53,224 nucleotides of DNA from Alphaproteobacteria bacterium (GTDB lineage: Bacteria; Pseudomonadota; Alphaproteobacteria; UBA2966; CAIVPW01): contig JABHVE010000014.1 in assembly GCA_018658465.1 (NCBI GenBank), positions 1 to 53,224 on the forward strand, given 5' to 3'. Under the pieces are notes generated by a model, which saw nothing but the letters and a program-made list of their open reading frames with translations, was not told where the DNA came from and did no database searches. Shown one piece after another: positions 1-53,224 of the stretch; positions within the stretch are counted from its first letter, which is position 1, and the number at the start of each line of letters is the position of its first letter. The position numbers and the translations under genes are program-made.

Positions 1-140
1 AACGCTGTGAATTCAGCGCCGCCGTGCTCCGCCAAAACCTTGGTGATCGCCGCCGTCAGCGTCGTCTTGCCATGATCAACATGGCCAATCGTGCCGACGT
101 TGCAGTGGGGCTTCGTACGTTCAAACTTTTCTTTCGCCAT
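1..140 (-). CDS. tuf: Elongation factor Tu, N-terminal fragment
   Basis: Only the first 46 or so codons are inside the window; the gene runs off the left edge. The reading starts [16 protein letters not shown] and contains the G1 P-loop GHVDHGKTT, which is diagnostic of EF-Tu, the GTPase that delivers aminoacyl-tRNA to the ribosome. The ATG is read from position 140 leftwards. Two tRNA genes lie just upstream on the same strand (Tyr, then Gly), the classic tRNA-tuf arrangement, so tuf is probably co-transcribed with them from the promoter near 542-569. The rest of the protein cannot be judged here. Confidence 0.95.
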
Positions 141-230
141 CGCCTGTCATGCCTGTTCAAAAGGGTTGCCGATATCGTGTCGCTGTCTTTTTCGTCTATA
201 TGTGTTCGTGCCGCAAAGCGCCTTAAAATC

Positions 231-304
231 TGGAGCGGGTGACGGGAGTCGAACCCGCGCAACCAGCTTGGAAGGCTGGGGCTCTACCACTGAGCTACAC
301 CCGC
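231..304 (-). tRNA. tRNA-Gly (anticodon TCC)
   Basis: Read on the minus strand, a 74-nt cloverleaf starts GCGGGTGTAGCTCAGTGG. It has an anticodon loop containing TCC, a GGTTCGACTCC T-arm and an encoded 3' CCA. The acceptor stem GCGGGTG/CACCCGC pairs fully. It lies between tRNA-Tyr and tuf. Confidence 0.97.
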
Positions 305-408
305 GAGCCAATTCTGTTTCTGTTCTCTCTTCGTCCCCGTCTCTTTCATCGCGGAATCCCCCGCAAACTTTTCCTACGCGCCTTCCCGCAATTCAATCCC
401 CACCATAA

Positions 409-494
409 TGGTGGAGGGGGTTGGATTCGAACCAACGTAGGCGTACGCCAACGGGTTTACAGCCCGTCCCATTTAGCCACTCTGGCACCCCTCC
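409..494 (-). tRNA. tRNA-Tyr (anticodon GTA)
   Basis: Read on the minus strand, this 86-nt tRNA starts GGAGGGGTGCCAGAGTGG, has anticodon GTA, a long variable arm as expected for class II tRNA-Tyr, a GGTTCGAATCC T-arm and an encoded CCA. It is the first gene of the tRNA-Tyr/tRNA-Gly/tuf unit. Confidence 0.97.
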
Positions 495-541
495 GAAACC
501 TGAACTGACAAAAATTCGGCAGCGCCAAGTTCGTGTGTCGC

Positions 542-569
542 ACTATGGGAATTCGGTACCCGATGTCAA
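542..569 (-). promoter_or_regulatory. Sigma-70-type promoter of the tRNA-Tyr/tRNA-Gly/tuf unit
   Basis: On the minus strand there is a perfect -35 box TTGACA (564-569), a 16-bp spacer and a -10-like CATAGT (542-547, four of six matches). It would start transcription about 40 bases ahead of tRNA-Tyr. The boxes are seen; promoter activity is inferred. Confidence 0.6.
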
Positions 570-680
570 TTGAAACAACGCGAATGGACGCGAAACACCG
601 CCTCACCCGCTAGCATTTTTGCCAACGAACGGAAAAGGCGGTGTTGCGCGCCAGTCACTAGATTAAGTATATGGAGCATC

Positions 681-1508
681 ATGGCACATCGCAAGGGCCG
701 CAAACCCCAAATTTTGCCCCAAAAATCGAACGAGGCTGGCCCAAATAGGCGGCCGTCTGGACGCACAAGAAGATCCAAGGCCTCTGGTCTGTGGATTTAC
801 GGTGTTCATGCGGTGACAGCGGTAATGAGGAACCCTGCCAGAACCATCGAAAGACTGGTTGTGAGCCCCGAAGCTGCGCGCCGATTGGATGCAGAGATTG
901 ACACAGCCGCTGCCGAGCGAAATATCAAACCCGAAGCCCTGAACCAGCGAGGAATTCAAGCGGAACTCCCGGCCGGAGCCGTGCACCAGGGAGTCGCGGT
1001 CCTCACCTCACCGCTGGCAAACCCTGATTTTGAGCAGGTCTGCACCCCAACCCCCGGTGACCGCGCCACCGTGCTGGTGTTGGACCAAATCACCGATCCC
1101 AGAAATTTTGGGGCCATTCTGCGCTCTGCCGGGGCGTTTGGTGCCCTGGCCGTGGTGGCCACTGACCGCCACGCGCCCCCTGAGAGTGGGGCATTGGCGA
1201 AGGCCGCATCCGGGGCCCTGGAAACCGTGCCTGTGGTGCGAGTGACCAACTTGGCCCGGGCATTAGACACCCTTGCAGACCTTGGGTATTGGCGCACTGG
1301 CCTGGCGGCCGAGGGGACCCAGCCATTGATCGCCCGCCCCGACCGATCCGCCATTGCCCTGGTGCTAGGGGCGGAAGGGTCGGGCCTGCGCCGACTAACC
1401 ACCGAGCATTGCGATTCACTTGAGAAAATCCCCGCTGGGGGCCTGAACGTTTCCGTGGCCGCCGCTGTGGCTCTGTACGAATTGACACGGGCGACACACC
1501 AAACCTAG
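681..1508 (+). CDS. rlmB: 23S rRNA (guanosine-2'-O-)-methyltransferase, RlmB/TrmH family
   Basis: A SPOUT methyltransferase of 275 residues, expected to methylate a guanosine 2'-hydroxyl in 23S rRNA (G2251 in E. coli) using SAM. The N-terminal part (about residues 30-110) is the substrate-binding domain seen in RlmB. The C-terminal SpoU domain shows motif 1 (LDQITDPRNFGAILRSA), motif 2 (LGAEGSGL) and motif 3 (LNVSVAAAVALYE), which together form the knotted SAM site. An upstream in-frame TTG at 570 would add 37 residues. ATG 681 is preferred because GGAG lies five bases before it and MAHRKG is a plausible basic start. It is divergent from the tRNA/tuf unit. Confidence 0.93.
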   Translation: MAHRKGRKPQILPQKSNEAGPNRRPSGRTRRSKASGLWIYGVHAVTAVMRNPARTIERLVVSPEAARRLDAEIDTAAAERNIKPEALNQRGIQAELPAGAVHQGVAVLTSPLANPDFEQVCTPTPGDRATVLVLDQITDPRNFGAILRSAGAFGALAVVATDRHAPPESGALAKAASGALETVPVVRVTNLARALDTLADLGYWRTGLAAEGTQPLIARPDRSAIALVLGAEGSGLRRLTTEHCDSLEKIPAGGLNVSVAAAVALYELTRATHQT

Positions 1509-1544
1509 AGGTGCGCCGCCCGCTGGGGAGAGTTCCTTACTAAA

Positions 1545-2372
1545 CTAGAGGGCCGGGACCAGACCCAATCCGTCGTCACCCTCGACCGGCGGCTCTGGGT
1601 CAGGCTCTTCCTCGGCCAATTCGGCGAAGCGCAGCAGTTCGGCCATCAATTCATCGAACGTGCCGGACTCCAGGGTGAAGCCATCGGGCAAATTCAGAAC
1701 CAAGCCTTCTTCGGTCGCCAGCAGCTCAGCCTCGGCGATCAGCGCCGCCAACAGTTCCTCATCGACAATCAAGACCTCATCTTCGCCACCACCCGGGGGC
1801 GGTGCTGGGGGCTCGTCGCCCGCCGGGGGCTCACCACCCGCCGGAGGTTCATCACCTGCTGGAGGCTCATCTCCTGCTGGGGGCTCATCATCTACGCCAC
1901 CCTCGTTCGGCGGTTCACCATCTGCACCGTCATTTGTTGGGTCTTCACCTTCGCCGCCGTCACCGGCGCCGGGCTCATCGCCTCCTGGGGGCTCGTCGCC
2001 TGGGGGTTCGCCTCCTGGGGGCTCGTCACCCGGGGGTTCGTCACCTGGGGGTTCGTCACCTGGGGGCTCGTCACCCGGGGGTTCGTCGCCTGGGGGCTCG
2101 TCATCCTTTGGATCATCGTCATCTTTTTCATCGTCGTCATCCTTGTCCTTGTCATCACCAGCTTCTTTCGCTTGTTGCTTCTCCAGCACCTCTTCCAGGC
2201 GCTCTCTGGCCGCCTCTGGTGCTTTTTCCAGCACCCGCTCCAGTGCTGCCGCGGCCTTGCCCTGAGCATGGGCGGCGTTGTCGATGGCGGACAGGCCCAG
2301 AACCAATGCCGCAGCGCCAGCCCACACCAAGCCTTGGGATAGAGACGTATTGTTCATCAAGGTACGTTTCAT
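1545..2372 (-). CDS. Secreted acidic protein with Gly-Asp-Glu-Pro-Pro repeats
   Basis: Function not recognised. The 275-residue product begins with a clear signal peptide (MKRTLMNN, a hydrophobic stretch, then AHAQ). Next come a Lys/Glu/Ala helix, a run of Asp/Lys, and about 100 residues of low-complexity GDEPP and AGDEPP pentapeptides. The C-terminal 80 residues are less repetitive and rich in Glu and Leu (ELLAALIAEAELLA). The whole mature protein is strongly acidic. The start at 2372 has GGAGAG five bases upstream; a longer reading to 2447 lacks such support. No anchor motif, Ca-binding repeat or catalytic motif is visible. It could be an exported structural or metal-binding polymer-like protein. 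It is convergent with rlmB. Confidence 0.75.
   Translation of the reverse strand: MKRTLMNNTSLSQGLVWAGAAALVLGLSAIDNAAHAQGKAAAALERVLEKAPEAARERLEEVLEKQQAKEAGDDKDKDDDDEKDDDDPKDDEPPGDEPPGDEPPGDEPPGDEPPGDEPPGGEPPGDEPPGGDEPGAGDGGEGEDPTNDGADGEPPNEGGVDDEPPAGDEPPAGDEPPAGGEPPAGDEPPAPPPGGGEDEVLIVDEELLAALIAEAELLATEEGLVLNLPDGFTLESGTFDELMAELLRFAELAEEEPDPEPPVEGDDGLGLVPAL
1800..2106. repeat. 15-bp tandem repeats coding for xGDEPP-type pentapeptides
   Basis: Two blocks of degenerate 15-bp units (about 1803-1895 and 1972-2106) occur inside the acidic secreted-protein gene, separated by a non-repetitive stretch. The unit encodes A/P-G-D/G-E-P-P on the minus strand. Third-position differences between units show the array is not freshly expanded. 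This is a coding repeat, not a CRISPR array. Confidence 0.85.
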
Positions 2373-2519
2373 GGGTCTCTCCAAAATGGTTCGAAGCACC
2401 TCCGCGGTGCCCCGGTCCTGTAAACGTAGGGATGCGGACTCCGCCAAAGAATTGACGGATGAACATTTCGACCCGGATTTTGTGTTACCCCGTCACAGGT
2501 GACAGGCGTTTTGGCCGCC

Positions 2520-2978
2520 TTAAGAGTGACGCCCCATCTTTTCCAGATAGCGCTGGTGATATTCCTCGGCCCGGAAGAACGGTCGGGCCGATGTGATTTC
2601 GGTGGCGATACCCCGGGGGAAGCGGCCAGATGAGTTCAACGCTGCCACGGCCTGCCGCGCAGTTTCGGCCTGGTCATCGTCATAGGTGAAAATTGCGGAC
2701 CGGTATTGGGAACCGATATCGGGGCCTTGGGCGTCCTTTTGGGTGGGGTCGTGGACGTCCCAGAACAGATCCAGAAGTTCACGGTAAGAGACGACTTCGG
2801 GATCAAATTCCACCTCCACAGCCTCCGCATGGCCGGTGGTGCCGGAGCACACTTGCTCGTAAGTGGGATTGGCAAGGGCCCCGCCGGTGTATCCAGAGGT
2901 GGCTAGATCGACCCCCGCGCGTTTGGCGAAGGCCGCTTCAACCTGCCAAAAACACCCCGCTGCGAATGATGCCTTCAT
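2520..2978 (-). CDS. msrA: Peptide-methionine (S)-S-oxide reductase MsrA
   Basis: Reduces the S-epimer of methionine sulfoxide in proteins. The 152-residue product has the catalytic motif GCFW (Cys9), the conserved YTGG stretch, HDPTQ and the late [10 protein letters not shown] motif, all typical of MsrA. It is close to the minimal catalytic core, without the N-terminal extension of the E. coli enzyme. The start at 2978 is chosen because [11 protein letters not shown] places the catalytic Cys at the usual distance; the longer open frame to 3236 runs antisense to the neighbouring channel gene. No C-terminal resolving-Cys pair is obvious, so a non-canonical reductant is possible. It is divergent from the MscS gene. 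Confidence 0.93.
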
Positions 2979-3088
2979 GTGTTTGTTCCGATCCGCCCTG
3001 GTTGGCCCGCATAAGGCTGATATTCGCCCGACCGGTGAAATTTGCAAGGTTTCTCCACCGCCGTCCCGGGCGTGGTAAGACTTCGCCC

Positions 3089-5116
3089 ATGGATCGCAAC
3101 CAAACATCGTTGCTGCGCGGAATGGCCCTTGGGGCGATTGCAGCCATCGCTGTGGCCTTCCCGGCCCACGCCCAGACATCGAGCCTGGGAGGCGCCATCG
3201 CCGCCCTGACCGATCAACTGTCTGCATTTGCCACATCCTTGTTCGAAGGCGAAAGCCTTTCCGTTTGGCTGGGCGCGCAATTTGAGGCGCCTCAGGGGCA
3301 GATTTGGGTTGATCTGGCGTGGATCACCGCAGTCGCCGTTATTGTGGGCTGGGGGCTGGCGTTCGTTTCCCGCCTCGCACTGAGCTCCACCATCCGCCGC
3401 GTCGAGGTAGGCGAGGCCCGCGTGTGGTGGGTGCGCATCCCCATGGCCTTGGGCCGTTTCCTGCTGGTTTCGATCCCCGCCGTCGTGTTCGCCGCAGTCG
3501 GGGCCGGGGTGCTGGTCTATTTAGCCCCCGATGACGTGGTGCGCCAGGGAGCCTTGACCTTTATTTCCTTCGTCACCGCAGCGTGGCTTGGGGTGGCATT
3601 GGCCAAAGCGATTTTCGCCCCTTTGGTGCCGTCGTTGCGCCCGGTCCCCTTGGGCGATGCCCAAGCCGTATATCTGTTTGTCTGGTCCCGACGGCTGATC
3701 AATGTCTTGGTGTTCAGCGCCGTGGTGGTGGAAATCGCCGAGGTCATGGCCATGCCCCAATCGGCCACGTTGCTGCTGGCAAAGGCATTAGGGCTAGTCG
3801 TGGCGTTGTTGATCGTCACCGTGATTTTGCAATCCCGAGCCACCGTCGGCCAGTGGATCGAGGGCGAAAAGGGTGGCCCCGCCGGATGGCGGCTGTTCCG
3901 AGCCCGTCTTGGAGATGTGTGGCACGTTTTGGCGATTCTGTACGTGGCCACCGCCTGGACCGTGTGGACCATCGCGATCCCGGGGGGGTTCGACTTCGTC
4001 GCCGGAAACACTGCCTCCACTGCCGCTATCGTCGCCGTGGCGTGGGTCGCCTCCTGGGCCACGCGCCTTGGATTGCAACGGTTGTTCGGGATCGGCAAAC
4101 AAATTCGCGCGCGCTATCCGTTTGTCACGGAACGGGCAAACTTATACCTGCCCATGGTACGCAGAATTTTGGTGGCGGTGATCCAAGTGATTGCCGGACT
4201 CACCATTTTACGGGTTTGGGGCCTGGATGTATGGAGCCTGTTGGCCACCGATCTTGGGCGCGCCCTGTCTGAACGGGCCATTGGTATCGCCGTGATATTG
4301 GCGGTGGCCTTGTTGGCCTGGGAAGCTTCCAGCGCCGCCATCCGCATCTACATGGAACGCACCGACGACGACGGACAACCCATTGTCCGATCCAAACGAG
4401 CCAGGACATTGTTGCCGCTGATCCGTAATGCTCTGTTGGTGCTGATTGGGGTGATGACCGCCATGGTGATTTTGGCGGAATTGGGGGTCAGCATCGGTCC
4501 CTTGTTGGCCGGGGCTGGGGTCGCCGGATTGGCCGTGGGATTTGGTGCCCAAACCCTGGTCAAAGACTTCATCACCGGAATGTTCATTCTGATCGAAGAT
4601 TCCATTCACGTGGGGGATGTTGTGCGGGTGGCCGGTAAGGCTGGCACCGTAGAGGCCCTGACCGTGCGCACCGTGCGCATGCGGGATTTGGGCGGTGTCG
4701 TCCACACCGTGCCGTTTTCCAGCGTCGACGTGATCGAAAATATGACCAAAGAGTATTCCCAGGCGGTCATCGATGTGGGGGTGGGCTACCGGGAAAACTA
4801 TGACGAGGTGGTGGAGGTTCTGAAGGCCATCTCGGAAGACATGCGCGCCGACCCAGATTTGGGCCCCAAAATCTTGGAGCCTATGTTGGTGCTGGGCCTA
4901 AACGAATTAGCCGATTCAGCGGTTATGATCCGGGTCCGGATCAAAACGGAACCCTCTCAACAATGGGCCATGCGCCGTGAATTCAATCGCCGGGTCAAAC
5001 AGCGGTTTGATGAACTGGGGATCGAAATCCCCTATCCCCACCGCACCGTGTATTTCGGCGAAGACGCCCAAGGCAATGCCCCGCCGCTGCGCCATCGCGC
5101 GGAGCCTAAACCCTAG
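3089..5116 (+). CDS. Large MscS-family mechanosensitive channel
   Basis: A 675-residue membrane protein. It begins with a signal peptide (hydrophobic run ending AHAQ) and continues with several predicted transmembrane segments to about residue 480. The C-terminal part is the MscS core: the glycine/alanine-rich pore helix ([26 protein letters not shown]), the beta domain ([28 protein letters not shown]) and the C-terminal alpha-beta domain (IPYPHRTV). Such channels release solutes on hypo-osmotic shock. The multi-helix N-terminal extension resembles the YbiO/YnaI type rather than minimal MscS. The start was placed at MDRNQ because the open frame upstream is antisense to msrA. The stop lies two bases from the stop of the opposite-strand gene. 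Confidence 0.9.
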
Positions 5117-5118
5117 GG

Positions 5119-5445
5119 CTATTCAATAAAGGCGTTGGCCCCGTCGTTTGCCGCGCGTCTTGACAAGGTGTCGGAAAATTCAAGGCCTTCACACAGATCC
5201 ATCACCCGGGTTTGGGCGCGGCTGGCGTTGGTCACCGCATCCTGGAAATGTTGGCGGTCCAGCATCATGAATACGGCGCCACAGGCCATGCGGTTTTGCT
5301 CGCGCACATTCGCTTCGGCGTAGACCGCACCGACCAGCATGGCCAACAACACCCAGCCGATCGGCGTTTTAAGGAACGACGCCACATTGCCACGGGACCA
5401 CCAGGGCTTGAGTTCAATGGAGGCTGTCAGGGTGCGGTCGTTCAC
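5119..5445 (-). CDS. Module protein B, copy 1 (unknown, single membrane segment)
   Basis: Not recognised. A 108-residue protein with one membrane segment (PIGWVLLAMLVGAVYAEA, about residues 28-45) and a short C-terminal domain that begins CGAVFMMLDRQ. Two cysteines (55 and 85) are 30 residues apart, the same spacing as in copy 2. It begins with GTG, which overlaps the TGA of module protein A by four bases (GTGA), so A and B should be translationally coupled. Its paralogue is at 5860-6201. The domain after the membrane segment is probably periplasmic, where the Cys pair could form a disulfide; this is inference. Confidence 0.75.
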   Translation of the reverse strand: MNDRTLTASIELKPWWSRGNVASFLKTPIGWVLLAMLVGAVYAEANVREQNRMACGAVFMMLDRQHFQDAVTNASRAQTRVMDLCEGLEFSDTLSRRAANDGANAFIE

Positions 5446-5798
5446 AGGACGCTCACATTGCCGCGTCTGGTGCGGCACACCTGCGGGAAGCTGGCCAAGG
5501 CACCATCGGACCAATGGGCCCGTCCGCCAGTACGGCAGTCGGACAATGGCCACCGGTAAACATAGTTTTCGGGGATGCGCCCGGCGCATATGTCAAAGGC
5601 GATGTTTTCGTACCGACCGACAAAATATTCTGGGATACCGGTGGCACCGACGACCACCGGGCTTAGGGCGACACAGGTTGCCGAAAAATTTCGGTCATTG
5701 CGGGCCGCGGTGGCGGAAACAAATGCAATCAGCACCACGATCCCCCAGGTGACTGGGTTGGTGGCCAGTTTGCGATTAAAACCGATCCAAGAAAGCAT
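5442..5798 (-). CDS. Module protein A, copy 1 (unknown, single membrane segment)
   Basis: Not recognised. A 118-residue protein starting MLSWIGFNR, with an N-terminal membrane segment (WGIVVLIAFVSATAA) and a roughly 85-residue soluble domain with four cysteines (42, 71, 88, 108). Conserved stretches shared with copy 2 are SPVVVG, VGRYE, WPLSDCR and FPQVCR, and both end in RGNVSVL. It has no clear Shine-Dalgarno sequence. Its stop overlaps the start of module protein B by four bases. The N-terminal anchor and four conserved Cys suggest a disulfide-bonded periplasmic domain; function unknown. Confidence 0.75.
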   Translation of the reverse strand: MLSWIGFNRKLATNPVTWGIVVLIAFVSATAARNDRNFSATCVALSPVVVGATGIPEYFVGRYENIAFDICAGRIPENYVYRWPLSDCRTGGRAHWSDGALASFPQVCRTRRGNVSVL

Positions 5799-5859
5799 GT
5801 TTGTTTGTTACCACGCTGGGGGCGACTAACAATCCCAATCCCCGCACATCGCTAAATTT

Positions 5860-6201
5860 TTACTCGGGTTCGAACCAATCCGCACCGACCAAACCACCGC
5901 GCAGATCCAAACTATCCGGCTGGGCAAAACCTTCGCAGGCCCGCATGAACCGGGCTTTGGTGCGGGAAACCCCATCGTATTCTCCGGTGAACAATTGCCG
6001 ATCAAGCATGACCGACACTGCCCCGCAAACGACCCGGGTTTCGGCCCGCACCGAGGCATCCATGGAGGCAAACCCAACCAGGGCCGTCAGCATCACCCAC
6101 GCCAAAGGCGTTTTCAGAAACGCTTTCAAATGGCCACGCGATGGCGGCCACAAGGCGATGCTCGCCGGGATGCGAGTCTGTGGCGCGGCGCTATCGGTCA
6201 T
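5860..6201 (-). CDS. Module protein B, copy 2 (unknown, single membrane segment)
   Basis: Paralogue of the protein at 5119-5445. It has 113 residues, a membrane segment (LAWVMLTALVGFASMDA), the shared motif CGAVSVMLDRQ and two cysteines (59 and 89) 30 residues apart. The ATG overlaps the TGA of module protein A copy 2 by four bases (ATGA). The N-terminal 25 residues and the last 25 residues differ most between copies, while the membrane segment and the Cys region are kept. Function not recognised. Confidence 0.75.
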   Translation of the reverse strand: MTDSAAPQTRIPASIALWPPSRGHLKAFLKTPLAWVMLTALVGFASMDASVRAETRVVCGAVSVMLDRQLFTGEYDGVSRTKARFMRACEGFAQPDSLDLRGGLVGADWFEPE

Positions 6202-6557
6202 AGGACGCTCACATTGCCGCGGTTGTGACGACAAACCTGGGGGAACGCGGCCAAAGTGCCATCGGACCACATGGCCCGTCCCCCTGGGCGGCAGTCAGAC
6301 AGCGGCCAGGCGTCTATGTAATTGTCGGGAATGCGTTCACGTCCGCACGTTTCATAGGCGATGCGTTCGTACCGGCCCACATAGTACCCGTCTGCACCCG
6401 TGCCACCCACCACAACGGGGGAGATAACCTCGCAGGTATAAGTCAGATGCAGATCACTGCGGCTAGCCGCAGCACCAGCGATCAGCACCAACACCAGCGC
6501 CCCAAGGGTCACAGGGTTGGTCACAAACGAACGATTTATTCCGAGCCAAGAAAGCAT
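6198..6557 (-). CDS. Module protein A, copy 2 (unknown, single membrane segment)
   Basis: Paralogue of the protein at 5442-5798: 119 residues starting MLSWLGINR, a membrane segment (LGALVLVLIAGAAAS), and cysteines at 42, 71, 89 and 109 in the same relative places. The C-terminal half is nearly superimposable on copy 1 (WPLSDCR, GGRA, WSDG, FPQVCR, RGNVSVL). The start at 6557 is chosen because it aligns with copy 1; ten extra upstream codons are open but unsupported. It lies 79 bases downstream of the histidine kinase on the same strand, so kinase and module may be co-transcribed. Function not recognised. Confidence 0.75.
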   Translation of the reverse strand: MLSWLGINRSFVTNPVTLGALVLVLIAGAAASRSDLHLTYTCEVISPVVVGGTGADGYYVGRYERIAYETCGRERIPDNYIDAWPLSDCRPGGRAMWSDGTLAAFPQVCRHNRGNVSVL

Positions 6558-6636
6558 GGGACCGTCATACCACAAGTCATGCCACAAATTGAATGGTTGG
6601 GTGAACTAGGCCCAGGGCCTTTAGTGAAACGTTGCC

Positions 6637-7740
6637 CTAATTGGCGGCTGGAGATGGGCCGTCTGCGCCGCCAGACAAGTTTCCCGAAACCTGGGGATCG
6701 CTGATGATTGGAAAATCCAGCCAGAATTCGCTGCCCTTGCCCATTGCGCTGTGAAACCCAATGCGCCCACCCATGTCTTCGACCATCCGCTTGGTCAGGG
6801 TCAAACCCATGCCCGTGCCTTCAAAATCTGAGTTTTCCTGACCCAATCGCTGAAAGGGCTCAAACACTTGGGACTGCAAATCTTCGGGGATTCCTTGGCC
6901 GGAATCCTTCACCGTGATGCGCAAAGACAAGTCTTGGGTTTCCAACGTGGAAAGGCTGACCGAGCCGCCGGATTGGTTATATTTCACGGCATTGGACAAC
7001 AGATTGAGCAACGCCTGTTTCAGCGCCACCTTATCAACGCTGATAACAGGCAACGATCCCGCCCCGACATTGTCGTGAAAGGTCACGCTGCCCCGGTCAG
7101 CCAAGGCCTCGGCGACCACCGCACATTCATGGATGACTTGGCCCGGATCCACATCCGAGACCTCCAAATCATGGGTGCCGGATTCGATCTGGGCTAGATC
7201 CAACAGGCCGTTGATCAGCCCCATCAAATGAGTGCCAGAATCCAAAATATGCTCGATGGCCTCGTCTTGGGGTTTGCTCAAGGGCTGGTAAACCCCGGCT
7301 TGCAGCATTTGGCCAAACCCCAAAATCGCGTTCAGGGGCGTGCGCAACTCGTGGCTCATGGACAGCAAAAATTTTGATTTGGCGACGTTGGCCGATTCGG
7401 CAGCGTTGCGTTCTTGGGAAACCCGCACGACGGTCACAAGTGTTGCGGCGGCCCAAACGGCAAATCCAGCCAACATGCGGTTCATCACCACCACCCAGGC
7501 CACTCCGCCCGGGGGCGACAGCAAGTACCCGGCGACAATCAGGCCAGTGGCAATGGCAGCCAGTACTAGAACGGCTCTTTTTTGGGGAAACCACCACCCC
7601 ACCATGACCAAAGCCACATAGGGGACTCCGCCCGCCACCCCCAATGGCAAAGACAAATCCACGAAAAAGACCAGCCCGGCAACGACGACAGCCGAGGTAA
7701 TCAAAAGTCTTGGATCAAGATGGGAGCGTGTCGGAATCAT
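6637..7740 (-). CDS. Membrane-bound sensor histidine kinase
   Basis: A 367-residue kinase. The N-terminal 105 residues carry about four membrane segments with almost no periplasmic loop, so the sensor is likely membrane-embedded. A short linker leads to the HisKA dimerisation domain with the H-box SHELRTPLNA (His130). The HATPase domain has the N-box (LLNLLSNAVKYN), G1 (DSGQGIP), F-box (FEPFQRL) and G2 (GTGMGLTLTKRMVE). All catalytic motifs are intact, so it should autophosphorylate. No cognate response regulator is adjacent; the genes downstream on the same strand are the duplicated A-B module, which may be its output or partner. Confidence 0.92.
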   Translation of the reverse strand: MIPTRSHLDPRLLITSAVVVAGLVFFVDLSLPLGVAGGVPYVALVMVGWWFPQKRAVLVLAAIATGLIVAGYLLSPPGGVAWVVVMNRMLAGFAVWAAATLVTVVRVSQERNAAESANVAKSKFLLSMSHELRTPLNAILGFGQMLQAGVYQPLSKPQDEAIEHILDSGTHLMGLINGLLDLAQIESGTHDLEVSDVDPGQVIHECAVVAEALADRGSVTFHDNVGAGSLPVISVDKVALKQALLNLLSNAVKYNQSGGSVSLSTLETQDLSLRITVKDSGQGIPEDLQSQVFEPFQRLGQENSDFEGTGMGLTLTKRMVEDMGGRIGFHSAMGKGSEFWLDFPIISDPQVSGNLSGGADGPSPAAN

Positions 7741-7878
7741 CGCGGGCAGGAACTCTCAGACCAAATCGGTTGGCATCCCCCCCCCAGAGGATCGAAAGGA
7801 TACGGTAACCCTCAAATATTAAGGGATTGTTGCCCCTGTAGACTGAGGCACCCAGGCGACGGCGCGTTCGCGATGACC

Positions 7879-7908
7879 TTCACCGTCACCGCCGCCATGT
7901 GCTATAGC
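7879..7908 (+). promoter_or_regulatory. Candidate promoter of tRNA-Thr
   Basis: TTCACC (7879-7884) and TATAGC (7903-7908) are separated by 18 bases, and the -10 box lies nine bases ahead of the mature tRNA 5' end. The match is partial, so this is a candidate only. Confidence 0.4.
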
Positions 7909-7916
7909 CGCCCTTG

Positions 7917-7992
<76 letters not shown>

Positions 7993-8009
7993 TATTTTCT
8001 GCCCAAAAT

Positions 8010-8252
8010 TTAGGCCGTGGGATTATCGAACCGCGACAACAGGCGGCGTATTTCCATATCGCGCGGGGCGAACCCGGTCAGCGCTGCGTTGAGCTCTTTA
8101 AAAAGCCCCGGCAAATCGGGATCACCAAGATCGTCGGTGTTTTGACGCAAGGCATCCAAGAACCCTTGGTACAGATCATGGCTGGCACGCAGCAGCATCA
8201 ATGACTGGCTCATGTCGGCTGGCAGTTGCGGGATTATCGGGTCGTCGGCCAT
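8010..8252 (-). CDS. Small protein of unknown function (80 aa)
   Basis: Not recognised. An 80-residue, mostly helical, soluble protein (MADDPIIPQLPADMSQSL...). It has no signal peptide, membrane segment or Cys. The start at 8252 is chosen for an AGAAGGG ribosome site about nine bases upstream; the open frame continues further but is antisense to the Sel1 gene. It ends 17 bases from tRNA-Thr. Confidence 0.6.
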   Translation of the reverse strand: MADDPIIPQLPADMSQSLMLLRASHDLYQGFLDALRQNTDDLGDPDLPGLFKELNAALTGFAPRDMEIRRLLSRFDNPTA

Positions 8253-8345
8253 CAAAAAGTTCCCTTCTAAAAAAATCGACGGTGCCCGCGCCCGACCACC
8301 GAATGCTGTAGGATACCCATTGGAGCCAAATCGACGGAGCTGAAA

Positions 8346-9197
8346 TTGCGATCCGATAAGATATTTGTGTGGCTGATCGGGGCTTTCCTGATCGGCGGCG
8401 TCGCCGTTGTGTCGACAATTGCCATCCGCACGGTCCCCTATGGTGGCGATCCCGAGGCGGCATTTGCAGCCGAAGATTACGACGCGGCTCTGGAATTCTG
8501 GCAGGCCCAGGCAGTGGACGGTGACGCACGGGCACTGATCCAAATTGGCTTGATGTACGAAAATTCATTGGGGGTTTTCGAAGATTTCCCCAAGGCCGCC
8601 GAATCCTATCTCCGCGCCGCCGAACTGGGCCAAGCCGATGGCTATTCGAAACTGGGTGCGTTGTACGAACAGGGCCGGGGGTTCGACACAGACATGGACG
8701 AAGCCATGCGCCTGTACGGAATGGCAGCGGACCAAGGCGATGCCCAGGGGCAATTCAAATTGGGGGCATTTTACGAGATTGGCCGCTATACCCAACGGAG
8801 TTACGACGAAGCGGCCCGGCTTTACGCATTGGCCGCGAATCAGGGGCATTCGGACGCCCAGGTCAGCCTTGGATCGCTGTATTTGGCCGGGCGCGGCGTC
8901 GAGCGAAATAATCGCGAAGCGGCAAAGTGGTACCGCGCCGCAGCCGAGGGCGGCAATGCTGGGGGCCAGTTCAGCATGGGGATTTTGTTCGAAAACGGAA
9001 TCACGGTTCCCCGCGATTATGTCCAGGCATATGCGTGGTATCGTCTGGCTGCGGTTCAGGAATACGGGGGCGCGGCCCGAAGCTTGTCCACCATCGAAGA
9101 ACAGCTGTCGCCGCCGGAGCTAGAACGGGCCAAAACATTGTCCGTGGAAATGTGGGAACTGTATGTGGCCCCGTTCCAAAATGGGGCCGAAGGCTAA
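8346..9197 (+). CDS. Membrane-anchored Sel1-repeat protein
   Basis: A 283-residue protein with an N-terminal signal anchor (FVWLIGAFLIGGVAVVSTIAI). It is followed by at least five Sel1-like repeats of about 36 residues, each with the A-x-G-x-x-x-LG-x-LY/F-E-x-G-x-G pattern (for example YSKLGALYEQGRGF, AQVSLGSLYLAGRGV, GQFSMGILFENGI). Sel1 repeats mediate protein-protein contacts. The start is TTG at 8346, supported by GGAG six bases upstream; no ATG is available near the signal anchor. The downstream TPR gene follows after 25 bases, so the two form a likely operon of periplasmic scaffolding proteins. Client proteins are unknown. Confidence 0.88.
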   Translation: MRSDKIFVWLIGAFLIGGVAVVSTIAIRTVPYGGDPEAAFAAEDYDAALEFWQAQAVDGDARALIQIGLMYENSLGVFEDFPKAAESYLRAAELGQADGYSKLGALYEQGRGFDTDMDEAMRLYGMAADQGDAQGQFKLGAFYEIGRYTQRSYDEAARLYALAANQGHSDAQVSLGSLYLAGRGVERNNREAAKWYRAAAEGGNAGGQFSMGILFENGITVPRDYVQAYAWYRLAAVQEYGGAARSLSTIEEQLSPPELERAKTLSVEMWELYVAPFQNGAEG

Positions 9198-9222
9198 CCG
9201 GATAAAGAGAAGGAAGCGCGGA

Positions 9223-10731
9223 ATGTTTGCAAAGGTTCGGAATCAGCTGGTCGGCGGGTTAGCCGCACTGATCCTTGTTGCCTTCATGGTGCCCGCGCTG
9301 CCATCGACGGCTGCCGCCGATGCCATGGCAGATTTGGACGCCGCAATCACAGCGTTTCAGCGCAACGATTTGCAGGGGGCCTTGGACCTGATTGATGGAG
9401 CAATTGCGACGGGGGAACTGGAGCCAAGCGTTCTGGCCGGTGCCCACAACAATCGCGGCATTATTTTCACCGTTATGGAACGCCCGGAAGACGCGGTTGG
9501 TGCCTACACCCAGGCCTTGGCGGTTTCCCCCGGATTGCCCCAGGCATTGCGTGGCCGAGCCGTGGCCTTGAACGTGCTCAGCCGGTTTCTCGAGGCCCTC
9601 CCCGACTTTGACCTTGCCTTGGCCGACCGCCCCGACGATCCCTACATTTTGAACCAGCGCGGATTGGCCTATGTGGGGATTGGCGACCATGTCAGTGCCG
9701 CCAACGATTTCCAGGCCGCCCTTGATTTGGACCCGGGGTATTTGGAAGTCCGCCTGAATTTGTTGGAAGCCCTGAAAGCATCGGGCCAGAGCGATCGCAT
9801 TGGCGCGGTTGAAGCTGGCGAAGCCGTGATTGATGGGCAAACTCAGTATGGATTAGGCAATTACGAAAAGGCCCTGGCCTATTTTTCCCAGGCCTTAGAT
9901 TTGGATCAAAACAACGGGGATGCCCTGTTCGAGCGCGGTCGAGCCTTTATCAGCCTTGGCCGATTTGCCGAAGCCATCGAAGATTTTGACACTCTGATCG
10001 CCTTTGAGCTCGACAACCCCACGGCCTATTTTAATCGCGCTCTGGCTTATGAAAACTTGGATGAATTCGCCTTGGCTGTGGCCGACTACACATCAAGCAT
10101 TGCGCTGGACGCCACCAATCTAGACGCATTTTCCAGGCGCGCTCGGGGCTATGCGAAGTTGATGAATTACGAAGCCGCAGTGGCCGACTACACGGTGATT
10201 TTGGATCAGAAAGCGTTCAACACTTCGGCTCTGCGCAGCCGTGGTTATGCGGCGTTTAATTTGGGCCGGTTCGATCTAACCAATCGGGATCACGCCCTGG
10301 CGGTTCTGGACGAGCAAGTGTCCGACGCCACCCGGATGTTCAATGCCATTTGGTCCTATCTGGCGGCGAACCACCTGGGGCTGGACGCCTCAAGCGAGCT
10401 CGCAGCGAATATGCAAGAAATTTCCGATAGCACCAATCGGTTCGTGGCTCAGCCGGTGAATGTTTTCTCGATCTGGCCAGGTCCGGTGGCGGCGTTGTAC
10501 CTGGGATTCATAACCCCGGAAGCATTGCGGGCGTACGGGGTCGCCTCGGAATTCCAGACCCAGGCCCAACGTATGGCAGAAGTAACATTTTATTTGGGGC
10601 AGTATTATTTGGCCCAAGGCGACGTTGCCCAAGCCCGGGATTACTTTCAGCAAACCCTGGCCACCGGGGTTACCAGCTATTTTGAATACTCCGGGGCGGT
10701 CGCAGAACTGGGCCGCATCGGCGCACCTTAG
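9223..10731 (+). CDS. Exported TPR-repeat protein
   Basis: A 502-residue protein with a signal peptide (LAALILVAFMVPALPSTAAADA) followed by about nine TPR-type helix pairs (for example AHNNRGIIFTVMERPEDAVGAYTQAL, DALFERGRAFISLGRFAEAIEDF, AYFNRALAYENLDEFALAVADY). It probably acts as a periplasmic interaction scaffold; partners are unknown. The start at 9223 has AGGAAG upstream; twenty upstream in-frame codons overlap the end of the Sel1 gene and look non-coding. The TAG stop overlaps the TAA stop of the opposite-strand typA in the four bases TTAG. Confidence 0.88.
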   Translation: MFAKVRNQLVGGLAALILVAFMVPALPSTAAADAMADLDAAITAFQRNDLQGALDLIDGAIATGELEPSVLAGAHNNRGIIFTVMERPEDAVGAYTQALAVSPGLPQALRGRAVALNVLSRFLEALPDFDLALADRPDDPYILNQRGLAYVGIGDHVSAANDFQAALDLDPGYLEVRLNLLEALKASGQSDRIGAVEAGEAVIDGQTQYGLGNYEKALAYFSQALDLDQNNGDALFERGRAFISLGRFAEAIEDFDTLIAFELDNPTAYFNRALAYENLDEFALAVADYTSSIALDATNLDAFSRRARGYAKLMNYEAAVADYTVILDQKAFNTSALRSRGYAAFNLGRFDLTNRDHALAVLDEQVSDATRMFNAIWSYLAANHLGLDASSELAANMQEISDSTNRFVAQPVNVFSIWPGPVAALYLGFITPEALRAYGVASEFQTQAQRMAEVTFYLGQYYLAQGDVAQARDYFQQTLATGVTSYFEYSGAVAELGRIGAP

Positions 10732-12551
10732 CCCTCGGCCATTATTTTGGACGCCCGTTTGCGTTCGTGGGGCAACAACAACCGCTTGCGCAGGCGGACG
10801 GATTTCGGCGTCACTTCCACAAGCTCGTCACGGTCGATATAGGCGATGGCTGCCTCTAGGCTCAGCTTGCGCGGCGTTGTCAGGCGCACGGCTTCGTCTT
10901 TTGACGTGGTGCGAATGTTGCTGAGCTGTTTGGCCTTCAAAGGGTTCACATCCAGATCGTTGGATCGGGAATGCTCGCCAATGATCATCCCCTGGTAAAC
11001 ATCAACACCCGGGTCGATGAACATGTCACCGCGGTCTTCCAGGTTCCACAATGCGAACGGTACCGCCGTCCCCATTGCGGTGGACACCAACACGCCGCTG
11101 CGGCGGCCAGTGATCTCTCCCCGATACGGGCCATATTCCAAGAACAGCCGGTTCATTACGCCGGTGCCCCGGGTGTCGGTGAGGAACTCCCCGTGGTAGC
11201 CAATCAGCCCCCGTGATGGGGCATGGAACACCAGCCGCTGGCGGCCGGCGCCAAAGGGCGCCATGTTCTGCATCTCGCCTTTGCGCTCGGCCATTTTTTC
11301 GACCACGGTCCCCGAATGCTCTTCGTCCACATCGATGATGACTTCTTCGATGGGTTCCAATCGCTGGCCGGTTTTTGGGTCGGTGGAATACAGCACTCTG
11401 GGCCGGCTGATCGCGACTTCGAAGCCTTCTCGGCGCATGGTTTCGATCAGCACCCCAAGCTGAAGTTCCCCACGCCCGGCAACTTCAAAACTGTCGGCGG
11501 AATCGGTTTCACTCACCTGGATGGCAACATTGCCCTCGGCCTCTTGGGCCAGGCGGGCACGGATCATGCGGCTGGTGACCTTCGATCCTTCGCGTCCGGC
11601 CAAGGGTGAATTGTTGACCGAAAATGTCATGGCCAGTGTGGGTGGATCAATGGGTTCCGCCGCGATCGGCTCTGTCACCTTTGGGTCGCACAGGGTGTCG
11701 GCCACGCTGGCGGATTTAAACCCGGTGATGGCAACGATGTCGCCAGCGTCTGCGCGATCTTGGGCGATCCGTTCCAGGCCGCGAAAAGCCAACAGTTTGG
11801 TGATCCTGGCTTGTTCGACTTCCTTGCCATCCCGGGTCAACGTCTTGACGGTGACATTCGGCGTGATGGACCCCGACAAAATTCGCCCCGTCAAAACCCG
11901 GCCCAAAAACGCATCGGACTCTAACGTGGTCACAAGCATTTTGAACGGCTGGTCCAGCTCCACGGTGGGCTCTGGCACATGGCGCACCACCAAATCGAAA
12001 AGCGGGCCTAAATCTTTTTGCGGGCCATCGCGTTCTTCGTCGGCCCATCCAGATCGTCCCGAGGCATAAAGCACGGGAAAATCCAGTTGGGTTTCGTTGG
12101 CCTCCAAGGCCACGAACAGGTCAAAAATTTCGTTCAGCACTTCGTCGGGGCGGGAATCAGAGCGGTCAATTTTGTTGATGACTACAATCGGGTTCAATCC
12201 CAACCGCAGTGCCTTACCGGTAACGAATTTGGTTTGCGGAAGAACACCTTCCGCCGAATCCACCAACACCACCACGCCGTCGACCATGGACAAAATCCGT
12301 TCCACTTCGCCGCCGAAATCGGCGTGTCCCGGGGTATCGACGATGTTAATGCGAACATTATTCCACACCAACGATGTGCATTTGGCCAAGATCGTGATGC
12401 CGCGTTCGCGCTCCAACACATTGGAATCCATGGCCCGTTCCGCCACCTGTTGATTGGCGCGAAAAGTCCCGCTTTGGGCCAACAGAGCATCCACCAGGGT
12501 GGTTTTGCCGTGGTCCACATGGGCGATAATGGCGATGTTTCGAATCTGCAT
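10728..12551 (-). CDS. typA: Ribosome-associated GTPase TypA/BipA
   Basis: A translational GTPase of the EF-G family that aids 50S assembly and stress adaptation. The 607-residue length fits the family. The G domain shows G1 AHVDHGKTT, the switch [11 protein letters not shown]4 NKIDR and the effector stretch [11 protein letters not shown]. Domains II, III and V follow, then the BipA-specific C-terminal domain ([17 protein letters not shown]). The start MQIRNIAII aligns with the family; the 61 extra upstream codons are open but show no homology. The ORF shares its last four bases with the convergent TPR gene. Confidence 0.96.
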
Positions 12552-12748
12552 ACGCGGCGGCCGCAAGGCCCCTTCAATCAAAGTCAGTGTTGGTTCCGGG
12601 AAGATGGGTCCGGCCGGTATCGGCATCAGACGCCCATCCGCTGGCGGTTTATGTGCTGAATCTAGGCTGAGTGCAAAGGAAAACGGTGTGGCACATGGTA
12701 TGGGCCCGCCACTTAGCATAGATTTAAGGCCCATCCCACGGAGCCCAA

Positions 12749-13381
12749 ATGCCCAAATCCCCGCCCGAAAATTCAGCGTTGTTGATCATCGACCTGCAAA
12801 ATGATTTTTGCTCGGGCGGCGGCCTGGCGGTGCCGGGGGGCGAGGAAATCGTGGCAACCGTTAATCGCCTGGGCTCTGGGTTTTCCGCCACCGTTCTGAC
12901 CCAAGATTGGCATCCAGCGGGCCATTCGTCCTTTGCCTCAGCCCACCCTGGGGCGTCCCCCTATGCCCTGACCGAGGCCGCCTACGGCCCCCAGGTTTTG
13001 TGGCCCGACCACTGCATTCAAGGCACCGATGGCGCAGAATTTCATGGCGACTTGGACACTACACAAGCCGACTTGATCGTGCGCAAGGGCTTTCGCCCTT
13101 CGATCGATTCCTATTCAGCCTTCCAGGAAAATGACCGCCAGACCTCCACCGGCCTGGCCGGATATCTGCGCGATCGGGGCATAAAGCACGTCACCCTGTG
13201 TGGTCTGGCCCTGGATTTTTGCGTGAAATGGTCAGCTTTGGATGCGGTGACCAATGGATTTGCCGCGACAGTGTTGACCGATGTCTGCCGGGCGATCGAC
13301 CTGGATGGCTCCAAGACCACTGCGGAATCCGAGATGGCCGCCGCCGGTGTCACACTGGCCACCTCTGACGCCCTCCTTTAG
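12749..13381 (+). CDS. pncA: Nicotinamidase (bifunctional nicotinamidase/pyrazinamidase type)
   Basis: Hydrolyses nicotinamide to nicotinate in NAD salvage. The 210-residue isochorismatase-fold protein has the catalytic triad Asp15 (IIDLQNDF), Lys113 (VRKGF) and Cys158 (DFCV). The metal site is Asp53/His55/His59 in [15 protein letters not shown] lies just before the ATG. The TAG stop overlaps the stop of thiI on the other strand by four bases. Confidence 0.95.
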
Positions 13382-14844
13382 GCGGCGCGGTCCGCCACAT
13401 ACTGCTTCACGGCGCTAAGGCCACCTTCGAAAGCATAGGCCTCGAAGCCACTTTGTTGCATGACTTCGACGACCCCGGCGGAATGCATCCCGTGGGCGCA
13501 ATACACAACATAGGTCGGCGCTTTATCCAGGCGCCCCAAAGAATCCATCAGCGCCACCGGGTCCTTGTTTTGCGCACCTTGCACATGCCAATCCTGGAAG
13601 TGATCCGGCGTCTGACAATCAATCACCAGCGCGCCGTCGGGAATCCGATCCATGTAGATGTAGGGCTGGCGCATGTCGGCTGATGTCACTTGGTTCAAAT
13701 CGATGATTTTGCGTGTGGCCACTGCTTGATCGAGAATCGCCCGATCCAATTTCTGGTCTTCATGTTCCAGCCGCGCCCGGGTGCTGGTGACCACGGGCCG
13801 ACCCGGCGCAATGCCGCAGTATTCTTTGACCCGCTTCGAAAGTGCTGCGGTTCCAATGTCCCCAGCGGCATCGACGATTTCTTGTTTGTCGAACCCAACA
13901 AGCGGCCGCAGCACCGGCACCGAGGCCGCAGGCTCAATCGCCTGCAAATTTCCCAATGTCTGAGACGACACCTGGCCCAAAGCCTCGCCGGTAACGATGG
14001 CTTCGCCCCCGGTTTCCCGGGCGATAGCACTGGCGGCCCGATACATCAGGCGCTTCAACATGACCTGGGAATATTCCGGGCGGCCCGAAGCTTTTAGATC
14101 CCGAACCGGGCCATCAAAATCGATCACATGGAGCCGGGAATTATGGCCGAACCCCCAGGCGTCATTCAGGACCTTGGTGACCTGAAGCACCATGCGTTCG
14201 TAGGCACCGCCGCCCAAATTGCAAAACACGTGGTCCAGAGCAATGCCGCGTTTCATGATCCGCCACGCTGCCACCGGGCTGTCAAAGCCACCAGACATCA
14301 AAGCGACCGCCTTGCCGCCAACACCCACCGGCAATCCACCGGCACCCCGGCGGCGGTCAGTGAACAGGGTGCAATTGTCGGCACCAATTTCCACATGAAC
14401 GGTGATGTCGGGTTTGGTCAGGTTGACCGTGCCAAATGGGTTCAGAGCCGCGCCAAGTTGTTCGTTAATCGACTGGGTAGAAAATCCCAGTTGCACAGTT
14501 TTTTTGGCGCGCACGGCATAGGTTTTGCCCTTTAGACGCTCGGCGAATTTTTCCAGGCCCGTGGCAATAATGTCTTCCACCGTTGGCGGGCATTCGGCCT
14601 CGACCAAGGAATAGGTGCCGATGCCGAATACCCGGGGCAGTACGGTCATGGCCGCTTTGGGGTCTTGGGTGGTCAGATACAGGCGACCAAAATCTTGGCG
14701 CATGACCGCCGTGGCCCCGACGCTGCGCAGGGCATGCTTTATATTTCCGCGCAGAATCTTTTCGAACTTGCGCCGGGTTCGCCGGGATTTAATAGCAACC
14801 TCGGCGGCGGGACGAACAATGATCAGGCCGTTATTGTCGAGCAT
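13378..14844 (-). CDS. thiI: tRNA uracil 4-sulfurtransferase ThiI with C-terminal rhodanese domain
   Basis: Makes 4-thiouridine in tRNA and, in enzymes with a rhodanese tail, can supply sulfur for thiamine thiazole. The 488-residue protein has an N-terminal ferredoxin-like/THUMP region (about 1-170), a PP-loop ATPase with SGGFDSPVA (about residue 185), and a rhodanese domain from about 390 with the candidate persulfide Cys in YCAHGMHSAG. This is the long E. coli-like form. The start at 14844 gives MLDNNGLIIVRPAAEVAIKS, matching the family. It is a single gene, convergent with pncA. Confidence 0.94.
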   Translation of the reverse strand: MLDNNGLIIVRPAAEVAIKSRRTRRKFEKILRGNIKHALRSVGATAVMRQDFGRLYLTTQDPKAAMTVLPRVFGIGTYSLVEAECPPTVEDIIATGLEKFAERLKGKTYAVRAKKTVQLGFSTQSINEQLGAALNPFGTVNLTKPDITVHVEIGADNCTLFTDRRRGAGGLPVGVGGKAVALMSGGFDSPVAAWRIMKRGIALDHVFCNLGGGAYERMVLQVTKVLNDAWGFGHNSRLHVIDFDGPVRDLKASGRPEYSQVMLKRLMYRAASAIARETGGEAIVTGEALGQVSSQTLGNLQAIEPAASVPVLRPLVGFDKQEIVDAAGDIGTAALSKRVKEYCGIAPGRPVVTSTRARLEHEDQKLDRAILDQAVATRKIIDLNQVTSADMRQPYIYMDRIPDGALVIDCQTPDHFQDWHVQGAQNKDPVALMDSLGRLDKAPTYVVYCAHGMHSAGVVEVMQQSGFEAYAFEGGLSAVKQYVADRAA

Positions 14845-14994
14845 CTAAACGTCTTTCCAAAGTATCTGTGGAACTCCCTACACCCGGTGCCATCCGGGCT
14901 TCAAGCCCGAACCATCAACATGATTGGCCACAGCGTATTGCCCCGACCCGGCAACCCCGGTACGATTCACAGATTGCGGGGGTTGGAGGAAAGA

Positions 14995-15630
14995 ATGAAA
15001 CGATCACTGTTGGCGGCACTTGTGTTTGGATTCACTGCATTCGCCGTAATGCCATCGGCGGAGGCCCGCCAAGTGTATTCCGGCCAGGATCTAATTTTGA
15101 ACTGCCAGGATGTCGTCGTCTGTGACGAATTTCTTGTGGCGTTGTTGGACTCCCACGCGACCCTTGAAGGCTGGTATCAGCTCCCCGCAACCGTGTGCCC
15201 CCCCGCCGATCTTGGTATGAACTTGATGTGGGGATTGGTTCGGGCATTTCTTGATCGTACCGAAAACAGCTTGCCGGAGAGCAGTGCGGGAAGCCTCGCC
15301 CTGATCGCCTTGGAAAGCGCCCTGCCCTGCACCCAAGATGGGGCGCCAGTAACCTCGGTTTTGCCCAGGTTTCGCACCGGAATTGATTTAGCTGTCACCT
15401 GCGCCGACCCTATTTTATGCGAAGCTTTTTTGCTTGGGGTGTTGGACAGCCATCAGACCCTAATTGATTGGGGCAGAATTCAGCCCCTGGTGTGTTTGCC
15501 GGAAGAGGCCACAAACCCCGGACTGATGGTGACGGTGATCCAATATCTGGAATCCCATCAGGATAATTTGGATTTTTCCGCCGGAAGTTTGGTGCTTTTG
15601 GCGTTATCTGAGGCCCATGGGTGCTCTTGA
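14995..15630 (+). CDS. Secreted protein with two Rap1a/Tai-like four-cysteine repeats
   Basis: A 211-residue protein with a signal peptide (MKRSLLAALVFGFTAFAVMPSAEA). Two homologous units follow, with cysteines at 37, 43, 68, 112 and at 136, 142, 167, 210; spacings are 6-25-44 and 6-25-43. Each unit shows C-x5-C-x-x-F/A-L-x-x-x-LDSH, a V-C-x-P turn and a final AL..A..C. This pattern resembles the Rap1a/Tai family, which includes periplasmic immunity proteins against type VI effectors, but most alphaproteobacterial members have unknown roles and no effector gene is nearby. GGAGGA sits directly before the ATG. A terminator-like hairpin follows at 15698. Confidence 0.75.
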   Translation: MKRSLLAALVFGFTAFAVMPSAEARQVYSGQDLILNCQDVVVCDEFLVALLDSHATLEGWYQLPATVCPPADLGMNLMWGLVRAFLDRTENSLPESSAGSLALIALESALPCTQDGAPVTSVLPRFRTGIDLAVTCADPILCEAFLLGVLDSHQTLIDWGRIQPLVCLPEEATNPGLMVTVIQYLESHQDNLDFSAGSLVLLALSEAHGCS

Positions 15631-15697
15631 GCCACCATGGTGATTGATTTTTTCGCCTAGGTGGTGAAGATTGGGCTCGGTGCTGAGAAATCAGCGG

Positions 15698-15725
15698 CAG
15701 GAACCAGCAATTCCTGGGTTTTTTT
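15698..15725 (+). terminator. Rho-independent terminator after the Rap1a/Tai-like gene
   Basis: The stem CAGGAA/TTCCTG (15698-15703 with 15711-15716) has a seven-base loop and is followed by GG and seven T. It lies 68 bases past the stop codon at 15630. Confidence 0.65.
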
Positions 15726-15750
15726 GAACTTTTAATGCGGGCGTGAACCG

Positions 15751-15891
15751 ATGAACGAATTGTTTCTTCTGATTGCGATTATTGTTTTCACCCTCGCCGT
15801 CATGGGCGGCTTGGCCTATCTGGCCAAAATCTGGATGGCTGCCCGGGAAGTGGCGCTGAAAGAAGCCGGCCGCATCGACGGCGGCAGCTAA
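15751..15891 (+). CDS. Single-pass membrane microprotein (46 aa)
   Basis: A short ORF reading MNELFLLIAIIVFTLAVMGG, continuing with an amphipathic basic tail and ending in RIDGGS. The first 28 residues form one membrane helix. No strong ribosome site is visible. It begins 25 bases after a terminator, so it would need its own promoter. The codon choice and the helix-plus-amphipathic-tail design look genuine, but homologues cannot be checked here. Confidence 0.5.
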   Translation: MNELFLLIAIIVFTLAVMGGLAYLAKIWMAAREVALKEAGRIDGGS

Positions 15892-15930
15892 CTAGAAGCT
15901 ATCCGCCGCCCTCGCCATCCGCGGGGGTTT

Positions 15931-16374
15931 TCAAATACAGTTCGGAACCAGGACGCTAATGGCGTTCACTTTGTCGTTGAACGAAGTGGCTTTGGCGCCG
16001 GCGATCGAGATGACGTCCAGAAGCAGCGCACCTGGGTGGCCGTCTAACGTGATAAATTGAAACAAAATATCCGTGGTCTCCCCTGGGACCGTCACCAAGA
16101 ACCCTTCCCCGGTCATCTCCCCCGAAACATCTGGTGTGGAACGCGGGCGTTCCCCGGCGGCCACCAAGGCCTGGATGCGATCATTCGCACAACCAGCGAA
16201 CTGCCCGACTGAATACCCCGGGCCGTCGCCAGCCTCTGACAGGATCATGGTTTTATCGAATTCAGGCCCGGTCATGGGGGCGGCCTGGACGCTTCCGGTC
16301 ATACCGGCGAATAAAAGGCCTGCGAAACCCATTGCAAGGCCGACGAAGTTGGTACGCTGTGCTGATTTTTTCAT
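15931..16374 (-). CDS. Small exported protein of unknown function
   Basis: Not recognised. A 147-residue protein with a signal peptide (MKKSAQRTNFVGLAMGFAGLLFAGMTGSVQAA) and a mature part of about 115 residues. Two cysteines (in FAGCAND and at the very end, PNCI) could form one disulfide. The mature part looks beta-rich (GFLVTVPGETTDILFQFITLDG). ATG 16374 is chosen over TTG 16380 because the signal peptide then starts MKK. It is divergent from the ABC importer, with 123 bases between them. Confidence 0.7.
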   Translation of the reverse strand: MKKSAQRTNFVGLAMGFAGLLFAGMTGSVQAAPMTGPEFDKTMILSEAGDGPGYSVGQFAGCANDRIQALVAAGERPRSTPDVSGEMTGEGFLVTVPGETTDILFQFITLDGHPGALLLDVISIAGAKATSFNDKVNAISVLVPNCI

Positions 16375-16497
16375 GGGCAAACTAAAAACCGATCAGACGC
16401 ACTTTGTAAAGCCCGGCCAACATCGGCGGCCACCCCATGGGTGGCTGAACGGTGCTAGTATCCCCGCCCCACCGACCGCGACGCAACAGGGATAGGC

Positions 16498-17685
16498 ATG
16501 AACCTTCGAGGCATTGGAATTTTGGCGGCTCTGGCTGTGGCCGCCCTGGTCTTTTGGGTCACCGGTCCACCAAACCAGCCCGACCAGGTGCGCATCGGCT
16601 TTGTCACAACCTTGACCACCGGCACCGGGGTCATCGGGGCCGACATGCGCGACGCCTTCGAGCTTGCCCTGGACCACATGGGCCGGACCATGGGCGGACT
16701 TGATGTTTCGGTGTCCTATGAAGACGACGCGGTTGACCCAAGCATCGGTCGCCAAAAAACCGAACGGTTGGTCCAGCGGGACAAGGTGCATTTCGTCAGC
16801 GGGTTTATCTGGTCGAATGTCTTGCTGGCGTCCTATCAGGCCGCGACCGACAACGATGTCTTCCTGATTGGGGCAAACGCCGGGCCGTCACAATTGGCGG
16901 GGGAGGCATGCAATCGAAACTTCTTTTCCACGTCCTGGCAAAATGACCAAACCACCATGGCTATGGGCGAAGTTCTGAACGATCAGGTCAGCACTGTTTA
17001 CGTCATGGCCCCGAATTACGCCGCTGGGCGCAACATGATTGCGGGGGTCGAGCGCACCTTCCAGGGGGAGATCGCAGACAAAACCTTGACCCAATTCCCC
17101 GACCAATTGGATTTCGCCGCCGAGCTTGCCAACATTCGTGCGGCGTCCCCAGAGGCCGTCTGGGTGTTCTACCCAGGAAATTTTGGCACCCAATTTTTTC
17201 AGCAGTATTCCCAGGCCGGGTTGCTTGGGGAAATCCCCTTGTATTCGACCTTCAGCATCGACGCCCTGAACCTGCCGCAAATCGGTGAACTGGTGGAAGG
17301 TACCCAAATGACTCAGTCCTGGTCGCCGGACATGGACAACCCGGCCAATCAAAAATTCGTCGGCGATTTCCGCGCCAAATATGGGCGCTATCCGTCGTTT
17401 TATGCGGCCCAGGCGTATGACGCCGCCATGCTGATCCGCAGCGCGGTCGAGGCGGTGGAGGGGGATTTGGAAGACTTGAATGGGTTGCGCCAAGCGTTGG
17501 CCCGCGCCGATTTTCAATCCGTCCGGGGCAAATTTTCGTTTGGTGAAAACCATTTTCCCATTCAGGATTTCTTCCTGCGCGAAGTGGTGCGGGACGCCGA
17601 CGGCGCCTTCACCACCCGCATTGTCGACGTGGTCTATTCGGATCACGTTGATCCCTATGCCAAAGACTGCTCCATGCAGCCATAG
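16498..17685 (+). CDS. Branched-chain amino-acid-type ABC transporter substrate-binding protein
   Basis: A 395-residue periplasmic-binding-protein type I fold of the Leu/Ile/Val-binding family. After an N-terminal hydrophobic segment (GIGILAALAVAALVFWV) come the first lobe (VRIGFVTTLTTGTGVIGADM...) and the crossover pattern of the family (YAAGRNMIAGVERTF, FYPGNFGTQFFQQYSQAGL). The N-terminal segment lacks both a lipobox Cys and a clear AxA cleavage site, so it may stay anchored. AGGGATAGG precedes the ATG. It is the first gene of a five-gene importer operon. The true ligand is uncertain; relatives carry amino acids, amides, urea or aromatic acids. Confidence 0.9.
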   Translation: MNLRGIGILAALAVAALVFWVTGPPNQPDQVRIGFVTTLTTGTGVIGADMRDAFELALDHMGRTMGGLDVSVSYEDDAVDPSIGRQKTERLVQRDKVHFVSGFIWSNVLLASYQAATDNDVFLIGANAGPSQLAGEACNRNFFSTSWQNDQTTMAMGEVLNDQVSTVYVMAPNYAAGRNMIAGVERTFQGEIADKTLTQFPDQLDFAAELANIRAASPEAVWVFYPGNFGTQFFQQYSQAGLLGEIPLYSTFSIDALNLPQIGELVEGTQMTQSWSPDMDNPANQKFVGDFRAKYGRYPSFYAAQAYDAAMLIRSAVEAVEGDLEDLNGLRQALARADFQSVRGKFSFGENHFPIQDFFLREVVRDADGAFTTRIVDVVYSDHVDPYAKDCSMQP

Positions 17686-17697
17686 GCCACCGGTCGA

Positions 17698-18618
17698 ATG
17701 ATGACTTTGGTGTTTGAACAGGCCCTGAACGGAGTCCAACTGGGGGTTCTATTGTTCCTGTTGGCGGCTGGACTGACCCTGGTGTTCGGGATCATGAACT
17801 TCGTCAACTTGGCCCACGGATCCCTGTACATGGTGGGGGCGTATTTCGCCGCCACGTTCATCCCATGGAGCGGTTCCTTCATTGTTGGTGCCCTGCTGGC
17901 GTTGGCCGCCACCGCCGCCGTCGGCATGGCGTTGGAAGTTCTGATTTTCCGGCGCCTATACCACCGCGATCACATGGACCAGGTTTTGGCCACCTTTGGG
18001 CTGATTTTGTTTTTCAACGAATTGGTTTTGATGGTTTGGGGGCCGGCCGGACTGTCCATTGCCGTGCCGTCTTGGTTGGTGGGCCAAGTCAACATCATCC
18101 CCGGCGTTCCGTATCCGGCATACCGATTGGCGGTGTTGGTGACGGGATTAGCCGCGGCCGCGTTCCTGTACGTTCTGGTGTCCCGCACCCGCACCGGAAT
18201 GCGTATCCGGGCAGGAGCCAGCGACCAGCAAATGGCCCAGGCATTGGGTGTCGATATCAAGCTGCTGTTCACCGGCATCGTCGGTTTGGGCGCGGCTTTG
18301 GCGGCCCTGGCCGGGCTGTTGGCGGCGCCCCTGCGATCGGTCTATGCGGGCATGGGAGAAGACATTTTGGTGCTGGCGTTTGTCGTCGTGGTGATTGGCG
18401 GGATTGGATCAATCCGAGGCGCCTTCGTCGCCGCGTTGGGCGTAGGCTTGATCGACACCGTTGGGCGCGCGTTCTTGCCCCGAGTGCTGGATGCGCTTTT
18501 GTCTGATCAGATTGCTGATGCCGTGGCTCCGGCACTGTCGACCACCCTGATCTACCTGACCATGGTGGTGGTGTTGGCCATCCGACCCCGGGGATTGTTC
18601 CCCGCCCCCGGCCAATGA
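17698..18618 (+). CDS. livH: Branched-chain amino-acid ABC transporter permease, LivH type
   Basis: A 306-residue integral membrane protein of the LivH family with about eight membrane helices. Typical features are the early GLTLVFGIMNFVNLAHGSLYM stretch, the central RTRTGMRIRAGASDQQMAQALG cytoplasmic loop that contacts the ATPases, and GGIGSIRGAFVAALGVGLIDT. It starts 12 bases after the binding-protein gene and its stop overlaps the livM start in ATGA. Two adjacent ATG codons (17698, 17701) could serve as the start. Confidence 0.93.
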   Translation: MMTLVFEQALNGVQLGVLLFLLAAGLTLVFGIMNFVNLAHGSLYMVGAYFAATFIPWSGSFIVGALLALAATAAVGMALEVLIFRRLYHRDHMDQVLATFGLILFFNELVLMVWGPAGLSIAVPSWLVGQVNIIPGVPYPAYRLAVLVTGLAAAAFLYVLVSRTRTGMRIRAGASDQQMAQALGVDIKLLFTGIVGLGAALAALAGLLAAPLRSVYAGMGEDILVLAFVVVVIGGIGSIRGAFVAALGVGLIDTVGRAFLPRVLDALLSDQIADAVAPALSTTLIYLTMVVVLAIRPRGLFPAPGQ

Positions 18619-19577
18619 CGCCGACGACGCCCGCAAGCCGGTGGGCGATTGCCTTGCTGATCGCCTTGGCGGCAGCCCCGGTTTTTTCAGCACTGGCTGG
18701 GCAAACCTTCTACGTCTTTTTGCTGTCCAAAATGATGATCTTGGCCCTGGCAGGCGTCAGCCTGAATTGGATTTTGGGGTATGGCAATATGCCAAGCTTT
18801 GGCCATGCCGGATTCCTTGGCATCGGCGCTTACTCCGTGGCGATCATGTCGATGCGGGCGGCCGAAGCCCAGGGCGGTTGGCTTGCCACCGCCTTTGTCC
18901 AGTTACCAATCGCCACCCTTGCCGCCGCCATTGCCGCCATAATCATTGGTGCCGTCAGCCTGCGCACCCGGGGGGTCTATTTCATCATGATCACCTTGGC
19001 CTTTGGCCAAATGCTGTTTTCCTTGGGCGTCGCGCTGGAGCCCCTGGGAGGCGACGACGGCATGACTCTGCCCATGTATTCCACACTGGGGCCCGCCGAT
19101 TTATCGTCTGGCCCGGTGCTTTACTACGTGGTTCTGGGATTGCTTGTTCTGGCTTTGGCCGGTTCCCACCGCCTGATGCAATCGCCGTTTGGGGCGGTCA
19201 TTCGTGGGGCAAAATCCAATGAGACGCGTCTGGAGGCCCTTGGTGTCCCAACATATCGATACCGACTGGCCGCATTTGCCTTGGCTGGGGCCGTTTGCGG
19301 CCTGGCGGGGGCTTTGTTGGCCAATCAAGGAGGCTATGTAAGCCCTGCCCTTGCCGCCTGGACCCATTCTGCAGAACTGGTGGTGATTGTGTTGCTGGGG
19401 GGTGCCGGCACCCTGTTTGGGCCGCTTTTTGGGGCATTGGCTGTGGTGGGTTTGGAGGAAATTCTGTCCCAGCTTACCGAGCACTGGCGCATCATTTTCG
19501 GGCCGATTTTGATCCTGGTGGTTCTGGCCAACCGCGGCGGAATTTCAGGCTTGTTCAGGGCCCGCACCAATGTCTAG
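18615..19577 (+). CDS. livM: Branched-chain amino-acid ABC transporter permease, LivM type
   Basis: A 320-residue permease forming the channel with LivH. Family marks are LNWILGYGNMPSFGHAGFLGIGAYSVAI near the N-terminus and the EAA-like cytoplasmic loop GAVIRGAKSNETRLEALGV. The late GGAGTLFGPLFGA segment is also typical. Translation is coupled to livH by a four-base overlap and to livG by an eight-base overlap. Confidence 0.93.
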   Translation: MTPTTPASRWAIALLIALAAAPVFSALAGQTFYVFLLSKMMILALAGVSLNWILGYGNMPSFGHAGFLGIGAYSVAIMSMRAAEAQGGWLATAFVQLPIATLAAAIAAIIIGAVSLRTRGVYFIMITLAFGQMLFSLGVALEPLGGDDGMTLPMYSTLGPADLSSGPVLYYVVLGLLVLALAGSHRLMQSPFGAVIRGAKSNETRLEALGVPTYRYRLAAFALAGAVCGLAGALLANQGGYVSPALAAWTHSAELVVIVLLGGAGTLFGPLFGALAVVGLEEILSQLTEHWRIIFGPILILVVLANRGGISGLFRARTNV

Positions 19578-20331
19578 CCCGGCCCTGGAAATTATCGGTT
19601 TACACAAGCAATTTGGCGGTGTGGCAGCCAATGATGGGATCGATTTGATCCTTGAGACCGGCGAAATCCACGCGTTAATCGGGCCAAACGGCAGCGGAAA
19701 AACCACGTTAATCAACCAAATAATGGGTATTTTGACACCAAATAGCGGCGAAATACACGTTTTTGGCCAAAATGTCGCCCATCGGCCCATCCATACCCGC
19801 AGCAAAATGGGGGTTGGGCGATCCTGGCAAATCCCCAGCGTATTTCCCGATTTGACCGTTGCCGAAAACGTCGCCTTTGGGGTGCGGGCCGCCCTTGGAT
19901 TGAGCGCTGGGTGGTGGACGAAGGCACTGACCGAGGACGTGACCGATAGAGTCGACAAACTGTTAGGCCAAGCCGGTCTTAGGCAAGTCATGGACGCCCC
20001 AGCCGGGGATCTTTCCCATGCAGATCAGCGAAAACTCGACGTGGCGATCGCCCTGTCGTCAGACCCAATATTGGTGTTGTTGGATGAACCTTTGGCGGGC
20101 CTGGGGGCGGATGAAACCACCCACATGCTGACCTATATTCGAAAAATTCGGGCAAATAGTACGCCCGGACCGAAACGCACCATTGTCCTGATAGAGCACG
20201 ATATGGATGCTGTTTTCGCCCTTAGTGACCGCATATCGGTGCTGGTCGAGGGCAAAATCGTTGCCACAGGAACCCCCCAAGAAATAGGACAAAACCCGAT
20301 TGTCCAACACGCCTATCTGGGGGAAGCGTAA
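19570..20331 (+). CDS. livG: Branched-chain amino-acid ABC transporter ATPase, LivG type
   Basis: A 253-residue ABC ATPase. Walker A is GPNGSGKTT, Walker B is LVLLDEP and the H-loop is IEHDMDAVF. The position of the C-loop reads LSHADQRKL, departing from LSGGQ; LivG-type proteins often vary here (LPYGxQR), but the Ala-Asp pair is unusual. The C-terminal GTPQEIGQNPIVQHAYLG tail is typical of LivG. It overlaps livM by eight bases and ends four bases before livF. Confidence 0.93.
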   Translation: MSSPALEIIGLHKQFGGVAANDGIDLILETGEIHALIGPNGSGKTTLINQIMGILTPNSGEIHVFGQNVAHRPIHTRSKMGVGRSWQIPSVFPDLTVAENVAFGVRAALGLSAGWWTKALTEDVTDRVDKLLGQAGLRQVMDAPAGDLSHADQRKLDVAIALSSDPILVLLDEPLAGLGADETTHMLTYIRKIRANSTPGPKRTIVLIEHDMDAVFALSDRISVLVEGKIVATGTPQEIGQNPIVQHAYLGEA

Positions 20332-20335
20332 CCCC

Positions 20336-21058
20336 ATGAAGGCCGATCATCCTCCCATGCTGGAGCTTGCCGGGGTGTCTGGCGGTTATGGCAAAACGCA
20401 AATTATCGATCAGATCGACCTGTCCATAGGCGCAGGAGAATTCATATCGTTGCTTGGCCGGAATGGTATGGGCAAGACGACGACTGTACGGGCGATCATG
20501 GGGATAGCGGGATGGGTGCACGGGTCAATATTGCTGAATGGCAGCGAAATTTGCGGAGCGCCCACTCACATCATTGCCCAATCAGGCATTGGCTTGGTGG
20601 CGGAGGGGCGCCGCATCTTCCCGAACCTGACCGTGGCAGAAAACTTGGACGCCTTCGCGGCCAATCCTCATCACCACACCAATCCGTGGACCATGGACCG
20701 GGTTTTCGCCCTGCTGCCAACCCTGGGCGACCGTGTGAAGAGTATGGGAGAGACGCTGTCCGGCGGCGAACAACAAATGTTGGCCATCGGTCGCGCCCTG
20801 ATGACCAACCCCAAGGTGCTGATTTTGGATGAAGCCACGGAAGGGCTGGCCCCCACAGTTCGGACACTGATTTGGCAGATATTGGCCGAGCTCAAAGACC
20901 AGGGGCTGGCAATTCTGGCAATCGACAAACATCTGGGGCCCTTGGGGGCGCTTTCGGACCGCTATGGGATCCTGCACAAAGGCCGGCTGGTTTGGCGGGG
21001 AACACCTTCGGAACTTGGTGACCAGCCCAAGGTGATCGCGAAATACCTAGGGGTCTAA
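20336..21058 (+). CDS. livF: Branched-chain amino-acid ABC transporter ATPase, LivF type
   Basis: A 240-residue ABC ATPase, partner of LivG. Walker A is GRNGMGKTT, the signature is LSGGEQQML, Walker B is LILDEATEGLAP. The usual H-loop His is found in DKHLGPL. ATG 20336 is used because GGGGA lies upstream and the reading begins before the conserved LELAGVSGGYG strand; an open extension to 20300 overlaps livG. It is the last gene of the importer operon. Confidence 0.92.
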   Translation: MKADHPPMLELAGVSGGYGKTQIIDQIDLSIGAGEFISLLGRNGMGKTTTVRAIMGIAGWVHGSILLNGSEICGAPTHIIAQSGIGLVAEGRRIFPNLTVAENLDAFAANPHHHTNPWTMDRVFALLPTLGDRVKSMGETLSGGEQQMLAIGRALMTNPKVLILDEATEGLAPTVRTLIWQILAELKDQGLAILAIDKHLGPLGALSDRYGILHKGRLVWRGTPSELGDQPKVIAKYLGV

Positions 21059-21079
21059 GCGCGCTAGAACCCGAATGCC

Positions 21080-21841
21080 TTATGGGGCGGGAATTATCAA
21101 AAGTGGAGGTGCAGGTGCGCCCGCTGCCGGGGGATCGGCTGCCGGAACAGCCGGTGGACCCAAATCTTCAAGATTCACCCGAGGCCTCTCCGCTGGTTCT
21201 GGCTCTGGGTCACCTTCTATTTCCGGAGGCGGCTCAGGGATCGCGGTTGGCTTCCAGGCTGCCGTCATGCGCTGAGCTTCGGCCATCTGGGCGGACGACA
21301 ACTGGATTGCCACCCGTTCACGGTTGCTGATTGCCGCTTCTTCCCCTGCCCGTTCGGCCAACGCAAACCAAACGTGGGCCAACACTGGGTCCTCTTCGAC
21401 GCCCTTGCCCAGGATGTAAAGGATTCCCAAATTGTTCTGGGCCTTTGCCATGCCTTGCCACGCTGCCATTTCGTACAGCCTGGCGGCTTCCCTCAAATCC
21501 TGGGTGACCCCGGTTCCGTCCTGGTACATCACGCCTAAGGCATAGCGCGCCTCTGGGTGTCCCCGGGCTGAAGCCTCGCGGAAGTATCCCACCGCGCTGA
21601 TGGGGTCGCGGTCTGTGCCCCGGCCGTACAATTGCAGAATTCCCACCCCGAACTGGGCACGGAAATCCCCGCGCCGCGCCGACAAGGACCATTCTTCCAT
21701 CGCAGTTGTGAAATCGCCCCGCTGATAGGCCTCTAAGCCATCCAAATATCCGGCGAAGGCTGGTCCAGTGCCGGTCACCGCCGCCGCCACGAGGACAACG
21801 GTCGAAGCCACAGCCCTTATGATCCGGATTCGTAATGACAT
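21080..21841 (-). CDS. Exported Sel1-repeat protein with Pro-rich tail
   Basis: A 253-residue protein. The signal peptide ends AGTGPAFA. Four Sel1-like repeats follow (FRAQFGVGILQLYGRGT, PEARYALGVMYQDGTGV, AKAQNNLGILYILGKGV, then a partial ALAERAG unit). The last 60 residues are rich in Pro, Glu and Ala (PEPPPEIEGDPEPEP, PAADPPAAGAPAPP), like a flexible spacer. ATG 21841 is chosen; a TTG two codons upstream is possible. It is separate from the Sel1 protein at 8346. It probably works as a periplasmic interaction module; partner unknown. Confidence 0.85.
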   Translation of the reverse strand: MSLRIRIIRAVASTVVLVAAAVTGTGPAFAGYLDGLEAYQRGDFTTAMEEWSLSARRGDFRAQFGVGILQLYGRGTDRDPISAVGYFREASARGHPEARYALGVMYQDGTGVTQDLREAARLYEMAAWQGMAKAQNNLGILYILGKGVEEDPVLAHVWFALAERAGEEAAISNRERVAIQLSSAQMAEAQRMTAAWKPTAIPEPPPEIEGDPEPEPAERPRVNLEDLGPPAVPAADPPAAGAPAPPLLIIPAP

Positions 21842-21865
21842 TTTCAAACTCTTTTCCGCCGTCTT

Positions 21866-22483
21866 TCAGTCTCTGGTCCGTCGCCCCGGAAATGCCCGAA
21901 CAGTCGACCCTGTGTCCGCTTGGGGCTCCCCCCACCGTCGCACAAGATCGTGGTCGATGGGGAATAAATCCAGCACCCGACCCACCGTTTGATCGACCAT
22001 TTCGTCGATACTGGCTGGCCATTGGTAGAACGCCGGGACCGGCGGGAAAACAATCGCCCCCATTTCGGACACCGCCGTCATGGATCGCAAATGACCTAAA
22101 TGGACCGGTGTTTCGCGCACCATAAGCACCAACCGTCGGCGTTCTTTCAGCACCACATCCGCGGCCCGTGTCAGCAGGCCGGTAGTCACACCGGTGGCAA
22201 TTTCAGACAGGCTGCGCACGGTGCAGGGGGCCACGAGCATTCCCATTGTCTGGAACGAGCCCGAGGCGATCGCCGCACCGATATCGTCTGGGCTGTACAC
22301 CACATCGGCCAGGGCATGTACGTCAGCAACCTTGCGATCCGATTCCGACGCCAAGGTGATTTCGGCCGGTTTGGTCATCACCAGGTGGGTTTCGATGGGT
22401 GTTTGGGCCAATGCCTCTAGGGCCCGCAGGCCATAGGCAACGCCGGAAGCACCAGTAATTCCAATGATGAGCCTGTCCGTCAT
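21866..22483 (-). CDS. ubiX: Flavin prenyltransferase UbiX
   Basis: Makes prenylated FMN, the cofactor of the UbiD decarboxylase in ubiquinone synthesis. The 205-residue flavoprotein has the FMN-binding IGITGASGVAYGLR start, the SDRK strand, PCTVRSLSEIATG and the RRRLVLMVRETPVHLGHLRSM stretch typical of UbiX. MTDRLIIGITG is taken as the start; 35 upstream codons are open but overlap the end of the HPt gene region. No ubiD is in the window. It is on the same strand as the Sel1 gene, which begins 24 bases downstream. Confidence 0.93.
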   Translation of the reverse strand: MTDRLIIGITGASGVAYGLRALEALAQTPIETHLVMTKPAEITLASESDRKVADVHALADVVYSPDDIGAAIASGSFQTMGMLVAPCTVRSLSEIATGVTTGLLTRAADVVLKERRRLVLMVRETPVHLGHLRSMTAVSEMGAIVFPPVPAFYQWPASIDEMVDQTVGRVLDLFPIDHDLVRRWGEPQADTGSTVRAFPGRRTRD

Positions 22484-22505
22484 ATTCAGCGCCCTTGGCC
22501 TTTGA

Positions 22506-23042
22506 CTAGGTGTACTTCTTGATGGCCTGCTGAAGTGAAGCGACCAGCGCTTGGCCGATTTCGCCGCCGTCGCCAGCAATGCGGTCATTGATAACGGCCC
22601 GCATCAGATCGATGTGGGATTTCACCAGTTCCAACTGGTTGTCGCCAACATCCACTGCGCCAAACGTCATTTCGTTCAGGGATTTACCGAAAATCGAAAT
22701 CAATGGATAGCCAAAGGTACCGCCTTGGCCCTTCAATTCATGGGCAACATTGCCAATCTTTTTCAGGATTTTATGGCGGACGCCTTTGTCATCGCTGGCC
22801 ACCATCGCTTTTTGATCAGCCGTCAATTCCGTCAGGGTCTTCAGCACCCAATCGGGATAATCCTCTTCTGCCTGCTTCATTTCCTTCATGGCCTTTTCCA
22901 AGGCACCCCCCGCCAATTGCGGTGGGCCGTCTTGGGGGCCGGCGCCAGCGGACTTGGCTTTCAGCCTGTTGCGGATGCGGAAATACCGGACCTTGGTTTT
23001 TGGCCGGGTGGACTGTGCTGCGCCGTTTTCAGGAGTCGTCAT
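22506..23042 (-). CDS. HPt-domain phosphotransfer protein
   Basis: A 178-residue protein whose C-terminal 110 residues look like a histidine phosphotransfer domain. The candidate phospho-His is His101 in NVAHELKGQGGTFGYP, followed by the second helix ISIFGKSLNEM. The N-terminal 50 residues are basic and disordered (KVRYFRIRNRLKAK). It overlaps the upstream receiver gene by 14 bases, so they are translationally coupled and likely partners. No kinase is adjacent. The HPt His is intact although the neighbouring receiver lacks its Asp. Confidence 0.75.
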   Translation of the reverse strand: MTTPENGAAQSTRPKTKVRYFRIRNRLKAKSAGAGPQDGPPQLAGGALEKAMKEMKQAEEDYPDWVLKTLTELTADQKAMVASDDKGVRHKILKKIGNVAHELKGQGGTFGYPLISIFGKSLNEMTFGAVDVGDNQLELVKSHIDLMRAVINDRIAGDGGEIGQALVASLQQAIKKYT

Positions 23043-23580
23043 GGATTATCTCGATTTCGCTTTCCGGCATGATGCGACGGTTTTTGCCCGGGGGTGCCGC
23101 TGATCGGCGCCTGCGATCGGGTCCAAAATACGTGTCCAACAGCACGAATTGGCGGGGACTGCCCACCACCAACATCAGTCTGGTCAACAATTGGCCCACG
23201 GAATAGGGTTTTGCAACGAATTCTGTCGACCCCAAATCCCGCGCCTCGCCCACCTTTGCCACGTCGCCGTACCCGGACACCATCACGAACGGCATAAACC
23301 GGTTAGGAGATTCTTTTGACCGCCGCACCCATTTCAGCAACATGGCACCATCGATGGGCTCCATCTGCCAATTGGACATCATCAGGTCCACCGAGCTTAC
23401 CCCAGCTTCCGTTGGGTTTTCTTTCACTTTGCGGAGGAATTCGATCGCCTCGCCCCCGTCGGATTTTTCGATAACGTTTCCAACGCCCAAGGCTTGCAGC
23501 AACATGCGTTGCATGCGCCGCATGTAGCCATTGTCTTCCACAATAAGAATGGTCAGCAGGCCGAAGTCATAGGTCGCCAT
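23029..23580 (-). CDS. CheY-like receiver protein lacking the phosphoacceptor Asp
   Basis: A 183-residue stand-alone receiver. The acidic pair (Glu15, Asp16 in ILIVEDNGYM), the Ser at the Thr/Ser position (VMVSGYGD) and Lys124 (FVAKPYS) are conserved. At the phosphorylation site the sequence is MMSNWQMEPIDG, with Asn70 where Asp is normal (codon AAT). After the receiver comes a basic/acidic tail (FGPDRRRRSAAPPGKNRR). It overlaps the HPt gene by 14 bases. It is probably a non-phosphorylated or docking receiver; function in signalling is inferred. ATG 23580 is preferred to GTG 23592. Confidence 0.85.
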   Translation of the reverse strand: MATYDFGLLTILIVEDNGYMRRMQRMLLQALGVGNVIEKSDGGEAIEFLRKVKENPTEAGVSSVDLMMSNWQMEPIDGAMLLKWVRRSKESPNRFMPFVMVSGYGDVAKVGEARDLGSTEFVAKPYSVGQLLTRLMLVVGSPRQFVLLDTYFGPDRRRRSAAPPGKNRRIMPESEIEIIHDDS

Positions 23581-23692
23581 AGGTGCGTCCACGTTGCGTT
23601 GAAAGTAAACCTAACCCCATAATAACACACAAGTATTTAAGATATCCACACGGCTAATCCCGCACCGAACATAGGGCCAACAATTCGAGGCG

Positions 23693-26600
23693 CTAGCGAA
23701 CCTCCAATGCGACCAAGCATTTGTCGACCCACAGGGCGGTTAGTTTTTCTTGTACTGAATTCTGCCGTAAACGTTGGCGCAGAGCTGGGAAGTCCACGTG
23801 ATCCAAATTTTGATCCTGATTGAAGCACGAAAACACCGCTGTTCGCTCCCCCGTTTCCGGGTCCAAATGGGGCTGCAGGCATTGGGCACAAATTTCTTTC
23901 ATCATGCACTGCATGGGCGAATTGATTGATGCGATCGCGGCGTGGTCGGGTTTCAGGTACTGGGCCAAAACCGTATGGCGCGCCTGGCCCACAGCCTCCA
24001 TCATGCGATCCGAGCCGATGGTAACAATGCGATCGATGTCGCTCATGGAAATGGCGCCGTCCCCCAAATCCCCTGCCCCATAGGCCTGCATTGCCTGGAC
24101 CACATTGCCGACGAACACTTTGTCCTGGGGCCGATCGGCGGTGAACCCCGGGCCGGTGTCGCAGCACCAAATCAGCACGTCAGAGGCGGCTTCAATTTCC
24201 TCCACCTTGAAGCGATCCTCTGGGGTGCGATAGGCGGCAAAATACAACACCTTGCTGCCCGCCGCCCGCAACGCCCGGCCGATGGAAAACAGCACCGCGT
24301 TGCCAAGACCGCCACCGGCCAACAGCACGGTTTCCCCCGCTGGTGTATCGGTGGGCTCCCCTGTTGGCCCCATCATTACCACCGGCTCTCCCGGCTTCAG
24401 AGCAATGCAAAGGTCCGACGATCCGCCCATTTCCAGGACAATCAGTCCCATTAGGCCTCGGGTCTTATCCACCCAAGCACCGGTCAGGGCGATGCCCTCC
24501 ATGGCCAAGGTCGTGCCATTGATTTTTGGTGCCAAGGTTTCGAAATTCTGCAGACGATAAAACTGCCCCGGCTGGAACTGGGCAACTGCCCGTGGCGCCC
24601 GTACCACCACCTCGACAATGGTGGGGCCCAGGCGATTGACCGCGTGGACCGTGGCCCGCAAGCCATCATGGAGGCCAGCCAGAAAAGCCGCATCGTCGGT
24701 GGAATTGGACGGATCAACCTGATCCAACATCCGCGAGACCACCGGATATCCTTGTTTGGAGCTGGCCAGGGCGCCCACCACGTTGCCGGCAAACGATGGA
24801 TGCAAGTCGCCGAAAAAGCTGATGGCGCGACCATCCGAACGCATTGAACACAGAACCTCGGCCTGATCCGGTTTGCGGGTGCGGTCCGGGGACACGGTTG
24901 ACCCAGTTTCGTCAATCGCCTGAAAAAACCGGCCATCAAGCTGAACGTTGGTCGGATCTTCCCGGGCCAAGACGGTGTTGGGCTGGGTTCCAGCGGCAAT
25001 CAAGACGGCCCGCGCGGGGAGACGCTCGATCGTTCCGGTATCGATCCAATGCCCTTCCCGCTCTTCCCGGGTGTATTGCTGTTTGGCCAAAGTGATGGCC
25101 TCGGCGTGACCATTGTCATCCACTTCCACGGCCACAGGCGTCAGCCCTTCAGCCAAGCGAATGCCTTCTTCGAAGGCCTTGCCGACTTCTTCGTGGTTCA
25201 GGGTGTAGCTGGGGGAATCGATCATGCGCTTGCGATAGGCGATGGTGACCCCACCCCAGCCTTGGACCAGTTCCCTAATTTCCGCCGGTCGGTGTTCCGA
25301 TGCTGCCGCTGTCCGCTCGGCCCGAATGGCCCGGCCATGGGCCAGAAATTCGTCGGCGATTCCCAGCTCTTCCGGATCCCACGCGGCGCGCACGGCATCT
25401 TCGCCGCGATCGGCGCACAAGCCTTCGTATCGGTCCAAGAATTTTTCAACCTGAACCGGGTAATACGCCATGGCCTCGGTGGCGGTATCGATGGCCGTCA
25501 GGCCGCCGCCGATGACCACCACCGGCAACCGCAACTGCATATTGGCAATGGTGTCCGCCCTGGCCGCCCCAGTCAGCTGAAGGGCCATCAGGAAATCACT
25601 GGCGGCGCGCACACCGCGGGCCAGGCCGTTTGGCAACGGCAACACGGTGGGCTTGCCGGCACCGGTGGCCAGGGCCACATGGTCAAACCCGGCGTCAAAG
25701 GCTTGATCGACGGTCAGGGTCCCGCCCAAGCGCACCGCCCCATGCAAGGCGAACTGGCGGCGGCGTTCCAACAACAGGCGAATGACTTTCAAGTAATTTT
25801 TGTTCCAACGCACCGTAATGCCGTATTCGGCGACCCCGCCAAACCCCGCCATGACCCGTTCATCAAGGTTTTCGTACAGGGTCTCAACATCTTCGATTGG
25901 GACAAATGGTACCCGTATTCCGTCCACGCCGATCCCGGAAATCTCCGCCGGCAGCGGCTCAATTTTTAGGCCGTCAACAGCCACCACCGTATGGCCGTCG
26001 TTCATCAGATGGTGGGACAGGGAAAATCCAGCCGGCCCGGTTCCAGCCACCAACACCCGTTTGCCGGTGGCAGCCTTTGGGATTGGCCGATTGAAATCCA
26101 TCGGGCTCCAACGGGTGAGTAGGGAATAGATTTCGAACCCCCACGGCAAAGCCAGCACGTCTTTCAGGGTGCGGGTTTCCACCTCGGGGATATCCACGGG
26201 CTCCTGGCGCTGAAAAATGCAGGCCTTCATGCAATCGTTGCAGATCCGATGGCCGGTGGCAGCCACCATGGGATTGTCAGCCACAATGATCGACAAAGCC
26301 GCCAAAGACAGGCCCTGAGCCTTGGCCGTATGCATTTCGGAAATTTTTTCTTCCAAGGGGCACCCCGACAGGGTGACGCCAAAATGGCTTTTCTTGAACG
26401 GGGCGGCCTGGTCCGGGCTTGTGGGTTTTTCCCGCAGTCCCTTGGAGCACGAGTCCTTGCCCTGATTGTGGCAAAAAATGCAGTAGTTGGCTTGGTCCAA
26501 GGCCTTGTCCAGCCCGCACCCGGTGTCGGTCAGGCCAAAGCCGTTCCGCCGTCGCAATTGATCCCCGGAATAGGCCCAGGCCTCCACGGCGGTGCCTGGG

Positions 26601-27232
26601 GAATCAACGGATCCAACCTTAGCTTCCAGCAGATTTTCCGGGTCAACCTTGCCAGGATTTTTGAACAGAATTCCGTTGCCATGGCGGTCCCGGCCTTGCT
26701 TGGAAAGGGTCGCCCAGGCGGCATATGCAGCGGCCGCCTCCAACCCATCAGTGTGAGCATCTTCGTCGATCTGCCATTCCCCGACCAATCGGGCAAAGGC
26801 AAGCTCGCCCCCCGGGCTGGCAATATTGACCTCTAAATGAGGCGACAGGGTTGCCTCCACCTGGGCCATCGCGTCCGTGGTCAGTTCGTCCAGCTTGCCT
26901 CGGTACTGCTTTACTGCACGACGCTGTACGAACATTCGTTTGCAAACGTACAATGGTGCCAGGGCATGATGTTCCGCCGCCAATGCTGCGGCTTGCGCTT
27001 CAATTCCGAACAGCCGTGCGATAAAATCGTCGACGTGGGGAGCAAGCGCCAAGATAAGATCCGACTCTGCCTTGGTATCAAGGGAGTCAGGGGCTCTACG
27101 GGCGGCGGCCAAAGCCTCGCCAAGTTCTGGATGGGCTTCAGATAACCAGCCAACGAATTCCAGATCGACCTTTTCCAAGCCCGATCGTTCGTATAGATCC
27201 CCGAATTTTAGATCGAAGCCCAGTGAAACCAT
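23693..27232 (-). CDS. Giant fused flavin/iron-sulfur oxidoreductase, NfnB/GltD-like plus NfnA/PyrK-like
   Basis: An 1179-residue multidomain protein. Residues 1 to about 240 are a helical region not recognised. A Cys-rich segment follows (CIFCHNQGKDSC, SGCPLEEK, then CNDCMKAC) that should bind Fe-S clusters as in GltD/NfnB. Next is a pyridine-nucleotide oxidoreductase with an FAD motif (VLVAGTGPAGFSLSHHL) and an NAD(P) motif (VVIGGGLTAIDTATEAM). The C-terminal third is a ferredoxin-reductase-like domain (FQPGQFYRL, AGGGLGNAVLF) ending with a 2Fe-2S-type motif (CMMKEICAQC and a later SCF). This joins in one chain the two subunits of an Nfn-type enzyme. Substrates are not proven; electron transfer between NAD(P)H and ferredoxin is the best guess. 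ATG 27232 has an AAGG site. Confidence 0.85.
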   Translation of the reverse strand: MVSLGFDLKFGDLYERSGLEKVDLEFVGWLSEAHPELGEALAAARRAPDSLDTKAESDLILALAPHVDDFIARLFGIEAQAAALAAEHHALAPLYVCKRMFVQRRAVKQYRGKLDELTTDAMAQVEATLSPHLEVNIASPGGELAFARLVGEWQIDEDAHTDGLEAAAAYAAWATLSKQGRDRHGNGILFKNPGKVDPENLLEAKVGSVDSPGTAVEAWAYSGDQLRRRNGFGLTDTGCGLDKALDQANYCIFCHNQGKDSCSKGLREKPTSPDQAAPFKKSHFGVTLSGCPLEEKISEMHTAKAQGLSLAALSIIVADNPMVAATGHRICNDCMKACIFQRQEPVDIPEVETRTLKDVLALPWGFEIYSLLTRWSPMDFNRPIPKAATGKRVLVAGTGPAGFSLSHHLMNDGHTVVAVDGLKIEPLPAEISGIGVDGIRVPFVPIEDVETLYENLDERVMAGFGGVAEYGITVRWNKNYLKVIRLLLERRRQFALHGAVRLGGTLTVDQAFDAGFDHVALATGAGKPTVLPLPNGLARGVRAASDFLMALQLTGAARADTIANMQLRLPVVVIGGGLTAIDTATEAMAYYPVQVEKFLDRYEGLCADRGEDAVRAAWDPEELGIADEFLAHGRAIRAERTAAASEHRPAEIRELVQGWGGVTIAYRKRMIDSPSYTLNHEEVGKAFEEGIRLAEGLTPVAVEVDDNGHAEAITLAKQQYTREEREGHWIDTGTIERLPARAVLIAAGTQPNTVLAREDPTNVQLDGRFFQAIDETGSTVSPDRTRKPDQAEVLCSMRSDGRAISFFGDLHPSFAGNVVGALASSKQGYPVVSRMLDQVDPSNSTDDAAFLAGLHDGLRATVHAVNRLGPTIVEVVVRAPRAVAQFQPGQFYRLQNFETLAPKINGTTLAMEGIALTGAWVDKTRGLMGLIVLEMGGSSDLCIALKPGEPVVMMGPTGEPTDTPAGETVLLAGGGLGNAVLFSIGRALRAAGSKVLYFAAYRTPEDRFKVEEIEAASDVLIWCCDTGPGFTADRPQDKVFVGNVVQAMQAYGAGDLGDGAISMSDIDRIVTIGSDRMMEAVGQARHTVLAQYLKPDHAAIASINSPMQCMMKEICAQCLQPHLDPETGERTAVFSCFNQDQNLDHVDFPALRQRLRQNSVQEKLTALWVDKCLVALEVR

Positions 27233-27314
27233 GTGCCTTTGACTCGGTGCCCGCCCCGCAACGCTGGGAGGCTCCACAAATAAATGAATGAACTGGACGG
27301 TTCAGGTACAGGAG

Positions 27315-28145
27315 TTAGTCGAGCCTGACAACCAACTGTTCCCGAGCGACAAAGGTCCCGTTCCAGACTTGCCGCGCTTCCGCTTCCACATCGGCCATAA
27401 AGGAATCCACATGGGCCGGATCATGGTGGAAGATTGCCATCTGTTTCACATTGGCGGCTTGGCACAGGCGCACACCTTCTTGCCAAGTGGAATGGCCCCA
27501 ACCGACAAAGTCTGGGAATTCGGCATCGGTGTAGGTGCTGTCGTAAATCACCAGATCTGCGCCCTCGATCAACCCCAAGATGGCTTCGTCGGGTTTGTCG
27601 GGCCGATGTTCCGTATCGGTTACGTAACAAATGGAAATTCCGCCCTTTTTGACGCGATATCCAGTGGCCCCTGCTGGGTGATTAAGCTTTGCAGTTTTGA
27701 CATTGATGCCCTTGCCCACGACAAAATCGGCACCGCCACCTTCGAAGTCGATGAAATTTTTTGTGGCACCCATCAATTCCAGAGGTACCGGGAACAAGGG
27801 CTGATCCAGGTGATCTGCCAGGATCCGTTCAATGCCACCCTTGTCTTGTAGATGGCCACAATAAATGTTCATTGACCGGTCCTTGCGAAAAACCGGGGCG
27901 AAAAATGGAAACCCGTTGATGTGATCCCAATGGGTGTGGGACAGCAGAATGTTGGAATGTTTTGCACCCTCACGAATGCATTCGGCACCCAGATTGTGAA
28001 TCCCGGTGCCGCAGTCGAAGATCAATTTGTCTTCGTCGGGAAACACCACCTCAACACAACTGGTGTTGCCACCGTATCCAAGATGCTGCGGGGACGGGCA
28101 AGCGATGCTGCCTCGTACCCCCCAAAACTTTACTGACGCGGTCAT
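27315..28145 (-). CDS. MBL-fold metallo-hydrolase
   Basis: A 276-residue metallo-beta-lactamase-fold protein. Marks are FWGVRGSIACPSP, YGGNTSCVEV, the metal motif HTHWDH, FDCGTGIHNLG and a late IFHHDPAHVD. This subgroup (GVRGS start) is related to RNase Z and PhnP phosphodiesterases, so a phosphodiester hydrolase is likely; the exact substrate is not known. An ATG five codons upstream (28160) is an alternative start. It lies 82 bases upstream of the giant oxidoreductase gene on the same strand, and a CRP-like palindrome sits about 170 bases ahead of it. Confidence 0.85.
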   Translation of the reverse strand: MTASVKFWGVRGSIACPSPQHLGYGGNTSCVEVVFPDEDKLIFDCGTGIHNLGAECIREGAKHSNILLSHTHWDHINGFPFFAPVFRKDRSMNIYCGHLQDKGGIERILADHLDQPLFPVPLELMGATKNFIDFEGGGADFVVGKGINVKTAKLNHPAGATGYRVKKGGISICYVTDTEHRPDKPDEAILGLIEGADLVIYDSTYTDAEFPDFVGWGHSTWQEGVRLCQAANVKQMAIFHHDPAHVDSFMADVEAEARQVWNGTFVAREQLVVRLD

Positions 28146-28317
28146 ATGATCAGAATCCATTCCAATTGCCGGACGGCCCGCAATCCACCACCGACTGGCG
28201 AGCCGAAATTACTTCTATCCCGGCAATTCCCAAAAGCATGTGATTCAACATAGTGGATAGAATGTAAACAACATAGGCTGCCCGCTAAACTCGACAACCC
28301 CCAAGAACAGAACAACC

Positions 28318-28333
28318 TGTGACCGCCGTCACA
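28318..28333. promoter_or_regulatory. CRP-like palindrome (TGTGA-N6-TCACA), possible terminator stem
   Basis: The 16-base sequence TGTGACCGCCGTCACA matches the consensus half sites of cAMP-CRP exactly. Flanking C and G extend the inverted repeat to seven bases each side. It is 22 bases past the stop of the small minus-strand gene and about 170 bases upstream of the MBL gene. On the minus strand the stem is followed by a loosely T-rich run (GTTGTTCTGTTCTT), so it could instead terminate the small gene. Confidence 0.45.
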
Positions 28334-28354
28334 GACAAAACTAACCTAAAGTCC

Positions 28355-28600
28355 TCAGGCCAATTCCCGGTGACGGACATTTTCCGCCACGGCCTTGCCG
28401 CTGTCTGTGAGCTTGCACACCGTCCAATCAGGTTTCAGCGGATTGCGGAACCAGGGCGTCGCCCAGCCGGCGCGAATACACGCCCGCACCGTTTGCTCAG
28501 CCACCCTTTGACCCTGGCGGTCAAAAATGGGCAGCTTTCCCCCGGCCTGGTCTAGGCCTCGTTGCAGATATCGACGCTGAGCTTGGGTTGGTGATGCCAT
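28355..28600 (-). CDS. Small protein of unknown function (81 aa)
   Basis: Not recognised as a named family. An 81-residue basic soluble protein (MASPTQAQRRYLQRGLDQAGGKLPIFDRQG...). The C-terminal KPDWTVCKLTDSGKAVAE looks like the wing of a winged-helix fold, in which a turn-helix (EQTVRACIRAGWATPWF) could be the recognition helix. This is structural guesswork. It lies between the cNMP-binding gene and the MBL gene, all on the minus strand. Confidence 0.6.
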   Translation of the reverse strand: MASPTQAQRRYLQRGLDQAGGKLPIFDRQGQRVAEQTVRACIRAGWATPWFRNPLKPDWTVCKLTDSGKAVAENVRHRELA

Positions 28601-28629
28601 AACAATTTCAAAGCGCGACCCGGCGCGCT

Positions 28630-28995
28630 CTATGAATCCCCGTTGGAGGCTTCGGTCATGTTGCGCAAACGTCGGGTCAGCACCCGCACCATAGACCGCA
28701 CAAATGGATCGGATTTTTCCAGGCGTTTGGCGAATTCGATCGCGGTAATGACCACGACGGTGGTGGGTTGTTTGGCTTCTGCGGTGGCCGATCTGGGTTG
28801 GGCATCCACTAACGCCATCTCCCCAAGCAAATCACCAGCAGAAAGGGTCCCGACCACGGTGGCCTCTTCACCCTCGCCGACAACGATGTTCACCGATCCG
28901 GCCTGTATCAAATAGGCCGCCCGGGGGGGTTCACCCTTTTTGAAGATGACCTCGCCAGTGGAAAACGACTGGCGCTCCAATACATCTTTTGCCAA
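28630..28995 (-). CDS. Stand-alone cyclic-nucleotide-binding domain protein
   Basis: A 121-residue protein that is essentially one cNMP-binding domain: GEVIFKKGEPPRAAYLIQAGSV, the phosphate-binding cassette GEMALVDAQPRSATAEA with the conserved Glu and Arg, and a C-terminal helix (RSMVRVLTRRLRNMTEA). There is no HTH domain, so it is not a CRP-type DNA-binding regulator. Start TTG 28995 is chosen because GGGAG sits six bases upstream; an earlier in-frame TTG (29025) has no ribosome site. It could act as a cAMP-responsive adaptor; a class III adenylate cyclase is encoded at 49751-52060. Confidence 0.82.
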   Translation of the reverse strand: MAKDVLERQSFSTGEVIFKKGEPPRAAYLIQAGSVNIVVGEGEEATVVGTLSAGDLLGEMALVDAQPRSATAEAKQPTTVVVITAIEFAKRLEKSDPFVRSMVRVLTRRLRNMTEASNGDS

Positions 28996-29249
28996 AGCTT
29001 TCTCCCAACTTCGCCGACATCCCAACCAAACAACAGCCAGCGACGTCCACCCCGCCCAGGGTGATCCGCAGCCACAGGATACTGAATTCCGGGGCCGGTG
29101 TCGTCACCAACTGTTACCGGGCAAAAACTTGTCGGTTTGAAGATGCCCATTACTTGATGATAGGAAGGTCGCGTGCATATCAAATTTCGACACCCCTAAT
29201 CCACCGTCGTCACCCTGTTTCGGCAGGACCCAAAGGAACCCAAACCCCA

Positions 29250-30275
29250 ATGACTTCAGACCAAGACTCCGAGACAGGAACCGAACCAACCTCGAAACAC
29301 ACAGACGGGCCTGTGTTGCGGGTAAAAATTACCCGGGCCGACCATCTAACTTCGTCGATTCGCGGGTTTGAATTGATGTCAGAGCAAGGCGGGCCGTTGC
29401 CCGGATTCACGGCGGGTGCCCACATTGATATCGAGGTCTACCTTCCCGATGGGGAGCTGGTACATCGGTCCTTTTCCATCGCCAGTGCCCCCGATGGCGA
29501 ACCCTACCGGTACCACATCGGTGTGCTGTACGAAGAAAACGGCACCGGCGGATCCATTTTCATGCATGAACGGGCCAAGACTGGGTACGTCTTGAATGCC
29601 CTTGGGCCGAAGAATTTTTTTGAAATGGTGGAAGACGCCGACCATTCGATTTTGATCGCCGGAGGCATCGGCATCACTCCGATTTTGTCCATGGCCTATG
29701 CCCTGACCGCCGATGAAAAATCCATGGAAATGCACTACGCGGCGCGGTCGGAAGAAGACATGGCGTTCATGGCCGAGGTAACCGAAGTCTGCGGCGAGGC
29801 CGCCCACCTATATTTTGACGGCGGCGACCCATCCAAGGGCATTGATATACCAAGCGTTTTAGGGAGCCCCGAAAATGGCCGGCACGCTTATGTCTGCGGG
29901 CCTATTGGATTGATCGACGGTGTGCGATCCCAGGCAGAAAAATTGGGATGGCCCGAAGATCACGTACATTTTGAAGTCTTCACAAAGCCGGAAGCAAAGC
30001 CAGACGATCAGCCGATCGAAGTGACGATCAAATCCACCGGCCAAGTCCTGAACGTGCCGCCCAAAACCCCCATTTTGGATGTGCTTCTAGAAGCCGGAGT
30101 GGACACAGATTATGATTGTCGCACAGGGATTTGCGCTTCATGCGCTGTCGAAGTTCTGGAAGGGGTCGCCGACCATCGGGATACTGTGCTTGATAAGTCT
30201 GAACACGAAGAAGAGAAGTTAATGTGTACGTGTGTGAGCTGGGCGAAGACCCCCAAATTGGTGTTAAATCACTAA
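29250..30275 (+). CDS. Phthalate-dioxygenase-reductase-type flavoprotein with C-terminal 2Fe-2S ferredoxin
   Basis: A 341-residue reductase of the VanB/PDR type. It has an N-terminal flavin domain (HRSFSIASAPDG), an NAD domain (LIAGGIGITPILSMAYAL, YVCGPIGLIDGV) and a C-terminal plant-type ferredoxin domain with cysteines in DCRTGICASCAVEV and MCTCVSWA. It passes electrons from NAD(P)H to an oxygenase or similar partner. No oxygenase gene is adjacent; the next genes encode a cytochrome c and SoxC. The start MTSDQDSETG is the first plausible one; an open frame upstream overlaps the divergent cNMP-binding gene. Confidence 0.88.
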   Translation: MTSDQDSETGTEPTSKHTDGPVLRVKITRADHLTSSIRGFELMSEQGGPLPGFTAGAHIDIEVYLPDGELVHRSFSIASAPDGEPYRYHIGVLYEENGTGGSIFMHERAKTGYVLNALGPKNFFEMVEDADHSILIAGGIGITPILSMAYALTADEKSMEMHYAARSEEDMAFMAEVTEVCGEAAHLYFDGGDPSKGIDIPSVLGSPENGRHAYVCGPIGLIDGVRSQAEKLGWPEDHVHFEVFTKPEAKPDDQPIEVTIKSTGQVLNVPPKTPILDVLLEAGVDTDYDCRTGICASCAVEVLEGVADHRDTVLDKSEHEEEKLMCTCVSWAKTPKLVLNH

Positions 30276-30278
30276 GGT

Positions 30279-30293
30279 GCGGCCTTAGGCCGC
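30279..30293. other. Short perfect hairpin after the reductase gene
   Basis: GCGGCC-TTA-GGCCGC lies three bases after the reductase stop. It has no T tract, so a role as terminator is uncertain. Confidence 0.35.
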
Positions 30294-30318
30294 TACCAAT
30301 TCTACGATCGGTATGATA

Positions 30319-30347
30319 TTGACAAAATCTTGGTTTCGCGAATTTTC
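30319..30347 (+). promoter_or_regulatory. Candidate promoter of the cytochrome c gene
   Basis: A perfect -35 box TTGACA (30319-30324) is followed, after 17 bases, by a poor -10-like ATTTTC (30342-30347). It may need an activator. This is a weak candidate. Confidence 0.3.
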
Positions 30348-30387
30348 ATGTCGTGTTTCAAAATTTCAATGTGATGGGAGTATTTAA

Positions 30388-30768
30388 ATGAAATCCAGCA
30401 AATTGGTTGCACTGGGCGCCGCGTGTGCCTTCATGGTTATGGGCGATGCAGCACTAGCCCAGGGTGACGCAGCCGCAGGGGCGACGGCCTTTGCACGGTG
30501 CCGCGCCTGTCACTTGTTTGATGACACCGGTCGCCACCGGGTCGGCCCGAATTTGGCTGGCGTTTTCGGACGTACTTCCGGAACGGTTGAAGATTTTCCG
30601 CGCTATTCGGAAAACATGCTCACATCGGGCATTGTTTGGGATGACGCCACCTTGGACTCATGGCTAGCAGCCCCAGGCGAAATAGTCGCCGGGACAACCA
30701 TGAAAATGATCATTGGTGACGAAACAATGCGCGCCAACATCATCGCGTTTTTGAAAGCCGGCATTTAG
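30388..30768 (+). CDS. Small class I cytochrome c
   Basis: A 126-residue periplasmic cytochrome. The signal peptide ends ALAQG; the heme motif is CRACH (Cys38, Cys41, His42). Next is GPNLAGVFGR, typical of soluble cytochromes c related to c2/c550, and a candidate Met ligand in AGTTMKMIIGDE. GGGAG lies eight bases before the ATG. It probably accepts electrons from the downstream SoxC/cytochrome complex or passes them to a terminal oxidase; this comes from position only. Confidence 0.92.
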   Translation: MKSSKLVALGAACAFMVMGDAALAQGDAAAGATAFARCRACHLFDDTGRHRVGPNLAGVFGRTSGTVEDFPRYSENMLTSGIVWDDATLDSWLAAPGEIVAGTTMKMIIGDETMRANIIAFLKAGI

Positions 30769-30908
30769 TAAAGAAGACGTTTTTCAGGGGGGCGGTCGGC
30801 GGGTGACCGTTGGCCGCCCATTCCTTTTGAACGCCGCGTCGGTTTTTATGGCGTGGGGCATTGATGCCCGGCTTTGTGAGACGATTGGTAATTGACGTGG
30901 GGAGTCCG

Positions 30909-32276
30909 ATGACCAAAAAGTCCAAGCCACAGGTCTCTGACCTCTCTGCCACCCCTGTACTTCCAGTCAGTGGTCGGCAACCCAAATCCCTCGCTCAAAC
31001 TGCTGACCAAGACCCAACCCGACGCAGACTGCTTCTTGGGGCCGCGGCCGCAGCTGGGGCCGCCGCTGTTGCCGCCGCGCCAAAGCAAGCCCAAGCAATC
31101 GCCCCGCCCGGGGCCGTGGAATATCCCGTGCCGGTCGATCCAACCCAGGTTCCCGGTAGGCCCCCTGGTCTGAACGGTGGCTATGGAACCCGGTCGCAAT
31201 TCGAAACGGAAGTTCGCGAGTGGTCAGGCTCAGGAACCTCTAGTCGCACCCCACTGGCGTCATCCGAAGGGACAATTACCCCGTCGGCTTTGCATTTCGA
31301 GCGCCATCACAACGGCATCCCCGAAATTGACCCCGAAGAACATTCATTGTTGGTCCACGGGATGGTGAAACGCCCCCTGACGTTTACGATGGCTGATCTG
31401 AAGCGCCTGCCGTCCACCAGCCGCGTGGCATTTATTGAATGTGGGGGCAATTCAGCCGGGGAATACCACGCCGCCCGGGGCAAAGAAATCCACAACATGC
31501 ACGGCCTTGTGAGCTCGTCCGAATGGACGGGAGTGGCCTTGTCCACCGTGTTGCGCGAAGCCGGTCTGGAATCGGGTGCTGCATGGCTTTTGGCCGAAGG
31601 CCGAGACGCCGCGATGCTTAGTCGCAGCATTCCTCTGGAAAAGGCATTAGATGACGCGGTCCTAGCCTATGCCCAAAACGGCGAGGCTTTACGCCCGGAA
31701 CAGGGCTATCCGTTGCGGCTTTTGCTGCCGGGTTGGGAAGGCATTACCAACGTCAAATGGTTGCACCGGCTGGATGTGTCCGATGCGCCTTTCCAGACCC
31801 GCGAGGAAACATCCCATTACACCGACCTGAACATTGTGACCGGCGAAGCCAAGCAGTTCACCTTTGTCATGGCAGCCAAGTCGCTGATCTTGTTTCCCCA
31901 TCCAGAGGCCAAATTAGAAGGCCCTGGATTTTTCGAAATTACCGGTCTGGCGTGGTCGGGCCGGGGCAAGATCAAACGCGTAGAGGTCACCACGGATGGC
32001 GGCAAAAATTGGCATTTGGCGGAGCTTCAAGAACCGGTTTTGTCGAAATCCCAAACCAGATTTCGGTTCCCCTGGGTGTGGGACGGCGAGCCGACGATGC
32101 TGCAAAGCCGTGCCACCGATGAAACCGGTTACGTTCAGCCAAGCATCCGCCAGCTAAAAGAAGTGCGCGGCGATGCCGAACGGGGCAACGTCAACTACCA
32201 CAACAACGCGATCCAGACCTGGCGGGTCAACCGCGGCGGCACCATCGAAAATGTCCACTTTTCTGGCAATTCATAG
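30909..32276 (+). CDS. soxC: SoxC-type molybdopterin sulfur (sulfane/sulfite) dehydrogenase subunit
   Basis: A 455-residue Mo-cofactor subunit of Sox(CD)2, which oxidises the sulfane sulfur on SoxY. The export signal is twin-arginine (TRRRLLLGAAAAAG, residues 37-50). The Mo-coordinating Cys is Cys178 in FIECGGNS. The sulfite-oxidase-type dimerisation domain follows (SGRGKIKRVEVTTDGGKNW). GGGGAG sits just before the ATG; sixteen upstream in-frame codons have no ribosome site. The two following cytochrome genes overlap or abut it. No soxXYZAB genes are in the window. SorA-type sulfite dehydrogenase is a less likely alternative. Confidence 0.9.
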   Translation: MTKKSKPQVSDLSATPVLPVSGRQPKSLAQTADQDPTRRRLLLGAAAAAGAAAVAAAPKQAQAIAPPGAVEYPVPVDPTQVPGRPPGLNGGYGTRSQFETEVREWSGSGTSSRTPLASSEGTITPSALHFERHHNGIPEIDPEEHSLLVHGMVKRPLTFTMADLKRLPSTSRVAFIECGGNSAGEYHAARGKEIHNMHGLVSSSEWTGVALSTVLREAGLESGAAWLLAEGRDAAMLSRSIPLEKALDDAVLAYAQNGEALRPEQGYPLRLLLPGWEGITNVKWLHRLDVSDAPFQTREETSHYTDLNIVTGEAKQFTFVMAAKSLILFPHPEAKLEGPGFFEITGLAWSGRGKIKRVEVTTDGGKNWHLAELQEPVLSKSQTRFRFPWVWDGEPTMLQSRATDETGYVQPSIRQLKEVRGDAERGNVNYHNNAIQTWRVNRGGTIENVHFSGNS

Positions 32277-32838
32277 GCCGGCCTTGCAGCTGGGGCTTTT
32301 TGCCCTGGTGTTGGCCATGTGGACCGCGGCCCTGAGCCCCGCAAACACCCAAGGATTTACCCCCGGCAAATACGGGATCGGCACACCGGCCGAGGCCGCC
32401 TTGATCGCCGCCCTGGATGTGGACGTGCGCGCGGACGGCGTTGGGCTGCCTGCGGGATCAGGGAACTATGAAGCCGGGGGCACATTGTTTTCCCAACTGT
32501 GCGTGAACTGCCACGGGGACAATTTGTTGGGCGGTCGTGAGCGGGGCGGCGCTCTGATTGGCGGTCGCGGCACGCTGACCTCGGAATATCCCCGTCGCAC
32601 TGTGGAAAGTTATTGGCCCTATGCCACAACCCTGTTCGATTACATTCGCCGAGCGATGCCCTATTCGTCCCCCGGGGTCCTGGAGGCAGACCAAGTTTAC
32701 AGTCTGATCGCCTTTATCCTTGGGGAGGCAAAAATCATTGAAAAATCGGTGATTATTGGGGCTGACAATTTGGCCGCAGTAGAAATGCCCAATCGGGATG
32801 GCTTCAACGCCGATTGGCAGCCGGAAATGTTTCGCTAA
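32251..32838 (+). CDS. soxD: SoxD-like monoheme cytochrome c, first copy
   Basis: A 195-residue exported cytochrome overlapping soxC by 26 bases. The signal peptide covers about the first 34 residues. The mature part reads YGIGTPAEAALIAALDVDVRADG, then the heme site CVNCH (84-88), TVESYWPYATTLFDYIRRAMP and EMPN with candidate Met ligands. It matches only the N-terminal heme domain of the diheme SoxD of Paracoccus; the C-terminal heme domain is missing. It is expected to accept electrons from SoxC. ATG 32251 is used because earlier codons overlap soxC and lack a signal peptide. Confidence 0.85.
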   Translation: MSTFLAIHRPALQLGLFALVLAMWTAALSPANTQGFTPGKYGIGTPAEAALIAALDVDVRADGVGLPAGSGNYEAGGTLFSQLCVNCHGDNLLGGRERGGALIGGRGTLTSEYPRRTVESYWPYATTLFDYIRRAMPYSSPGVLEADQVYSLIAFILGEAKIIEKSVIIGADNLAAVEMPNRDGFNADWQPEMFR

Positions 32839-32845
32839 CGGACCC

Positions 32846-33457
32846 ATGAAAATTTTTTTCCGCTTGTGCTTCGTATTCGTCGCCCTGTCGATGTTGACCA
32901 TCGGGCTTCCCAGTGTTGCCAAGGCACAGATTCGCGTGGCCCCGCAGCTCTTCCTGGACCCCCCGTACACCGGCCGATACGGTCTGGGCACCGATGCTGA
33001 TCCTGATCTGATCGCAAAACTGGACCTTGACGTGATGGCCGATGGGAGAGGCCTGCCCCGCGGCAGTGGCACTGTTTTTGGCGGCGAATTTGTTTATCGC
33101 GAGCACTGCGCCCAGTGCCACGGAGACGATTTGCGCGGCATCGAAGGCGTTCGCGGAGGCCCACTGTTTGGCGGTCGGGGGTCTTTGGCTGGCCCTGCCC
33201 CATTGAAGACCGTGGAAAGTTTCTGGCCGTTTGCCACCACACTGATCGACTATGTGCGGCGCGCAATGCCAACGGAAAACCCCGGATCCCTTGGCCCCAA
33301 TGACCTGTACGGGGTGGTCGCATTCATTTTGTACCGTGGCGGAATAATCGGCGCGGACGATGTGATGAACCCATCCACGATGCAAGCGGTAGAAATGCCC
33401 AATCGGCGCGGATTCTCGAACGGCCGGGGAACCGTTGAGGCCTTCAATTGGCGCTAG
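32846..33457 (+). CDS. SoxD-like monoheme cytochrome c, second copy
   Basis: A 203-residue paralogue of the preceding cytochrome, starting seven bases after it. The signal peptide ends AKAQ; the heme site is CAQCH (88-92). The family blocks YGLGTDADPDLIAKLDLDVMADG, TVESFWPFATTLIDYVRRAMP and EMPNRRGF align along the whole length with the first copy. Two half-length SoxD-like proteins in tandem could together replace diheme SoxD. Which one docks on SoxC cannot be told from sequence. Confidence 0.82.
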   Translation: MKIFFRLCFVFVALSMLTIGLPSVAKAQIRVAPQLFLDPPYTGRYGLGTDADPDLIAKLDLDVMADGRGLPRGSGTVFGGEFVYREHCAQCHGDDLRGIEGVRGGPLFGGRGSLAGPAPLKTVESFWPFATTLIDYVRRAMPTENPGSLGPNDLYGVVAFILYRGGIIGADDVMNPSTMQAVEMPNRRGFSNGRGTVEAFNWR

Positions 33458-33633
33458 ATTTTCCAAATAGGCGACCGGCGTGCAACCCCGACAACCGCAA
33501 ATTGACAATCAAGTTTGGTTGGCACCCACTGGATTCCGTGTCCTGTTAAGTTGTTCTTTAGGAAAATCGGCTAAACCAAGTGCACAGACCCGAATTGTGG
33601 GGGGTCTAGGTTTTGCCTAGGAGTGGTCCAGAC

Positions 33634-35403
33634 GTGCAGTCTTTGAAGGTTCTTTCAGCGCTTCCATCGCGCGCGGATCTTGCGGTGTTGAGCCAGTCCA
33701 TCAAGGACAGCGGGCTCGCCGCGACTGTTACGGAGCACCAGGAGTCCAGCAGTGCGCTGAACGCCCTGTTGGAGGGCGAATTCGATTGCGCATTTATTGG
33801 CGCAGGAAACCCAGGTTTCGACCGGGTCGACATTCTTTCCGAATTGCGCCGGGCAGGAAGCTCGGTTCCCATTGTTTTTGTGCTTGGGGACGGTGGGGAC
33901 GAAAAAATTGCGGATTATTTGTTGGCCGGGGCCCACGATTGCTTGACCCTGGCTGACCTTACCCCCGAAACGATTGCCCGGACCTTGAATACGTCCGCCC
34001 GTGTGCGCCGCGCTGAAGTCCGCGCAGCAGAAGCCGAAGCCCGCCGCAGCCGTCAGCTTTTGTACGACACGCTCACCGGCCTCCCCAATCGCGCCCTGTT
34101 TTTTGATCGGCTAGATCAATCCTTGGCCCTGGCCCGCCGCCAACGCCAACCGTTGTCAGTCATGGTCATGGATCTAAACCGGTTTAAAGAGGTAAACGCC
34201 ACATTGGGGCATCCAGTTGGCGACCAATTGCTTCAAGCCGTCGCGGGGCAGATCATGACATCAGCGCGGGAATCCGACACGATTGCCCGCCTTGGCGGTG
34301 ATGAATTTGCGCTGCTTTTAACCACCGGTGGCACCTACGCCGGGACAATTAGTGCGGCCGAAAAAATTCTGGAAGCGATCCAAGCCCCGATCATCATCCA
34401 AAATCAAAAGTTGGCCGTGGGTACCAGCATCGGAATTTCGTTCTTTCCGGAACACGGCGAAGACAGCGCCACCTTGATGCGCCACGCCGACATCGCCATG
34501 TACGCCGCCAAGCGCAATGCCACAGGATTTTCGGTGTACGCCGGCGAAGCGGCAGACCGGGTGGACGCGGACCATGTGTTCCAATTGTCCCTGTCTGGCG
34601 ACCTGCGCCGGGCGATCCAAGAAGATCAGCTGGAATTAATGTTCCAGCCAAAGATTGGCTTTGATCCGATCAAAATTCGTGGGGTCGAAGCCCTGGTGCG
34701 GTGGAACCACCCGCAACATGGAATGGTAACGCCTGATAATTTCATTCCCCTGGCGGAACAAACTGGTGTGATCGAGCCCTTGACCATTTGGGTCTTGAAC
34801 GCAGCCCTGCGGGAATACAGCCGCTGGCGCGATGAAGGCATTGAAATCCCGGTTGCCGTGAATTTGTCCCCTGTGACCCTTCATGACCGAAATTTCTCCC
34901 GGGATGTTGAAAAGATCCTGGAAATTTGGGACGTGCCGTCCGAGGCCTTGTCGTTCGAAATCACCGAAAGCGCCATCATGTCGGACGTGGCCCGGGCTAC
35001 CGAAACCGTGAACCGACTTCACGCTATGGGGGTCGGCATTTCCATTGACGATTTCGGGACCGGCTACACATCCCTGTCGTACATCCGCAAACTGCCCGTT
35101 CGGGAAATCAAAGTGGATAAATCCTTTGTCATGGGCATGCGGGAAACGGCCGACGACGCTGTCATCGTTCGATCGATAGTCGAATTGGGTCACAATTTGA
35201 GCCTCAGCGTGGTGGCCGAAGGCATCGAAGACACGGAAACTTGGGATTTGTTAGGGGCCCTAAAATGCAACGTGGCCCAAGGCTTTTTGATGAGCCGACC
35301 CTTGCCATCAGACGCAGTCCTTCCCTGGATTCGTGCGTCAGAATGGTCCGGCCACGCAGACAGTGAAGAAACGGCTAAACCCATCCAGGCCGTCATTCCT
35401 TAA
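33634..35403 (+). CDS. GGDEF-EAL c-di-GMP enzyme with degenerate receiver domain
   Basis: A 589-residue protein. Residues 1-115 fold like a receiver but have Gly56 at the phosphoacceptor position (FDCAFIGAGNP) and no Lys near residue 105. The GGDEF domain (about 140-305) has an intact GGDEF (221-225) and an RxxD inhibitory site (RESD, 212-215). The EAL domain (about 320-575) keeps EALVRW, EITES, DDFGTGYTSL, KVDKSF and QGFLMSRPL, so both diguanylate cyclase and phosphodiesterase activity are possible. Start GTG 33634 is supported by AGGAG ten bases upstream; TTG 33613 is an alternative. Confidence 0.9.
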   Translation: MQSLKVLSALPSRADLAVLSQSIKDSGLAATVTEHQESSSALNALLEGEFDCAFIGAGNPGFDRVDILSELRRAGSSVPIVFVLGDGGDEKIADYLLAGAHDCLTLADLTPETIARTLNTSARVRRAEVRAAEAEARRSRQLLYDTLTGLPNRALFFDRLDQSLALARRQRQPLSVMVMDLNRFKEVNATLGHPVGDQLLQAVAGQIMTSARESDTIARLGGDEFALLLTTGGTYAGTISAAEKILEAIQAPIIIQNQKLAVGTSIGISFFPEHGEDSATLMRHADIAMYAAKRNATGFSVYAGEAADRVDADHVFQLSLSGDLRRAIQEDQLELMFQPKIGFDPIKIRGVEALVRWNHPQHGMVTPDNFIPLAEQTGVIEPLTIWVLNAALREYSRWRDEGIEIPVAVNLSPVTLHDRNFSRDVEKILEIWDVPSEALSFEITESAIMSDVARATETVNRLHAMGVGISIDDFGTGYTSLSYIRKLPVREIKVDKSFVMGMRETADDAVIVRSIVELGHNLSLSVVAEGIEDTETWDLLGALKCNVAQGFLMSRPLPSDAVLPWIRASEWSGHADSEETAKPIQAVIP

Positions 35404-35515
35404 AGACCGCCTTGGTCGGACCACTTGGCACCGGCCTCCCCCATATGCTACCGCTGGATGGATTGGTGCCGCCTTGGGGCAGCGCCGAATTTTGTCGCAA
35501 ATGAAATCTTGAGCC

Positions 35516-36502
35516 ATGGGCCGTCGTCTCATCGTCCGCGAGGAAATTTGGGATATTGGCGGTGGGTTCAGTATGTCTCGCAGCCGCAAGTGGGCCGCGG
35601 AAGTCTTGATGGTGGAAATCCATGAGGGCGGCCTCCGCGGACGCGGCGAAGGGGTCCCCAACCGCAGACAAGGCGAAAAATTGGAGGATGTTGCCGCACA
35701 GATTGCCAAAGTCCGCGATTTGGTTGAATCCGGCTCCCTGAACCGCGCGGGTTTGCAAACCCTTCTGCCGCCGGGCGCCGCCCGCAACGCCCTTGATTGC
35801 GCCTATTGGGATTTGGAATCCAAATTGAAGGACGTACCCGTCTGGAAATTGGCCAGCCTGCCCGAACCAAAACCTTTGATCACCGCCTTCACTATTACTT
35901 TGGACAAGCCCGCGGCCATGGCCGCTGTGGCTCGGGAACACCGCCACCGACCATTGTTAAAGCTGAAGCTTGGCGGCCCCGATGATCTTGAACGGGTGCG
36001 CGAGGTCCGGGCGGCTGCCCCCGAAGCCAAATTGATCGTCGATGTAAACGAGGCCTGGACCCCGGTTACCTACAGCGAACACGCAACGGAATTGGCGCGC
36101 ATGGGGGTGAAATTGCTGGAACAGCCCCTTCCCGCTGGCCAAGATGCCGCGTTGGCGTCCCTTGGCCGGTCAGTGCCCCTGTGCGCCGACGAATCCCTGC
36201 ATGATTCCAGTGACTTGGCCGCCGTCGCCAAACTTTATGACTTCGTAAACATCAAGTTGGACAAGGCCGGCGGGCTTACCGAAGCCGCCAAAATCGCCGA
36301 CGCCGCGCGGGACCGGGGCATTTCCATCATGATCGGCTGCATGGTGGGGACGTCCCTGGGAATGGCTCCGGCCTTTTTGCTGGGGGCATATGCCCAGATC
36401 GTCGATTTGGATGGCCCCTTGTTGTTGGCCGAAGATCGCCCAGGCGGCATCCAATATGACGGCGGCATCATGCAGCCACCCACATCGGAGTTTTGGGGAT
36501 GA
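35516..36502 (+). CDS. Dipeptide epimerase (L-Ala-D/L-Glu epimerase type), enolase superfamily
   Basis: A 328-residue muconate-lactonizing-subgroup enzyme. The catalytic and metal residues are visible: Lys in LKLKLGG, Asp in VDVNEAW, Glu in LEQPLP, Asp in CADESLH and Lys in VNIKLDKAGG. It probably epimerises L-Ala-D-Glu from recycled peptidoglycan, though other dipeptides are possible. Its TGA overlaps the start of the LuxR-type regulator (ATGA), so the two are coupled. No strong ribosome site is seen at the ATG. Confidence 0.88.
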   Translation: MGRRLIVREEIWDIGGGFSMSRSRKWAAEVLMVEIHEGGLRGRGEGVPNRRQGEKLEDVAAQIAKVRDLVESGSLNRAGLQTLLPPGAARNALDCAYWDLESKLKDVPVWKLASLPEPKPLITAFTITLDKPAAMAAVAREHRHRPLLKLKLGGPDDLERVREVRAAAPEAKLIVDVNEAWTPVTYSEHATELARMGVKLLEQPLPAGQDAALASLGRSVPLCADESLHDSSDLAAVAKLYDFVNIKLDKAGGLTEAAKIADAARDRGISIMIGCMVGTSLGMAPAFLLGAYAQIVDLDGPLLLAEDRPGGIQYDGGIMQPPTSEFWG

Positions 36503-37188
36503 TCGAACCCCGAGACCCGGAGACCGCGCGGCCAATTGGTGTCGTGCTGGCGGACAAAAACCCCATCATTTTGTCGGGCCTAGAACGGGTGTTCAATGAC
36601 GCCAGCGCCTTCACCGTCGTGGCAGTGGCGGCGGACGGAGAACGCTTTTTGGAAGCCGTGAGCCGCCTAGAATTTGACGTAGGCGTCATTGGCTGGGAAA
36701 TGCCTTATCTGGACGGTCGTGGGGTGTTGCAAGAATTGCGTGACAATGCCGATGCCCCACGGATTGTGGTGTACGCCGGGGCGCCCTCCACAGAAATTCC
36801 CAAACTGGTGATGGCCTTGGGCGGAGCCGGGTTTTGCCCCGAAGACGCGCCGACCGACGTGCTGCTGGAAACCGTGGCAGCCGTGGCCCAGGGGCGCATG
36901 ATGTTTCCCTACATCGATGTCCGCACCCTGGAAACCGACCCGTTTTCCCACCTGACCCACCGGGAGCGAGAATTGCTGCCATCCCTGCGCACCGGACGCA
37001 CCACAGCGCAAATTGCCAGCGATCTGGGTATTTCAGTCAACACCGTGAAATATCATCTGAAAAATTTGTACGCGAAACTTGGGGTCCGCAATCGCGCCCA
37101 GGCGGTTGATGCATACCTGACAGCCCAGGCGAACCTTGGGACTCCAGCAATTGGAGGCCCCGGCCATGTGCCGGTTAGTCGCGGGTAG
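36499..37188 (+). CDS. LuxR/NarL-type regulator with degenerate receiver
   Basis: A 229-residue protein with a receiver-like domain (about 12-125) and a LuxR-type HTH (about 155-215: LTHRERELLPSLRTGRTTAQIASDLGISVNTVKYHLKNLYAKLG, read in order). In the receiver the phosphoacceptor is Gly65 (FDVGVIGWEMPYLDG), the acidic pair is Asp-Lys (LADKNP), and the conserved Lys is absent (AGFCPED). It should bind DNA without phosphorylation. ATG 36499 overlaps the epimerase stop; a TTG two codons earlier is less likely. It lies 159 bases upstream of the cbb cluster on the same strand and is a candidate regulator of it; this is positional inference. Confidence 0.88.
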   Translation: MIEPRDPETARPIGVVLADKNPIILSGLERVFNDASAFTVVAVAADGERFLEAVSRLEFDVGVIGWEMPYLDGRGVLQELRDNADAPRIVVYAGAPSTEIPKLVMALGGAGFCPEDAPTDVLLETVAAVAQGRMMFPYIDVRTLETDPFSHLTHRERELLPSLRTGRTTAQIASDLGISVNTVKYHLKNLYAKLGVRNRAQAVDAYLTAQANLGTPAIGGPGHVPVSRG

Positions 37189-37232
37189 GGTTTCCCAACC
37201 CCGCCGCATGATCGACCATTATCACCCTTTTA

Positions 37233-37250
37233 GGTAGGTCATTTCCTACC
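37233..37250. other. Hairpin between the LuxR-type gene and pfp
   Basis: GGTAGG-TCATTT-CCTACC, a perfect six-base stem with a six-base loop, lies upstream of the candidate pfp promoter. No T tract follows. It could be a weak terminator or an operator. Confidence 0.35.
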
Positions 37251-37260
37251 CGTCCGGGGG

Positions 37261-37288
37261 TTCTTTTCAAAATTCGGATTGGTATAAT
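37261..37288 (+). promoter_or_regulatory. Candidate promoter of the cbb cluster
   Basis: A perfect TATAAT (37283-37288) lies 59 bases before the pfp start, but the -35 region (TTCTTT, 16-base spacing) is poor. Such a combination is common at activator-dependent promoters; no CbbR gene is in the window. Confidence 0.4.
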
Positions 37289-37347
37289 GGGGGCCTTAAC
37301 GAGAGGTGGTCGGCGCCACGTGGTGCACATGACCCCCGGGAGGATCA

Positions 37348-38562
37348 ATGTTGCAAGGTAAAGTGCTCGTCGCCCAGGGCGGCGGGCCTACGGCTGTCAT
37401 CAATCAATCGCTTGTGGGCGTTGTCCTGGAAGGCCGCAAATTCGAGTCATCGGACCGGATTTACGGTGCCCGGCATGGTGTCAGCGGCATTGTGAACGAG
37501 GATTTCGTCGATCTGACCCAGGAGACTACCGACCACCTGGAACGGATCGCGGCGACCCCCTGTGCGGCCCTTGGAAGCACACGGGACAAGCCAGATTTGG
37601 CCTATTGCCAGGAGATTTTCAAGGTCCTGAAGGCCCATGAAATTGGCACCTTTTTCTATCTTGGCGGCAACGATTCCTCCGACACCATGCGCATTCTGTC
37701 CGAAGAGGCGCAAAAGGATGGCTATGGGCTCACATGCATCCATGTGCCCAAGACCATCGACAATGATTTGATGGTTAATGACCACACCCCTGGATTCCCA
37801 TCTGCGGCGCGATTTGTGGCCAGCGCCTTCGCCGGAATTAATCTGGATAACGAGGCCTTAGAGGGTGTGTACGTGGGGGTCGTTATGGGCCGCCATGCAG
37901 GGTTCCTTACCGCTGCTGCGGCACTTGGCCGCACATTTCCGGATGATGGGCCCCACCTGATTTATTTACCGGAACGCGATTTCGATATGGAGCAGTTCCT
38001 GGGCGATGTGAAATCGGTTTATGACCGCCTGGGGCGCTGCGTGATCGCGGTTTCCGAAGGCATTCATGACGCCAGCGGCGAAGCCATGATGACGAAATTG
38101 GCGGACAAAGTGGAACGCGACGCCCACGGCAATGTTCAGCTTTCCGGCACCGGTGCCTTGGCCGACTTGTTGACCGGGGCGATCCGCGACAAACTCGGCA
38201 TCAAGCGGGTCCGCGGCGATACTTTTGGCTATCTCCAGCGGTCGTTCTTGGGCTGCGTGTCCGATGTGGATCAGCGGGAAGCACGGGAAGTCGGCGAAAA
38301 GGCGGTTCAGTACGCCAATGCGGGCAACAGCACCGGCACCGTCACCATTCACCGGGTGGGAAACTACGCCACGGACTACCAGCTCCGCCCCCTCACAGAC
38401 GTGGCTGGCAAGACCAAGGTGATGGACCTGTCGATGATTTCCAAGTCCGGCAATGACGTGACCCAAGAATTTCTTGATTACGGGACTCCGTTGTTGGGGT
38501 CCGGAATGCTGACACCGGCGCGACCTCGCGCCAACCCAGTGGCCAAAATTTTGGGTGCCTAG
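37348..38562 (+). CDS. pfp: Pyrophosphate-type 6-phosphofructokinase
   Basis: A 404-residue phosphofructokinase. Two residues mark it as PPi- rather than ATP-dependent: Asp109 in GGNDS (ATP enzymes have Gly there) and Lys135 in PKTIDND (ATP enzymes have PGTIDND). The reaction is reversible, so in a Calvin cycle it can dephosphorylate fructose-1,6-bisphosphate, and in related bacteria also sedoheptulose-1,7-bisphosphate, while saving PPi. GGGAGG lies just before the ATG. It is first in the cbb cluster, in the place often held by fructose bisphosphatase. Confidence 0.93.
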   Translation: MLQGKVLVAQGGGPTAVINQSLVGVVLEGRKFESSDRIYGARHGVSGIVNEDFVDLTQETTDHLERIAATPCAALGSTRDKPDLAYCQEIFKVLKAHEIGTFFYLGGNDSSDTMRILSEEAQKDGYGLTCIHVPKTIDNDLMVNDHTPGFPSAARFVASAFAGINLDNEALEGVYVGVVMGRHAGFLTAAAALGRTFPDDGPHLIYLPERDFDMEQFLGDVKSVYDRLGRCVIAVSEGIHDASGEAMMTKLADKVERDAHGNVQLSGTGALADLLTGAIRDKLGIKRVRGDTFGYLQRSFLGCVSDVDQREAREVGEKAVQYANAGNSTGTVTIHRVGNYATDYQLRPLTDVAGKTKVMDLSMISKSGNDVTQEFLDYGTPLLGSGMLTPARPRANPVAKILGA

Positions 38563-38616
38563 GCACAGTTTGGAACACCGGATTTCTGATCAAATGCGTG
38601 GACGAGGATTATAGCA

Positions 38617-39558
38617 ATGGCTGACACCGCGACGAAAAAGAAGCATACGGTTTTGGGAATCGTTGGCGACTCCGCCACCGGCAAAACCACCCTGACCAAG
38701 GGCATTGCCGATATCCTGGGACCAGACCGGGTCACCACCATCTGCACCGATGACTATCACCGTTATGACCGGGTGGAGCGTTCGGAAAATGGCCTGTCGG
38801 CTTTGGACCCGCGCTGCAATTACATCGACATCATGGAGCAGCACGTCAAACAGATTTCCGAGGGCAAGCCCATCCTGCGGCCGGTTTACAGCCACCACGA
38901 CGGCACCTTGGAACGCCCGATCTATGAAGAACCCAAAGAGTTCATCGTCTTCGAAGGGCTGCTGGGCTTCACTACCCGGTCGCTACGCGACCTGTTCGAC
39001 GTGAAGGTTTTTCTGGAACCCGATGAAGACCTGCGGATCCGCTGGAAGGTCGACCGGGATACCGGCAAGCGCGGCTACTCCAAAGAAGAAGTGATGAAGT
39101 CACTGAAGAAACGCGAAAGCGACAGCCCTGAATTTATCATGCCTCAGCGGACCTTCGCCGACATCGTGGTGCAGTTCTATCCGCCTGAGGAAAATGCCGA
39201 AGAATCCGGCGCGCATTTGAACGTACGTCACACCCTGCGCCCAACACTGCCGCACCCGGATTTGTCACCGATTTTGCAGTCCGGCGTACAAAATGGACTG
39301 CATCTGGAATTGGTCCGCGATGCCGACGGCAAGCCGGTGGACGTGTTGGAAATTCCCGGAAACATCACCGACGATTCCGCTGGCAAGTTGGAAGACCTGA
39401 TTTGGTCTTTGCTGCCAGAAGCCCAAGAGCTGCGCGCCAACGTTGGCAAATTCACCGACGGCAGCAATGCACCTCACATGAGCCACCCCCTTGCGCTGAC
39501 ACAGCTGTTGATCGCCTTCCACATGGTCAAAGCTCAGGTCGGCGTGCACGCGATCTAA
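38617..39558 (+). CDS. cbbP: Phosphoribulokinase, class II-like
   Basis: Phosphorylates ribulose-5-phosphate to the Rubisco substrate. The 313-residue protein has the P-loop GDSATGKTT (17-25), CTDDYHRYDR, ALDPRCNYIDIM, PVYSHHDG and FIVFEGLLGF. These match the cyanobacterial/plant-type (class II) enzymes rather than the 290-residue proteobacterial class I type (GSSGAGT). GAGGA lies eight bases before the ATG. It is 54 bases after pfp and 23 bases before cbbT. Confidence 0.92.
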   Translation: MADTATKKKHTVLGIVGDSATGKTTLTKGIADILGPDRVTTICTDDYHRYDRVERSENGLSALDPRCNYIDIMEQHVKQISEGKPILRPVYSHHDGTLERPIYEEPKEFIVFEGLLGFTTRSLRDLFDVKVFLEPDEDLRIRWKVDRDTGKRGYSKEEVMKSLKKRESDSPEFIMPQRTFADIVVQFYPPEENAEESGAHLNVRHTLRPTLPHPDLSPILQSGVQNGLHLELVRDADGKPVDVLEIPGNITDDSAGKLEDLIWSLLPEAQELRANVGKFTDGSNAPHMSHPLALTQLLIAFHMVKAQVGVHAI

Positions 39559-39581
39559 TTTTTATATAGTCGGAGGCCACC

Positions 39582-41564
39582 ATGGCAGAAAATACAAACG
39601 TCACGCACGACCAGATGGCTAACGCCATCCGCGCCCTGTCCATGGACGCCGTGGAGGCTGCAAATTCAGGCCATCCCGGCATGCCCATGGGGATGGCCGA
39701 TGTGGCCACTGTGCTGTTCACAAAGTTCCTGAAATACGATCCGTCTCAGCCCGATTGGGCAGACCGGGATCGCTTTGTGTTGTCCGCCGGCCATGGCTCG
39801 ATGCTGCTGTATTCGTTGCTGTATTTGACCGGCTACCCGGAAATGACCATCGACGAAATCAAGCATTTCCGCCAACTGGGGGCGAAGACCGCAGGCCATC
39901 CGGAGTACGGTCACGCTCCGGGGATTGAGACCACCACCGGGCCCCTGGGTCAGGGCATTGCCACCGCCGTTGGCATGGCCATAGCCGAGCGTCATTTGGC
40001 GGCCGAATTCGGTGACGATGTGGTCGATCACACCACCTATGTGATCGCCGGCGACGGGTGCTTGATGGAAGGCATCAGCCACGAAGCGATCTCGTTCGCC
40101 GGGCACTTGCGCCTCGGCAAACTGGTCGTCATGTGGGACGACAACGACATCTGCATCGACGGCCCCACATCCATGACAGTCAGCGATGACCAAATTGCCC
40201 GATTTAAAGCCTCTGGCTGGAACACCATGGCATGCGACGGCCACGACCCAGCAGCGGTGGAAAAATGCCTTGCAGCGGCGCAAGGCAGCGACAAGCCGAC
40301 TTTCATTGCCTGCAAGACCACCATTGCTTTCGGCTCCCCCAACAAGGGTGGCACATCGGCGGCACATGGCGCGGCTTTGGGCGCCGACGAAATCGCCGCG
40401 ACCCGCAAGCAATTGGGATGGGAACACGGCCCCTTCGAAATTCCCCAGGACATCATGGCCGCATGGCGCCTAGCCGGAACACGGGCGGCGAAGGCCGCAG
40501 CAGATTGGCAAATTCGTCTGGACGCTTCGGCGAAGAAGGCAGAATTCGGACGCCGCATTGCCGGTATTTTGCCGGAAAATTGGCTCGATGCAGTCAACGC
40601 GCTGAAAATTCGCTTGGCCGATGAAGCCCCGGCCATGGCCACCCGCAACGCCAGCCAAGAGGCGCTTGAGGTGATTAATCCGGCGGTGCCGGAAACCGTT
40701 GGCGGCTCCGCCGATCTGACCGGTTCAGTGAACACGTTGACGAAGGACTTGGGCGCCCTGAGCAGCGACAATTACGGTGGGCGTTATGTTCATTACGGAG
40801 TGCGCGAACACGCCATGGGCGCTGCCATGAACGGCATGGCATTGCACGGCGGCATGATCCCGTACGCCGGTACATTTTTTGTGTTCACCGATTATCTGCG
40901 CCCGGCCATGCGCCTGTCGGCGCTGATGGGCATCCGGGTGATCTATGTGATGACCCACGATTCCATCGGCCTTGGCGAAGACGGCCCCACCCATCAGCCG
41001 GTCGAACACCTGGCCAGCGTACGGTCCATGCCCAACGTCATGGTCTTACGCCCGGCGGACGCAGTTGAAACCGCGGAATGCTGGTCACTGGCATTGCAAA
41101 ACGACACTGGCCCGTCGGTCATGGTTTTGACCCGCCAAAAATTGCCGGCGTTGCGCACGACCCACACGGATAAAAATCTATGCGCAATGGGCGGTTATGA
41201 AATTTCCCCGGCAGAGGGCGATGCCCGGGTAAGCTTGTTGGCCACGGGTTCCGAGGTTTCCTTGGCGGTGGAAGCACAAAAACTTTTGGCAGCCGAAGGC
41301 GTCCCCGCCCGGGTGGTTTCGATCCCATGCTGGGAATTGCTGGAAGCTTTGGACGAAGAAGCTCGGGAAGCCGTTCTTGGGGTCGACACGGTACGGATCG
41401 CCGTCGAAGCCGGGGTTTCCTATGGCTGGGACCGCTACGTCGGCAGCGACGGCGCTTTCGTCGGGATGACCTCGTTTGGCGCCTCGGCACCAGCACCGGA
41501 TCTATACGAACACTTTGGAATTACCGCCAAAGAAGTGGCGGCAGCAGCAATCGCGCACCTTTAA
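39582..41564 (+). CDS. cbbT: Transketolase
   Basis: Thiamine-diphosphate enzyme that moves two-carbon units in the regeneration phase of the Calvin cycle. The 660-residue protein shows the N-terminal [12 protein letters not shown] and [13 protein letters not shown] stretches, the ThDP motif [13 protein letters not shown]..., and [12 protein letters not shown] in the pyrimidine domain. CGGAGG lies a few bases upstream. The length fits the family. Confidence 0.95.
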
Positions 41565-41581
41565 ATCGGGAGGCAGGGACA

Positions 41582-42592
41582 ATGGCAGCAACTCGCGTAG
41601 CAATTAACGGATTCGGCCGCATTGGCAGACTGGCACTGCGGGCCCTTGTGGAATCAAAACGCAAGGACATCAAAGTCATCGCCATCAACGATCTTGGCCC
41701 GGTGGCGACCAATGCTCACTTGCTGAAACACGATTCAATCCACGGGGAATTCCCCGGCAAGGTCAAAACCTTCAAAAACGCCATCGATGTGGGCGCGGGA
41801 AAAATTCAGGTGTTTGCGGAACGCAACCCCCTGGACCTGCCATGGAAAGAACTGAAAATCGACGTGGTTCTGGAATGCACCGGCTTTTTCACCAAGCGTG
41901 AAGATGCCGCTATGCACATCAAGGCAGGGGCCAAGCGCGTTCTGGTTTCGGCTCCGGCTGCTGGCGCTGATCTCACCGTGGTTTACGGGGTGAACGACAA
42001 GAAATTGCGGAAGAAACACAAGGTCATTTCCAACGCCTCGTGCACCACCAATTGCTTGGCACCGGTGGCTCAGACCCTGAACAACTCCATCGGCATTGCC
42101 CAGGGGTTCATGACCACAATCCACGCCTATACGGCGGACCAACGGGTCCAGGACACCTTGCACGGTGATTTGCGCCGGGCCCGTTCGGCGGCATCGTCGA
42201 TCATTCCGTCGTCCACCGGTGCGGCCAAGGCCGTTGGTCTGGTTCTGCCGGAACTGGCAGGCAAACTGGACGGCACCGCCATGCGGGTCCCCGTCATCAA
42301 CGTCTCGGTGGTGGATTTAAAATTCAATTCCAAGAAGCCGACGGATGTGGAGTCGGTAAACGCCGCGCTGATCAAAGCTTCAAAGGGCCCCTTAAAAGGC
42401 ATATTGAAAGTCACGAACGAGCCCCTGGTTTCGACGGACTTCAACCACACGATGGCGAGTTCCACCATCGATCTGAGCCAGACCCAAGTGGTGGGCAACA
42501 AATTCGTTCGGATTATGTCTTGGTATGACAACGAGTGGGGCTTTGCTAACCGCATGCTCGACACCGCGTCGGCCATCGGCAAACTCGGCTAG
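41582..42592 (+). CDS. gap: Glyceraldehyde-3-phosphate dehydrogenase
   Basis: 336 residues. NAD(P)-binding INGFGRIGRLALRA at the N-terminus and the catalytic SNASCTTNCLAP with its active-site Cys. Residues 30-40 (IAINDLG) keep an Asp at the end of strand two, which usually favours NAD; the Calvin-cycle direction would need NADPH or dual use, so cofactor choice is open. The ribosome site is GGGAGG. The gene starts 17 bases after cbbT. Confidence 0.95.
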   Translation: MAATRVAINGFGRIGRLALRALVESKRKDIKVIAINDLGPVATNAHLLKHDSIHGEFPGKVKTFKNAIDVGAGKIQVFAERNPLDLPWKELKIDVVLECTGFFTKREDAAMHIKAGAKRVLVSAPAAGADLTVVYGVNDKKLRKKHKVISNASCTTNCLAPVAQTLNNSIGIAQGFMTTIHAYTADQRVQDTLHGDLRRARSAASSIIPSSTGAAKAVGLVLPELAGKLDGTAMRVPVINVSVVDLKFNSKKPTDVESVNAALIKASKGPLKGILKVTNEPLVSTDFNHTMASSTIDLSQTQVVGNKFVRIMSWYDNEWGFANRMLDTASAIGKLG

Positions 42593-42607
42593 TTGGGGCA
42601 AGGACGC

Positions 42608-43846
42608 GTGACCAACTTCGCAACTCTGAACGATCTGGACGTCAAGGGCCGCCGCGTATTGGTGCGCTCTGATCTGAACGTGCCGGTGCAGGATGGCGTT
42701 ATTTCTGACGCCACCCGCATTGATCGTGGCTCGATTACCATTGCCGAGCTTAGTGCTGCGGGGGCCAAGGTAATCGTCCTTTCCCATTTCCGCCGGCCGT
42801 TGGGTCAGCGCATTCCGGAAATGAGTCTGCGGCCGGTGGCCAAGGGTCTGTCCGATGCCTTGGGCGGAAAGGCCGTTGCCTTTTCCGACGATTGCATTGG
42901 CGAAGTGGCAATAAAGGCGGTCGCCGCCATGAAAAACGGCGACATTCTGCTGTTGGAAAATGTGCGGTTCCACAAAGGCGAAGAAGCCAACGATCCGGAA
43001 TTTGCCAAATCGTTGGCAGCCCTGGGCGATCTGTACGTGAACGATGCCTTCAGCTGCGCCCACCGCGCCCATGCCTCCACCGAGGCCTTGGCCGGCCTGT
43101 TGCCCAGTGCCGCTGGACGCAATATGGAAGCCGAACTGAGTGCCCTGGACAGCGCCCTGGGCACGCCAGAACGCCCGGTTGCCGCCGTGGTCGGTGGCGC
43201 CAAAATTTCCAGCAAACTGGAATTGCTTACGTCGTTGGTAGATAAGGTCGATACCCTGGTCATTGGCGGTGCCATGGCCAATACATTTTTGCAGGCCCGC
43301 GGGTTTTCCGTGGGCACCAGCCTGTGCGAGCCCGACCTGGTGGCGGTGGCCCGAACCATCGATTTGCGGGCCAGCGCCACGGCATGCGATTTGGTGCTGC
43401 CGTTTGAAGTGGTGATCGCCGAGTCCCTCACCGAAGGAGCACCGACCAGGACCATTTCCGCCGGCGAAGTGCCCGAGGACATGATGATCCTGGATGTGGG
43501 ACCGGCTGCGGTTTCTGAAACCGTCCGTCGTCTGACCCTGTGCAAGACTGTGGTTTGGAACGGTCCCATGGGGGCCTTCGAGATCCCGCCATTCGACGCG
43601 GGCACTAACGCCGTGGCCCAGGCGGTTGGCACTCTGTGCCGCCAAGGGGACCTGCTGGCGGTGGCCGGTGGCGGCGACACGGTCTCAGCATTGACCAACG
43701 CCGGGGTCGCAGATGAATTTACGTACCTGTCCACCGCGGGCGGGGCGTTTTTAGAGTGGTTAGAGGGCAAAGAGTTGCCGGGGGTCGCGGCCCTTAGCAA
43801 GGCAGCTGCAAAAGCCCCGGCCCAAGAGAATTTGGCACAAGTGTAG
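42608..43846 (+). CDS. pgk: Phosphoglycerate kinase
   Basis: 412 residues. It has VRSDLNVPVQDG, the ENVRFHKGEEAND segment, YVNDAFSCAHRAHAS, GGAKISSKLE and the C-terminal GGGDTVSAL. Consumes ATP on 3-phosphoglycerate in the Calvin cycle. Start GTG 42608 is chosen, with AAGGA upstream; a TTG directly after the gap stop would add five residues. A small hairpin (43851-43865) and a strong cbbL ribosome site follow. Confidence 0.95.
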   Translation: MTNFATLNDLDVKGRRVLVRSDLNVPVQDGVISDATRIDRGSITIAELSAAGAKVIVLSHFRRPLGQRIPEMSLRPVAKGLSDALGGKAVAFSDDCIGEVAIKAVAAMKNGDILLLENVRFHKGEEANDPEFAKSLAALGDLYVNDAFSCAHRAHASTEALAGLLPSAAGRNMEAELSALDSALGTPERPVAAVVGGAKISSKLELLTSLVDKVDTLVIGGAMANTFLQARGFSVGTSLCEPDLVAVARTIDLRASATACDLVLPFEVVIAESLTEGAPTRTISAGEVPEDMMILDVGPAAVSETVRRLTLCKTVVWNGPMGAFEIPPFDAGTNAVAQAVGTLCRQGDLLAVAGGGDTVSALTNAGVADEFTYLSTAGGAFLEWLEGKELPGVAALSKAAAKAPAQENLAQV

Positions 43847-43890
43847 ATCGGCCGCATTGGGCGGCAAACAACTCGACACGACATTCATGA

Positions 43891-45360
<1,470 letters not shown>

Positions 45361-45376
45361 CGGATAGGAGAAAACA

Positions 45377-45796
45377 ATGAAACTTACGCAAGGCACGTTT
45401 TCGTTTTTGCCCGATCTGACAGACGACGAGATCAAGGCACAAATTCAATACGCCATGGATCAAGGTTGGGCGTTGAATGTCGAATATACGGACGATCCAC
45501 ATCCCCGTAACACCTATTGGGAACTGTGGTGCCAGCCGATGTTTGACACCACCGATCCGGCAGCCGTAATGATGGAAGTCGCTGAATGCCGCAAGGTGTA
45601 TGGCAACATGTACATCAAGGTGAATTCGTTCGATAACACCCGCGGCAGAGAAACGGTTTCCATGTCGTTCATCGTGAACCGTCCCAAGGACGAACCGGGA
45701 TTTGGCGTTTCCCGCGAGGAATCTCATGGCCGCAACATCCGCTATCGGATTCACAGCTACGCCACCGATAAGCCGGAAGGCCGCCGCTACGAATAG
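45377..45796 (+). CDS. cbbS: Rubisco small subunit, red-type form IC
   Basis: 139 residues. It starts MKLTQGTFSFLPDLTDDEI, with the YWELW block and a C-terminal extension (ESHGRNIRYRIHSYA) that forms the central beta-barrel hairpin typical of red-type small subunits. The ribosome site is AGGAGA. It starts 16 bases after cbbL. Confidence 0.97.
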   Translation: MKLTQGTFSFLPDLTDDEIKAQIQYAMDQGWALNVEYTDDPHPRNTYWELWCQPMFDTTDPAAVMMEVAECRKVYGNMYIKVNSFDNTRGRETVSMSFIVNRPKDEPGFGVSREESHGRNIRYRIHSYATDKPEGRRYE

Positions 45797-45810
45797 GCGG
45801 TCCATTGGAC

Positions 45811-45838
45811 GCTGGGGTGGGATCAGTCCTGCCCCAGC
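45811..45838 (+). other. Stem-loop between cbbS and cbbX
   Basis: GCTGGGG (45811-45817) pairs with CCCCAGC (45832-45838) around a 14-base loop. No T tract follows. Such a stem could stabilise the 3' end of the highly expressed cbbLS message or partly terminate it, lowering cbbX output. Confidence 0.5.
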
Positions 45839-45850
45839 CTCCCAATTTGG

Positions 45851-46798
45851 ATGCAAATGACAGAAGAACTGACGACCGAAGAGACTGAAAATGGCGACGG
45901 GGGCAACGAAGCCCCCAAAAAACCGCTGGCGACCTCGTTTGACCTCCAGGCCGAATACGAAGGGTCACACATCCAGGACACCCTGGATCAGCTTGACAAA
46001 GAGCTGGTTGGGCTGGACCCGGTAAAGGCTCGGATCCGAGAAATTGCAGCGCTGTTGCTGGTTTCCAAAGCCCGCCGAGAATTGGGGTTAGAGACCGAGC
46101 CCCCCACCCTGCATATGTCGTTTACCGGCAATCCCGGTACCGGCAAAACCACGGTGGGACTGCGCATGGCCGACATCCTTCATAAATTGGGATATGTGCG
46201 CCAAGGCCACATGGTCAGCGTTACCCGGGATGATTTGGTTGGCCAATACATCGGCCATACCGCACCGAAGACCCGCGAAGTGATCAAGAAGGCAATGGGC
46301 GGCGTGCTGTTCATTGACGAGGCGTACTACCTGTATCGCCCGGAAAACGAGCGCGACTATGGCCAAGAAGCGATCGAAATTTTGCTTCAGGTTATGGAAA
46401 ATAATCGCGACGACCTGGTGGTGGTTTTGGCAGGCTATGCCGACAAAATGGAGATCTTTTTCCGCAGCAATCCAGGCTTTCGCTCGCGCATCGCCCACCA
46501 TCTGGAATTTCCGGATTATTCGAAGGGTGAATTGCATGAAATTGCCCAATTGATGATGGAAAACCAGTCCTACAAATTTAGCGACGAGGCTCAGGAAGTT
46601 CTGCGGGAATACATTACCTTGCGCATGACCCAGTCGCATTTTGCCAACGCGCGGTCGATCCGCAACGCCATAGACCGCGCCAAGCTGCGCCAAGCGAATC
46701 GCTTGTTCGATGACCGATCCGGCAAACCCCTTGATCGGGACGCTTTGATGACCATCGAGGCTTCCGACATCCAGGCCAGCCGCATTTTCACGATGTAG
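45851..46798 (+). CDS. cbbX: Red-type Rubisco activase CbbX (AAA+)
   Basis: Removes inhibitory sugar phosphates from red-type Rubisco by threading the large subunit. 315 residues: an acidic variable N-terminus (about 1-45), Walker [10 protein letters not shown], Walker [11 protein letters not shown], a pore-loop GQYIGHT and the Arg-finger region [17 protein letters not shown] 45857 is an equally possible start. Its presence beside cbbLS confirms the red lineage. Confidence 0.96.
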
Positions 46799-46821
46799 TC
46801 TTCGGGAACTCAGGAAAAATC

Positions 46822-47379
46822 ATGGCAAAAAGTGGCGGAATTGGACCCCTTATCCCTGTTGCAGTAACTGGCGTCATGTTCGCCGTGGTTCTGGGAATAT
46901 TTTTCGGCTCTCAGTCGGACCCTGATCCGATTGCAGAAGACGTGGACGTGACAGCCATTGAGCCCGATGAACCCATCGGGCCCGCCATTGCCGTGTTGCC
47001 ATTTCTGATCCGGGCGAATTCGTCTATCGCTCCGGGTGTCGCCGATAACTTGGCTGATCAGATCACGAAAAACCTAATGGAAGCCGAGGGCCTGACGGTG
47101 TCGCCAAAGGATCAGGTGGCGGTGTACGAAAACGGCGTGCGGCCATCGTTGGGGGAAATGTCCTACGATTTGCGGGTTCGTTATATTTTCCAGGCGATTA
47201 TTTATGGGGAAGACAACGAAATCCGGGTCGATGCGCGGCTGGATGACGGCATGACCGGATACACGTTGTGGACCGGAAGCTATTGGGCAGAACGGGTCAC
47301 GTTGTTCGACCTGCACACCGAAATTTCGAATTCGATTCTCAACGAAATTGGCATGGCCGACGCTGCCCCTGCAAATTAA
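46822..47379 (+). CDS. Membrane-anchored TolB-like N-terminal domain protein
   Basis: A 185-residue protein with an N-terminal membrane anchor (LIPVAVTGVMFAVVLGIFF), an acidic linker, and a domain reading IAVLPFLIRAN...ADNLADQITKNLMEAEGLTVSP...GYTLWTGSYWAERVTLFDLHTEISNSIL. This matches the TolB-like domain that in many alphaproteobacteria follows adenylate cyclase or HTH modules. Here it stands alone, with the C-terminus at the domain end. It begins 23 bases after cbbX (AGGAAAAATC before the ATG). A role with CbbX or Rubisco is not known and is suggested only by position. Confidence 0.78.
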   Translation: MAKSGGIGPLIPVAVTGVMFAVVLGIFFGSQSDPDPIAEDVDVTAIEPDEPIGPAIAVLPFLIRANSSIAPGVADNLADQITKNLMEAEGLTVSPKDQVAVYENGVRPSLGEMSYDLRVRYIFQAIIYGEDNEIRVDARLDDGMTGYTLWTGSYWAERVTLFDLHTEISNSILNEIGMADAAPAN

Positions 47380-47391
47380 AGCGCAAGAGCG

Positions 47392-47475
47392 CTATCCGCC
47401 GCTGAACGACACCACCATCGCGGCGACGATGATTGCCAGCAAGGCAGCGATCAGAATTAGATCCAGGAATTTCAT
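47392..47475 (-). CDS. Possible single-pass microprotein (27 aa)
   Basis: MKFLDLILIAALLAIIVAAM then VVSFSGG, one membrane helix. It lies eight bases downstream of the MBL-rhodanese stop on the same strand. No ribosome site is clear, and its end overlaps a small inverted repeat (AGCGC/GCGCT, 47380-47393). Low confidence because of its size. Confidence 0.35.
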   Translation of the reverse strand: MKFLDLILIAALLAIIVAAMVVSFSGG

Positions 47476-47483
47476 TGCAAGGC

Positions 47484-48554
47484 TTAAGAGCCCCCACCGT
47501 CCTGGTTTGCACCCTCGTCATAGATTACCGGGCCGCCCGCTTCCATCCAGGCCTTAATGCCGCCCACAACGCTGGCGACATCCGTTAGGCCCGCTTCTTT
47601 GGCTGCTTCCACCGCCATGGCAGACCGTTCCCCATAGGAACAGAAAAAGATCAAGCGCTTGCCCCCGGTGGTGGACTCGAATTGCAGCAAGCCACCGGGG
47701 CGAAAATATTGGTCCAACGCCGCATAGGGCGCATGGACTGATCCGGCAATGTTGGCATCGTGCCGGCGCTCCGACACTTCCCGCAAATCCACCAACAGCG
47801 CTCCATCCCCGTCAGCCTCGGCAATGGCGTCGCCGGCGGATAAGCCCCACCCTTCTTTGACTCCCTTTTCCTGGGAAAGCCCCATGGCCCGATTAGTTGG
47901 CACAGCCACATCCATCATTTTCGGACTGGGCAGCGCCAGATTGTCCATGATTTTTGCGTATTCCTCTGGGGACGACACCTGAAGTCGGGGATTGAACGCC
48001 CGTTCCTCCGCCACCGTGCTAACCGTCATGCCGTTATAATCGTGTCCGGGGAAAATCAGTGTGTCGTCGGGCAATGTCAGCAATTTGCCGAAAATTGAGT
48101 CGTAGGCTTCGTGGGAATTCCCCGCCTGGAAATCAGTGCGTCCGGTGCCACGGATGAACAGAGCATCACCAGTGAACACTCGGTCATCCATGACGAAGCT
48201 ATAGGATTCCGCCGTGTGCCCGGGGGTATGGAGGGCTTTCAGGCGCAAATCACCGGCTTCCACCCAATCGCCGTCGCGAACCCGCATGGACACCACATCC
48301 GTGGGGCTTTCCTGCCCCATCACGGTCACGCACCGGGTGGCGTCGCGCAGGGCGCCAATGCCCGATACATGATCGGCGTGCATATGGGTATCAATGGCTT
48401 TGACCAGCTTCAAATCCAGCTCGTTAATCAGTCGCAAATACTGTTCAACTTTTTCCAGCACCGGATCGATAATCAGGGCTTCCGCACCCAGGCGAGCCGC
48501 CAGCAGGTAGGTATAGGTTGCTGACCCAGAGTCGAAAATTTGGCGAAACAGCAT
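47484..48554 (-). CDS. Persulfide dioxygenase-rhodanese fusion (ETHE1-like)
   Basis: A 356-residue fusion. The N-terminal ETHE1-type MBL domain (1-240) starts MLFRQIFDSGSATYTYLLA and has THMHADH (His57, His59, Asp61, His62), LHTPGHT, FTGDALFIRGTGRTDFQ and FPGHDYNGMTVSTV. The C-terminal rhodanese domain has the active Cys305 (FFCSYGERSA). It would oxidise glutathione persulfide to sulfite and exchange sulfur with thiosulfate or persulfides. It suits an organism with SoxC and thiol-based sulfur oxidation. It is convergent with the cbb cluster end. Confidence 0.92.
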   Translation of the reverse strand: MLFRQIFDSGSATYTYLLAARLGAEALIIDPVLEKVEQYLRLINELDLKLVKAIDTHMHADHVSGIGALRDATRCVTVMGQESPTDVVSMRVRDGDWVEAGDLRLKALHTPGHTAESYSFVMDDRVFTGDALFIRGTGRTDFQAGNSHEAYDSIFGKLLTLPDDTLIFPGHDYNGMTVSTVAEERAFNPRLQVSSPEEYAKIMDNLALPSPKMMDVAVPTNRAMGLSQEKGVKEGWGLSAGDAIAEADGDGALLVDLREVSERRHDANIAGSVHAPYAALDQYFRPGGLLQFESTTGGKRLIFFCSYGERSAMAVEAAKEAGLTDVASVVGGIKAWMEAGGPVIYDEGANQDGGGS

Positions 48555-48679
48555 TGGATGGGCCTTAAAAAAACCAGTCGAACAACGTGATATCCTAACA
48601 GATAGCGTCAGGTTCGGGATGACATGAGCGCCGGGTTGTGCAAACTTCGCACTTCGTAGCGCAACGCTCTGGGGAAATT

Positions 48680-49126
48680 ATGGCGAATGTGACGGTTGCG
48701 GATCATATCAAGGCACCTGCGGACAAGGTGTGGGCCCTTATTGGGCCTTTCAAATCCATTGCGGATTGGATGCCCGGATTTGAAAGTACGGAGGTCGAAG
48801 GCGCCGGTGTCGGCGCTGTGCGGGTCATAACCACCGCAGACGGCGGCAAAGTTACCGAACGGCTGCTGGCGGAAAATCCATCGCCCCTTGGCTATACCTA
48901 CGAAATTTTATCCAGCCCATTCCCCATCCAAAACTATGTGAGCACGATCATGGTGGTGGACGAGGGGGACGGGTCCTGCACCCTGTCGTGGGTGTGCAAT
49001 TTCGAGCCCGTGGACGCCCCCGAAGATGAGCTCACCCAAGCGTTTTCCGACATGTACAAGGGTGCCATCGCCAATATTCAATCATTGACCGAGGGCGACG
49101 CCCCCGAAGGCCCGGAAGCGGCATAG
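48680..49126 (+). CDS. SRPBCC (START/Bet v 1-like) family protein
   Basis: 148 residues: MANVTVADHIKAPADKVWALIGPF, DWMPGFESTEVEG, a beta-rich centre (VRVITTADGGKVTERLL) and a C-terminal helix (ELTQAFSDMYKGAIANIQSL), the plan of polyketide-cyclase/SRPBCC ligand-binding proteins. The ligand is unknown. GGGG lies just before ATG 48680; an upstream extension has no support. Confidence 0.82.
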   Translation: MANVTVADHIKAPADKVWALIGPFKSIADWMPGFESTEVEGAGVGAVRVITTADGGKVTERLLAENPSPLGYTYEILSSPFPIQNYVSTIMVVDEGDGSCTLSWVCNFEPVDAPEDELTQAFSDMYKGAIANIQSLTEGDAPEGPEAA

Positions 49127-49128
49127 AG

Positions 49129-49163
49129 CAGATCGTGGCGCATTTTTGTGCCACGTGAATCTG
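49129..49163. terminator. Large imperfect hairpin between convergent genes
   Basis: CAGAT...ATCTG encloses GTGGCGC-ATTTTT-GTGCCAC. It starts three bases after the SRPBCC stop codon. No T tract lies outside the stem, so it may be a processing or bidirectional terminator structure. Confidence 0.4.
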
Positions 49164-49216
49164 ATCGCATCCAAAAAACTCGCCAACGGGCGGTCGGCGA
49201 AATTTCTCGGACGACC

Positions 49217-49726
49217 CTAGTCCCAGCCCCGCCCAAGGATGCGGTCGATCTCCACCCGTCCGTGACGCCGTGGATCAGGGTCCGGCTGGGCCGAAACACT
49301 TGCTAGCATATCGATATAGTCGCCGGGCAAGGCGTGCTGTCGTGCCCCGGCCACCACCAAATCCTGGTACCAATCATAGGGCTGCAAGCCATCGTCCATG
49401 GCTTTGGGTCTAGCGTGATAGGTGGCGGCCGTCAGACTGTGGCCCAGGGGAAATTGCGTAATCTCGAACAAATCGTCGCGCAGGTAGCCGGTCCCTTCGG
49501 CCTTGTCTAAGGCAACCACATCGGGTGCAGCGATGGTGAACAGGACGCCAAAGGCATTGTGCCCCGACGCCCGTACCAGCGTGGCTTTTCCTGATCCATC
49601 CTCACTGCGTTTGGAGAACCGAACCCGGTAGCCTTCCGCGTATCCCTTGCCAATCGGATGGGCCGAGGGGCACCGTGCCCGCAATCGCTCGGTCAACATG
49701 TTCGAGCCGAAGGCGAAATATTTCAC
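49217..49726 (-). CDS. Gamma-glutamylcyclotransferase-like protein
   Basis: 169 residues with the YFAFGSNM substrate loop at the N-terminus and the candidate catalytic Glu in DKAEGTGY. The fold family includes enzymes that cyclise gamma-glutamyl groups; the substrate here is not known. GTG 49726 gives VKYFAFGSNM and has GGAT upstream; TTG 49738 is possible. It begins 24 bases after the adenylate cyclase stop on the same strand. Confidence 0.85.
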   Translation of the reverse strand: MKYFAFGSNMLTERLRARCPSAHPIGKGYAEGYRVRFSKRSEDGSGKATLVRASGHNAFGVLFTIAAPDVVALDKAEGTGYLRDDLFEITQFPLGHSLTAATYHARPKAMDDGLQPYDWYQDLVVAGARQHALPGDYIDMLASVSAQPDPDPRRHGRVEIDRILGRGWD

Positions 49727-49750
49727 AGGATGATCCAACCGGCCGCAGGG

Positions 49751-52060
49751 CTATTTCGAAGTCATGACCCAAACCCCATTCCAATCTTTGGGGTTCTTTT
49801 TCTTCATGGTCTGATTCCGCTCGATATAAGTGTGCGACAGGGCGTCATTGGGGTTGGCATCCAGGACTTCCTTGAACCGGCCGATGGACTTATCCCAATT
49901 GCCCTGGCGGAATTCTTTGATTCCTTCGCGGAAGTAATTCACCGCATCCATCAGATTGGGGAAGCTTTCTTCCGTGTGGTAATCCAGCAATTCGATCACC
50001 CCCACCGGTTCCGTCTTGCCCTTGACGATCACATAATCGATCTCCCGTGACCGATAGGTGCCCTTCAGTTTGGCGTAGGTGAATTCGGAAATCAGCAGTT
50101 TGGCGGAATATTGCTTGCAGGCGCTTTCCAGACGCGCCGCCAAATTCACCCCATCTCCGATCAGCGTGAAGTCCATGCGCTTTGGCGACCCAATGTTGCC
50201 GGAAACAACGTGGTCCGTATTCAAGCCAACGCCCATCTCCACACGCATTTGTCCGGCGGCCTCGCGTTTGTCATTCCATTCGCGCAAATCAACCAACATT
50301 TTCAAAGCTGCGCGCACGGCCCGGTCTTCATCGTCGCCGTGATCCACCGGTATGCCAAAGGCCGCCATGATGGCGTCGCCGATAAACTTATCCAGCATCC
50401 CATCTTCTTCTTGGATGCAGTCCACCATCAGAGTGAAGTATTCGTTCAGCAATGAAACGGTGCCTTGGGGCCCCAACTGCTCGGTAAGGGTGGTGAAGCT
50501 GCGCACATCGGAAAACAACACTGTCGCCACAGATTCGGTACCACCCATAACGTCTTCGCCGGCGGCCAGCATTTGTTCGGCAATGCCGGGGTCCATGTAC
50601 CGGGACATGGTGGATTTCATGCGCTTTTCCGAACTGATGTCTTCGATCATCAGCAACGAGCCCAATTTCTTTTGCTGATCGGTTTCGTTAACCAGTGGCA
50701 ATATTGTGATGTTGGCGGAAACCTTCTCGCCGGGGGCATCTTCGTCCTCTCCGGCCACCTCCACATCCGCGTCCATGAAGATTTCTTGTTCTTGGCTTTC
50801 GCTGACACTGTCGATTTTTTCCAGGATCCATTCGTTGGCACCAGCGAAAAATTCTTTGGCCGACGCCCCGATGATCGCATCCTCGGCCACATTCAAAATC
50901 CGCAGACCCGCGGTGTTGCAGGTGACGATGACACCTTCGTCGTCCATGGTGATGACGCCATTGGACATACTTTCCAGCATGCTTTCGTTGTAGTTCTTCA
51001 TGGTTTGAACATCGTCGAACAGCTTGGCGTTTTCCAAGGCGATAGACACTTGGGCGGTAAATGCCTTTAGGCGGGATTCATCCTCGGAATTAAATGGCCC
51101 GCCGCGTTTGTTCAGAACCTGGGTGACGCCGATTACTTTGCCCTTTTTGTTGATGACCGGAACGCACAGCATGGATCGGGTAAAAAATCCGGTCTGCTTG
51201 TCGAAGGCTGGGTTAAAGCGCAGATCCGCATAGGCGTGGGGAATGTTGATTGTATGGCCCGAGGTAAACACGGCCCCTGCGATCCCCAAATGATTGGGCA
51301 GGCGAATTTCGCCAAGTGAGTCTCCCTGGGCCACACGCGAAAAAAGCTCATTGGTTTTTTCGTCGCTCAGGAACAGCGTTGAACGTTCCGCCTTCAACAT
51401 GCTGGTGGCCTCGGACATGACCTTTTGCAGCAATGCGCCCAAATCAATTTCCGCTGTAACGTCGGAAACCACATCCAGAAACTGCATTTCCGTGGCCCGG
51501 TCCCGGGCCATATTTTCCAGCCGTTGGGTGCTTTGCAATGCCGTGGCTGCCTGGGTGGTCATGGCCTCTAGGAAACTCATGTCGCGCTTTGTGAACCGGC
51601 CCTTTTTTTTGTTCAGGGCCTGGACCACACCAATGACTTCACCGCCAACCGTGCGAATTGGCGCGCAAAGAATGTTGCGTGTGACAAATCCCGTTTGCTC
51701 GTCCACTTCGGCGTTAAACCTGGGATCGGCGTGGGCATCGTGGATCATCAGACCTTCGCCGGCCGTAAAAGCCTGGCCGGCAATACCGCTAGAATTCAGT
51801 ATGCGGATTTCCCGCATGTGATCGCCCAGAGCCACGCGGGAATACAATTCGCCCGTTTGATCGTCATTCAAAAACAAACTGCCCCGTTCAGACTGGGTTT
51901 CCTGAGTCACGATTTCCACCAAGGTGCGAAGCACCTCGTCCACCGTTTCCATGGCCGCGACCGTCCGCGAGATACTCAGCAGAGTTTCCATCTCTCGCAT
52001 ACGGGTCCCGGAATCGGCGGAACCGCGGGTTCCGGTTTTAACCTGGGGACGAGTTGCCAT
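49751..52060 (-). CDS. GAF-GAF-PAS class III adenylate cyclase with TPR-like tail
   Basis: A 769-residue soluble sensor enzyme. Two GAF domains (about 25-180 and 195-345), a PAS domain (about 360-475), the catalytic class III domain (about 505-690) and a TPR-like helix pair (about 705-745). Catalytic residues are present: metal Asp518 and Asp562, adenine-selecting Lys558 and Asp630, and Asn639/Arg643. So cAMP rather than cGMP is expected. The GAF domains could bind cNMPs or another small ligand. It starts three bases after the coiled-coil gene, so the two form an operon. Confidence 0.92.
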   Translation of the reverse strand: MATRPQVKTGTRGSADSGTRMREMETLLSISRTVAAMETVDEVLRTLVEIVTQETQSERGSLFLNDDQTGELYSRVALGDHMREIRILNSSGIAGQAFTAGEGLMIHDAHADPRFNAEVDEQTGFVTRNILCAPIRTVGGEVIGVVQALNKKKGRFTKRDMSFLEAMTTQAATALQSTQRLENMARDRATEMQFLDVVSDVTAEIDLGALLQKVMSEATSMLKAERSTLFLSDEKTNELFSRVAQGDSLGEIRLPNHLGIAGAVFTSGHTINIPHAYADLRFNPAFDKQTGFFTRSMLCVPVINKKGKVIGVTQVLNKRGGPFNSEDESRLKAFTAQVSIALENAKLFDDVQTMKNYNESMLESMSNGVITMDDEGVIVTCNTAGLRILNVAEDAIIGASAKEFFAGANEWILEKIDSVSESQEQEIFMDADVEVAGEDEDAPGEKVSANITILPLVNETDQQKKLGSLLMIEDISSEKRMKSTMSRYMDPGIAEQMLAAGEDVMGGTESVATVLFSDVRSFTTLTEQLGPQGTVSLLNEYFTLMVDCIQEEDGMLDKFIGDAIMAAFGIPVDHGDDEDRAVRAALKMLVDLREWNDKREAAGQMRVEMGVGLNTDHVVSGNIGSPKRMDFTLIGDGVNLAARLESACKQYSAKLLISEFTYAKLKGTYRSREIDYVIVKGKTEPVGVIELLDYHTEESFPNLMDAVNYFREGIKEFRQGNWDKSIGRFKEVLDANPNDALSHTYIERNQTMKKKNPKDWNGVWVMTSK

Positions 52061-52063
52061 GGC

Positions 52064-52918
52064 TTAGTCTTCCTTTTTCCGGGTTCGGGTCGTCGATCCC
52101 CTGGGTTGCTTTGAAATTCGTTTCTTTGAGTCGGATTTCTTTGATTTGGGGCTCGATCGCCCTTTGTTTGCGGTATCCAATTCTGATCGCATGGTGGCGA
52201 TGGTGTTCTGCAAATGCTTCACTTCGTCGTGGCGGTCGCGTTCAGACACCTGAAGCTGTTCTGCGCTGGTGTACAGCTGGCCATCCAATTCGTCGCGCAA
52301 GGCCTGAGACGTGGATTTCAGTTGGATAACCTCTTCGGTGTACCCCACGACCGTTGCCTGGACCCTCGCATCCGCGTCAAACCGGTACTTTTCCAATTCG
52401 TCGCGCAAATTTTGAGCCGTAGTTTTCAGTTGGACAATTTCGTCGTTGGCATTGGCCACCGCATGCTGAACTCGAGCATCTGCATCGAACCGCATTTCTT
52501 CCAACTCGTCGCGCAAGTGCTGGGCGGTCGCTTTTAGTTGCACAATTTCGTCATTCGCGTTGGCCACAGCGTGTTGAACCCGAGCGTCGGCTTCGAACCG
52601 CATTTCTTCCATTGTGTCCCGCAAAGTTTGGGCGGTAGCCTTCAGCTGCTTGATCTCGTCAAAGGCATTGGCAGTTGCCTCTTGGACCCGGGCGTCGGCG
52701 TCATAATGCATCCGCTCCATTTGGTCGCGCAAAGCAGCTGCGGCCTCGCGCAGCTGACGCTGTTCGCCTTCGGCCGCCGCAACGGCGTCCTGAACCCGCG
52801 CCCTACCCTCTAAATGCTCTTGTTCGAGCTCTTTACGAAGAGCGGCAATGACGTTCCGCAAGTCGCGGATTTCCAGCTCGTCCCGTCGCATATCATAAGT
52901 TTGTTCAGTGGAAGTCAT
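52064..52918 (-). CDS. Coiled-coil protein with six 36-residue repeats and basic tail
   Basis: Not recognised as a family. A 284-residue protein with a short N-terminal helix (1-35), six tandem 36-residue units (36-251) and a Lys/Arg/Ser tail (252-284). The unit reads F/Y-x-ADARVQHAVANANDEI then VQLKATAQHLRDELEEMR. The sequence is almost entirely helical and charged. A 36-residue period fits two heptads plus two hendecads, so the coil should have a mixed twist. No signal peptide or membrane segment. The cyclase gene follows after three bases; the protein may scaffold or localise it. Confidence 0.78.
   Translation of the reverse strand: MTSTEQTYDMRRDELEIRDLRNVIAALRKELEQEHLEGRARVQDAVAAAEGEQRQLREAAAALRDQMERMHYDADARVQEATANAFDEIKQLKATAQTLRDTMEEMRFEADARVQHAVANANDEIVQLKATAQHLRDELEEMRFDADARVQHAVANANDEIVQLKTTAQNLRDELEKYRFDADARVQATVVGYTEEVIQLKSTSQALRDELDGQLYTSAEQLQVSERDRHDEVKHLQNTIATMRSELDTANKGRSSPKSKKSDSKKRISKQPRGSTTRTRKKED
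52166..52813 (-). repeat. Six tandem 108-bp coding repeats
   Basis: Six units of 108 bp, each encoding 36 residues of the coiled-coil protein. Units 3 and 4 are most alike (AVANANDEIVQLK in both) and the last unit (from YTSAEQLQ) is most diverged, so expansion has likely occurred in the middle. Confidence 0.85.
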
Positions 52919-53123
52919 TAATTACCCATCGCCACGTACCTGTGCCCAACAGTTCCCCCAAAATTCAGCGCCGGTTGAGCTGACTTATTGGGCCTATCCT
53001 CGCCATTCCCGCGCCCACCGCAAGGGGTTTAGGTCATTCGTACCCAATGCGGATACGTACTGAACCTGATTCCTTCCGCGTAGAACTTGGTTAAGATACT
53101 ATCAGGAATATTGGGGAGTAAGG

Positions 53124-53224
53124 ATGATCGCGATGATCCCAGCCACAATCCCAGTCCGCCCACGCTCGATCCTTGCGCCGGCGTTGATCCTTCTTTGTGC
53201 GACGCTGCTCACCGCTTGCGGCGG
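53124..53224 (+). CDS. Lipoprotein, N-terminal fragment
   Basis: The first 33 codons of a gene that runs off the right edge. It starts MIAMIPATIPVRPR and has a hydrophobic segment ending in the lipobox LTAC at the lipid-modified Cys (residue 31), so the product is a lipoprotein. GGGAGTAAGG lies just before the ATG. A weak -10-like TACTAT lies at 53097-53102. The mature protein cannot be judged. Confidence 0.75.
   Translation, partial: MIAMIPATIPVRPRSILAPALILLCATLLTACG

Follow-up and report, generated by a model that had tools for sequence, protein, structure and literature searches.

Four short genes, designated A1, B1, A2 and B2 in order of transcription, lie on the minus strand at positions 5119-6557 of the window, i.e. 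the whole 53,224-nucleotide stretch of DNA analysed here (Table 1). A preliminary description of this DNA, based on the letters alone, had reported an A-B-A-B array on one strand, and we recovered all four open reading frames at exactly the coordinates given there. Both pairs are coupled, as described, by a four-base overlap of stop and start codons: ATGA at the A1/B1 junction and GTGA, with a GTG start for B2, at the A2/B2 junction (a gap of -4 in each case). The spacer between B1 and A2 is 61 bp. The cysteine positions match between the two copies of A and between the two copies of B, and the prediction of one strong hydrophobic helix per protein agrees with the proposed single-pass topology.

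Table 1. Array genes and nearby features of the window
Feature	Position	Strand	Description
A1	6198-6557	-	119 aa; anchor F-x3-P-x2-[W/L], hydrophobic helix, predicted periplasmic 4-Cys domain (C42, C71, C89, C109)
B1	5860-6201	-	113 aa; anchor as in A1, 2-Cys domain (C59, C89)
A2	5442-5798	-	118 aa; A1 paralogue, 62% identity; Cys 42/71/88/108
B2	5119-5445	-	108 aa; B1 paralogue, 45% identity; Cys 55/85
Histidine kinase	6637-7740	-	HisKA + HATPase_c; 79 bp upstream of A1; outside the conserved system
tRNA-Thr(TGT)	7917-7992	+	Between the kinase and the Sel1-repeat gene; possible site of a past rearrangement
Sel1-repeat gene	8346-9197	+	Not the orthologue of the Sel1-repeat gene beside the arrays of relatives
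Predicted exported protein	1545-2447	-	Long GDEPP-type proline/acidic repeat tract

The window belongs to a 2.05 Mb draft genome (G000; 155 contigs, 95% complete), in which no further copy of A or B was found on any contig. Where it could be computed, dN/dS was ~0.13-0.36 for orthologues and paralogues; B1 and B2 are saturated at synonymous sites. Judged from these comparisons, both copies in the window are under purifying selection. The dN/dS values, together with conservation in relatives, identify A and B as maintained protein-coding genes. Moreover, the array exceeds what would be expected by chance, since the same cysteine pattern is found in homologues from seven further genomes and dN/dS lies in this range.

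Distribution, order and copy number

A contig search by single sequence returned no match; relatives were recovered by an alignment-based search. In total, 23 A and 16 B proteins (39 proteins) were counted across all eight genomes examined from one taxonomic family. The seven genomes other than that of the window come from three other genera, and every one of them carries both A and B, such that the co-occurrence noted in the preliminary description extends to 8/8 genomes of the family. Seven genomes from the sister family in the same order had neither gene. In a class-wide sample of 385 genomes for A and 372 for B, the matches outside the family were marginal; those in G148, G095, G161 and G281 are short, some have internal stops, and we attribute them to chance. 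Searches of viral contigs with A and B, and of phages and plasmids with A only, returned no match, and we reject a phage or plasmid origin of the array on these grounds. The named relatives are metagenome-assembled genomes. Their isolate names refer to lakes and to the Caspian Sea, from which the uncultured host family is apparently lacustrine.

Profile searches of Pfam, NCBIfam, PHROG and PADLOC gave only sub-threshold chance matches. Sequence, fold and Foldseek searches of the PDB gave no significant match, although the model for B is weak. This is in line with the initial impression that neither protein belongs to a recognised family, and a literature search on these proteins found nothing on point. 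We conclude that A/B is a genuine, undescribed and narrowly distributed gene family, seen in one bacterial family only.

The arrays are compact and always on one strand, with stop/start overlaps in three of the four genera, and they differ in composition. Read in the direction of transcription, the order is ABAB in the window and in G001, AABAB in each of G003, G004 and G006, AAABBB in G002, and AAAB in G007. The array in G005 is ABB, and three more A genes lie on other contigs of that genome, giving four A and two B. A outnumbers B in five of the eight genomes, and at two of the three lone A loci in G005 the sequence extends well downstream of A and contains no B. Given the unequal counts and the three G005 loci at which A has no adjacent B, A can probably work without a linked B. 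The preliminary description had read the parallel retention of both partners as a sign that A and B form a complex and that the two pairs differ in specificity. The idea of fixed pairs with pair-specific functions is weakened by the orders found in relatives, in which strict A-B pairing is not maintained.

A phylogenetic tree of A indicates how the arrays may have been shaped. Copies tend to cluster by genome or genus, and duplication or gene conversion therefore occurred independently in several lineages. The two A copies in the window are sisters (support 100/99), which makes their duplication lineage-specific; the three A copies of G007 also group together (100/100). Orthologous A copies are shared by the close relatives G003, G004 and G006.

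Three A genes in relatives have features of their own. The first A copy of G004 (L029 9412-9735, minus strand) lacks the usual N-terminus and looks frameshifted with respect to the G003 copy, from either assembly error or decay. One lone A gene in G005 (L034 283-636, plus strand) is followed ~16 bp later on the same strand by a methyltransferase gene (655-1272, plus strand). Another, on G005:C69 (L035 3666-4019, plus strand), shares its contig with genes for a Lipoprotein_15 secreted-repeat protein, a similar open reading frame, and a CusF-like copper-binding protein.

Relationship between A and B

The preliminary description had treated A and B as two separate families. Comparison of the 39 proteins does not support this view. 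The 36-residue anchor of A and B aligns without gaps (F-x3-P-x2-W ... C), and its proline lies exactly 27 residues ahead of the first cysteine in 39/39 proteins. An hhalign comparison of A with B gave a score of 27.6 (P-value 1.3e-4), as against scores of at most 18.8 when all B columns were shuffled and at most 17.6 when only the columns of the anchor region were shuffled. The anchor profiles also rank each other's proteins reciprocally: among 2,638 open reading frames, the top three non-A matches of a profile built from A alone are B proteins, and the top seven non-B matches of a profile built from B alone are A proteins. A joint anchor profile run against 11 whole genomes placed the 39 A/B copies at E ≤ 1.2e-11, with the next best match at E 0.004. 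The shared anchor and cysteine register are thus beyond chance, and A and B are probably paralogues that form two branches of one family.

Outside the anchor, there is no independent profile signal between A and B; the spacing between the first two cysteines (C1-C2) alone agrees. A has 29-30 residues here and B, for the most part, 30-32; outliers of 26 and 39 occur in G002. Since the likeness is confined to the anchor, one anchor fused to two unrelated domains is an alternative explanation. We favour common descent because of the agreement in C1-C2 spacing. A is set apart from B by a second pair of cysteines and by a hydrophobic C-terminus that is conserved. Invariant residues of A include P15, T17, W84 and P85 as well as all four cysteines; those of B include F28, P32, W35, R52 and D67 as well as both cysteines.

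AlphaFold models were built from the family alignments. The model for A, of moderate confidence (pLDDT 79.8), has a long helix at 15-52, a second helix at 62-75 and a short tail that contains beta structure; that for B, of low confidence (pLDDT 65.9), has helices at 32-68 and 80-93. Both models place C1 in the first helix and C2 in the second. A C1-C2 disulfide could therefore staple a helical hairpin in both proteins.

Genomic neighbourhood

In all seven relatives, the array is flanked on one side by a SHOCT-like gene and ccdA, and on the other by a divergent Sel1-repeat gene; the SHOCT-like gene beside the array went undetected in G002. Beyond the Sel1-repeat gene, where the sequence allows, lie a TetR gene and yjbQ. 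In the genome of the window, the counterparts of these genes are on other contigs, with Sel1, TetR and yjbQ on C52 and SHOCT, ccdA and HD-GYP on C7, and the array sits beside mscS and the histidine kinase. A TauE gene is now upstream of the Sel1 orthologue on C52. The simpler reading is that the array was relocated in the lineage of the window, since the three other genera have the alternative arrangement in common, and that adjacency to the kinase is local to this lineage.

The conserved block beside the array (L027-L032, L070) encodes an HD-GYP-type protein, two CxxCxxCC-type proteins, CcdA and the SHOCT-like protein. On C7, copies of the SHOCT-like gene and a DUF2089 gene adjoin ccdA.

Linkage to the Sel1-repeat gene is not obligatory, given that the Sel1 orthologue on C52 is apart from the array. 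We considered the Sel1-repeat gene in the window as the conserved partner and rejected it: the best match to the Sel1-repeat gene beside the arrays of relatives is on C52, at 45% identity, and the gene in the window is not the orthologue. With 27 Sel1 matches in the 2.05 Mb genome, chance may explain why this gene lies close to the array. Three of the 27 matches are in tandem on C32, others are on C14, and the relatives have 9-31 matches each.

As first described, the kinase has no periplasmic sensor domain, consisting of HisKA and HATPase_c only, and no response regulator is encoded among the neighbouring open reading frames. The suggested link between kinase and array did not hold up. No homologue of the kinase was detected at E ≤ 1e-60 in the seven related genomes, and the kinase is beside none of their arrays.

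Possible functions and comparison with known systems

What might A and B do? We propose, with a probability of about 40%, that they are disulfide-stapled bitopic inner-membrane subunits that form mixed oligomers. The A and B genes would be expressed as one coupled transcript. The N-terminus of each protein would remain in the cytoplasm and the cysteine-bearing domain would be oxidised in the periplasm. The shared anchor motif would serve as the assembly interface through which A and B, translated together, combine into mixed oligomers. In A, a further loop between the third and fourth cysteines, ending in the conserved hydrophobic C-terminus, could provide a periplasmic face for binding a partner. 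A plausible candidate for this partner is the exported Sel1-repeat protein that the other three genera encode divergently beside their arrays. A more inclusive proposal is that A/B arrays and this protein make up an envelope complex not described before, restricted to a single uncultured alphaproteobacterial family and built from paralogous disulfide-stapled subunits with one anchor motif in lineage-tuned proportions. In this full form we consider the proposal unlikely.

Membrane anchoring of A and B is itself a prediction, and an alternative is that both are exported periplasmic proteins freed from the membrane by signal peptidase. A small-x-small site does precede the cysteine domain (V-x-A then D or E in many A); A34 is more than 90% conserved in A and is followed by D or E in most rows, and the hydrophobic stretch is short, at ~15-17 residues. 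However, the site is poor in A2 of the window (N34), and the helix in the AlphaFold model of A is predicted to run on through it. Furthermore, no other part of A and B is as conserved as the F-x3-P-x2-W segment, a pattern that would be odd for a signal peptide: conservation before the helix is 0.65 in A, as compared to 0.58 in the domain, and 0.75 for the B motif, as compared to 0.40. Lysine and arginine are also more numerous before the helix than after it in most A and B rows. Together, charge distribution and pre-helix conservation favour a functional anchor with the N-terminus inside over a cleaved signal peptide, and we regard cleavage as somewhat unlikely.

The C-terminus of A suggests another alternative to membrane-anchored mixed oligomers. 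In each of the 23 A proteins the final two residues are V or A and then F, Y or L, an ending that would suit a ligand of a periplasmic PDZ protease of the DegS/CtpA type, with exposure or concealment of the hydrophobic C-terminus reporting the state of the envelope. Nonetheless, none of the genes beside the arrays was recognised as encoding a PDZ protein, and the C-terminus may be no more than a packed strand. This role appears distinctly improbable. HtrA/DegS-type Foldseek matches of the A model have E-values above 3 and were discarded as noise.

Two further alternatives fare worse. The first is that A-B is the input module of the upstream histidine kinase. The genes are on the same strand, 79 bp apart, with no terminator detected between the kinase and A1 and no adjacent response regulator, but the seven related genomes keep A and B with neither the kinase at the array nor a homologue of it at E ≤ 1e-60, making this function very unlikely. 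Equally remote is a toxin-immunity or bacteriocin-immunity array in which one partner neutralises the other: lineage-specific tandem duplication of two small membrane proteins would fit, but A lacks an adjacent B at three loci in G005, A and B counts are unequal, the two proteins look paralogous, and there are neither viral, phage or plasmid relatives (phages and plasmids searched with A) nor PADLOC matches.

Arrays in which small envelope proteins restricted to one lineage are repeated in tandem are already known. The family described here is a marker of a single family of Alphaproteobacteria, uncultured and apparently lacustrine, and it shows that a small membrane-protein array built from one paralogous pair has been reshaped repeatedly and independently. 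The case further illustrates that adjacency in a single genome, in this case to a kinase, can mislead.

Several known systems resemble A/B in part. Small membrane proteins serve as accessory sensors of two-component kinases, and in the window a small membrane protein is encoded beside a histidine kinase; this adjacency is absent in all A/B relatives. With respect to CcdA/TlpA-type thiol redox proteins, ccdA (DsbD_TM) is part of the conserved block of the array in the seven relatives, and the A/B cysteines are predicted to be periplasmic. However, a SHOCT-like gene separates ccdA from the array where both are seen, and ccdA is on another contig in the genome of the window. Unlike CcdA/TlpA-type proteins and c-type cytochromes, A and B have neither CXXC nor CXXCH, the cysteine spacings in A being 29/17/20. 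Type IV pilins and pseudopilins resemble A and B in having a long N-terminal helix whose hydrophobic half is in the membrane, a small disulfide-bearing domain, and several paralogues per operon. This is a resemblance only: no pilus genes were recognised at A/B loci, there is no PDB fold match, and, as read from the alignments, A and B have the anchor F-x3-P-x2-W in place of a prepilin-peptidase motif of the G|FxxxE type.
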